Virus record (IMG/VR): IMGVR_UViG_3300008050_000117
Span: 1 to 37,688 of that record
Direction: 5' to 3' (one strand)
Source of the DNA: a virus
Length of the DNA: 37,688 nucleotides
Shown: positions 1 to 37,688 of the stretch, in pieces
How positions within the stretch are numbered: position 1 is the stretch's first letter
Layout of the letters: every line of letters begins with the position of its first letter
The notes under the pieces: model-generated
Seen by the model: the letters and a program-made list of their open reading frames with translations, nothing else
Databases searched by the model: none
Told to the model about the DNA's origin: nothing
Made by a program: the position numbers and the translations under genes

Positions 1-1
1 C

Positions 2-673
2 GTTGGCCCGAACTCGAAGTATGAAGTTGTCGGCAGGGCTTGGGGGTACCTAGACGCAGACAACATGGCATTCACCAACGTGTATGGACGCAAATTTTCT
101 GGAGGCCCAAGGGCAATAGAAGCGATCCTTCGAGTTGCTGCGCAGAAATGGACGGGAAAGACAATGCCCAAGAGCAACTGTTCAGCGGAATGGGAAATGC
201 CGCCCGGACAATACCCTAATGGTGACACTAATTCAACCCATGATTATGTGACCTTTGAATCGGTAGGTCGCGAATACTATGGTCACGATGAAAACAGAAG
301 TCCTTGTGGGGACTGTGGTGATATAGAACAAGATGAAGAAATGACGTGGTCACACTACCATGAGTTTTACGTTTGCGACGCCTGCAGAGCTTATTACAAC
401 TATTGCGACGGTCATGGCTTGGTAAACGAAGATGATTGTGTGTACGACGACTTCTCGGGAGATTATATATTGAATCATCGATCCTGCGAAACGTATTGCG
501 GCTCGACTTGTCATATAGATCAAACTGTGCTTATTACCATGGGGGAACACTCCGGAGAATATGCCTACGAAGATGACGACAGGCTTCTATCCAACGAAGA
601 TGGCGAATGCTACATTGAAGGAACACTGGCGGAACAAAAAAAACTAGAGGAAAGCGAGGTAAACCATGATTAA
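2..673 (+). CDS. Cys-rich acidic protein, 5' end cut by the window edge
   Basis: I do not recognise this family. The frame is open from base 2 with no stop, and the residues before the first ATG at 65 (VGPNSKYEVVGRAWGYLDAD) read like normal protein, so the true start lies left of the window. About 223 codons are visible. The middle holds CxxC pairs (PCGDCGD, VCDACRA) and further cysteines (YCDGHG, CETYCGSTCH), suggesting one or two zinc-binding knuckles; the C-terminal third is strongly acidic. It overlaps the next gene by 8 bp (ATGATTAA), so the two are probably translationally coupled. Function unknown; zinc binding is inferred only from cysteine spacing. Confidence 0.7.
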   Translation, partial: VGPNSKYEVVGRAWGYLDADNMAFTNVYGRKFSGGPRAIEAILRVAAQKWTGKTMPKSNCSAEWEMPPGQYPNGDTNSTHDYVTFESVGREYYGHDENRSPCGDCGDIEQDEEMTWSHYHEFYVCDACRAYYNYCDGHGLVNEDDCVYDDFSGDYILNHRSCETYCGSTCHIDQTVLITMGEHSGEYAYEDDDRLLSNEDGECYIEGTLAEQKKLEESEVNHD

Positions 674-1571
674 TTCTAATCCATTAAATTTCCTAGTTGC
701 CAAAGAAGAGCACGTTGTTAATATGTTTAAGGGGCTGAAGGGCGCGAAGGTTTTACCAACACCGTTTGGTGATGCCGTATATATTAAGGGCACGCGAGAT
801 GACCGCGTACTCTTGGTCGCACACACCGATACAGTGTGGGGTAAGGCGAAGATAAAACTTAAGAAAGATGGTCACGTTGTAACGTCTGCGGTTGAGGGCG
901 TTGGCATTGGTGCCGATGACCGCGCCGGGGTGGCTGCACTGTGGGCACTTCGAAAGAGTGGGCACAGTCTACTGATTGTGCCAGAAGAAGAAACAGGGTG
1001 CAGGGGCAGTGGATATATTGCCAAGCATTCTGCCACTGTCTTTGATGAGCGCTTCGCCATACAGTTCGACCGCAGAGGATCAAAGGATTTGGTTTTCTAT
1101 GACGGCGCGAACGGCGAGTTTGTTGCGTTTATGGAGGAAAACATGGTTGGGTATGCAGAGGCCGTGGGTTCCTTCTCGGACATATGCGAGTTGTGCCCCG
1201 CGCTGGGCATAGCAGGGGTCAATGTGTCCATAGGTTTTAGGCGTGAGCATACGGCGGCTGAATCCCTTGATTTGGCTGATTGGAGAAGGACAGTCACCAA
1301 GATTTCATCCTTGTTAAAAAGACCATGCCCCTTCTTCGAGTATCTCGAACTTGTCTTTGAGTCAGACTTCGGTGCGGACTTGTTTAGTTTTAATTATGGA
1401 TTTAATGCACACTCACAGGAAGATAAGGGGGAGTATGAGTACAATGACGGCTACTACTATGACCAAGAAACACTGTTATACTGTCCAGATTGTGCTAGCG
1501 AAGTAGTAGTGTACGGCAAGGAGGGCTGCTCACATTGTGGCAACGAGCGATGCGATATGTATGAACTCTAA
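666..1571 (+). CDS. M20/M28-like zinc metallopeptidase with C-terminal zinc ribbon
   Basis: 301 aa. The order of putative metal ligands matches dinuclear-zinc aminopeptidases/deacylases: VAHTDTVWG (H53, D55), GIGADDRAG (D84), VPEEETGCRGSG (E107-E109), FDRRG (D135) and EHTAAE (H195). A tail of about 90 residues ends with CPDC and CSHCG (C273, C276, C288, C291), a zinc ribbon unusual for this fold. The family hydrolyses short peptides or N-acyl amino acids; the substrate here is unknown. The ATG overlaps the previous stop and follows GAGG at 656-659. Its place before a nuclease and a recombinase suggests an early role such as host peptide turnover or inactivation of a small molecule. The fold is fairly secure, the role is not. 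Confidence 0.7.
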   Translation: MINSNPLNFLVAKEEHVVNMFKGLKGAKVLPTPFGDAVYIKGTRDDRVLLVAHTDTVWGKAKIKLKKDGHVVTSAVEGVGIGADDRAGVAALWALRKSGHSLLIVPEEETGCRGSGYIAKHSATVFDERFAIQFDRRGSKDLVFYDGANGEFVAFMEENMVGYAEAVGSFSDICELCPALGIAGVNVSIGFRREHTAAESLDLADWRRTVTKISSLLKRPCPFFEYLELVFESDFGADLFSFNYGFNAHSQEDKGEYEYNDGYYYDQETLLYCPDCASEVVVYGKEGCSHCGNERCDMYEL

Positions 1572-1639
1572 TACAAATGAATAGATTAACCAACAAGTTC
1601 CATTGTGACCTACGTCACTCAACAAAGGAGAACAACCAG

Positions 1640-2530
1640 ATGTATGAATTACACACTTCCGACTTTGATCCATGCCCCGGTCGCGCGCAACTGCGTCGGG
1701 ATGGGGCTTTTGATGGCGTAGCAGGAACCGCCCTAGTGCGCGGGCTTATGGTTCACACTGCCCTTGAGCTTATACATCTATCATCAGACACCCCGCTTGA
1801 GGACATTCTGTTTAAGGCTTCTAAGTTAACCTTGCAGACGATGGAGGAAGAGGGTAGACAGCCATCAGAAGCCGTCTTGGCTAACCTAGAGACGATGACT
1901 CGAGAAATCCACAGGGTTCTCGAGCAATATATTGAGAGGGTTATGCCGTTGACCGAAAACTGGACGTTGCTGGGATGCGAAGTGCCCGTTTATTGGGAAT
2001 TGCGCGATGACGTACATCTGTCCTCGCATCTTGACGCGCTATTTATAACGGACGATGGCATCCCGGTCATCTGGGATTGGAAATGGCGCATAGCAGCAGC
2101 AGCAGTTAGCGATCTGAGTAGGTCGCTGCAACTCGCGTGCTATTGGGGTGCTGTTGCATCCGGCAATGGACTTTTTCAACTGCCAAGCGGCTGTGAAGGG
2201 GTAATCCACGTGCAAGATGATTGGTATAGGTTCGAACCGTGCAGCCCGCACGCCGCTTGGGTAGATTTGCCGTCACTTAAGCCGTATGCGAGGGCTACCA
2301 TGGGCACTGACGACGAGGGCAGGGCAACTCAGTATGTTAAGGGTGATCCAAGACCGCTATCTCGCGTCATGAGATACGTAGATTTTAAGAACTCGCAACT
2401 TGAAAACATTGAAGAAGCTGCCCTACTTCGAGCCGATATGTTACTTGATGGCACAGCCCCATTTATTCCACAGGGCTGTAGTCATTGTGAGTGTGAACCG
2501 TGGTGTCCACGGTTTGACATGAGTTCCTAA
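1640..2530 (+). CDS. PD-(D/E)XK nuclease with Fe-S cluster motif (Cas4/RecB-like)
   Basis: 296 aa from the ATG at 1640, chosen over an upstream in-frame ATG at 1577 because AAGGAG precedes it by 8 nt. RecB/Cas4-type motifs are present: GLMVHTALE (H40), SSHLDALF (D132), VIWDWKW (D146-x-K148) and RSLQLACYW (Q164). C12 near the N-terminus plus C280, C283 and C289 near the C-terminus (C-x2-C-x5-C) give the four-cysteine pattern of the [4Fe-4S] cluster in Cas4 and AddB nucleases. No CRISPR array or other cas gene is visible, and the ERF annealing gene follows directly, so the likely job is a 5' exonuclease partner for single-strand annealing recombination or host DNA breakdown. Confidence 0.78.
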   Translation: MYELHTSDFDPCPGRAQLRRDGAFDGVAGTALVRGLMVHTALELIHLSSDTPLEDILFKASKLTLQTMEEEGRQPSEAVLANLETMTREIHRVLEQYIERVMPLTENWTLLGCEVPVYWELRDDVHLSSHLDALFITDDGIPVIWDWKWRIAAAAVSDLSRSLQLACYWGAVASGNGLFQLPSGCEGVIHVQDDWYRFEPCSPHAAWVDLPSLKPYARATMGTDDEGRATQYVKGDPRPLSRVMRYVDFKNSQLENIEEAALLRADMLLDGTAPFIPQGCSHCECEPWCPRFDMSS

Positions 2531-2532
2531 AC

Positions 2533-2578
2533 GCGGTACAATCCGCATAACAACCAGCGGTATAATCCGCATTACAAC
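2533..2578 (+). repeat. Tandem 22-bp repeat, each copy a small hairpin
   Basis: Two copies of a 22-bp unit (2533-2554 and 2557-2578, 24-bp period) differ at two positions. Each contains the inverted repeat GCGG-TAYAAT-CCGC with a 6-nt loop. The pair lies in the 62-bp gap between the nuclease and ERF genes, just before the ERF Shine-Dalgarno AAGGAG at 2579-2584. The loops resemble -10 boxes (TACAAT, TATAAT). This may be a repeated operator, a promoter element or an RNA hairpin controlling ERF expression; the sequence does not decide. Confidence 0.75.
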
Positions 2579-2592
2579 AAGGAGTTTTAACT

Positions 2593-3309
2593 ATGAATAA
2601 ACGCGAAGATACGACAGAACTAAGTGGGTGGGCTGCAATAATCCCCTTCCTGCTTCAAGCACAACGAGAAATTGAAGGGGTACACAAAGGCAGCAAGAAT
2701 GACTTTGGGGGGTACAAGTATGCATCCGCCGAGGATATGATTACTGCAAGTCGAGAAGTTTTGCATAAAAACGGACTAATTGTAACACGCAACGGATGGC
2801 GTATTATACGCAGCGATGATGATGCCGCCCCGATTGTCGAAGCCGTCTATGTTCTGGCTCATGAAAGTGGAGCAAATGTAGTGTGCGCTACACAGTATCC
2901 TATATGTGTAGGCAAGGGCAGACCAGAAGATAAGGCGCTGAACGCGTCCTTAACCACTGGTCTATCATACTTCCTGCGTGACCTACTGTTGATTCCTAGA
3001 TGCGACGATGAGGTCGACTGCCGACCAGACATGGAACAACGCTCTGGTACGCGAAAGACCCCGCTTCCAAATAAGGGCAAGACCGGAAATTCAGCCCAGA
3101 ACAATCGGACGAAGTTCATGGCAGCGGTCGCAACTTGGGTAAATAAAGATATATCTGAACAAGCGACAACTGATGCTTGCATAAAAGTCCTCGCCCTGTT
3201 AGACTTGCCAACCGATGGCACTGCAACTGCTAAACAATTTGGTGAAGCCAAAGGTTGGGTCGAAGATAATCTCGACAACAACACGGATGCTGCGGGTGTC
3301 TTGCATTAA
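2593..3309 (+). CDS. erf: ERF-family single-strand annealing recombinase
   Basis: 238 aa, ATG preceded by AAGGAG. The core (about residues 12-150) has the ERF signature: a helix (IIPFLLQAQREIEGV), KNDFGGYKYASAEDMI near 35-50, EVLHKNGLIV near 55-64, and DKALNASLTTGLSYFLRDLL near 118-137. ERF proteins anneal complementary single strands during phage recombination and genome circularisation or concatemer formation. Residues 150-180 are a basic, Ser/Asn-rich linker; the C-terminal part is probably a small helical domain. It follows the Fe-S nuclease gene, giving the usual exonuclease-plus-annealase pair. It is the last gene of its run and is followed by a strong hairpin. Confidence 0.85.
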   Translation: MNKREDTTELSGWAAIIPFLLQAQREIEGVHKGSKNDFGGYKYASAEDMITASREVLHKNGLIVTRNGWRIIRSDDDAAPIVEAVYVLAHESGANVVCATQYPICVGKGRPEDKALNASLTTGLSYFLRDLLLIPRCDDEVDCRPDMEQRSGTRKTPLPNKGKTGNSAQNNRTKFMAAVATWVNKDISEQATTDACIKVLALLDLPTDGTATAKQFGEAKGWVEDNLDNNTDAAGVLH

Positions 3310-3329
3310 CATTCTTTTCATTTGTTGTG

Positions 3330-3346
3330 GCGTGCAATTAGCACGC
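3330..3346 (+). other. Hairpin downstream of erf
   Basis: Perfect 6-bp stem GCGTGC-AATTA-GCACGC starting 20 nt after the erf stop. There is no T-run after it. It may protect the 3' end or act with the larger hairpin at 3360-3390. Confidence 0.5.
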
Positions 3347-3359
3347 AATGACTCCTTTC

Positions 3360-3396
3360 CCTATCCAGCCCCTTCGCGGGGTTGGGTAGGTTTAAC
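3360..3396 (+). terminator. Probable terminator hairpin after erf
   Basis: A 13-bp stem, CCTATCCAGCCCC (3360-3372) with GGGGTTGGGTAGG (3378-3390), closes a 5-nt TTCGC loop; pairing is continuous if G-T wobbles are counted. TTTAAC follows, so the U-tract is weak. Lying between erf and the palindromic operator at 3405, it marks the boundary between two transcription units. Confidence 0.55.
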
Positions 3397-3404
3397 ATCA
3401 TAGT

Positions 3405-3420
3405 GTTGACAATTGTCAAC
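3405..3420. promoter_or_regulatory. Palindromic operator GTTGACAATTGTCAAC
   Basis: Perfect 16-bp palindrome. Both halves contain TTGACA, a -35-like hexamer, but no good -10 box lies at 16-18 bp on either strand, so an operator is more likely than a plain sigma70 promoter. The same core with the same GTG prefix recurs at the right window edge (37674-37688), and the TTGACAA half is shared with the bipartite sites at 11881, 36151, 36489 and 36525. Confidence 0.6.
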
Positions 3421-3742
3421 AAAGTGTTGCGGTAAACATCGGTCTTAGGACATTGCCGCTGCCTTAGATACTTTGGCATAGTTCAAGTATTGACGAATGG
3501 GCAGGAATCCATTCGGTAACTTTCCTCGGCGATGTGCGCGTCCTACACACTGCATCGTCCGCTTTAGTCCATGAGGGAGGTACGGCAGGGTGAAACCTAG
3601 TGCTGCCGTGAACCAAATACACTGGGAGGTCTAGCGACCGCTGATCCGTACAGGAACAATTCGCCTACTCCGTAAGGGGTAGGTGTGCTCACACTGAAAC
3701 CGTAAGGAACAAACTTACACTCTTATTGAAAGGACTACATTA
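3421..3742 (+). ncRNA. Hairpin-rich noncoding stretch upstream of 3743: structured leader or ncRNA
   Basis: About 320 nt with no credible reading frame but several consecutive stems: CGAATGG/CCATTCG (3494-3500 with 3509-3515); GGCGATG/CATCGTC (3528-3534 with 3553-3559, one wobble); ACGGCAG/CTGCCGT (3582-3588 with 3603-3609, enclosing GGTGAAACC); CCTACTCC-GTAA-GGGGTAGG (3664-3683, GNRA-type tetraloop); GTGT/ACAC (3683-3686 with 3691-3694); and GTAAG/CTTAC (3702-3706 with 3714-3718). CCGTAAGG occurs twice. I do not recognise a known riboswitch or tRNA. It sits between a terminator plus operator and the 3743 gene, so it is either the 5' leader of that gene or a separate small RNA. Confidence 0.45.
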
Positions 3743-4471
3743 ATGTCAACCGAACTACTGAACGCAACAGAAAAGCGCAAGCTTCGCAATTTAGAAAAAA
3801 TTATTGACGATGGATTGAAGGGATTTATTTTTGTTGGTAATGCTTTGTCTGAAATATCTGACCTGAAATTGTACCGCGATGAATACGATTCCTTCGATGC
3901 ATACCTAAAAGACAGGTGGATGCTGGGGCGCTCCTACGCATACCGATTAATCCAAGGCGCAGAAGTTGCCACTCGCATTGAGGGCGTGTCGAACGAAGGT
4001 CAGGCCAGAGAATTGGTGCGTGTTCCATACACAGACCAAGAAGCCGTATTCGACCGCGCCAGAGAACGCGCCGAACTCGAGGACAGGGAGATTATTGCAA
4101 GAGACATCCGCGAAGCAGCCACAGAGCCATCTTCTATGACTGCCCGAGAAGTGGCAGATGAGGTTTGGAAGGACGAAAATTGCAGTGAATTGTGGGATCT
4201 CGCTCTCGAAATAGTTGATGAGATGAAGCAAGTCACACGCAAACTGGCATCTCATCCGGAAGGTTGCTGGCTACAAGCACACGCCGACACTATAGATATG
4301 AAGATACGAGATGTTAAAAAACTTGTTATCCACTCAAGACCAGAGGGTTCTTGCCCTATGTGCTTGGGTGGGCTGCAAACCAAGTGCGAAGTCTGTCGCT
4401 CAAGAGGGTGGCTACCATCTGCCCGGCTAAAAAATGTAAAGAAAAAATTGCAACTAGACGAGGATGCTTGA
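3743..4471 (+). CDS. Putative DNA-binding protein (possibly ParB-like) with C-terminal zinc finger
   Basis: 242 aa, ATG after AAAGGA (spacing about 9). Residues 15-100 resemble helix-rich N-terminal domains of phage and plasmid DNA-binding proteins: a helix, then YRDEYDSFDAYLKDRW, then LGRSYAYRLIQGAEVA as a candidate helix-turn-helix. The middle (100-195) is charged and helical. The C-terminus has CPMC-x7-CEVC (C204, C207, C215, C218), a DnaJ-like zinc knuckle, followed by a basic tail. First gene after the operator and the structured leader. It could be the phage protein that reads the repeated operator, but nothing proves this. No enzyme motif seen. Confidence 0.6.
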   Translation: MSTELLNATEKRKLRNLEKIIDDGLKGFIFVGNALSEISDLKLYRDEYDSFDAYLKDRWMLGRSYAYRLIQGAEVATRIEGVSNEGQARELVRVPYTDQEAVFDRARERAELEDREIIARDIREAATEPSSMTAREVADEVWKDENCSELWDLALEIVDEMKQVTRKLASHPEGCWLQAHADTIDMKIRDVKKLVIHSRPEGSCPMCLGGLQTKCEVCRSRGWLPSARLKNVKKKLQLDEDA

Positions 4472-4496
4472 CGATATATTATATGTCGTGTATAAT
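4468..4496 (+). promoter_or_regulatory. Sigma70-type promoter
   Basis: TTGACG (4468-4473), a 17-bp spacer and TATAAT (4491-4496) give a near-consensus host promoter, the best in the window. The -10 lies in an inverted repeat, TGTCG-TGTATAAT-CGACA (4485-4502), which could be an operator. The -35 overlaps the stop of the previous gene. It would drive the 4542 gene and the helicase. Confidence 0.65.
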
Positions 4497-4541
4497 CGAC
4501 ACAACTTAACCAACGTTTCTTAACCAACCAAGGAGGTACAA

Positions 4542-5117
4542 ATGAAACAACCTAGCCGCGAGCGCGTCATTGAACGCGCAATCTTAATTGCAACCGTTGC
4601 AAGAGACATGGAGGCATGCTCTGAGCACCACGCGCTTTATACTAGCGCCGTGTATGTTCTGGAGAGAAATTCAGAGGGGTATTGCGTTAAAGGCCAACAC
4701 ATAAAAACCCTCGACCTACTAGGTGTATATATTACAAGCACTTGGTGTCTCGCGGAATCAATACGAGCGCCATTCACTGAGAATGACTTGCGCAAAGCCC
4801 TTGCCGATGCTATGAAACTAGCAAAGAAAGAACTGCGTGCAGAAGATGGGCGTGTGTATGAAGCAATCAAAGAAGTAAAAGATGCCGCAGACAACTGTTG
4901 CATGGAAAGCAACATTCTCACACACATACACGAACATTACATGCAAGGTGATGAACACAAACTTGGCGCCGCCATAGACGAATGGATTGACGCTCCGTTG
5001 GAAGATGGCGCACAATTGCCAAGCGCTATAAGTTGCCTACTTGAAGAAACACCAAGTGAATACGCCGCGTTGTCTGATATCTTGGATTGTTATTTTGGGA
5101 GGTCGTATGCAATCTGA
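4542..5117 (+). CDS. Conserved-looking hypothetical protein
   Basis: 191 aa; not recognised. The start has a strong AAGGAGG eight bases upstream and sits about 40 nt after the predicted promoter. Composition suggests a soluble, mostly helical protein: a basic N-terminal helix (PSRERVIERAILIATVARDM), a central helical, Lys/Glu-rich part around residues 80-120, and an acidic C-terminal third. No membrane segment, signal peptide or catalytic motif is seen. Its last 11 nt overlap the helicase start, so the two are probably co-translated. Confidence 0.7.
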   Translation: MKQPSRERVIERAILIATVARDMEACSEHHALYTSAVYVLERNSEGYCVKGQHIKTLDLLGVYITSTWCLAESIRAPFTENDLRKALADAMKLAKKELRAEDGRVYEAIKEVKDAADNCCMESNILTHIHEHYMQGDEHKLGAAIDEWIDAPLEDGAQLPSAISCLLEETPSEYAALSDILDCYFGRSYAI

Positions 5118-6771
5118 TTTATTTACTACACGTTCGGGCATAAAACTACGTCCCTACCAAGAAGAGTGCATAGAGGCAGTCGCCAAGGCATTCGAGTCGC
5201 ACCAATCATGCCTTATGGTGATGGCAACTGGACTTGGTAAAACCCTGACAGCAGGGGAGGTTCTGCGAAGGAGGGCAGGACGTTCAATGTGGATTGCTCA
5301 TCGCTCAGAGTTAGTTGAGCAAGCAGAAGAAGCCATCGGACGGCTTACTGGAGTAATACCACAAGTAGAGATGGCTGAAAGGTCAGCACAAATTAGACTT
5401 GGCGGTGCCGGATGCATCGTCGGTTCAGTGCAGACCCTGAATGCCAAGCGTAATGGTGTGCCACGGATGGCACGCTTTGACGCTAACTACTTTAACACCC
5501 TTGTCACAGACGAAGCGCACCACGCAGTCGCCAACACATGGACATCTGTTGCTGATTACTTTTGTGAAAACGAAAATCTCAGACATCTTGGGATGACTGC
5601 TACGCCAGACCGAGGTGACGAGGCAGCGCTAGGGCAGATATATGATCACTGTGCGTACAGGTATGACATACAAGACGGAGTAACAGACGGCTGGCTCGTA
5701 CCAATTCTAATTCAACGCGTCATGCTTGACGATATAGACCTGTCTGTAGTTGGCAAGATTGCCGGAGACTTTAATCAAGGCGAACTTGCAGCCACCATGG
5801 AAAAAGATAGCGCAATGTATGGTGTTGCAGAAGTGATATTAGAAGAGGTGGGGAACCGCAAGACTCTAATCTTCACCTCATCTGTGGCACATGCCAAAGG
5901 TCTTGCAGATATATTGAACAACAAGAAACCAGGCATGGCTGCTGAAATAGACGGCAAAACTAATAAGGATGAGCGCAAACTTATAATGGCAGACTTCAAA
6001 GCTGGCAACACTCAGTACCTATGCAACGTAGGGATTGCCACCGAAGGATTTGATGTGCCGGGTATCGAGTGCGTTGCAATCGCACGACCCACCATGAGTC
6101 GCTCATTGTATGCACAGATGGTTGGTCGTGGCACTAGACCGCTTGCGGATACAGTTGACGGTCTTGCGCACGGCGAACAACGCTTGCAATCCATTAGTGA
6201 TTCGTTAAAACCCAACTGCCTTGTCCTTGACTTTGCAGGAAACAGCGGTAAGCACAAACTTGTCTCAGCAGCCGATGTGCTTGGGGGCAACTACAGCGTT
6301 GCGGTGGTAGAACGCGCCAACGAGATTGCACTAAAAGAAAGCAATGTAGATACCCTTGACCTGTTAAAACGTGCACAAGCAGCCGTGTTGCGTGATGCTG
6401 AGGAAGCAAAGCAGCGCAAGATGCGTCGCGCAGTAAATGCAAAAGTAAAATACCGAAAGAGTCAAATGGATCCGTTTGACGTTCTTGACATTGAACCGCC
6501 GATGTGTGATGACGAGTGGAAGAAAGCGAAGCCATTAACACACGGTCAACTCATGTGGCTAGAAAACTCTGGCATGGATACAGAGATGATGACTGTGGCT
6601 GAACAAAGGAAGGTGTTAAACACCATGATTAACAGGAAGAAGCGCAATCTGGCAACACCGAAACAAGTGAGGTTATTAAAGAGGAATAATTACGATACAA
6701 CAGAGATGTCATTCGATGATGCAAGTGCGCTCATCACTCGTCTGGCTAACAACAACTGGAAGCGCATATAG
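5107..6771 (+). CDS. SF2 DEAD/DEAH-box helicase
   Basis: 554 aa from the ATG at 5107, chosen over an in-frame ATG at 5041 because GGGAGG precedes it by about 5 nt and the overlap with the previous gene is then short. Superfamily 2 motifs in order: Q-like RPYQEE, Walker A MATGLGKT (39-46), DEAH (135-138), motif III TATP (164-167), IFTSSVAHA, and motif VI QMVGRGTRP near 338. The last 90 residues hold two related helical units (THGQLMWLENSGMDTEMM and TPKQVRLLKRNNYDTTEMS). This is the only helicase seen and probably unwinds DNA at the fork or during recombination together with the primase, SSB-like and RusA proteins encoded downstream. Confidence 0.88.
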   Translation: MQSDLFTTRSGIKLRPYQEECIEAVAKAFESHQSCLMVMATGLGKTLTAGEVLRRRAGRSMWIAHRSELVEQAEEAIGRLTGVIPQVEMAERSAQIRLGGAGCIVGSVQTLNAKRNGVPRMARFDANYFNTLVTDEAHHAVANTWTSVADYFCENENLRHLGMTATPDRGDEAALGQIYDHCAYRYDIQDGVTDGWLVPILIQRVMLDDIDLSVVGKIAGDFNQGELAATMEKDSAMYGVAEVILEEVGNRKTLIFTSSVAHAKGLADILNNKKPGMAAEIDGKTNKDERKLIMADFKAGNTQYLCNVGIATEGFDVPGIECVAIARPTMSRSLYAQMVGRGTRPLADTVDGLAHGEQRLQSISDSLKPNCLVLDFAGNSGKHKLVSAADVLGGNYSVAVVERANEIALKESNVDTLDLLKRAQAAVLRDAEEAKQRKMRRAVNAKVKYRKSQMDPFDVLDIEPPMCDDEWKKAKPLTHGQLMWLENSGMDTEMMTVAEQRKVLNTMINRKKRNLATPKQVRLLKRNNYDTTEMSFDDASALITRLANNNWKRI

Positions 6772-6784
6772 AAAGGACAATAAT

Positions 6785-8092
6785 GTGGATACTACCAAAA
6801 CAACTCATATCAGTCTTTGCAGTGGATACGGAGGAATTGACCTCGGGCTCAGAAGAGTTCTCCCAGATGTGCGAACTATCGCTTATGTGGAGATCGAAGC
6901 CTTCGCTTGCGCGAACTTGGTTGAGAAGATGGAAAGCGAACAACTGGATGCAGCACCTATCTGGACGAACCTTAAGTCCTTCAATGCAAAACCTTTTCAG
7001 GGCAAAGTGGACATACTCTCTGGTGGATTCCCGTGCCAACCATTCAGTCACGCAGGGCAACGCAAGGGTACAGAAGATCCTCGACACCTGTTCCCAGATA
7101 TCGAAAGAATTATCTTGGAGTGTAACCCCAACATCGTTTTCCTCGAAAATGTCGAAGGGATTATTCCGGCAAAGTACCAAGGAGAGACAGACACAAGTGT
7201 TCTCCAGTATGTCTTGGGAAGATTGGAGAAGATGGGTTACAGAGCAGAGGCAGGAGTATTCTCAGCGATTGAGTGCGGGGCGCCTCACCAACGAAAGCGA
7301 GTGTTCATCTGTGGCGTATCCAACGCCAGATGTGACGATGAGGCCACACGAAGGCAATGTAAGGCTATACAGGAAGGCGGTGATGAACGGGCTGCCAAAG
7401 GAAGAAGCGGATGCGATGTTAGGGGCGGATTGCTTCAAGGCGCAGGGTGTTGTTCCGGAGGCGAACTGGCCAACGCCAGACGCAACGAATGTGGGGGACG
7501 GAGTAGCGTGGGAGAAGTCCAAGAGGCTGATGGAGGAGAGACGAGCCAGAGTCAAGGAAGATGTGAAGGAGGGAAAGACAATACAAGGGAGTGGACGGAG
7601 TGCCAACTTGGCGATGAGTGTACAGAAATGGGCAACACCGCAAGTGACGGATGCAACAAGGGGCAACCAAATCCGCAAGCCAGAGGAATTGACGGACGCA
7701 GCCAGGCAGGGGGGTTGCCGGAATCTGCGGGAGGATGTTCAGAACTGGGCGACACCGCAAGCGAGGGACCACAAGGACACACCCGGTGTCTCACTGAAAA
7801 GGAAGAACCCACAAGGAAAGGAGAGGGGAACAAACGGAACACTACCACTGGAGGTATATTCCCAAGCAGACCAGAAGAAGATCAACACCACTGGGAAGCC
7901 CCAAGAACAATCGGAAGTGAAGAAGTTGTCACCGCTATGGGTGGCTCAGCTTATGGGGTTGCCGTCGGCAACATGGTGCTTGCCCATAGGGTGGATTCTC
8001 TCAGACTCCTCGGAAACGGAGTAGTACCAATCGTAGCCGCTAAGGCTTTTATTATACTAATGGCAAGATTAAATAAAGGAAACAAGCCATGA
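6785..8092 (+). CDS. DNA C5-cytosine methyltransferase
   Basis: 435 aa from a GTG at 6785, 7 nt after AAGGA; there is no nearby in-frame ATG with a good ribosome site, and an ATG two bases upstream belongs to another frame. C5-methyltransferase motifs: I SLCSGYGGIDLGL (10-22), IV GGFPCQPFS (catalytic C84), VI FLENVEG (E121), VIII QRKRVF (169-174), and X LRLLGNGVVPIVAAKAF near the C-terminus. Between VIII and X is a low-complexity, Gly-rich variable region with repeated ANAR/GNTAS/GDTAS units, where a target-recognition domain is expected. The +1 frame is also open through most of the gene and reads as a second methyltransferase-type region (separate entry). Likely role: self-protection against host restriction. 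No cognate restriction enzyme is seen. Confidence 0.85.
   Translation: MDTTKTTHISLCSGYGGIDLGLRRVLPDVRTIAYVEIEAFACANLVEKMESEQLDAAPIWTNLKSFNAKPFQGKVDILSGGFPCQPFSHAGQRKGTEDPRHLFPDIERIILECNPNIVFLENVEGIIPAKYQGETDTSVLQYVLGRLEKMGYRAEAGVFSAIECGAPHQRKRVFICGVSNARCDDEATRRQCKAIQEGGDERAAKGRSGCDVRGGLLQGAGCCSGGELANARRNECGGRSSVGEVQEADGGETSQSQGRCEGGKDNTREWTECQLGDECTEMGNTASDGCNKGQPNPQARGIDGRSQAGGLPESAGGCSELGDTASEGPQGHTRCLTEKEEPTRKGEGNKRNTTTGGIFPSRPEEDQHHWEAPRTIGSEEVVTAMGGSAYGVAVGNMVLAHRVDSLRLLGNGVVPIVAAKAFIILMARLNKGNKP
7383..8024 (+). CDS. Overlapping +1 frame resembling a phage methyltransferase C-terminal region
   Basis: This frame, +1 to the methyltransferase, has no stop from 6783 to 8024. From about 7317 it stops looking like a shadow and shows repeats typical of another phage methyltransferase type: YPTPDV, NWPTPDAT, KWATPQVTD and NWATPQARDHKD, ending with LSPLWVAQLMGLP. 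The start given is ATG 7383, with AGGAAGG at 7371-7377 (5-nt spacing), giving 213 aa; ATG 7338 or a +1 ribosomal shift from the main frame near 7310 are alternatives. Both frames carry family-like sequence over the same DNA, so overprinting or a switchable recognition module is possible. Expression is unproven. Confidence 0.4.
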   Translation: MNGLPKEEADAMLGADCFKAQGVVPEANWPTPDATNVGDGVAWEKSKRLMEERRARVKEDVKEGKTIQGSGRSANLAMSVQKWATPQVTDATRGNQIRKPEELTDAARQGGCRNLREDVQNWATPQARDHKDTPGVSLKRKNPQGKERGTNGTLPLEVYSQADQKKINTTGKPQEQSEVKKLSPLWVAQLMGLPSATWCLPIGWILSDSSETE

Positions 8093-8433
8093 AATCAGGA
8101 TTCGCAATTGTTATAGGAAAATGTATTGATATGCAGCCCGACAGTTTTACAGGACGTGGAGGGGATGAAGTAAAAAAACTGTCTGTACTTGTAAAGCCCA
8201 GTGAAGAGGCTGCGCCACTAGAACTGGAGGTGTGGGGCGAACTGGCGCAAAAGTTTGAAGCAGCAGAGCCAGTTACATGCACATTGATAATTCAGTGCGG
8301 GATGGTCGGGCGTGAATGGCAGACCCAAAAGGGCGAAACCTTCCGCAAAACTTCGCTTCGTATCAAAGAGTGGACAATCCTCGATGATGTTACTAGCGCA
8401 ACCGTGGAGTCGAAAACAGAAACCCCGTTTTAA
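8089..8433 (+). CDS. Putative single-stranded DNA-binding protein (OB-fold-like)
   Basis: 114 aa. The start overlaps the methyltransferase stop as ATGA. The pattern is beta-rich (FAIVIGKCIDM, KKLSVLVKP, LELEVWGELA, CTLIIQCG, REWQTQKG, TSLRIKEWTIL), as in small OB-fold proteins, with conserved-looking Trp and aromatic residues. It ends in an acidic/polar stretch and the dipeptide Pro-Phe (TETPF), like the SSB C-terminal tip that contacts partner proteins, though the tip is less acidic than usual. Location among primase, helicase and resolvase genes supports the call. It could instead be another OB-fold replication accessory protein. Confidence 0.5.
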   Translation: MKSGFAIVIGKCIDMQPDSFTGRGGDEVKKLSVLVKPSEEAAPLELEVWGELAQKFEAAEPVTCTLIIQCGMVGREWQTQKGETFRKTSLRIKEWTILDDVTSATVESKTETPF

Positions 8434-8442
8434 GGAAATAGT

Positions 8443-8925
8443 ATGTTCAAATTAATAATAGACAAGCCAAACATGATCGCCCTCGTAGCCAATGTAACAA
8501 TTGGAGCCAAGGCGTTTGAGTACGAGGAAAACCATACAGGCGAGGATAATGTCTTTTCTGACGGTTTGCATTACACTTCCAAAAAGATATGTGATGCGTA
8601 TTTGTTTAATGATGGCATCGTTGAATTAGAAGAAGCGGAAGCACTAGCCCTACTCACAGGGCTACGTGCTTCGGTTGAACTGTTCTTAAATGCGCCACTC
8701 AAAACAGTTCTAGGAGTTCTCGAACACCAAAAGGCAACACCCGAGAGCATGACACCAGAAAGGCGCATGCAACTCGGCAAATGCGCTCACTGTGTTCTCG
8801 ACTTCATGGAATGTCATGTGCCAGACAGAGTAGTTTTGAAGTGGATCGAAGAGCGCAAAGAAACAGCAAGAGACATGATGGAGTTTGTGGCGCAAGTTTC
8901 GGAGGAAGATTATGAAATACACTAA
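8443..8925 (+). CDS. Hypothetical protein
   Basis: 160 aa; not recognised. AAGGAA precedes the start. A beta-rich N-terminus (FKLIIDKPNMIALVANVTIGA) is followed by a helical region with LEEAEALALLTGL and a C-terminal helical part with cysteines (GKCAHCVLDFMECH), a possible but incomplete metal site. No transmembrane segment. It lies 9 nt after the SSB-like gene and overlaps the next small gene by 14 nt, so it belongs to the replication operon. Confidence 0.65.
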   Translation: MFKLIIDKPNMIALVANVTIGAKAFEYEENHTGEDNVFSDGLHYTSKKICDAYLFNDGIVELEEAEALALLTGLRASVELFLNAPLKTVLGVLEHQKATPESMTPERRMQLGKCAHCVLDFMECHVPDRVVLKWIEERKETARDMMEFVAQVSEEDYEIH

Positions 8926-9085
8926 AGCCGATATTACAAAAGTAAGGTGTAAGTATAATTCTGGAGTTTATTCGGCAACTTGGTACAGAAAACACTTCAA
9001 AGATATGCTTGACCACATAGAAAAACTTAACCAGAAAGAGGAACAAGATGAAATCAAGATGGAAACGCGTAAACAATCTAAGTAG
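8912..9085 (+). CDS. Small basic hypothetical protein
   Basis: 57 aa from the ATG at 8912, preceded by GGAGG six bases upstream; an earlier in-frame ATG at 8885 lacks this and would lengthen the overlap. Lys-rich, with YTKADITKVRCKYNSGVYSA then a helix (WYRKHFKDMLDHIEKLNQ). No known motif. It overlaps both neighbours (14 nt upstream, 38 nt into the primase gene), so it may serve partly for translational coupling. Confidence 0.55.
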   Translation: MKYTKADITKVRCKYNSGVYSATWYRKHFKDMLDHIEKLNQKEEQDEIKMETRKQSK

Positions 9086-9917
9086 ATGCCCCGTGTGTGG
9101 CAAAAATGATTGGTGCATGGTTGCCCCTGACCGCAGCGCCGCAATCTGTCCACGGATAGAAGAAGGTTCGGCACGCTACATAGAAGGCAGTGGTTACTTG
9201 CACATCATTCGCATCACCGATGAGTGGATGAAGGAAGAGTTTATACCACGGGTCCACAATGAACTTCCCGAACACAATGAGGTTATGGCAATACGTGCAA
9301 GGGACTGGATGACACAATGCGACCATGAAAAAATTGACGAACTCGCAGTGAAGTTAGGGGTATCCCCCCATGCCCTCAACCTCCTGAATGTTGGCTGGTT
9401 TTCTCAGGGTGACGCTTGGACGTTCCCTATGTTACGCGCCGGCAAGCGGCTACTTGGGGTGCGAACTAGACCAAAAGGGGGCAAGAAGTTTGCAATAAAA
9501 GGTAGCAAAAATGGTCTTTTTATTCCAAACAATCTGCCCGCTTCAGGCGTTGTCTTTGTATGCGAAGGTGAATCAGACACAGCGGCTCTTCTAACCTGTA
9601 ATCTTCCGGCGGTCGGAAGGCCTTCGTGTAACAGTGGGGGAAGGTTGCTCGCCGAATTGCTCACAGAGCACGAGGTGGTAGTATGTATGGATCGTGACGG
9701 TGTAGGCAGAAAAGGGGCAAACCAACTCCACAACTACCTCAAGCCCTACGTATCAGATGTTACAATGTTAGAACCTCCCGACAAATACAAAGATATGCGA
9801 GAATGGTTACATGGCGAAGGACAAGAAAAAATTTACGCTGCCGCAGAGCAATTATCTCAACGAACATGGAGACGAAACATTTATCCTTGTTGCAATGCCT
9901 CAAGTGATGATAGATAA
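9048..9917 (+). CDS. DNA primase with zinc finger and TOPRIM domain
   Basis: 289 aa. An N-terminal zinc-binding domain (C14 and C17 in CPVC, then C23 and C34 in ICPR) reads template DNA. A TOPRIM core follows: FVCEGESDTAALL (E173), then VVCMDRDGVGRKGANQL (D215, D217), which bind metal for RNA primer synthesis. PPDKYKDMREWLHG is a typical gp4/DnaG-like ending. Unlike T7 gp4 there is no fused RecA-like helicase, so a separate helicase (here the SF2 protein or a host one) is needed. The ATG has GAGG six nt upstream and overlaps the previous small gene. Confidence 0.85.
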   Translation: MKSRWKRVNNLSRCPVCGKNDWCMVAPDRSAAICPRIEEGSARYIEGSGYLHIIRITDEWMKEEFIPRVHNELPEHNEVMAIRARDWMTQCDHEKIDELAVKLGVSPHALNLLNVGWFSQGDAWTFPMLRAGKRLLGVRTRPKGGKKFAIKGSKNGLFIPNNLPASGVVFVCEGESDTAALLTCNLPAVGRPSCNSGGRLLAELLTEHEVVVCMDRDGVGRKGANQLHNYLKPYVSDVTMLEPPDKYKDMREWLHGEGQEKIYAAAEQLSQRTWRRNIYPCCNASSDDR

Positions 9918-10053
9918 AATTGATGTGGTTAGGGACGCGGTAATAACGTACATGCCCGGCTACGACAAGAAGGATTTTGAAGTGCTACGTACAGCGCTCG
10001 ACTGGATAGACAACATAGAACAACTTCTATGTGTTAGAGAGGAACCAAGTTGA
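9811..10053 (+). CDS. Hypothetical protein overlapping the primase 3' end
   Basis: 80 aa if translation starts at ATG 9811, 107 nt inside the primase gene; a shorter form could start at one of the in-frame ATGs near 9896-9908. Basic N-terminus (MAKDKKKFTLPQ), then a central FILVAMPQVMIDKIDVV and an acidic helical C-terminus (KKDFEVLRTALDWIDNIEQLL). No family recognised. It continues past the primase stop in a clean frame and fills the gap to the resolvase gene, which supports it being real; the long overlap makes the start doubtful. Confidence 0.5.
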   Translation: MAKDKKKFTLPQSNYLNEHGDETFILVAMPQVMIDKIDVVRDAVITYMPGYDKKDFEVLRTALDWIDNIEQLLCVREEPS

Positions 10054-10058
10054 ATTAG

Positions 10059-10481
10059 ATGGGCATGAAAAGGATAATAGACAAAGATTTCTACAGGATC
10101 GACCTTGAATACCAATTTGAGTCGCTTAACAAGATGTTGCGAATGCACTGGGCAGTGCGTAAAAAAAGGCAAGAAGAACTATGGGCAGCCGTTGAATACG
10201 CTGCGCCTCGACCTGTTCCCAAGTTCCAAGGAAGAACACGCTTAACAATTATACGGCAATGGGGCAAAAGGGGAAGGGCGTTTGACCCTGACAATCTGGT
10301 AGCATCCTGTAAAATGCTTATAGATTGCTTAAAAGAACCAAAGGGGCGCAGTGCTCATGGTCTTGGTATAATAAAAGACGACAGCAGCGCCGATATAGAG
10401 TTGCTTGTAAAACAAGAAAAGTCGCCTGATGGTGTTCATCGGGCTATAATAATAATGTCACAAGGAGACAATGATGTCTGA
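10059..10481 (+). CDS. rusA: RusA-like Holliday junction resolvase
   Basis: 140 aa, a typical RusA length. The family core is present: AFDPDNLVASCKMLIDCLK (D76, D78, N79, K85, D89) followed by GIIKDDS (D107, D108); the Asp residues bind magnesium. RusA dimers cut four-way junctions, here most likely to resolve ERF-made recombination intermediates before packaging. The N-terminal part contains SLNKMLRMHW, as in many RusA proteins. Start uncertain: ATG 10059 and ATG 10065 are both possible and neither has a strong ribosome site. It overlaps the scaffold gene by 8 nt. Confidence 0.82.
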   Translation: MGMKRIIDKDFYRIDLEYQFESLNKMLRMHWAVRKKRQEELWAAVEYAAPRPVPKFQGRTRLTIIRQWGKRGRAFDPDNLVASCKMLIDCLKEPKGRSAHGLGIIKDDSSADIELLVKQEKSPDGVHRAIIIMSQGDNDV

Positions 10482-11319
10482 CGAAACTATGATTGATGGT
10501 GGTCAGGGAGCATCGGATCAAACCGAGGCGCCCACGACCGAAGATACAGGGAATTGGATGGACTCAATTCCAGAGGATTTGCGAGGGGATACGTCCCTTG
10601 CAGATATTAAAGATGTTGCCGGACTAGCCAAAGGCTATGTTCATGCACAGAAGATGATAGGTGCTGATAAGGTAGTGCTCCCTGCGCCAGATGCTTCACA
10701 AGAGGATATGGACGCCTTCTACAACAAACTAGGTAGACCCGAAAAGGCCGACGGTTATGAAGTCCCAACTGAAAATATGCCTGCCGAAGTGCCAGTCAAC
10801 GGTGAACTTGTAGGCAAGTTTTTCGAGGAAGCACATCGAATTGGTCTGAATAAGCAGCAAGCCGCAGCAATCATACGCTGGCAAACTACACTGCAACAAG
10901 AACAAATGGGCGTGTACGAACAACAAAACACAGAAGCCATGCAAACCGCAGAGGCAACTATGCGTAAAGAGTTTGGCAATGCCTATGATGAAAAAATCTC
11001 CATGGCGCAAGGCGCGGTGATGCGATTCGGTGGCGATGAACTTGTTAAAATGCTCAATGATACAGGTCTTGGCAATAGCCCAGAAATCATACGCGCATTC
11101 TCTAATATCGCAAAAGCAATATCAAACGATGAAGTAATCGGTGGTGGTGGACGGCAAACATTCATGTCATCACCCTCAGAGGCGAAGTCAACTATTGCAA
11201 ATAAAAGGCGCGACCCTGATTTTATGGCTGCATATCAAGACGCTATGCATATAGGACATAAAGACGCTGTAGAGGAGATGGGTAGACTGTTCGAAAATGC
11301 TTACCCTGTTGAAGAATGA
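10474..11319 (+). CDS. Capsid assembly scaffolding protein
   Basis: 281 aa from ATG 10474, chosen over ATG 10471 because AAGGAG is then 6 nt upstream. It shows the layout of podovirus scaffolds: an acidic disordered N-terminus, WMDSIPEDLRGDTSLADIKD, GLAKGYVHAQKMIGADKVV, a linker with YNKLGRPEKADGYEVP, long helices (about 110-230) with IGLNKQQAAAII and QTAEATMRKEFGNAY, and a short charged C-terminus. Scaffold protein directs capsid shell assembly and then exits. It is odd that it lies on the plus strand among replication genes while portal and capsid genes are on the minus strand. Confidence 0.75.
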   Translation: MSDETMIDGGQGASDQTEAPTTEDTGNWMDSIPEDLRGDTSLADIKDVAGLAKGYVHAQKMIGADKVVLPAPDASQEDMDAFYNKLGRPEKADGYEVPTENMPAEVPVNGELVGKFFEEAHRIGLNKQQAAAIIRWQTTLQQEQMGVYEQQNTEAMQTAEATMRKEFGNAYDEKISMAQGAVMRFGGDELVKMLNDTGLGNSPEIIRAFSNIAKAISNDEVIGGGGRQTFMSSPSEAKSTIANKRRDPDFMAAYQDAMHIGHKDAVEEMGRLFENAYPVEE

Positions 11320-11705
11320 GTAGTCGTTTAACTGTACATGCTAGGCAGAAGATGTTAAAGCAGTCTCTTATGGCTGCCGTAACACCCGAGGATATGCAGG
11401 ACGTTATACTCATGTTGATTGAGCGGGCTAGGGGAGGGTCTATTGCGGCTGCGAAAGAGTTGCTAGACCGAACCTTGGGCAAACCAACCCAAGAGATCAT
11501 AGTAGACCAACAAGAGAGCCGCAGTCCTACAGAGGTTCGCACAAAACTTGCTGCACTTCTTCTGGCTCATCCCGAACTTAAGAGTGTTCTTGATTCAGCG
11601 CATGGGGAGCGGGAGATAGAGGCTTTGCCGCAAAACGAATTTTCGGCTGAGATGAAAGTCAACCCCATTTCTGAGTCGCCTGAGAAGTATGAATATGACG
11701 AGTAA
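11316..11705 (+). CDS. Phage protein, possible small terminase-like or DUF5681-like protein
   Basis: 129 aa, start overlapping the scaffold stop (ATGA). Mostly helical: TPEDMQDVILMLIERARGG, then SIAAAKELLDRTLGKPTQEI, a motif common in phage proteins near terminase and packaging genes. The C-terminal 45 residues are charged and probably disordered. No separate small terminase is otherwise visible, and this gene sits next to the scaffold, so a packaging or head role is plausible. The family match is weak. Confidence 0.4.
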   Translation: MSSRLTVHARQKMLKQSLMAAVTPEDMQDVILMLIERARGGSIAAAKELLDRTLGKPTQEIIVDQQESRSPTEVRTKLAALLLAHPELKSVLDSAHGEREIEALPQNEFSAEMKVNPISESPEKYEYDE

Positions 11706-11880
11706 CCCCACGCATCAAATCAGGATTTGTACGGGCTGTGGCAGAGACACTCGTTCCAAAACAGAGATATGCCACAAGTGCAGAATCAAGGGAAGTAACA
11801 CTAAGGTTGGTGCAAAGTTGCCAACAGAAGATGACCAACACCCCATCTTTGACGACTACTCTGAGGAATCTAAGCCATAA
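11689..11880 (+). CDS. Small zinc-knuckle protein
   Basis: 63 aa (or 61 if ATG 11695 is used). ICTGCGRDTRSKTEICHKC gives two CxxC pairs 13 residues apart, a typical zinc ribbon of small phage regulators. An acidic tail (EDDQHPIFDDYSEESK) follows. It is the last plus-strand gene before the convergent junction and overlaps its upstream neighbour by 17 nt. A nucleic-acid or protein-binding role is inferred only from the cysteines. Confidence 0.6.
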   Translation: MNMTSNPTHQIRICTGCGRDTRSKTEICHKCRIKGSNTKVGAKLPTEDDQHPIFDDYSEESKP

Positions 11881-11899
11881 TGTTGACAATTGGCGACAC
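11881..11899 (+). promoter_or_regulatory. Bipartite motif filling the convergent intergenic gap
   Basis: TGTTGACAATTGGCGACAC occupies exactly the 19 bp between the stop codon of the zinc-knuckle gene (plus) and that of the phosphoesterase gene (minus). The identical 19-mer is present in the opposite orientation at 36151-36170. A promoter makes little sense between two stop codons, so this suggests a binding site for a roadblock, replication or packaging protein. Confidence 0.6.
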
Positions 11900-12673
11900 C
11901 TAATCCAAATGGATTAAGTCTGCCTTCCAACTGTTCTTGCCCATGCGTCCCGTGCGCCCCAATTGGCACTCTCCCATCAGGCACGCCCTGCCCCACTGCT
12001 GAACATCAAACCTGTTGGTGTAACTAGGTCTACTCTCAAATGCCATGTAGCCCACGTTAGCGTACCACCATGGCAACTTTACTCTTCCGGTTCGTTTGCA
12101 CTGGGTAGGCGGGACTGGGCGATGAGTATGTCCTCGCACAATGAGTCTGTGAGCATGTCCCCCGCACGCCATGGCGAGTTGTATGCTTTCCAATTCGTCT
12201 GAGTTTGCGGATGCACTATAACCGTGGGCAAAAATGACTGCCCCAAGTTGATAACACCCCCGTATGCCGTGACGGTACGGGACGTGTTTCCAAAGTTTGA
12301 ATTCATTCGCTACACCATCCATCTTTCTAGGGTTGCATAAATCGCGCAAACCTTTAGGTACTCTTCGTGGATCAGGACGCTGAACATTATCGTCGTGATT
12401 TCCATCTAATAAAACAAGTTCACAATCCCTTGGCAGTGCCCCTCTGATGCGCCGAAGCATGTCAGCAGCAACGCAGTATTCTTCGTACAGCGTATAGCCC
12501 TCTGAATCATCAGAGTGGACACTCGCTGCGTCTGCATCAATAACATCCCCAAGGTGGACAAAATGAGTAAGTTTCCGACCTTTTATTTCCTCAAGCAAAC
12601 GGTCGATTGCTCTCTCACTTTGGTGGGGTACGTGTGTGCAACTGATTGCACACCACTTTGCCCAGCGTGCCAT
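11900..12673 (-). CDS. Calcineurin-like metallophosphoesterase
   Basis: 257 aa. Motifs of the metallophosphoesterase fold: HLGD (D43), LLDGNHDD (N92, H93), IFAHGY (H150) and VRGHTHRP (H182, H184). The first motif, normally D-x-H, reads SCTH (C12, H14), so one usual metal ligand is replaced by Cys. Substrates of phage members vary (nucleotides, DNA ends, cyclic phosphates) and cannot be told here. Last gene of the late strand, behind the membrane proteins. TAATCC-AAAT-GGATTA (11901-11916) forms a short hairpin at its 3' end. Confidence 0.78.
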   Translation of the reverse strand: MARWAKWCAISCTHVPHQSERAIDRLLEEIKGRKLTHFVHLGDVIDADAASVHSDDSEGYTLYEEYCVAADMLRRIRGALPRDCELVLLDGNHDDNVQRPDPRRVPKGLRDLCNPRKMDGVANEFKLWKHVPYRHGIRGCYQLGAVIFAHGYSASANSDELESIQLAMACGGHAHRLIVRGHTHRPVPPTQCKRTGRVKLPWWYANVGYMAFESRPSYTNRFDVQQWGRACLMGECQLGRTGRMGKNSWKADLIHLD

Positions 12674-12675
12674 GC

Positions 12676-12804
12676 TTATTTCTTATGTTTGGGCAAAGTC
12701 CACCAATTAGCCATGTGACCAACCAGTGCAATCCAGCCCACAACGCCCACCGCTGTTCCCGCAAAAAACAAGTTTCCTAAAAAATCTGCTAAATACATAA
12801 TCAT
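12676..12804 (-). CDS. 42-residue single-pass membrane protein, possible holin or lysis accessory
   Basis: A short gene: the ATG overlaps the stop of the upstream membrane protein (ATGA at 12804-12801) and AAGG lies just upstream; its TAA is 2 nt from the next start. The protein begins MIMYLADFLGNLFFAGTAVG, continues VVGWIALVGH and ends with a basic KHKK: one membrane helix (about residues 4-31) with a charged C-terminus. Size, topology and place among other small membrane proteins fit a holin or pinholin-like protein or a minor lysis factor; this is inference. Confidence 0.6.
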   Translation of the reverse strand: MIMYLADFLGNLFFAGTAVGVVGWIALVGHMANWWTLPKHKK

Positions 12805-13322
12805 TTCACCTTATATTCAGGGTTAAAATCTTTGTCCCCTACGTGTTTGAGGACTTTTGCTACATCTACATTATCTAGTTCTATTGGTCCTGCGTTACGG
12901 ATAAAATTACCGCGTAACTCTAGTCGTTTTGTAATATCTTTACGCCCGAACCAGCGACCAAGAACGATGCCAAGTAAAGCCAGCCCGAGCAATCCCACAA
13001 CAATTGATACCCAGGGCACGATGGACGCAAGAATCATTTCAGCAACAGGAGGAGTCAGTGCCAATAGCACGCCTATTATTAAAAGTTTTGCACCACCACG
13101 CAAGAATACCAAGTTGACGATTCCTGCAAGAAGGGCCAAGAAACCAGCAAACATAATTGGCCACCAAAGGTTCGTGCTATCCACCGCCGTAGCAACTATG
13201 TCCATTGCTTCTTTTGTGGTCGCTTTTGGCGAGAAGATTGGTCGAAGGGCGGAGCATCCCATTAAACAGCACGCGGTTGCTCCAATCCCTGTAATTACTT
13301 TATACCTGTTCCAAAGTAACAT
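12801..13322 (-). CDS. Lipobox membrane protein with three transmembrane helices
   Basis: 173 aa. The N-terminus has a short signal with lipobox LMGC (cleavage before C23), followed by SALRPIF. Three hydrophobic segments follow at about 49-74 (WWPIMFAGFLALLAGIVNLV), 78-98 and 99-125, then a charged cytoplasmic-type tail of about 45 residues. A lipid-anchored N-terminus on a polytopic protein is uncommon. The gene overlaps its neighbours by start/stop contacts (TAATG upstream, ATGA downstream) and belongs to a lysis-like cassette. It may act as a holin or envelope-disrupting protein; no known family is recognised. Confidence 0.65.
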   Translation of the reverse strand: MLLWNRYKVITGIGATACCLMGCSALRPIFSPKATTKEAMDIVATAVDSTNLWWPIMFAGFLALLAGIVNLVFLRGGAKLLIIGVLLALTPPVAEMILASIVPWVSIVVGLLGLALLGIVLGRWFGRKDITKRLELRGNFIRNAGPIELDNVDVAKVLKHVGDKDFNPEYKVK

Positions 13323-13516
13323 TAGATATACCTTAACAGTAATGTCACACTAATGGCGGCAAGTGAGCCGATGAATGCTGCTTTTGTTTGCAAAACCCAC
13401 ATTCTGCCCTCTATGTGGCGTAACCTTTTTTCAATATCTCGAAGTTCTTGGTCTATTTTGTCTAGCCTGTGTAAAACTAGCTTAGCGTCCTCTGACCATC
13501 CATTTTTTTCACTCAT
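13322..13516 (-). CDS. Small coiled-coil membrane protein (XhlA-like)
   Basis: 64 aa, AGGAG eight bases before the ATG. The N-terminal 40 residues form an amphipathic coiled coil (KLVLHRLDKIDQELRDIEKR), followed by a single transmembrane helix near the C-terminus (AAFIGSLAAISVTLLLRYI). This is the layout of XhlA-type hemolysin/holin-partner proteins of phages. It probably sits in the inner membrane and helps in lysis timing. Stop and the next start overlap (TAATG). Confidence 0.6.
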   Translation of the reverse strand: MSEKNGWSEDAKLVLHRLDKIDQELRDIEKRLRHIEGRMWVLQTKAAFIGSLAAISVTLLLRYI

Positions 13517-13809
13517 AGCCCAAACTCCTGTAACACGCTGTACTGGGCAGTGCCCTGGTCAAGTTTGTCGTTTAGCCATAGTGGGTCACCACGCTTGCCT
13601 AGTTTGTGCAAGATGTGCAGCACTACATGCCTTTCGCCTTCACGAAAAGCAGTTTCGTGAGAATCACTAGGAACATGACTGCTGCTACCAACGTGGAACT
13701 CAGACATAAGATCAGCCAACACGCGCAAACCTTCCGCACTTGCAAAGACGGTTTCATAGTCACTGCCTTTTTTCCGAACTACATCGTTTTCTTTATTAGA
13801 GTTGTCCAC
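13513..13809 (-). CDS. Bbp19-like phage protein
   Basis: 98 aa from a GTG at 13809, with GGGAGG eight bases upstream. The region YETVFASAEGLRVLADLMSE followed by SHETAFREGERHVVLHIL matches the Bbp19 family, a small protein typically encoded next to the portal gene in podoviruses; its function is not established. It overlaps the end of the portal gene by 14 nt and the next gene by 4 nt. Confidence 0.7.
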   Translation of the reverse strand: MDNSNKENDVVRKKGSDYETVFASAEGLRVLADLMSEFHVGSSSHVPSDSHETAFREGERHVVLHILHKLGKRGDPLWLNDKLDQGTAQYSVLQEFGL

Positions 13810-15418
13810 CGATTAGACCTCCCAAATCAGCCGCAGCAGATGCGCCGTCTTTCGCCGCACTAGCAGCCGATTGTGCTTGTTCCATCTGCATTGCCTGTTG
13901 TTGTTGTTGCTGTTGTTGCTCACGCGCTTGTTTAACTTCTCTCTCCGATTTGAGGAATGTTGGATCTACGTTGTTCTGTGACATGAGGGAGCGAAACACT
14001 GCATCTACATCAAGATTCTGCATGACCGTGGGGTCGATTTGCAACAGAACTTGTGACGCACTCATGGCAGTCATAAATGCTTGAGATATACTAGCACGGC
14101 GCGTAACTGCCATGGGGCTTATGTAATTTATTTTATAGGGGGTGCCCGACAAACTATCCGGAGCCGGTAACAACAAACCCTTATCCCTCATCCATTTGAA
14201 TGTACGTGTAATTAGTGGGTTGAGCCATTCCGCGTACAGTCGGGACAAAACCGGAGATATGACCATCAAGCCTTGTTGTCGTCTTTCAATAATCTCCGTA
14301 GCAGTCATGCGGTCATTCTGTGGCAAACTCAGTCGGTCTGCAAAAAATGCCTTGTCAATCTTGGCCTCCTCCCTGTCCATGAGTTCGTGACCTATATCTG
14401 GACGCGAACCACTTTGGAACGGTTGAGGATACTCTCTGGTTCCCTGTCTAACGTACATGATTGAGCCAGGCGCCGTTCTAATAGGACCTTCCATAGTTCC
14501 AGCGCCTACAATTACAGGAGGGCGCACAGCCAGTTCAGAGGCTTCTAGGATGGTCTTAGCCATAGCGTTAACCACCCGTATAGTGGGCAACACTTCCATC
14601 GCAGGAGAGCGTCCATAATCTTCTTCTGCCGCCTTGCTCCATCTTGAGATGATATAGGGGTTCTCGTCAAACCCGCCTTCGCTCATTAGGTGCTTTTGCT
14701 CCAACTCTAGATAACATGAACCCCACGCCTTGTTGGTCTTATCTTGCTTGCCATATTCCCTGTCGAGCCGAATATAAACGTGGTGCAAAACCTTAACTTC
14801 CTTGTCTTGCTTTTCGGGGTCATCAGCCATCTTTTGCACACGTTCGCTCACATTCTCTTTGCCAAACTCTTGCATCACTTCCCAGACAGGCATTAGGAAT
14901 TCGCGGTACACATCTGTAAGCGATCCAGAGTCGTCTGTTTTGATATAAATGCTACTCAAGTCTCTTGCTTGATACTTTAGCATTCCATCCTTCTCGGTAA
15001 CAAGAGTCACGCCCGTGCCAAAAGAAACTAAATCCAAGGCATTTTCATGTGCAGACACGGAGAAGCGGGTTTTGGAGTTATCGAAATACGACAGCATGCG
15101 GTTAGTGGTGTCGTATAGCCACTCTTTGACCTCATGCAACTTGTTCAATTGCTCGTTCTCTGTCGTCAACTCAAACCAACGAATGCCAGTATTGAACAGC
15201 ATTCCCTCTAGGGCTGCTGCCAGCTGTACGGCTGCTTCAGGCGCTGCGGTGTTGTATATCTTGCCGCGCCTTCTAGCACCACTTGTAGTAGTCTTAGTGT
15301 AGAAGTTGCGAGTAGGCAAAACGTAATCTGCCACATCTTGCCAGTGATTGTCCCAATTGGAACGATTTTCCTTGGCTTCATTGAACGATTTAATAATACT
15401 TTCAGGTTTAAGAGCCAT
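13796..15418 (-). CDS. Portal (head-tail connector) protein
   Basis: 540 aa, the usual size for T7 gp8-type connectors. The N-terminus (NWDNHWQDVADYVLPTRNFY, then GKIYNTAAPEAAVQLAAALE, then GIRWFELTTEN) is characteristic of podovirus head-tail connector proteins. The C-terminus has a Gln-rich helix (about 490-515), probably in the portal barrel. It forms the dodecameric ring through which DNA enters and leaves the head and where terminase docks. AAGGGG lies six bases before the ATG. It lies after terminase, at the end of the late operon. Confidence 0.9.
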   Translation of the reverse strand: MALKPESIIKSFNEAKENRSNWDNHWQDVADYVLPTRNFYTKTTTSGARRRGKIYNTAAPEAAVQLAAALEGMLFNTGIRWFELTTENEQLNKLHEVKEWLYDTTNRMLSYFDNSKTRFSVSAHENALDLVSFGTGVTLVTEKDGMLKYQARDLSSIYIKTDDSGSLTDVYREFLMPVWEVMQEFGKENVSERVQKMADDPEKQDKEVKVLHHVYIRLDREYGKQDKTNKAWGSCYLELEQKHLMSEGGFDENPYIISRWSKAAEEDYGRSPAMEVLPTIRVVNAMAKTILEASELAVRPPVIVGAGTMEGPIRTAPGSIMYVRQGTREYPQPFQSGSRPDIGHELMDREEAKIDKAFFADRLSLPQNDRMTATEIIERRQQGLMVISPVLSRLYAEWLNPLITRTFKWMRDKGLLLPAPDSLSGTPYKINYISPMAVTRRASISQAFMTAMSASQVLLQIDPTVMQNLDVDAVFRSLMSQNNVDPTFLKSEREVKQAREQQQQQQQQAMQMEQAQSAASAAKDGASAAADLGGLIGGQL

Positions 15419-15638
15419 TGCTTGCCCCTTTTTTACGATTTGTGCTTCGAGAAACTACGCGAAGATTCTTCTTCCCGTTGCCCCCGCCCTTGCTAAGCGG
15501 TGTCTTATGGTCAACTTCTTTGCCATCGCCCTGTTTCAAACCAAGCAAAGAACGTGCCTTGTTACGGGCAGCCCTACGTCTAATTTGTGCCGGCGTACCA
15601 TGGAAATCACGATATTCCTTTTTGTAGTCTCTTGGCAT
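15408..15638 (-). CDS. Small HNH-type nuclease-like protein
   Basis: 76 aa from ATG 15638, 1 nt after the previous stop; a longer GTG form from 15695 would overlap the previous gene by 56 nt and looks less natural. MPRDYKKEYRDFHGTPAQIR and a basic helix are followed by GDGKEVDHK (D43, H44), NGKKNLRVVS (N58) and STNRKKG (N67), an HNH/beta-beta-alpha metal pattern. Small HNH proteins beside terminase genes in other phages assist DNA cutting during packaging, and the position between terminase and portal fits that. It overlaps the portal start by 11 nt. Confidence 0.65.
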   Translation of the reverse strand: MPRDYKKEYRDFHGTPAQIRRRAARNKARSLLGLKQGDGKEVDHKTPLSKGGGNGKKNLRVVSRSTNRKKGASNGS

Positions 15639-15639
15639 C

Positions 15640-15912
15640 TTATTCACCCAACGTTGCGCTTGCGCCGCCGCCTTCGCCTGTACCACCTGTTCCACCGCCT
15701 AAAATGGTTGAAGTCCGTCCACCACGGGCAAACCTTCTCCGTCTTTTAGCCGCTTCGCTCATCGCTTCGCCTGCGCCTTTTCGGGCAACAGTTGCCCGAA
15801 TAACGGGCGGTGGTGGTGCCGGCGGTGGCGGCAGTAATGTCGGTATTTGTGGTTGACCACCCCCAAACAATCCACCTACTATATCTCCAACAAAATCAAA
15901 TGCTCCACTCAT
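15640..15912 (-). CDS. Pro/Gly-rich small phage protein
   Basis: 90 aa with a strong AGGAG seven bases upstream. MSGAFDFVGDIVGGLFGG is a short amphipathic start, then a proline tract (LLPPPPAPPPP), a basic helix (AAKRRRRFARGGR) and STILGGGTGG at the end. Small proteins with this order (hydrophobic start, Pro tract, RRGR.STIL) are frequent between terminase and portal or internal virion genes in podoviruses; they may be minor virion proteins. Exact function unknown. Confidence 0.65.
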   Translation of the reverse strand: MSGAFDFVGDIVGGLFGGGQPQIPTLLPPPPAPPPPVIRATVARKGAGEAMSEAAKRRRRFARGGRTSTILGGGTGGTGEGGGASATLGE

Positions 15913-15922
15913 AACTATTCTC

Positions 15923-17398
15923 CTAATAATCCTGCAGAGGACTATAATCGTCGTAATTCACACTACTCTGCCTAGTAGTAAACTCGTCTACGTAATTCGT
16001 AGCACATCTCAACATCATTACCGCATAACGTGTAGCGGACTCTATATCATCTTTAATTGGGTTAATTTTACCATCTTTTCTGTGTAACATTCGTTTTTCT
16101 TCAAACCACTCTGAAAGATGGTTAAATACCTTAAAACGCCCTGTGCGCATCCGTTCCAGTATCTCCAAGGTAATTGGCTCCCTTGACTGTCCACCACCCT
16201 TTGCATCGTCGTATCTCGCAGAGAAGCCCAGCATATTTACACCGCGTGCCAGATATTGGTCTTTTAGGGCGACCCCACCCCCTTTGTCTCTTATCATACC
16301 ATCGTGAGGCCATGCGACTGGAATCCACTTTCCACGGCTCATTATTGCCTGAGAGTGGTAGGCCGCCGTTTGACCTCGCTCTTTATAGCAGTCATAAACA
16401 TAAACAATATCAGCGTCAGCGTCATGGGCGACCCAGCATGCAGCCGCAGGGTGATCTATGCCAAAGTCAATCCCGCAAATCCTCCTGTAGTGTTCTGGTA
16501 TGTCAAAAGGTTCGCACATCAGCATTTCATCAGGAACATTGTAAACATTGCCCGTGCCCATCATGGGGACACCCTTTGCCCTTGTATCCCGTTCGTGTTC
16601 TGGATAACTACCTAGAAGGTCTGCCTTTGCGGCAGCATCCAGATGAGGGGCATCGTCCCAAGTGACATTCTTGAAGTAGATTCCACGCCCTCCCTTTGTA
16701 AAATGCTCAACTATGTCCGACATGCCAAACAAGGGGGTTCTTGTAAACAAGACTAAGCCATTCTTGTCAAGAGTTCGAGTAAGCGATTCTGTATAAATCT
16801 CGTAGTCTTTTGGCTCTTCGTCTAGCCAAACACCGTCACGCGCAACGCCTTGAAACTTTACTGGCCCTTGTTCGTATGACTTAAAAGTACACATAGAAGT
16901 ACCACCAGATACATGCTTAATACGCAAAGTGTCCATAACATTAGCCACACCACATTGCCTCCATCCATAATCTTGTATACAACTAGATGGTATCCAGCCC
17001 CTGCCGTCTGGCGCCTTCTCGCCCTCGCGCATGTTTCCCACTAAGGCCAATTGCAGAATGTCTCGACAGAGTTCGTTAGTAGGAGCCGCAACAATCCAGT
17101 CAGTAGGCCGAGTAAACTGCCTGCCCTTCCACCACTTGGGATATAGTCCTGTGAGATGGATGGCTACTTCAGCCGCTGCTGTTCGTGTTTTGCCCACACG
17201 ATTTCCTGCAATAATAGCGCGTTCACGATGGGTAGAACCCTTGTCATGAAACTCTTCTTGCCACACATAAGGCCCACCCACAAGCCCATTCTCATAGGTA
17301 TCACTATATACCTCAATGAGCTGGTTCTCCATCGTGGAGACATCTAACTCTTGCAACAGATCTAATAATTGTTCTACTTTATCCACAGCCAGTACCAT
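15923..17398 (-). CDS. terL: Terminase large subunit
   Basis: 491 aa. ATPase: Walker A AGNRVGKT (64-71), Walker B GVWLDEEP (189-196) and the coupling-like FTRTPLFG (218-225). Nuclease: CGIDFGIDHP with D311 as the first RNase H-like metal ligand, then YDCYKE. It pumps DNA into the prohead and cuts it. GGAG six bases before the ATG supports this start, which overlaps the preceding fibre gene by 20 nt. No clear small terminase lies next to it; the plus-strand 11316 gene is a weak candidate. Confidence 0.92.
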   Translation of the reverse strand: MVLAVDKVEQLLDLLQELDVSTMENQLIEVYSDTYENGLVGGPYVWQEEFHDKGSTHRERAIIAGNRVGKTRTAAAEVAIHLTGLYPKWWKGRQFTRPTDWIVAAPTNELCRDILQLALVGNMREGEKAPDGRGWIPSSCIQDYGWRQCGVANVMDTLRIKHVSGGTSMCTFKSYEQGPVKFQGVARDGVWLDEEPKDYEIYTESLTRTLDKNGLVLFTRTPLFGMSDIVEHFTKGGRGIYFKNVTWDDAPHLDAAAKADLLGSYPEHERDTRAKGVPMMGTGNVYNVPDEMLMCEPFDIPEHYRRICGIDFGIDHPAAACWVAHDADADIVYVYDCYKERGQTAAYHSQAIMSRGKWIPVAWPHDGMIRDKGGGVALKDQYLARGVNMLGFSARYDDAKGGGQSREPITLEILERMRTGRFKVFNHLSEWFEEKRMLHRKDGKINPIKDDIESATRYAVMMLRCATNYVDEFTTRQSSVNYDDYSPLQDY

Positions 17399-19358
17399 CC
17401 AAATCTCCGATATTATCAGAATATAAATCTGTCGGTGACCAAGAAAAAAACGAAAACTCAGTAAACGTCGCTAGTAGCCCAACTGAATAAGAAGTTTCTG
17501 CTTCCGCAAAGAATGAAAAGCAAGGAACCACCCTAAGTCGTTTATTGGGATTCGAGGACCATAAACTTAAGTGGTCTACATTGTAATAGTGATGGTTGTT
17601 AGGCGCAATCGCTCCAGCCGTATGCTTGCTTAGGCTAACAAAAGTATAAGCATCCCCAAATACATAAGGTTCAAACTGGGATAAACTCCAGTGCTCATTA
17701 TGCCTTTCTTTGAACACCTCCCAGTCACTAATAGTAGGTCTGTCGTTATCTGGGTTCCATTCTTTGGATAAATCTTCTGGCTGTGCTAAATACTTTACCG
17801 TCTCATCTCTCCATTTCCCACCATACGAAGAAGGCGTTGGGTATACAGTGTGTTTTCCCCAGTCGACACCAAAGTATCTAGCGGTTCTAGCCACAGGGTT
17901 ACTTGTTACTTTTATGTATGGTTGCATACTCGCCGACCGCGCATCATCACTCCAATAGTATGTCCAAACATTGGGGTCGTCTAGTTCTTTTACATAAAGC
18001 ATAATGCGCAGCTCGTTATCCCTGTTTTTGATTGCGTCTAGGTATAAATAAGTAATGTCATATTCGTATATTTTTCCAGCGCCCTCTAGCGATTTTCCTT
18101 TGAGTTCCAAAGGCATGCAATGGATTTCATAATCTATATCGTTTATCGCTCCCCCGCCACTGTTCCATGGCTCACCATCTCTAGCGTTATTCCATGTGGC
18201 CTGAATCCCTAAGTAGTCTTGCTTTAACCTTCCAATAATAGCAGTTCTGGTGTTAGAGTCGTTATTTGCATTTCTCTTATACAGACACAAGGTGGCCTTG
18301 ACCACTTTGCTTGGATTCGTTTCAAGTGAACTGACATCTTGTTTCATCAGTATATTTTTTTGAACACTAGAATCGACGCTTATTTTTAGTAGAGTACTAG
18401 AGCTATAATTGTTTGTGGGGTTATTCGATTCTATATAGGTTGTGTTTGCAATCTTCAATTCTTCTTCTTCCGCAACCGCATCATGTTTTGTCCATGTTTG
18501 AAGTAGAAACTTACGAGGTCTGCCGGCGAGGATCCATTCGTCCGTAGTTGGCAAGGGCGGAATGTCTCGCACCTCTTCCCATGCAACCGAACCGCCCTCT
18601 TGGCAAGCAATACAATGCCTGTCCAAGACCAAGGTTGGATCTGGTAGGTCGGCTAGGTTGCGCCACTCTACGGTTGACCCATCATCATTAACAGATAAAT
18701 ATTTGGGCGTAGCAGGCAGCGCGGGCGTATACGTGGGTGGTTTTTCCCAATCCATAGAACCATCTTGTTGGACGCGCATTATGTCATCTGCCGTAGAAGC
18801 AGTGGGTAAAGTGAATGCATTTTTCCATCCAACTGTTTCTGTGTCAACGCAATAAAACAGTTTATCTTCGTCTGAATCTGCTATTGGCGGGGCGATATTT
18901 CCACTTTTGCTAAACCGGGATTGTGTATACAGATGGTGGGCTGCCTCTTTATCGTTCAGGGGTGTACCAAGATTCTGTATTCTTGCTCCATCTGCATCAA
19001 ATACCTCTTTTGTTGCAACCAAAGACTCTTGACACCCGATTGCTACCCTATTTATACCTCTTTCAACAGATATGCCTCCCACGCCTGCCTCAACTACTTC
19101 TGGTTGGGTTTTTGGTGTCACCCGTACAAAGGTGTAATCTCTCCCAGAACGGGTTCTCCCAATCCACTGCACCGTAGTTATTTCTGTACTTGGGAATCCC
19201 AAGGATGGTATTGTGTAATGTTCATTCAAAAAGCACTTTTCGTCACCTTCATATACTACAAGATGTTCTTCTTTTTCTACCGACATAAAGACATTAAACA
19301 GTTGCGTTGAACCGTCGCCAGCAATTGTTATTTTTCTGTCTGTTTTAAGTATAGGCAT
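17379..19358 (-). CDS. Tail fibre or appendage protein with DNRLRE-like domain (fibre paralog 3)
   Basis: 659 aa from ATG 19358; an upstream TTG (19382) overlaps the previous gene and is less likely. Residues 1-120 resemble the T7-fibre-type N-terminal domain (ITIAGDGSTQLFNVFMSVE, then FLNEHYTIP, then VQWIGRTRSGRDYTFVRVTP). Next comes a stalk-like part with KYLSVNDDGSTVEWRNLADL, an element also seen in the two neighbouring fibres. Residues about 300-485 match the DNRLRE pattern: NTTYIESNNPTNNYSS, VVKATLCLYKR, GIQATWNNARDGEPWNSGG, YEYDITYLYLDAI, ASMQPYIKVTS. That fold is found in secreted carbohydrate-associated proteins, suggesting glycan binding at the host surface. Confidence 0.7.
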   Translation of the reverse strand: MPILKTDRKITIAGDGSTQLFNVFMSVEKEEHLVVYEGDEKCFLNEHYTIPSLGFPSTEITTVQWIGRTRSGRDYTFVRVTPKTQPEVVEAGVGGISVERGINRVAIGCQESLVATKEVFDADGARIQNLGTPLNDKEAAHHLYTQSRFSKSGNIAPPIADSDEDKLFYCVDTETVGWKNAFTLPTASTADDIMRVQQDGSMDWEKPPTYTPALPATPKYLSVNDDGSTVEWRNLADLPDPTLVLDRHCIACQEGGSVAWEEVRDIPPLPTTDEWILAGRPRKFLLQTWTKHDAVAEEEELKIANTTYIESNNPTNNYSSSTLLKISVDSSVQKNILMKQDVSSLETNPSKVVKATLCLYKRNANNDSNTRTAIIGRLKQDYLGIQATWNNARDGEPWNSGGGAINDIDYEIHCMPLELKGKSLEGAGKIYEYDITYLYLDAIKNRDNELRIMLYVKELDDPNVWTYYWSDDARSASMQPYIKVTSNPVARTARYFGVDWGKHTVYPTPSSYGGKWRDETVKYLAQPEDLSKEWNPDNDRPTISDWEVFKERHNEHWSLSQFEPYVFGDAYTFVSLSKHTAGAIAPNNHHYYNVDHLSLWSSNPNKRLRVVPCFSFFAEAETSYSVGLLATFTEFSFFSWSPTDLYSDNIGDLDGTGCG

Positions 19359-19360
19359 AA

Positions 19361-20758
19361 TTAGTCCAAAAATGCTATCCAATTTATCTTGACAGAGTAA
19401 CTCGATAGAGGAAGATTGTATCTGTCTACTGGATTCACAGATGCGGAAGTTTCATCTTTTAACCCTACATTTACATTCATGTAAATTGCTCGCCCGTTTA
19501 TGTGGGTATCTGTAATGCCGCCAGAAGTAGTATTGTAGTCATCGACCTGTGCTATCCAATGCACAGTATAAGTGTCGTCCAGAGCGTCAGTATATCTAGG
19601 ATTATGTACCTGAATCATAACCCTGTCAGGCGGCACATCATTATCGTCATCATCCGTCATGTTGTGGGCTATTGAGAAGGTGGGACAGGTTATCTTAGCA
19701 TCGGCGGCACCCTCCCCTCCCGTATGAAAATCTGCACCATCTACATATTCAGGGATATTCACACTTATAAAATGTGACCCGTATGTAATCTTAGGGCCCT
19801 TCACGTGTGACGGCTGTTCCCCTGTTGTATACCAAAGGCGGGTGCTGTAATCATACGTGTCACTTAACCCCGACACTGGAAGTTCTCTTGGAACAGAGCG
19901 CCACTCTAAAGGAAACGGTCGCATTCTTGATAATACGTCGTCGTCATCTCCATCTAGTTCTAATGGCACTTCATACACTATTTTCCACTCTAATTCACCC
20001 AGTCCGTCCGTGTGCATATAAAGACCAGAGCCATCGTTTGGAGCAGGAGGAATCCAGTTCACCCCGCTCCAGTCATACGCCCCGCCGCCCTCGTCTACCA
20101 AGGCGTTTCGGTCAACACCATATTTTGGAGGTGTTTCGTTCACAGTCCCCCACCCAACTGCGGGAGTAGCGGGATGGAAGGTTACAGGTTGCAAAAACTT
20201 CCCTATTTCTCCCCCCACTGGCGTGCTTGGTATTTCTAGCCCCGTAGTGTCATCTTTTAGTATGTCTACTTCTGTGTGTCTAGCAGCATCGTTCCAACGA
20301 ACAGGCTGCCCGACATCTAATATGACTCTATCTTGGGCATCATACGTTTCTGGATTACCACCCTCTCGCTTTAGTGTCTTTGAGAGTGCCATGGTTATTT
20401 TATCCACAGTCTTTTCAAACTTGGTGGTATCCATCGTTTGGAAGGTATCAGACAAATCAAAATCTTGTGTTAAATCTTCTTCCCTTGTTATCTCAATAAC
20501 CGCAGTAGGGGAATCTCCAATCCAGATGACCCACCCCCCCTCTGCATAATGATCCGTAAGAACATCTCCAGTATGCCCTGTCGCTCTAGCATTAATTGTG
20601 TAGTCTACGTCTAAGGTTTGTTTGTACCACCCTTCATCTGTTTCTACAAGGACAAATACAGATGCAAGGGAGGTAAAGCCAAAGGGTATTGAGTAGACGG
20701 CATTCTTAGTACCATCACCTTGATACTTGATTCTATGTTTTTCGCTTGGTACGCTCAT
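19361..20758 (-). CDS. Tail fibre protein (fibre paralog 2)
   Basis: 465 aa. The N-terminus (RIKYQGDGTKNAVYSIPFGF, then FVLVETDEGWYKQTLDVDYT) matches the T7 gp17-like virion-attachment domain. A helix-rich linker with FEKTVDKITMALSKTLKREG follows, then stalk-like repeats (GKFLQPVTFHPATPAVGWGT) and a C-terminal beta-rich region (SYSVKINWIAFLD end) that probably forms the receptor-binding head. The start overlaps the previous stop (ATGA). It shares its N-terminal layout with both neighbours. Confidence 0.72.
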   Translation of the reverse strand: MSVPSEKHRIKYQGDGTKNAVYSIPFGFTSLASVFVLVETDEGWYKQTLDVDYTINARATGHTGDVLTDHYAEGGWVIWIGDSPTAVIEITREEDLTQDFDLSDTFQTMDTTKFEKTVDKITMALSKTLKREGGNPETYDAQDRVILDVGQPVRWNDAARHTEVDILKDDTTGLEIPSTPVGGEIGKFLQPVTFHPATPAVGWGTVNETPPKYGVDRNALVDEGGGAYDWSGVNWIPPAPNDGSGLYMHTDGLGELEWKIVYEVPLELDGDDDDVLSRMRPFPLEWRSVPRELPVSGLSDTYDYSTRLWYTTGEQPSHVKGPKITYGSHFISVNIPEYVDGADFHTGGEGAADAKITCPTFSIAHNMTDDDDNDVPPDRVMIQVHNPRYTDALDDTYTVHWIAQVDDYNTTSGGITDTHINGRAIYMNVNVGLKDETSASVNPVDRYNLPLSSYSVKINWIAFLD

Positions 20759-22140
20759 TCGTCAAAATACCACATTAAGTGTATGTAGGCTTGATATGAA
20801 GGGCTGACTGGCGACATGGCGATATTGTTGGCCCCGTATTGCGATGAGTCGGTAGTGCCAGGATTAACGTATCGAAGATAATAAGCGTAAGAGTTTAACA
20901 TGTGCGCGGCGCTGACCAAAACATTATCCTCATCAACACTGATAATACTCACGGAAACCGGGAGGTGCATCTGCTCCCCGTGCGCCCCATGCTCTTTGTA
21001 CAACAGCTCTCTTGGCGACCCAGTTTGATAACTGTAGTTGTAGTAGTTTCTTGTACCCAACGGAAGGTCCCTTGAACCTATTAACCAATGCTCTATGTTG
21101 CACCCAAGAAACTGAGGTACTTCTGAAAAGGGGTTTTGTATAGAGGTGTCGTGGATTGGGTACTGGACGGCTCCTATTTCTACCCCATCATCGACAGAAA
21201 TAGAGGGGGTCAGAGCAAAACTTGCATAATGTTTAGTGGTGAGTATACGACCCTTCCATTGATACCTTGTATTATCTTCCTTCTTCTGTAAAAACTGACC
21301 ACGACTCTTGCCAAGTGGGACAGGAAGTTGACCGCCGTTGCGCCACTTTGAATAAATGGTAGGGCCTATTGGATCAGTGTCTCTGCTTAAAAGCCTGCCG
21401 TACTGTTGGTCGTCCGTAGGGACTTCATCTACAGGTGTCCATGTTGGCACGCCATCTACGTCCTTAAGTAATTGTTGTTCATCGTTCTTAGCGGTTGGAA
21501 TAACACCAAACGTCTCCCATCCACCTTCTGTTAAGTACTTGCCCTCTTGCCCTTTGGGGTCTGGCGCCCCACTTACATCTTCCCACGTAGGGGGAGCGGG
21601 CATCATATTAGTTTTGAGATACTTTCCAACATCGTTTTCATCTTTAATGAAGAATGTGTTCGTTCCAGAGGTATCGCTCAGCTTAGCATCCACATCTTCT
21701 TTTGAAATCATATATGCGGTAGCAATCTCTTCATCGGGGTTGGGAATCATATTACATATACTCTCACCGCCCGCGTCAAAGTGTAACGGCTGCAAAGGGT
21801 CTACTGGTAGTTGCTGCTGACTACGCAAACACATATCGTCTAACCCCTTCTCAATGCTCTTTGGCTCTGTTGCTTTGTACCTATTTGGCTGGTCATATTT
21901 TACGTGTCTCTGAATACGCATATCCTCAGACGGTGCCATCCCTATCCATATGATTTTGTCCCCCAACAGCCTATAATCGAGGCCTATACGCCTTCTGGTA
22001 TACACACTGTCGACAATTGTCCACACTATGAGTTCAGTTGCGTCAGAAATCGCGAAAGGAATATCGAACTCCTCGTCCTCTGTTGGAGTAACACCAGAGC
22101 GGTCTAGATTGATAATGTATTGGGAATCAGTAACGGTCAT
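20755..22140 (-). CDS. Tail fibre protein (fibre paralog 1)
   Basis: 461 aa, GAGG shortly before the ATG. It is the first of three tandem fibre-like genes after the internal virion proteins. The N-terminal beta domain (EFDIPFAISDATELIVWTIV, then RIGLDYRLLGDKIIWIG, then MRIQRHV) has the same plan as the next two genes. The middle contains repeated short units (GKYLKTNMMPAPPTWEDVS; GKYLTEGGWETFG; QQLLKDVDGVPTWTPVDE; GRLLSRD), a collagen-like-free stalk. The C-terminal 150 residues are beta-rich and end with AYIHLMWYFDE. No enzyme motif seen. Confidence 0.68.
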   Translation of the reverse strand: MTVTDSQYIINLDRSGVTPTEDEEFDIPFAISDATELIVWTIVDSVYTRRRIGLDYRLLGDKIIWIGMAPSEDMRIQRHVKYDQPNRYKATEPKSIEKGLDDMCLRSQQQLPVDPLQPLHFDAGGESICNMIPNPDEEIATAYMISKEDVDAKLSDTSGTNTFFIKDENDVGKYLKTNMMPAPPTWEDVSGAPDPKGQEGKYLTEGGWETFGVIPTAKNDEQQLLKDVDGVPTWTPVDEVPTDDQQYGRLLSRDTDPIGPTIYSKWRNGGQLPVPLGKSRGQFLQKKEDNTRYQWKGRILTTKHYASFALTPSISVDDGVEIGAVQYPIHDTSIQNPFSEVPQFLGCNIEHWLIGSRDLPLGTRNYYNYSYQTGSPRELLYKEHGAHGEQMHLPVSVSIISVDEDNVLVSAAHMLNSYAYYLRYVNPGTTDSSQYGANNIAMSPVSPSYQAYIHLMWYFDE

Positions 22141-22141
22141 T

Positions 22142-25100
22142 TTACCTCGGTATCATATTCTCAATGTATTGTTCTTTTTGTATCTTCTCATGTTGCCGGA
22201 TAATATCCTGTATCATTTCTATGTATACGGTGGGCAGACCAAACAGTGCGCCAGAAGATTTGGCGAACGCAAGCCATGTCATCGCACCACCTTCGCCCCT
22301 TGACAGAGCGCCGCTTGTTCGCATGGCCGTTTCGATGGTATCCGTTAACGGCGTTAGCCCCGGTCTATACCCTTCAAAGCCTAGCAGCGGTTTTACTATG
22401 TCAGTAAGTATGCCACCGCCTATGGTCATTCCTGTCGCCTGTGAAATAGCATCGGAAACCATTTCTTTTACATATTCGGTCATCTCTTCTTGTTCTGGTT
22501 GAACAAGCCCTCTGCCTACCGCTAATCCTATCCCTCCCCTTATTCCTGTCTTAATTACCTTTCGCAAAATCGCCACAAAACCAGAACCAATAATTGTTTG
22601 TTCAACCATTTTCCGTAGGTGCATTTCTGCTTCTTTGACGTTTCCTGCCCTGTATGCCCTTCGTGCGCGTGTTATGGCTATACGCTGCATAGCAGTCAAT
22701 TTCCCCGTATATCCACGAAACATAGTAAAGGCAGACACTGCCGGCTCTTGTTTTGCTCTGTTTAGCAGGGCGGGCTGCATGGACGCTTCATAGGTAGGTT
22801 GAGTTTCCACTACTACATCCTCAAAAGTTCTTCTAACCATCTCTCTGAATAGGGGCGAGTTGTGATTCACCTCCATTCCTTTAGACCTAAAAATGTCCTC
22901 TACTTTTAATTCGGCAGCCCTGTAGATTCGCAGAATTGCATGGCGATCTGACTGAGTAATCATACTGAGCCGCTTGCTGCCTTTACCTTGCCGTTTGCCC
23001 GCTATTGTAATACTGCCATGTTTTGTTTGTATGCCTTCGCCAGCCATAAGCATATACGAGTTGGCAATCTGGAAGCGTTCCCAAGCAAGGCCACTGTTTT
23101 CGAGCATCCTTTCTAAACATGCCTGTCTACTTGCCCTGCCCCATTTCCACAATCCCAATTCACGGTTTGCCTGCAACATGAACCTTTGCCCTTTTGCGCC
23201 CATATACGAGGCAGCAGCAATCTCTGATATAGGCTGGTATGCAGGAATAGTTATCTTGCCCCACAGAACCGCATTGACCACATTGTTTCTTGCCTTGCTA
23301 ATCCAATTTCCCAAATCTGAACGATTTCTCACGACAGCAGACGCTTGTTCGATGATTGGCTTGTAGTAGTTTTCTACCAATCCGCCCGCAATAGCACCTG
23401 TTGGCCCCTTCTGGCTCGTTGCAGCAAGGAAGTCAGGACTAGTGGCTATGTCCATTGCCCTCTTGAGGGCGGGCTGAAGATTAGTTAATGTGGTTGTGGC
23501 TCTTAGGTAACGAGTAGTTGCGATAATGCCGTCACCGATATTTATAGATTGTGTGTGTTTTTCTACACGCGCCTTGCCAGCAGACATGTCTACATTATGC
23601 AAAACGGCTTCACTTATCCCAGTGAACTCACTCAAACTGCCAAGGATGCCATCCACACTTTTTGGTGCAACCTCAACATCTTTTTTGCCCCTGCGAACAG
23701 ATCTCATAACATAAGTCCCGCCTTGAATGATGTCGTATCCGTAGTATTCAATACCCCATGCTCGCAATGGTTTGACAATTGTTGGGTGGTTAATTATTTC
23801 AACGAGAATTTCTGCAATTTTGGCTTCCCTTGCAAACTCTCTGCCAACATGTTCCATCAGAGCGGAGTGTTGCTCCTCGCCCCATTCTTTTTCCTTGACA
23901 TGCCCTTTTTCGCCCTCCACTTCAAAGTTAAGTTTATTCTTCCCGCTCAAAAACTTGCTTAGGGTAGAAGCGTCTTTGATTTGCATTAAATAACCAATCA
24001 ATTGTGCGCGTGTAATTGTTCCCGCACCATTAACCTCGATGACATTCTTTCCGCTCTTGCGACCCTTCTTGTTCGCATCGGACACTTCAAACAAATCTTC
24101 AGGTTTCAAATCGTTGGCTTTTAACGTGGCTTCCCATAATCTGTGAGCATTTGCTAGTGCCATGGAAGCATTACTCTGTCCGTTTATGACATCCTTAACC
24201 ATCACATCGTGAGCAATGGTGCCGTTGCTGCCTGTAATATATTCAATAGCGTCTGTTAATCGTGCGTTTGCTTCAATTCCCCAAGAGAATGTTTTGCTTA
24301 TACCAATTAGGTCTTTAGCCCACGGTGCAATATCAGTCACGTTCCCAAGAGCGTCTACTTTAACATCATGTTTCGACAGGTTCCACGTTGCCTGCGTATC
24401 AGCGTTTGTCTCCGCAATTATGCGCTCCTTTTCGTATCTTTCCCTTTCTTTTTGCGCCTTTCTTTTTGCGCTGTTTTGTTTTTTAATACCAGAGGCAAAC
24501 TGTTCCAAGAACGCTACCTGTCTCCCTGTTAGGGCATCAACCCCACCTTTGGTCTGAGACAACGCTCTTACCAGTTCGGCTACAGGGCGCACATGTTCGC
24601 CGCGCATTTCGACATAGGCATCTAACGCTTCATCAATGGTCTTGCCTTTTTCTTGCCCTATTTTCTCTACGTGTTTTGGATCAACTTCCCGAATAATTGC
24701 AGTCAAAACATCATCTAGTACAGGGTCAATTTCTGCCTTCTTGCCACGGACGCGCAGCGCCTTCTTAAGTTTCTTTGTTGCCTCTTTGTGGTATTCGGCG
24801 CGTACCGTTTGAACGGCATCTTTGATTGCTTTTCTTAAAGCCGCATCTGTCTTAAACTCGCCCACCTTTGCGAAGATCGCGTTTTTAACATTTCTGCTTA
24901 AACCCGTACCCGCAAAAACTTCGTGGAAGGTTTTCATTCGCGCTTTTGCTTCTGCTTTCTTATCGCGTTTCTCGCCCCCAACGCGCTCGGCTTCAGACTT
25001 TATGAGTCTGTCTATTATTTTTTTTGCTTTGGCGCGAGTAACGCCCTCCGCCTTTTCTGCTGCGTGCCGCGCTTGGGCTTGCTCCCTTGTTTCATGTTCT

Positions 25101-27193
25101 GCAATTATCTCTTCTTTGGTTGTTTTTTCTAGTTTTCCTTCTACAACGGCATCCAGTGTTTTTTTGAGTAGTTGCCTTACAGTGGAAAGTTCAACAGGCT
25201 CTTTGGATTTTTCAAGGGCTTGCTTTAGCAACTTGCGCACCTCACGTATCGGTGTACCCTCGCTTACCTTAAGTTTAATCTTTAATTCTTTTATTAACTT
25301 TGTCTTTGCCTTGCTGTTCTTGCCGCTAATGGCGTCTAGGAGTTCGGCGGGTCCCATAGTTTTGTCGCCAACCTCTACCTTTATTTCTACATCACCCTCT
25401 AATTTGCCTTCCCTTCTTTGCGCCTCTACTTGTGATTCCATTTCTCTAATGAGATCAGATACTATTTCTTTTCTGCGGGTTGCCTCTGGCGTTGGTTTGC
25501 CTGCCGCTTCAATCTCCGCCATTTCTTCTCTTAATGCCCGAAGGGTATCCGTGGCTTTATGCCCAACCAGTTCAACCGCGACCATTTGTTTAGTTATCTT
25601 AAACTTTTCGGCTGCGTCCATTGCAGCAACAACCTCTTTAGGAAGTGTATCTTTGATTTTATCTCTGGTTGCTTCTAGGGATTCTCGGAAGAGTCGGTCG
25701 TATTTATCTTCTATCGTCTCATGTTTTTGCTTTTCCTTTGCAGCCTTAACTTCTTCGGCTGTTACAGCAGTAGCATCACGCCCTGAAACCGCTTCGCCCG
25801 CAATATCGTTTACCACTTCACTAAACTTACGAAGCTCCTCAGCGCGTTCGCCAGTGGGCAATTTTGCCAAAGGTTCGCTTATACTTGTAACTTCTGATTC
25901 CACGGTTTCTTTGCCGCTTTTCTTTGCTGCGGCTTGTTTTAGCAGTGATTCGGCTACTTGTTCCAACAGCATATTGCCACCAGACGATTCTTTAATTCTT
26001 AACGCCAAAGCCTCTAAACCACGTGCATCGCTTTTGCCCATAAGGTCGGATATGCGATGTGTGAGGTTTTTCATAGAAGAACCCGCCTTGCCTGCCATCT
26101 CTAGTTCGCGGTACAAATCTTTTAGGGCTATGTTACGTTTTATCCCAAATGGCGCCCCCACAGCTTTGGTTGCAGCGGGAAGCATGGCAATCGTAAGCCC
26201 TTCCCAAGCCCCAGACTGTAAGGTTGCGTAGAAGTTTTCCCACGTATTCTCAAAAGCATCGAATCTCTTCCCCCCAACATAATCTTGAAGCATGCTATTC
26301 ATGCCCTGTTCAGCGGTTCTCAATGTGGCGGCTGTAACCGTAACTCCCGTGATTTGCCCTAATGTATGAGTCGCAGCACGCATACGTCCCGCTTCAATAA
26401 GTTTATTCAACTTTATCGTTTGGTTCAAATCAAAGCCCCTGATTGCCTTGTCCGCCTGCTGCTGTATCTTTTTTATGGGAGCATGTGCCCTGCTAAATAT
26501 CAGGTTCGACACAAGATAGTTTAGGCCAGCAGCAGTAAACGCTTGCGTCTTGTTTCCTGTTTCATCATATACCGCCTTGCCTTTTTCATTTGCGTGCATT
26601 GCAAGGAGGCCTTGAATGCCCGTTGCTCCTGCCCTGGTAGCACCAACAGCCACAAACTGTCCGACACCTATGGCAAGTTCTAGCGACCCTCGCCATAATG
26701 TCCTGAGTAAGCCAATCTCTCCCGTCATGCGCTGCCTTGCCCTGTTAGCCGTATCTTCCCATTCATCTACAACCTCATGAAGTACGGTGGGTTTATGGCT
26801 GAAATGTTCGTCATATAATTTTCTAAACGCGTCTCTCTGTTCTCCAGTGTTTGCGTATCTTTGTGGTGGGATTATTGTGTGTGCAAGCATTTCGCGCATT
26901 GACCATTGCGCACCCTCATACATGACTTCCCCCACCTTGCCAAAACTCACTTCCATATCTGCCCATGCAGCCGTTGCGATGTCCCTTGTATCAGTCAATA
27001 TGTTTCCGCGCGGACTAGCCATTGCCTTGCGCTGTATCTCTTCAATCTCCTCTGCACCCATTTGGGATATAAGAGCGAGTCTTGCGTCTTTATCCTCAAT
27101 GTTTGGACTGTACAGCGTGTTCTGTAAGAACTGTATTCGTATCTGTTCGCGCAACTCTTTAGAGACGCCCTTTTTTGGATCTCTTTCAATCAC
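22142..27193 (-). CDS. Large internal virion protein (T7 gp16-like position)
   Basis: 1683 aa from a GTG at 27193 (AGGAA upstream, overlapping the gp15-like stop). Its place after gp13/14/15-like genes and its size make it the likely gp16-type ejectosome protein. Three zones are visible: an N-terminal part (1-400) with hydrophobic and amphipathic helices (LAIGVGQFVAVGATRAGATG); a Lys/Glu/Ala-rich coiled-coil part (about 430-930) with many KAE/EVK repeats; and a C-terminal part (950-1683) ending with hydrophobic helices (GGIGLAVGRGLVQ, TIGGGILTDIVKPLLG). I see no lytic transglycosylase motif, unlike T7 gp16. It should be injected with the genome and span the envelope. Confidence 0.75.
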   Translation of the reverse strand: MIERDPKKGVSKELREQIRIQFLQNTLYSPNIEDKDARLALISQMGAEEIEEIQRKAMASPRGNILTDTRDIATAAWADMEVSFGKVGEVMYEGAQWSMREMLAHTIIPPQRYANTGEQRDAFRKLYDEHFSHKPTVLHEVVDEWEDTANRARQRMTGEIGLLRTLWRGSLELAIGVGQFVAVGATRAGATGIQGLLAMHANEKGKAVYDETGNKTQAFTAAGLNYLVSNLIFSRAHAPIKKIQQQADKAIRGFDLNQTIKLNKLIEAGRMRAATHTLGQITGVTVTAATLRTAEQGMNSMLQDYVGGKRFDAFENTWENFYATLQSGAWEGLTIAMLPAATKAVGAPFGIKRNIALKDLYRELEMAGKAGSSMKNLTHRISDLMGKSDARGLEALALRIKESSGGNMLLEQVAESLLKQAAAKKSGKETVESEVTSISEPLAKLPTGERAEELRKFSEVVNDIAGEAVSGRDATAVTAEEVKAAKEKQKHETIEDKYDRLFRESLEATRDKIKDTLPKEVVAAMDAAEKFKITKQMVAVELVGHKATDTLRALREEMAEIEAAGKPTPEATRRKEIVSDLIREMESQVEAQRREGKLEGDVEIKVEVGDKTMGPAELLDAISGKNSKAKTKLIKELKIKLKVSEGTPIREVRKLLKQALEKSKEPVELSTVRQLLKKTLDAVVEGKLEKTTKEEIIAEHETREQAQARHAAEKAEGVTRAKAKKIIDRLIKSEAERVGGEKRDKKAEAKARMKTFHEVFAGTGLSRNVKNAIFAKVGEFKTDAALRKAIKDAVQTVRAEYHKEATKKLKKALRVRGKKAEIDPVLDDVLTAIIREVDPKHVEKIGQEKGKTIDEALDAYVEMRGEHVRPVAELVRALSQTKGGVDALTGRQVAFLEQFASGIKKQNSAKRKAQKERERYEKERIIAETNADTQATWNLSKHDVKVDALGNVTDIAPWAKDLIGISKTFSWGIEANARLTDAIEYITGSNGTIAHDVMVKDVINGQSNASMALANAHRLWEATLKANDLKPEDLFEVSDANKKGRKSGKNVIEVNGAGTITRAQLIGYLMQIKDASTLSKFLSGKNKLNFEVEGEKGHVKEKEWGEEQHSALMEHVGREFAREAKIAEILVEIINHPTIVKPLRAWGIEYYGYDIIQGGTYVMRSVRRGKKDVEVAPKSVDGILGSLSEFTGISEAVLHNVDMSAGKARVEKHTQSINIGDGIIATTRYLRATTTLTNLQPALKRAMDIATSPDFLAATSQKGPTGAIAGGLVENYYKPIIEQASAVVRNRSDLGNWISKARNNVVNAVLWGKITIPAYQPISEIAAASYMGAKGQRFMLQANRELGLWKWGRASRQACLERMLENSGLAWERFQIANSYMLMAGEGIQTKHGSITIAGKRQGKGSKRLSMITQSDRHAILRIYRAAELKVEDIFRSKGMEVNHNSPLFREMVRRTFEDVVVETQPTYEASMQPALLNRAKQEPAVSAFTMFRGYTGKLTAMQRIAITRARRAYRAGNVKEAEMHLRKMVEQTIIGSGFVAILRKVIKTGIRGGIGLAVGRGLVQPEQEEMTEYVKEMVSDAISQATGMTIGGGILTDIVKPLLGFEGYRPGLTPLTDTIETAMRTSGALSRGEGGAMTWLAFAKSSGALFGLPTVYIEMIQDIIRQHEKIQKEQYIENMIPR

Positions 27194-30168
27194 GGAGTTG
27201 TTCCTGTATTTGCAGGGGCGGCTTTCGGGATATATATAGTGAAGTTGTGACGCTCTGCGGCGGCTATAACATAGTCTATTCGTGCGTCTAAAGAAGAATT
27301 TAATCCTAAAGCCACGATGGCTTCGGCACCATATCTATCGATCGCATCGGTTACCGTCAATTGTTGCCCTTGACCAGTAGCATTAAGATTTTGGCCGTTA
27401 TTACTACGGGACTGATCGATTTTTATATTCTCCTTAATCATACCCTCTAAGAGTAAGTGGTCGAGCCTTTGTCCAGAATCCTCCTCAAATTGTTGCCACT
27501 TCATGTCGGCCGAAACAACACCATTGCTTTCCCGTAGTATTTCGTTTTGGTCTGGTATCTGAATTGGCGACAAGCTGCCTGGAACAGCCGTGTTTGGGTC
27601 TGTGTCTAAATCGTACGCCAAGTACCCAAAAACTTCGCCGCTTTTATGAGTCAATGGAATAATTAGAGTTTTCTTGTCCTTTTGCACATACTCCGAAACC
27701 GTAAAGTTTTGCAAGTCTAATATAGCGTCTGGATATACGCTGTGTACATCCATCATAGTTTCATTTAGTAAATGTCGCTGTTCATAAATTTCTACTTTCT
27801 TTTCGTCGATAGATCTTGGGTGGTGTTTCTTGCCTTGCCAACCGCTATCCAACTGTGGATTAGTTGAGGTCATGTACGCTGGGTGGGATATTAAATAATC
27901 GTCTTGCAAAAGCGTGTTATCGAATAGGGCTTTTATGGCAAGTTTTTCATCGTCATTTACATTGGTGAGTTTGTCCAGGTTTGCATAGCCAAAGCCCGCC
28001 ACCGCGATGGTCACCTCTTTGTTGTGTATTTCCATGGATTCTAACGCTTTTTCCATCGCTGGCCCCAAGATGGGGCTTAGGACTTCTGTTTCCAAGTTTG
28101 ACAGATTTCTTATATTTGCTTTTCCATCCAATGCTACCACTAAATGATACGCGAGTCTTGAGGCAAACAAGTTTATATCTCCTCCTAAGAATGTTCCCCC
28201 ATCACCATCTACTCCCGTTGTAGATTTCCTTACTTGCATTCTTGTCGCCTCTGCTATGTTAGAAAGCGCGCCAGTCCTCACTGTGTCAAGTGTTCCCGAC
28301 ATTATACTTTGCACAAATGTTAGGGCACCTGTCATCTCATGCATGTCTCTGAGTTTTTCGTTTAGACCAAGCGAATCTAGTTCGTTTGGCGCAGCGGTTT
28401 CAGCAAGACTGGCAAGGAGGCCAAGGGGTGTATCGTTACGACCTAAACCCATTTTTGACAAATCTCCACCTCTTCTACTAATTCGCCTCATAGAGTCTGT
28501 GATATTCTTGGTGGTGCCACTTGTCAACTGTTCCGCATAATATTTCTTCACGAACCCCGTTGGTTGCCCGGCAGCGGCGTATGCTTCTGCTGCGTAGAGT
28601 TGATCACCCAACTCCAACTCGTATATTTGTTTTAACCTCTCCTCGGTCAGGAATGGCGTCATCCCTGTCGTCAAGACAAGAGGTTCGTTCCTTCCTATAG
28701 TTTCCAACTCTCCTTCAACAACCCGTTCTGCTTCTGTAGGCCCACTCTCTAGCGCTGTGTCCAACGCTTTTTGTGCTTCACCTTGCTTATCCGATGCAAC
28801 GTTAAACGTTTTGTACACTTGTAGAAGTCGCTCGGTTTTTTCTCTCGCCGTGCTACTGAACTGTAAGTTTTTAGTTTGATTTAGCAGGGGATCTTCTAGC
28901 ACCATATCTAAAATGTCAGCATTAGACAGTCCACCGTGCACTATGTCGGTTCTTCCCATAGTTTTTTGGATGAGAGCAACTAGCGCATTGGGGCTAAAAC
29001 TGTTCTTGTCCAACATATTGCTAACCAAAGCACTAGTTTCTTCGGCCACGTCCTTGAACTTTTTTTCTCTATTTTTTAATTCATTATTGAACAGTTTTTC
29101 TACATCTATAACCACGCCCCGTGCTGCAAAAAACTCTTGTAGTTCTTCTATGCGCTTCTTCTGTTCGGAAAGTGGCTCGTTGATTGGAAGTTCCAGGTTT
29201 CGCAGATACCCCTTTAACAGCACTTCGGCATCTTTGTTTCGGTTGTCTGTCGTATTAGTCCCGCCGTCATTTCTAAATTTATCAAGATTCAACGCACTCG
29301 CCAACAATTCGTCTTTGCTGTGAATTTGAGTGGCTTTTGACCGGACTAAATCAACGTTGCCTTGTATTTGACTCGAAACTTCAGTAATCGCACGGGCAGA
29401 TTCCTCTCTCAGTTTTTCCAAAATGGCGCCCTTGTTTATTATGGTTCCATCAATATTAACAAGCAATGCAGCTTGCAACTTAGCTATTTGATCTAGGGCA
29501 CCTTGCCCGGTTTGTCCTTTTATATTGTCTAGTTCCGTGTTCACAAATTCTCCCACCAACTCGGCGGTGACCTCTCTTTGTGCAAGAAACACCTGGTCTG
29601 GCGTTGCGAACTGCGAACTGTTTGCTATATCTTTATTAAGATCTCCGATATCTCTAAAAAAAGTCCACATATTTCCATGTTGCCTGTAGGCGTCCACTAT
29701 CCCAATGCCTTGGACCTTCCACGCTTCTTCTTGTTCTGTTTTCGCTCTCCTAAACGCAGATGCTTGTACAGCCATCCCTTTATCGACGGTATACTCACTT
29801 ACATATTCTTTGAGTTTATCTCGCACCATGGGCGCAAACCCGCGGCTCGCCAGTTCCTCATCGTACTCTTTCATGTGGTGGTCGAAATACTCAACTGCGT
29901 TTTTTGCAGGCAACTTTTCCGCTTCAAGAGCAAGATTGTTAGCAAACTTCATAGCGTTCGTTTTTTCTTCGGTGTATTGCCTCTCTAAATCAGCAATTAT
30001 CAACTTGTCCGACCCAGCTTTTATGAGGTCGTACGTCTCTGACGCCGCCTCGCCAACGGCTGCGGCTGCTTGAGCGAAGTCTGGCAAGGTAGGGGCAGAA
30101 CCTTGCGGCATACGTGGAGTACGCTGCTGTTCACCCTCTCCTTCGCCTAGTGTCTGTATCTGTACCAT
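27190..30168 (-). CDS. Internal virion protein, gp15-like
   Basis: 992 aa, mostly helical with long amphipathic stretches (for example LADLERQYTEEKTNAM-like helices near 50-100 and IQGNVDLVRSKATQIHSKDE near 265-285). N-terminus VQIQTLGEGEGEQQRTPRMP is short and polar, typical of gp15-like proteins. No catalytic motif. In T7-like phages this protein forms the periplasmic tube with gp14 and gp16. Start and stop overlap the neighbours (TAATG, GTGA). Assignment rests on gene order, length and helix content rather than on a sequence motif. Confidence 0.7.
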   Translation of the reverse strand: MVQIQTLGEGEGEQQRTPRMPQGSAPTLPDFAQAAAAVGEAASETYDLIKAGSDKLIIADLERQYTEEKTNAMKFANNLALEAEKLPAKNAVEYFDHHMKEYDEELASRGFAPMVRDKLKEYVSEYTVDKGMAVQASAFRRAKTEQEEAWKVQGIGIVDAYRQHGNMWTFFRDIGDLNKDIANSSQFATPDQVFLAQREVTAELVGEFVNTELDNIKGQTGQGALDQIAKLQAALLVNIDGTIINKGAILEKLREESARAITEVSSQIQGNVDLVRSKATQIHSKDELLASALNLDKFRNDGGTNTTDNRNKDAEVLLKGYLRNLELPINEPLSEQKKRIEELQEFFAARGVVIDVEKLFNNELKNREKKFKDVAEETSALVSNMLDKNSFSPNALVALIQKTMGRTDIVHGGLSNADILDMVLEDPLLNQTKNLQFSSTAREKTERLLQVYKTFNVASDKQGEAQKALDTALESGPTEAERVVEGELETIGRNEPLVLTTGMTPFLTEERLKQIYELELGDQLYAAEAYAAAGQPTGFVKKYYAEQLTSGTTKNITDSMRRISRRGGDLSKMGLGRNDTPLGLLASLAETAAPNELDSLGLNEKLRDMHEMTGALTFVQSIMSGTLDTVRTGALSNIAEATRMQVRKSTTGVDGDGGTFLGGDINLFASRLAYHLVVALDGKANIRNLSNLETEVLSPILGPAMEKALESMEIHNKEVTIAVAGFGYANLDKLTNVNDDEKLAIKALFDNTLLQDDYLISHPAYMTSTNPQLDSGWQGKKHHPRSIDEKKVEIYEQRHLLNETMMDVHSVYPDAILDLQNFTVSEYVQKDKKTLIIPLTHKSGEVFGYLAYDLDTDPNTAVPGSLSPIQIPDQNEILRESNGVVSADMKWQQFEEDSGQRLDHLLLEGMIKENIKIDQSRSNNGQNLNATGQGQQLTVTDAIDRYGAEAIVALGLNSSLDARIDYVIAAAERHNFTIYIPKAAPANTGTTP

Positions 30169-30719
30169 TATTCTATGTCTCCTTCAGCACCAAATCCGCC
30201 CATCCTGTAGAAATCGTAACCCGCCCCAAATAGGTTTCCTGCTTGTCGCCACGCATTTGCCCCAAGTGTTGTTTCAGCAAGGAAGTCTTGTATATCAGCA
30301 TTTACTAATCTATCGTAAGCAGCCAAGTCCCCTTTATACAAGGCTGCGTTCGCTTCTTGGTGGCCTGCTGCTAACACTTCTGCTTTGCGTTCTTGTATTA
30401 TTTCTATTTGAGTTGCCATGACGTCCATAGGTGTCCCCGACATCTCTACGCCAGCCGCTGCGTATTGAGGGGCTATCTTGCCTAAGAAAAGTTCCCCTGC
30501 TCTTTCAATCTTTTGACCCTGACGTATCCCCTCTCCCCTTGCAGCCGCAGCGTTGTATCTTGCCCACTGGCGCTCTGTGGCTGCCCCTATGCGATTTTGC
30601 CTCGCCTGGAGACGATATACTTCCGCAGACGCTTGAGCGCCCTGTGTCTGCACATGGCTTTTTGCGCCACTACTAAACATGGACATGGCCATAGGAATGT
30701 GCGGTATTGCTGCTGCCAT
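30168..30719 (-). CDS. Internal virion protein, gp14-like
   Basis: 183 aa, GAGGG seven bases before the ATG. N-terminal hydrophobic stretch (AAAIPHIPMAMSMFSSGAK), then an Ala/Gln/Arg-rich helical core (ASAEVYRLQARQNRIGAATE; QYAAAGVEMSGTPMDVM; QEANAALYKGDLAAYDRL), then a Gly/Tyr C-terminus. The VEMSG-TPMDVM segment is frequent in podovirus gp14-like proteins. In T7 this protein forms the outer membrane pore of the ejection machine. Confidence 0.72.
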   Translation of the reverse strand: MAAAIPHIPMAMSMFSSGAKSHVQTQGAQASAEVYRLQARQNRIGAATERQWARYNAAAARGEGIRQGQKIERAGELFLGKIAPQYAAAGVEMSGTPMDVMATQIEIIQERKAEVLAAGHQEANAALYKGDLAAYDRLVNADIQDFLAETTLGANAWRQAGNLFGAGYDFYRMGGFGAEGDIE

Positions 30720-31171
30720 TAAAAGACCCTCATCCAGTATTTATACATTGTTCCATCGTCCATTAAATCTTCTTCTATTTCTGTTTCTTTGAACCCAATC
30801 ATTTTTATCATGCGTTCACCTTGCTCAAAGTCAGTCCGCACAGGGGTTTGTATCCATTCGTATCCCATTTCATGTAACGCTTCCATGGCGCCCTTGAGCA
30901 TTCTAACCGCTACCACTAAGTCCGACCCTTCCACTTCATCTGCGAAGAAAAGCCAGCCATGGCAACCATTGTTAGGTAGCGGGATAATGCCAAAGATAAA
31001 TATAGTCACATTGTTACGCTGAATACTTACCGTATTGCATTCCGATTCTAAATAATCGGTCATCTCTTTACCATGTTCTTTGAAGCGGGCATATTCCATT
31101 ATTTGCTTCTCCTGCGGAACAAACCCGTCAAAGTGTTTCGGCTTAAATGTGTATGCGTTAAAATTGGCCAA
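30719..31171 (-). CDS. gp13-like internal virion protein with GNAT-type fold
   Basis: 150 aa if it starts at TTG 31171, which has GGAG seven bases upstream and lies inside the last codons of the tail tube gene; another TTG at 31186 is possible and no ATG is near. The order of elements (NVTIFIFGIIPL, GCHGWLFFADEV, VRMLKGAMEALHEMGYEWIQ, RMIKMIGFKETEIEEDLMD, YKYWMRVF) looks like a GNAT acetyltransferase-type fold, as found in many phage proteins at the gp13 position. Whether it is active is unclear; a clean acetyl-CoA loop is not evident. Confidence 0.65.
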   Translation of the reverse strand: MANFNAYTFKPKHFDGFVPQEKQIMEYARFKEHGKEMTDYLESECNTVSIQRNNVTIFIFGIIPLPNNGCHGWLFFADEVEGSDLVVAVRMLKGAMEALHEMGYEWIQTPVRTDFEQGERMIKMIGFKETEIEEDLMDDGTMYKYWMRVF

Positions 31172-33674
31172 TTTGAAACTCCGCAACTATGGAAAGCAAG
31201 TTTGCAGGCTGTAATCCGCTTTGCTCAAAACGGATGATTGTTTCCCTTTGAGCATTATCAGCAATGTTTATCTCAAACATTTTTGTATTTAGTTCTTCGC
31301 TCGTTGCAGTTGGATATGCAACAGAATATACCTGTTCTGGTGTTCCCATCTTGCCGCCCAACGATCTATAAAGATTCGCCATTACCTTGTATGCACGTTT
31401 CAGTTTGCCCCTTGTGTCGCCCTTGCTTGGGTCGATGATGAGCGGAAGGGTTTCCATAACAGAAGTATATTTTAGACCTATTGCAACCCTGCTCGATTCG
31501 TCTGCCGGATTCATCGCTATCTCGCCTGCCGCGTCTACGGTGTAAGGTCCGTATTCTTTGCCGTCTCCTAACACATACACATTTTCCCCTGCCAAATGTA
31601 GCAATCCACTCCACTCATGCGCGGGCGATTCAGAGTACCCCTTTACACCACAATCTACATAAAATGCGTATTCATGGTCCTCATACGATTGTAGCCCTGT
31701 ATCTAGCATCTCCACATAATATCTATCTGTCCCGTCTACATCTCGTTTAACCAAGACCCACACGTTATCTATTTCATCGTCTAGTGTAACTCCAACTGAC
31801 AGTACTTCCGCTTTTATTCCTGCTGTTGAGGGCGCTAGGGTGTGTTCTGCCCAGCCCATGACCTCCTCGGCCTTTTCGTACGACATGGTTAGCATTGAAC
31901 CATCTTTGCGGACATACCATAAACGGTTTGACACCCCGCTTTGATATGCAGAATCAATAATGCCGTCTTTTGTTATATGCTCTGAGAGTAAGGTAATGTT
32001 TGGTGCTGTAAACCTGTCTTGCCCAAACTCGTAGGTTAGTTCTCTGATTACCCTAGCATCTCTCTGTGCAAACAGAACAGATGTCCCTGCTCGCAGGGGG
32101 TGAATCGTGCTAATAGAACCGTAGTAACTACTCTTTTGGAATCCTAAGTCTGTCGGTGTGAGGGCGGATTGTGGGTTTGTCCCCCTGCCTAGCCACTCAC
32201 CGCCAGTGGTAAGCACAACAAGTCCTGCTGTATCTCCCTCTAAAAAGTTTATCTTGTTTACCAGAGAATCACTTAACGTAACTGTTATTGCGCTTTCATC
32301 TAAGACTACGCCCTCTCTCACGGTGGAGGGGCTGTAACAATTATATGCGCCTGTCCCTGATGACCAAAGTGTTTGAGGTTCTGTTTTAGATGATGCTGAC
32401 CAGAGACGGTTTTGATAAAAACGCCCCGTCCGTGGGTATCCTTGTGTTTCTGACCAAGCGCCCAAGCGCCAATTGCGTGTTCGTGAGCCAGACATGTTTG
32501 GTGTTTCATCTTCTATGGTGACGGTACATGCAGACGCAGAGGTTATAGTCGCTATTCTCCCCCATCCTACGTGTGGCGCTTTCTCGAAACGGGCAGTGCC
32601 GTCTATGTTCGAAGAAGCAAGGGGGTCATCATCTACCAGATAAGAAAACCCGATGCCTTCTCCTGTGTCTGGGTGGTACAAATCAAACTTAGTTGAGGAA
32701 GCATCTATTGCTCTAAAGTTCCTGCCTATATACACCGTATCGTTTAATTCTGGAATACCAAACGATACTTTCAGAAACTCAATCCGCTTGCCTTCTTCCC
32801 CATCTTCACCAACAAGGCTATGCATATAATAGTTATTCTCATCTGGTCCTACTGTTATGGTGGCCGGAGGGTCCCAAAGCGGCGCAGCTTCGTCAGTTGT
32901 ATCCCAAGTTCCGGCTGTGAATGCTTCTATTGGGAATCCGAGTGCATCATCTTCAATGCGAATGAGCCGCCCCACGTCCTTTTGAGCATTAGCAGCAAGG
33001 GCTCCATCGTACTCTAGTACATCGACTGATAACCCTGCTCCATTTACAAAGGAGAAGCCGCAACTGTCTCCTGCTCCCCCAGACCCCGCTTGCTTCAGGT
33101 ATATATCTTCGTCCGAGTTCATCGGTAGGTAGGGACCGTCATTATACACACAAACTTCATAATCCCAACTTGTTGCTTCATCGTCATCTATGCTATTCCT
33201 ACTCAGTTTCCGCATTTCGTGGTTTTCTGAGAAGATGTAAAGAATGTCTGCCGATTGTGCAAACTGCATATCAGGCAAATCTGCTTTAGTGAAGTTTAAT
33301 GCGCTCTTAATGGTCGGGGCATCATGGTCTGGGTCAGTGAGTAGGATGGGGTCACCTGTTGTGGTATCAAGTCGGAAAAACCGAATGTACCCCTCGTCGT
33401 CCACTTCCTTCACCCCAACCTCTAACACATACGACTGTTCTTGGTTGTACTGAAACTCAATTAGTCGTGGTGGCGGATCAATACTGGCGTCAGACCACAC
33501 TTCCGCAACAAACATCGTTCCCGGTCTACGCTCAATACCACCATGTACTTGCGGCACGAAGTTTTCTAACTTGCGTACACCGTTCTGGTACTTCTTGAGG
33601 TCGGTTCTGCCTAAAAGGCGAGGTGATATTTCCCCTGCCGTAAAATTAGTTGATACTTTTGTTGCTTTAGGCAT
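31158..33674 (-). CDS. Tail tubular protein B (T7 gp12-like)
   Basis: 838 aa, close to T7 gp12 size. The N-terminus TNFTAGEISPRLLGRTDLKK, then YQNGVRKLENFVPQVHGGIE, then RRPGTMFVAE, is a hallmark of podovirus tail nozzle proteins. The body is beta-rich, including RTRNWRLGAWSETQGYPRTG and FYQNRLWSASS, the usual beta-propeller motif near residue 400. It forms the hexameric nozzle that holds the fibres. The start overlaps the gp11-like stop (TAATG) and the 3' end contains the start of the gp13-like gene. Confidence 0.88.
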   Translation of the reverse strand: MPKATKVSTNFTAGEISPRLLGRTDLKKYQNGVRKLENFVPQVHGGIERRPGTMFVAEVWSDASIDPPPRLIEFQYNQEQSYVLEVGVKEVDDEGYIRFFRLDTTTGDPILLTDPDHDAPTIKSALNFTKADLPDMQFAQSADILYIFSENHEMRKLSRNSIDDDEATSWDYEVCVYNDGPYLPMNSDEDIYLKQAGSGGAGDSCGFSFVNGAGLSVDVLEYDGALAANAQKDVGRLIRIEDDALGFPIEAFTAGTWDTTDEAAPLWDPPATITVGPDENNYYMHSLVGEDGEEGKRIEFLKVSFGIPELNDTVYIGRNFRAIDASSTKFDLYHPDTGEGIGFSYLVDDDPLASSNIDGTARFEKAPHVGWGRIATITSASACTVTIEDETPNMSGSRTRNWRLGAWSETQGYPRTGRFYQNRLWSASSKTEPQTLWSSGTGAYNCYSPSTVREGVVLDESAITVTLSDSLVNKINFLEGDTAGLVVLTTGGEWLGRGTNPQSALTPTDLGFQKSSYYGSISTIHPLRAGTSVLFAQRDARVIRELTYEFGQDRFTAPNITLLSEHITKDGIIDSAYQSGVSNRLWYVRKDGSMLTMSYEKAEEVMGWAEHTLAPSTAGIKAEVLSVGVTLDDEIDNVWVLVKRDVDGTDRYYVEMLDTGLQSYEDHEYAFYVDCGVKGYSESPAHEWSGLLHLAGENVYVLGDGKEYGPYTVDAAGEIAMNPADESSRVAIGLKYTSVMETLPLIIDPSKGDTRGKLKRAYKVMANLYRSLGGKMGTPEQVYSVAYPTATSEELNTKMFEINIADNAQRETIIRFEQSGLQPANLLSIVAEFQIGQF

Positions 33675-34339
33675 TAGGTTGGCGCTCCACCTCCATCAAG
33701 AGGTGGGAAGTCTCGACTTGTACCCCCGCCAAGACGCGCGTCGAGCCATTCCCCGCCCCTTAATGTTTCTAAATCGCTATGAGCCGTTGAATCTTCATAC
33801 TTCGCTTCTGCAAGGGTAAGTTGGTATTTAGCCATCATCGCCCCTTCCAAGGCAACTTCGCCTGACACGGCAATCGCTATGTCTGCTGCGAGTCGCGTGG
33901 CTATAGCTTGTTTGAGGGTAACATCCATCATAGCAACATTCGTTATTTGATAAACGTACGTGATGTTCAATTCAGCCTCATCGGTGAGAATAAACAAAAT
34001 AGGGTCAGTACCCGTTGGGGTTTCTGATTGGTTCCCTGCCTCTATTCGGTAATCGGTTGTATTGTTTTCTGTTTTGACCAACTTAATAAAGTCGGCCGGT
34101 AATGCGAAACGATACTTGTAGCCCCATGTAGGGGTAGTCGCATCTGCGGATAGGGAAGCCCGCATAGTGGCGCAGTTCCATTGGTGCGACCTAAGCACGG
34201 TATCGCGCACATCGGCAAGACGAGCATCTACAAGGTTAGCGCGGTTGTTGTCATCAGTAAGGTCGCTAATTGGCTGTTGCCCTAACATTGTCAGAGCCAT
34301 GTTTGCTAGATCTACTTCTGTTGTAGCACTTGCAGTCAT
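33674..34339 (-). CDS. Tail tubular protein A (T7 gp11-like)
   Basis: 221 aa from ATG 34339 with GAGGA upstream; an in-frame upstream start would read through a strong RNA hairpin and is unlikely. Features of gp11-like adaptors: ANMALTMLGQQPISDLTDDN, ADVRDTVLRSHQWNCA, YKYRFALPADFIKLVK and a C-terminal helix with LAEAKYEDSTAHSDLE. It forms the ring joining portal and nozzle. The last residues are Gly/Pro-rich. Confidence 0.85.
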   Translation of the reverse strand: MTASATTEVDLANMALTMLGQQPISDLTDDNNRANLVDARLADVRDTVLRSHQWNCATMRASLSADATTPTWGYKYRFALPADFIKLVKTENNTTDYRIEAGNQSETPTGTDPILFILTDEAELNITYVYQITNVAMMDVTLKQAIATRLAADIAIAVSGEVALEGAMMAKYQLTLAEAKYEDSTAHSDLETLRGGEWLDARLGGGTSRDFPPLDGGGAPT

Positions 34340-34360
34340 AAGATTTTCCTCGTAATCATG

Positions 34361-34384
34361 GGGGATGAGCCGAAGCCCACCCCC
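34361..34384 (-). other. Strong UUCG-tetraloop RNA hairpin upstream of gp11-like gene
   Basis: Read on the minus strand, GGGGGTGGGC-TTCG-GCTCATCCCC forms a 10-bp stem closed by C(UUCG)G. Two positions pair only as G-U, which works in minus-strand RNA but becomes C-A on the other strand, so the structure is selected in the late transcript. No U-run follows, so mRNA processing or stability, or partial attenuation, is more likely than full termination. It lies 21 nt before the gp11-like ATG. Confidence 0.6.
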
Positions 34385-34407
34385 ACAATCACACAACCTA
34401 GAGTCTT

Positions 34408-34902
34408 TTAGTCAATAGTATACAGTACTTCAAACGCCACTGTAAAGGCGGTGGCGGTCGCAGATGCCGTTTGGGTCAACGCAATATCGTAGTGACCGCC
34501 TGGGTTACTGGAAGCTCCAGCATTTTCCCACAGCTTGTCTCCAGCGGTACTGATGTCTGCCGCTTCAAAGCGGAGTTCTGTACCTGTAACAGCAGATGAG
34601 GTATCTACCGCGGTGGCGTAGAAATCTTCATCAGAAGCGGTGTCGCTATTCGTAGGATAAATCCCTGCATTTGGTGCAGAGGATGAACCCATTGCATCGT
34701 TCCAAAGTTTTATGCTCAAAACGCGGGCATTTGCAGGTAGACGGCAAAGACGGATAATATCTCCGTCTGCGTCAAAGTCTCCTGATGCAACCTCGAAATT
34801 GTCCATGGCAACTCGAACGCGACCGCCCGAAAGACCAACGTCGTTGAATACAGTTGGTACTGCATCCAGATTTGTAACTAGATTTGATTTGGTAGTAGCC
34901 AT
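34408..34902 (-). CDS. Head-associated structural protein (possible decoration protein)
   Basis: 164 aa, AAGGAG eight bases before the ATG. Beta-rich: TKSNLVTNLDAVPTVFNDVG at the start, FEVASGDFDADGDIIRLCRL, then ARVLSIKLWNDAMGSSSAPN-AGIYPT, and a beta C-terminus (AFTVAFEVLYTID). Proteins of this shape lie directly after the major capsid gene in several marine podoviruses and are taken to be head fibres or decoration proteins. The location supports a virion role; no biochemical function is known to me. Confidence 0.62.
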   Translation of the reverse strand: MATTKSNLVTNLDAVPTVFNDVGLSGGRVRVAMDNFEVASGDFDADGDIIRLCRLPANARVLSIKLWNDAMGSSSAPNAGIYPTNSDTASDEDFYATAVDTSSAVTGTELRFEAADISTAGDKLWENAGASSNPGGHYDIALTQTASATATAFTVAFEVLYTID

Positions 34903-34989
34903 ATCTAAATCTCCTTAAAGAAGCCGAAGCCGCCATCATGGGGTTAAGTGATGACGTGTTGCTTCTGGTTCAAGTAAAACCCCAGTAAA

Positions 34990-35901
34990 TTACGCTGTTA
35001 TACCCGCAGTTGGGTCACAAGCGATTTCAACAACTTTTTCTTCTTCGAGACGAGTAGCACCCAAGCACATTGAGTAGTAAACGTATGTCGAGAAGGATTT
35101 ATCGGCACGGGGTGCGATGCTAGACTTGACATCAGAACCGATGCCGAGTTCAAGACCACTCTTTGCCCATACCATGCACGCTTGGTCAGTACCACCAGAG
35201 ATTAGTGTGTTCACTCGCTCTGAGTGGATGAACTTAAAGCCCATCCAGGTGTCGATTTCGCCACGAACAAGTGCTTTTACACTGTTGTAGTCGTAACTTC
35301 CAACTTCAGTGGTCTGAAGAAGGTTGTCAACCATTTGTGCGTTCACAGCACAGAACAGTTCTTCGTCTTGGGAAACCTCATTCGACAAAAGAACCTTTCG
35401 TGCTGCACGTAGTTTTGCAGTGTTCAAGCCAGCGTCGGAGGTTCCGGTACCATCTTGCACAGTGACTGCAATTTTTTGCCCTGCCGGCAAGGGGGATTCA
35501 TCGCTACCTGAAACGCCTGTGTAAGCAGTTCCATGAAGTGCATCGAAGATAACGTCATCCATTGCGCGACCCATAGCCCATGCCGCATTCTGCGCATAAG
35601 AACTAGTTGGGTCAATCAATAGACGAACCTTGTCTGCTTGATCAATCAAATCGCCCCATTCGTAATCGTCAAGGGTCAACGAACGTCTAAGGTGAGGGGT
35701 GTTAACGAGGGGCGAATCACTGTGCCGGCTAGTACGCTTCTGCGCTTCTGTTGTTCCAACCTGTTCAGTGAACTTTTTCTTGCCATTAACCGAAGAGTCA
35801 ACCATAACACAACCGCGTAAGCGACTGCCCTTTTGTTGAACCAGGTTCATGACATTGCTTTTATATTGTTCTACAAAAGCGGTAGTAATTTGTGAGGACA
35901 T
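34990..35901 (-). CDS. Major capsid protein
   Basis: 303 aa from ATG 35901, chosen because GGAG lies 6 nt upstream; an in-frame upstream extension reads leader sequence. Typical features of HK97-like podovirus capsid proteins: an N-terminal helix (ITTAFVEQYKSNVMNLVQQK), an early beta segment (GTTEAQKRTSRHSDSPLVNT), LTLDDYEWGDLIDQADKVRL, WAMGRAMDDVIFDALHG, KVLLSNEVSQDEELFCAVNA and YVYYSMCLGATRLEEEKVVE near the end. It is the first gene of the late strand, as expected for the most abundant product, and has the best-looking leader and promoter upstream. Confidence 0.88.
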   Translation of the reverse strand: MSSQITTAFVEQYKSNVMNLVQQKGSRLRGCVMVDSSVNGKKKFTEQVGTTEAQKRTSRHSDSPLVNTPHLRRSLTLDDYEWGDLIDQADKVRLLIDPTSSYAQNAAWAMGRAMDDVIFDALHGTAYTGVSGSDESPLPAGQKIAVTVQDGTGTSDAGLNTAKLRAARKVLLSNEVSQDEELFCAVNAQMVDNLLQTTEVGSYDYNSVKALVRGEIDTWMGFKFIHSERVNTLISGGTDQACMVWAKSGLELGIGSDVKSSIAPRADKSFSTYVYYSMCLGATRLEEEKVVEIACDPTAGITA

Positions 35902-36068
35902 TGTATTCTCCAATAAAGTCCGTATACGAAAAAAAGCCAAATGACACCATGCCATCTGACGCATACGGGACTGCTACCCTATTGGACATTCCCTGCTCAA
36001 TTCGCCCGCTTAGGCGGAAGGACTTACCTTCATCAAACAGGAATACCCTAACAGATACCTACCCTGCT
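35902..36068 (-). other. Leader of the capsid mRNA with hairpins
   Basis: About 165 nt between the predicted late promoter and the capsid start. On the minus strand ATACGGGAC's complement (35971-35963) pairs with 35925-35918 in an 8-bp stem with one bulged C, enclosing a TGGCA-TGG-TGTCA mini-hairpin and a run of seven U (35935-35929). CCGC-CTAA-GCGG forms another small stem (36007-36018 region). The capsid Shine-Dalgarno GGAG follows. This could stabilise the message or tune read-through; no open frame is seen. Confidence 0.4.
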
Positions 36069-36074
36069 ATAGGG

Positions 36075-36104
36075 ATAATACACTAACACGCCAATACATT
36101 GCAA
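36075..36104 (-). promoter_or_regulatory. Candidate late promoter for the capsid operon
   Basis: On the minus strand TTGCAA (36104-36099) is 18 bp from TATTAT (36080-36075), a fair sigma70 pair (4/6 and 5/6). Immediately upstream is a run rich in A and T (36112-36139), like an UP element. The start would be near 36068. The bipartite site at 36151-36170 lies about 50 bp upstream of the -35, in a position suited to an activator. Confidence 0.4.
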
Positions 36105-36150
36105 GGAAAATGTAACAATTTTAATAATTTTTTTATTTCCTTGATCCAGA

Positions 36151-36170
36151 GTGTCGCCAATTGTCAACAC
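36151..36170 (-). promoter_or_regulatory. Bipartite motif upstream of the late promoter
   Basis: Minus-strand reading GTGTTGACAATTGGCGACAC; 19 of these bases are identical to 11881-11899. No -10 box lies at a normal distance from its TTGACA. Its location about 100 bp before the predicted late transcript start suggests regulator binding. Confidence 0.6.
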
Positions 36171-36240
36171 TTTCCACACAAATAATATAAACTCAAGGCA
36201 ATTCCCCCTATAGAAGAAACAAACTAAGTGAAGCAGAAGG

Positions 36241-36259
36241 TGTGGACAAAATGGCGACA
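36241..36259 (+). promoter_or_regulatory. Degenerate bipartite motif copy
   Basis: TGTGGACAAAATGGCGACA keeps the TGGCGACA half exactly and the other half with one change (GGACAA for TGACAA); the two halves are two bases apart. One of four copies clustered between 36151 and 36539. Confidence 0.45.
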
Positions 36260-36284
36260 AGGTAAATCAGGCTGGATAATGGAC

Positions 36285-36335
36285 GGGGAAGGGGGTGTGG
36301 GGTGTTGTGATCCCTTTGGGGAGGGGGCACCCCCC
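36285..36335 (+). other. G-run cluster with G4 potential and GC-only hairpin
   Basis: Plus-strand G-runs at 36285-36288, 36291-36295, 36299-36302, 36318-36321 and 36323-36327 could form a G-quadruplex, with one long loop. The last run also pairs with 36330-36335 (GGGGG-CA-CCCCCC). Composition is unlike the AT-rich flanks. It lies in the middle of the divergent control region. Confidence 0.4.
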
Positions 36336-36386
36336 GCGAAATGTATCTCGAATGTGTTGCGCATTGATCTTGTCCCTTGCGTGTAG

Positions 36387-36458
36387 TGTTAGGTATACGT
36401 TAGGTATGTGCTATGTTTCCTGCGCGTGACAGGAGTGCTACCTAACAAATCCCTAACA
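36387..36458. repeat. 20-bp imperfect inverted repeat around a small hairpin
   Basis: Left arm 36387-36406 (TGTTAGGTATACGTTAGGTA) matches the reverse complement of 36439-36458 at 17 of 20 positions. Each arm carries two TTAGG elements, three of them TTAGGTA and one TTAGGGA. The 32-bp spacer contains CCTG-CGCGTGA-CAGG (36419-36433). Iteron-like clusters with an inverted arrangement occur at origins and at complex operators. Confidence 0.6.
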
Positions 36459-36481
36459 TACCAGGGCGTTGTCAATATAAT
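36453..36481 (+). promoter_or_regulatory. Candidate early promoter for the 36628 gene
   Basis: CTAACA (36453-36458), a 17-bp spacer and TATAAT (36476-36481). The -35 is only 4/6 but the -10 is perfect. The -10 lies in the 18-bp palindrome CAATATA-ATTG-TATATTG (36473-36490). The predicted start near 36488 is followed directly by two motif copies (36489, 36525), an arrangement expected for a repressible promoter. Confidence 0.4.
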
Positions 36482-36488
36482 TGTATAT

Positions 36489-36505
36489 TGTCGCCAAATT
36501 GTCAA
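36489..36505 (-). promoter_or_regulatory. Bipartite motif copy with 2-bp spacer
   Basis: Minus-strand reading TTGACAATTTGGCGACA: TTGACAA, TT, TGGCGACA. A half site (TTGTCAA, 36469-36475) lies just upstream. Confidence 0.55.
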
Positions 36506-36524
36506 TAATAGTTGAATATATCTG

Positions 36525-36539
36525 TTGACAATGGCGATA
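36525..36539 (+). promoter_or_regulatory. Bipartite motif copy with no spacer
   Basis: TTGACAATGGCGATA: TTGACAA followed at once by TGGCGATA (one change from TGGCGACA). Opposite orientation to the copy at 36489. No -10 at the proper distance from TTGACA. Confidence 0.5.
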
Positions 36540-36627
36540 GATATGTTACCGTTAACATTATCGCAGGGTATGTTCCCTGCATCATTACCTCGTGTCAACT
36601 ATGGCACATAAAAGAAAGGATTGCATT

Positions 36628-37071
36628 ATGACAACTGCAACAACAAAAGCGTCTAAAACGAGCAAAACCACAACCAAGGAAAAGGTTCAAGTATCCGTAA
36701 AAAATCCTGCGCCAAGTGCTAACGATTTGCTTGCAATCATCTCAGCGTTTAACAACGTTGGAACATTGCGTCCTAAGCAACCCGCACTTGCTCGCCTCAA
36801 CGATACCACCACATCTGCTGATATCGATGCAAATCTAGCCAAATTGACTGCATACCATGGCAAGTACGAAGCATGGGCAACTGACTACTGCGCATGGTTT
36901 ACAAAACAGATTACTGATTTGAGCGCGCTTGGGGCATCCGTCAACGTATGTGCTAAAAAGCATTTGGGCGCAAGCGTAGCGCGTTGCGTTACAGCACTTG
37001 ATGTGCGCGACCATTATTCAGGCAACAAAGACTCTTCAATCGGACGCATTCTTTCCAACTTTAAGGGATAA
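36628..37071 (+). CDS. Small basic early protein, unknown function
   Basis: 147 aa from ATG 36628, which has AAAGGA seven bases upstream; an in-frame ATG at 36592 lacks one. The first 35 residues are Lys/Thr/Ser-rich and probably disordered (TTATTKASKTSKTTTKEKVQ), followed by a compact helical domain (ANDLLAIISAFNNVGTLRPK; YHGKYEAWATDYCAWFTKQI; NVCAKKHLGASVARCV) and a Lys/Gly end. Not recognised. The charged tail suggests nucleic-acid binding. Being alone behind the repeated operator and ahead of a structured RNA and two terminators, it could be a regulator or host-takeover protein. Confidence 0.65.
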   Translation: MTTATTKASKTSKTTTKEKVQVSVKNPAPSANDLLAIISAFNNVGTLRPKQPALARLNDTTTSADIDANLAKLTAYHGKYEAWATDYCAWFTKQITDLSALGASVNVCAKKHLGASVARCVTALDVRDHYSGNKDSSIGRILSNFKG

Positions 37072-37545
37072 TCCTTCCCTCTCGTATGGCACGGCTTATC
37101 GGTTGTGTCGTACTTTTCAGTACAAACCTGCTTTGTGATTTGTTTCAGTCAGTTGTATTGGGCGTAACAGACCTTTACAGTCAGGCAAGCAGATTCAATT
37201 ACTACGGTACTTAGCAGCGTAATAGATAGACACACATTATTGTATAGCACGTTATTGGTTCACCATGCTAGGGGCGTAATAGACCATAGCATTGGGGAAT
37301 CATGAGCAGGGTAGGGATATAATCCTCTTGATATGCTGCCGAGTGCCATCGGGATACAATAGTTATTGGAGCAAGTGGCGCAATGCCAAGCAGTACTCTC
37401 ATCAATACGATGTATGTCAAAAGTAAAATGTCTGCTTATATCAATCAATTCAGGAAATGCGAACACGTTTCCTGAGATTCTGCGTTGCCTCTAGGCACAT
37501 CGACAGCAGAGGAAAAGATTGATGAAATCAAAAACTCTAACCCTT
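37072..37545 (+). ncRNA. Hairpin-rich noncoding stretch before two terminators: candidate RNA
   Basis: About 470 nt without a credible gene. Stems include ATGCTA/TAGCAT (37265-37270 with 37287-37292), CAGGAAA/TTTCCTG (37451-37457 with 37468-37474), TCTGC/GCAGA (37479-37483 with 37506-37510, enclosing TGCC-TCTA-GGCA) and several 4-bp stems. It lies downstream of the 36628 gene and ends in two terminators, so it is likely transcribed, either as a long 3' untranslated region or as a stable RNA. No tRNA or known riboswitch was recognised. Confidence 0.4.
37162..37283 (+). repeat. Three copies of GCGTAAYAGA at about 56-bp spacing
   Basis: GCGTAACAGA at 37162, GCGTAATAGA at 37217 and GCGTAATAGA at 37274. 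The first and third are flanked by GG on the left and CC on the right. The even spacing suggests repeated binding sites or repeated RNA modules. Confidence 0.5.
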
Positions 37546-37570
37546 CCCACCTTGCCGAGGTGGGTATTTT
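37546..37570 (+). terminator. Rho-independent terminator
   Basis: CCCACCT-TGCCG-AGGTGGG (7-bp perfect stem, 37546-37564) followed by TATTTT. The upstream side is A-rich. Good intrinsic terminator for the plus-strand unit starting before 36628. Confidence 0.8.
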
Positions 37571-37610
37571 AAATTCGGCTTAGGTGAAACTATCATAAGT
37601 CACCAGATCT

Positions 37611-37641
37611 GGCTAGTCTTAATTGATTAGTCGGGTTTTTT
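37611..37641 (+). terminator. Second Rho-independent terminator
   Basis: GGCTAGTC-TTAATT-GATTAGTC gives an 8-bp stem with two wobbles (37611-37632), followed by GGGTTTTTT. Tandem with the terminator at 37546, it insulates the next unit, whose operator begins at 37674. Confidence 0.7.
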
Positions 37642-37673
37642 AATGGTCTGGCGCGTTGCCGGACAATATCTAC

Positions 37674-37688
37674 GTGTTGACAATTGTC
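37674..37688 (+). promoter_or_regulatory. Operator copy at the right window edge
   Basis: GTGTTGACAATTGTC is identical to 3403-3417, the left part of the palindromic operator before the 3743 gene; the remainder is cut by the window edge. It follows two terminators, as the site at 3405 follows a terminator-like hairpin, so a new plus-strand unit probably begins beyond the edge. Confidence 0.55.

Follow-up and report, generated by a model that had tools for sequence, protein, structure and literature searches.

Can a single stretch of DNA encode two almost co-extensive proteins that together make up one enzyme? This question is raised by a DNA methyltransferase locus on a virus contig from IMG/VR, 37,688 nt long and called the window here. 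The contig carries genes for an Erf-like annealing protein, a helicase, a primase and a terminase, and the locus lies between the helicase, which ends at 6771, and a gene starting at 8089. Elsewhere in the window, a 469-aa open frame at 24822-26231 on the plus strand runs antisense to a 1683-aa ORF at 22142-27193 on the minus strand. An initial annotation of the methyltransferase locus had described a main frame with motifs I, IV, VI, VIII and X at 6785-8092 and a +1 frame open for 1242 nt (6783-8024) with WPTP/WATP repeats, and had offered three explanations: overprinting, a programmed frameshift by which the recognition region is exchanged, or an ancient frameshift. Both descriptions hold, with exact coordinates and with motifs and repeats in place. 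The main frame is referred to as alpha (frame 0, GTG at 6785 to TGA at 8092, 435 aa) and the second as beta (frame +1, ATG at 6783 to TAG at 8024, 413 aa), and their features are as follows.

6772..6777, plus strand: Shine-Dalgarno-like AAAGGA, with spacers of 5 nt to the beta ATG and 7 nt to the alpha GTG (from sequence)
6783..6787, plus strand: nested start codons ATGTG; the ATG (6783) opens the +1 frame and the GTG (6785) opens frame 0
6785..8092, plus strand: alpha subunit CDS, catalytic half of a C5-cytosine DNA methyltransferase (PF00145, phrog_363, AF2 model)
6783..8024, plus strand: beta subunit CDS, with a helical N-terminal part, W(P/A)TP repeats and a motif IX-like segment (phrog_1008, conservation, purifying selection)
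6806..6847, plus strand: motif I HISLCSGYGGIDLG, alpha frame
7022..7048, plus strand: motif IV GGFPCQPFS with the catalytic Cys, alpha frame (invariant in alignments)
7145..7153, plus strand: motif VI (ENV), alpha frame (alignments)
7277..7309, plus strand: motif VIII GAPHQRKRVFI, alpha frame, the final constrained alpha block ahead of the variable region
7310..7919, plus strand: target-recognition-like region, selected mainly in the +1 frame (dN/dS, codon-position rates, alpha pLDDT)
within 7310..7919, plus strand: beta repeats YPTP at 7317, WPTP at 7467, WATP at 7629 and WATP at 7746
7920..7964, plus strand: motif IX-like segment KKLSPLWVAQLMGLP, beta (+1) frame (beta constraint; hhalign to the single-chain enzyme P0004)
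7988..8050, plus strand: motif X RVDSLRLLGNGVVPIVAAKAF, alpha frame; its GNG starts about 16 codons past motif IX, one frame back

Alpha has motifs I, IV (PCQ), VI (ENV), VIII and X, the set that identifies a C5-cytosine DNA methyltransferase, and its motif X core reads RLLGNGVVP. PF00145 matches it with E=7e-39 over residues 8-181 only, ending where the variable region begins, and TIGR00675 scores 117.5 bits (cut-off 100.65). The full complement of motifs, including IX, and a target-recognition domain (TRD) are not found in one polypeptide: motif IX and the repeats lie in the +1 frame. Motif IX generally follows the pattern K/R-x-L-x-P ... L/M-x-G-x-P, which KKLSPLWVAQLMGLP fits, and the +1 frame also holds KLSPLWVAQLMGLP, in keeping with the motif IX that alpha is without. 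Protein searches with each frame separately, a check proposed at the outset, returned database homologues for both, alpha matching phrog_363 and the +1 frame phrog_1008; searches of Pfam, NCBIfam and PDB sequences with beta returned nothing useful.

AF2 models alpha with confidence at motifs I-VIII and in the motif X helix; pLDDT stays below 50 for most of residues 203-406. Matches of this model in the PDB include HhaI, HaeIII and DNMT1 and are largely confined to the large domain. For beta, the N-terminus (residues ~20-80) is modelled confidently as helical, and further helices lie near 145-165 and 243-262; the model is poor in the WPTP region (mean pLDDT 57, pTM 0.32), and a fold search of the PDB with it gave no significant match. 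The models agree with an alpha that would lack the small domain; by themselves they do not establish beta as that domain.

Very probably, the locus encodes a two-subunit m5C methyltransferase of the M.EcoHK31I kind as an overprinted gene pair, with the recognition region in beta. In the mechanism proposed here, a single message, with one ribosome-binding site and a nested pair of starts, would yield two separate, almost co-extensive proteins. Alpha would fold the catalytic domain (motifs I-VIII) and give the C-terminal motif X helix, the approximately 200 residues between them forming a disordered linker. Beta would provide the target-recognition-like region with its WPTP repeats as well as motif IX, both missing from alpha, and its helical N-terminal part probably binds alpha. 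Together they would form one enzyme for methylating phage DNA, most likely as protection from host restriction. We infer these steps, from translation of both frames through assembly and site-specific activity to the anti-restriction role.

The identity of beta emerges from relatives in which the enzyme is a single chain. In these actinophage proteins motifs I-VIII, (L)PTP repeats, motif IX and motif X all lie in one frame. P0004, for example, matches the alpha family phrog_363 from end to end (2e-72), and its residues 194-390, comprising the PTP-IX-X half, match phrog_1008, the beta family (1e-57). Since P0004 matches both, the two protein families are halves of one enzyme. When the beta alignment was compared with P0004 by hhalign, the motif IX segment was aligned (E=2e-6); the direct profile match between beta and the single-chain enzymes is limited to this segment, with the repeats linked via phrog_1008. 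Judged by these alignments, the C-terminus of beta is homologous to the IX region of the single-chain enzymes, and the WPTP repeats are a candidate for the target-recognition part, given their position between motifs VIII and IX and the layout of the single-chain relatives. The two families, both called 'DNA methyltransferase', correspond in phage K1G (locus L179) to two reading frames of one gene, alpha at 1410-2234 matching phrog_363 and beta at 1498-2190 matching phrog_1008.

The same comparison bears on origin. In the window, 47 nt (16 codons less 1 nt) separate the end of LMGLP from the start of GNG, as expected if a single-chain gene had changed frame before the repeats and the change had been compensated between motifs IX and X. 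An ancient frameshift thus fits as an evolutionary origin, with this spacing and the single-frame actinophage homologues in its favor; the direction is left unsettled by a tree of the catalytic core, on which the single-chain form may be ancestral or a re-fusion. Streptomyces phage Darolandstone (L235:222-1916) combines +1-frame LPTP repeats with motifs IX and X in frame 0, a mixed layout that may be intermediate between the single-chain and overlapping forms.

Beta could also be made alongside alpha and act separately from it, for instance as a DNA-binding or regulatory protein, rather than serve as a methyltransferase subunit. Its N-terminal half has no counterpart in the single-chain enzymes, and its fold model is without a match, as such a role would allow. 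However, its C-terminus is homologous to the PTP-IX part of these enzymes, which is exactly the part that alpha is without, and Mycobacterium phage Miramae codes the two halves as separate genes, gp79 and gp78. A separate role for beta is therefore unlikely.

Selection on the two frames supports an overprinted pair of subunits. Independent pairs of relatives were compared, and isolated single-base codon differences were classed as silent or not in each frame and scaled by mutational opportunity. Among alpha-silent changes, dN/dS in the +1 frame is 0.39 (bootstrap interval 0.26-0.61) across codons 1-60 of the catalytic block, 0.27 (0.20-0.40) in the rest of that block, 0.11 (0.06-0.28) in the variable region and 0.08 (0.02-0.28) at motif IX. 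Beyond motif IX the +1 frame is unconstrained within error (0.66, 0.33-2.06), and flanking single-frame genes of the same contigs, which serve as the control, give 1.38 (0.88-2.52). Changes silent in both frames are few, 5-31 per region, but the intervals of the catalytic block and the control still separate. Beta is under purifying selection, including over motifs I-VIII. The codon-level check called for by the initial annotation thus finds constraint on the +1 frame that the flanking control is without, and these conditional counts and the control rule out conservation of beta as a by-product of alpha.

The balance between the frames changes along the gene. Beta constraint is strongest at the motif IX-like segment (0.04-0.08), with 0.11-0.12 across 7310..7919. 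For alpha, dN/dS is low in the two parts of the catalytic block (0.15 and 0.06), rises to 0.61 in the variable and IX regions and falls to 0.18 at motif X, and codon-position rates flip between frames in step with this shift. Because the recognition-like region is selected in the +1 frame while alpha is near-relaxed there, it belongs to beta, and the alpha sequence across it is a near-passenger linker. The ANAR, GNTAS and GDTAS words first described as repeats of the main frame are ruled out as functional alpha repeats; they have no independent standing and are shadows of the WPTP-coding DNA one frame back.

How the second frame is reached is indicated by the front of the gene. The nested ATGTG is found in the same register in 108/140 relatives, the others mostly having both starts within about 10 nt. 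Among 107 relatives with nested starts, a purine-rich Shine-Dalgarno-like stretch lies upstream in 83, and the nested GTG is the sole possible alpha start in 62. The beta N-terminus MWILPKQL is conserved (M, W, I/V, L/I/V, P), and alpha at those bases varies (T/N/S/I etc.). In the Kagunavirus form, the annotated beta start lies 88 nt inside alpha. This pattern of start codons speaks for separate initiation of alpha and beta, and the conserved nested starts and beta N-terminus argue against a frameshift fusion.

In such a fusion, translation would start in alpha and shift by +1 after motif VIII, joining the catalytic domain to the WPTP repeats and motif IX. The polarity is right, the swap point after motif VIII (~7310) is conserved, and the single-chain homologues are a working example of the fused order. 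Yet a full enzyme would need a second, -1 shift, since motif X has returned to frame 0. A frame entered by programmed +1 shifting would be expected to have neither a start of its own nor a selected upstream part; the +1 frame here has a conserved ATG, and a fusion leaves the selection on beta upstream of the swap point (0.27-0.39) unexplained. Programmed frameshifting, put forward as a way to swap the recognition region, is not needed and is very improbable. Overprinting accounts for a locus whose two frames are conserved and selected, each with a start of its own.

The length of the overlap itself is beyond chance. The +1 open run in the window, 412 codons, was reached in 0/20,000 synonymous-codon shuffles of alpha (largest 393) and in 0/5,000 uniform-synonymous draws; the openness of frame +2 is ordinary in the shuffle test (P=0.72). 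In 141 distinct relatives, the +1 open run has a median of 361/377 codons as against 139 in synonymous shuffles, and at least 80% of the frame is open in 139/141 loci; the frame thus stays open in relatives, where the initial annotation would have taken stops as counter-evidence. These relatives also show 2.5 WPTP-like words against 0.24 in shuffles, and the motif IX pattern in 107/141 against 0.06%. An open frame by chance is thereby ruled out, both for the window and for the 141 relatives. That only one of alpha and beta is real, the other being a passenger of base composition or conservation, is scarcely credible: alpha is indeed near-relaxed in the variable region, and over motifs I-VIII the weaker constraint falls on beta, but alpha stands at 0.06-0.18 at I-VIII and X and beta at 0.04-0.12 at the repeats and IX, the +1 run exceeds all 20,000 shuffles, and the flanking genes show no such constraint.

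The overlapping layout is widespread. In 160/179 loci, profiles of four blocks assign motif X to the alpha frame and both motif IX and the N-terminal block of beta to the +1 frame. A scan seeded with alpha alone shows the same layout in 74/80 loci, which argues that it is not merely produced by beta-seeded searching. A beta-seeded scan of a genome collection added 42 bacterial and archaeal loci, with motif IX one frame after the catalytic frame in about 40 of them; they span Bacteroidota, Verrucomicrobiota, Bacillota, Pseudomonadota, Chloroflexota, Myxococcota and archaea. A tblastn search with one beta frame returned 212 phage records. Named phages with both frames include epsilon15, K1G, K1ind1, Bas70, C75C1, ABMM1, Fayden and RcDora; both overlapping CDSs are annotated in K1G, and alpha only in epsilon15 and C75C1.

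Several loci depart from this layout. Motifs IX and X occur together in the +1 frame only in L118, L155, L175, L177, L200 and L228, which are scattered on the tree and in which alpha would stop before motif X, as in M.AquI. In another four (L015, L016, L017 and L018) the beta frame jumps from MWILPKQ to QADQKK...LSPLWVAQLMGLP, an internal deletion having dropped the catalytic block and the repeats and left a short open remnant. A Roseovarius MAG (OX638333.1) has the same overlapping-locus match at five sites of one chromosome (L213-L217), perhaps repeated prophages or an assembly effect.

Two-subunit C5 methyltransferases of related design are known. In M.EcoHK31I, which is specific for YGGCCR and needs both subunits for activity, the subunits measure about 309 and 176 aa and beta is encoded within alpha in another frame. 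The same nesting is found here. M.EcoHK31I (Lee, Kam & Shaw 1995) consists of two polypeptides, alpha with motifs I-VIII, X and a predicted TRD and beta with motif IX, and M.AquI pairs an I-VIII subunit with a second subunit carrying IX-X (PMC3404938). The locus shares with M.EcoHK31I the division into an alpha with I-VIII and X and a beta with IX, a likeness in described motif layout. Unlike the TRD predicted in EcoHK31I alpha, the recognition-like region here is selected in beta and is near-relaxed and predicted disordered in alpha; furthermore, the overlap here is nearly complete from nested starts (413 and 435 aa), and the arrangement has a wide spread.

Other systems share different parts of the design. 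In M.AquI and in Miramae gp79/gp78, the catalytic half and the TRD-IX half are likewise on separate polypeptides, and the second half, gp78, sits in the +1 frame as here; in contrast, their motif X travels with IX on the second subunit whereas here it is in alpha, and the Miramae genes barely overlap. The single-chain actinophage enzymes, such as IrishSherpFalk gp71, Leonard gp5, Kenuha5 gp66 and Estave1 gp75, have the same order of I-VIII, PTP repeats, a RLNAAFxEWMM-type IX and X, but in one frame and one polypeptide, and without the beta N-terminal part. Kagunavirus K1G ORF31/ORF30, both in GenBank, combine a 274-aa alpha (phrog_363) with a 230-aa beta in the +1 frame (phrog_1008); that beta begins inside alpha rather than at nested starts, and the recognition region is shorter. 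A literature search for phage overlapping C5 methyltransferases, in a limited library without REBASE, found none beyond mentions of M.EcoHK31I and M.AquI.

Taken together, we lean slightly towards a widespread, old class of DNA methyltransferases, present in phages, bacteria and archaea, whose two subunits are fully overprinted: a nested ATGTG would give a catalytic and a specificity subunit from one DNA, and the N-terminal half of beta would have been born de novo over the catalytic core. Gene finders list one frame, so for many such genes the annotated protein is without the part expected to set the methylated site. Attempts to predict the motif of such 'orphan' methylases, or to clone them, should fail if they use only alpha. 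If the reading is true, databases list the frames of a single gene as distinct 'DNA methyltransferase' families, and recognition regions frequently go unnoticed. The system can be tested directly in relatives carried by cultured E. coli phages such as K1G and Bas70. The locus is also a strong natural example of a long overlap on one strand, with selection passing visibly from one frame to the other within a gene.
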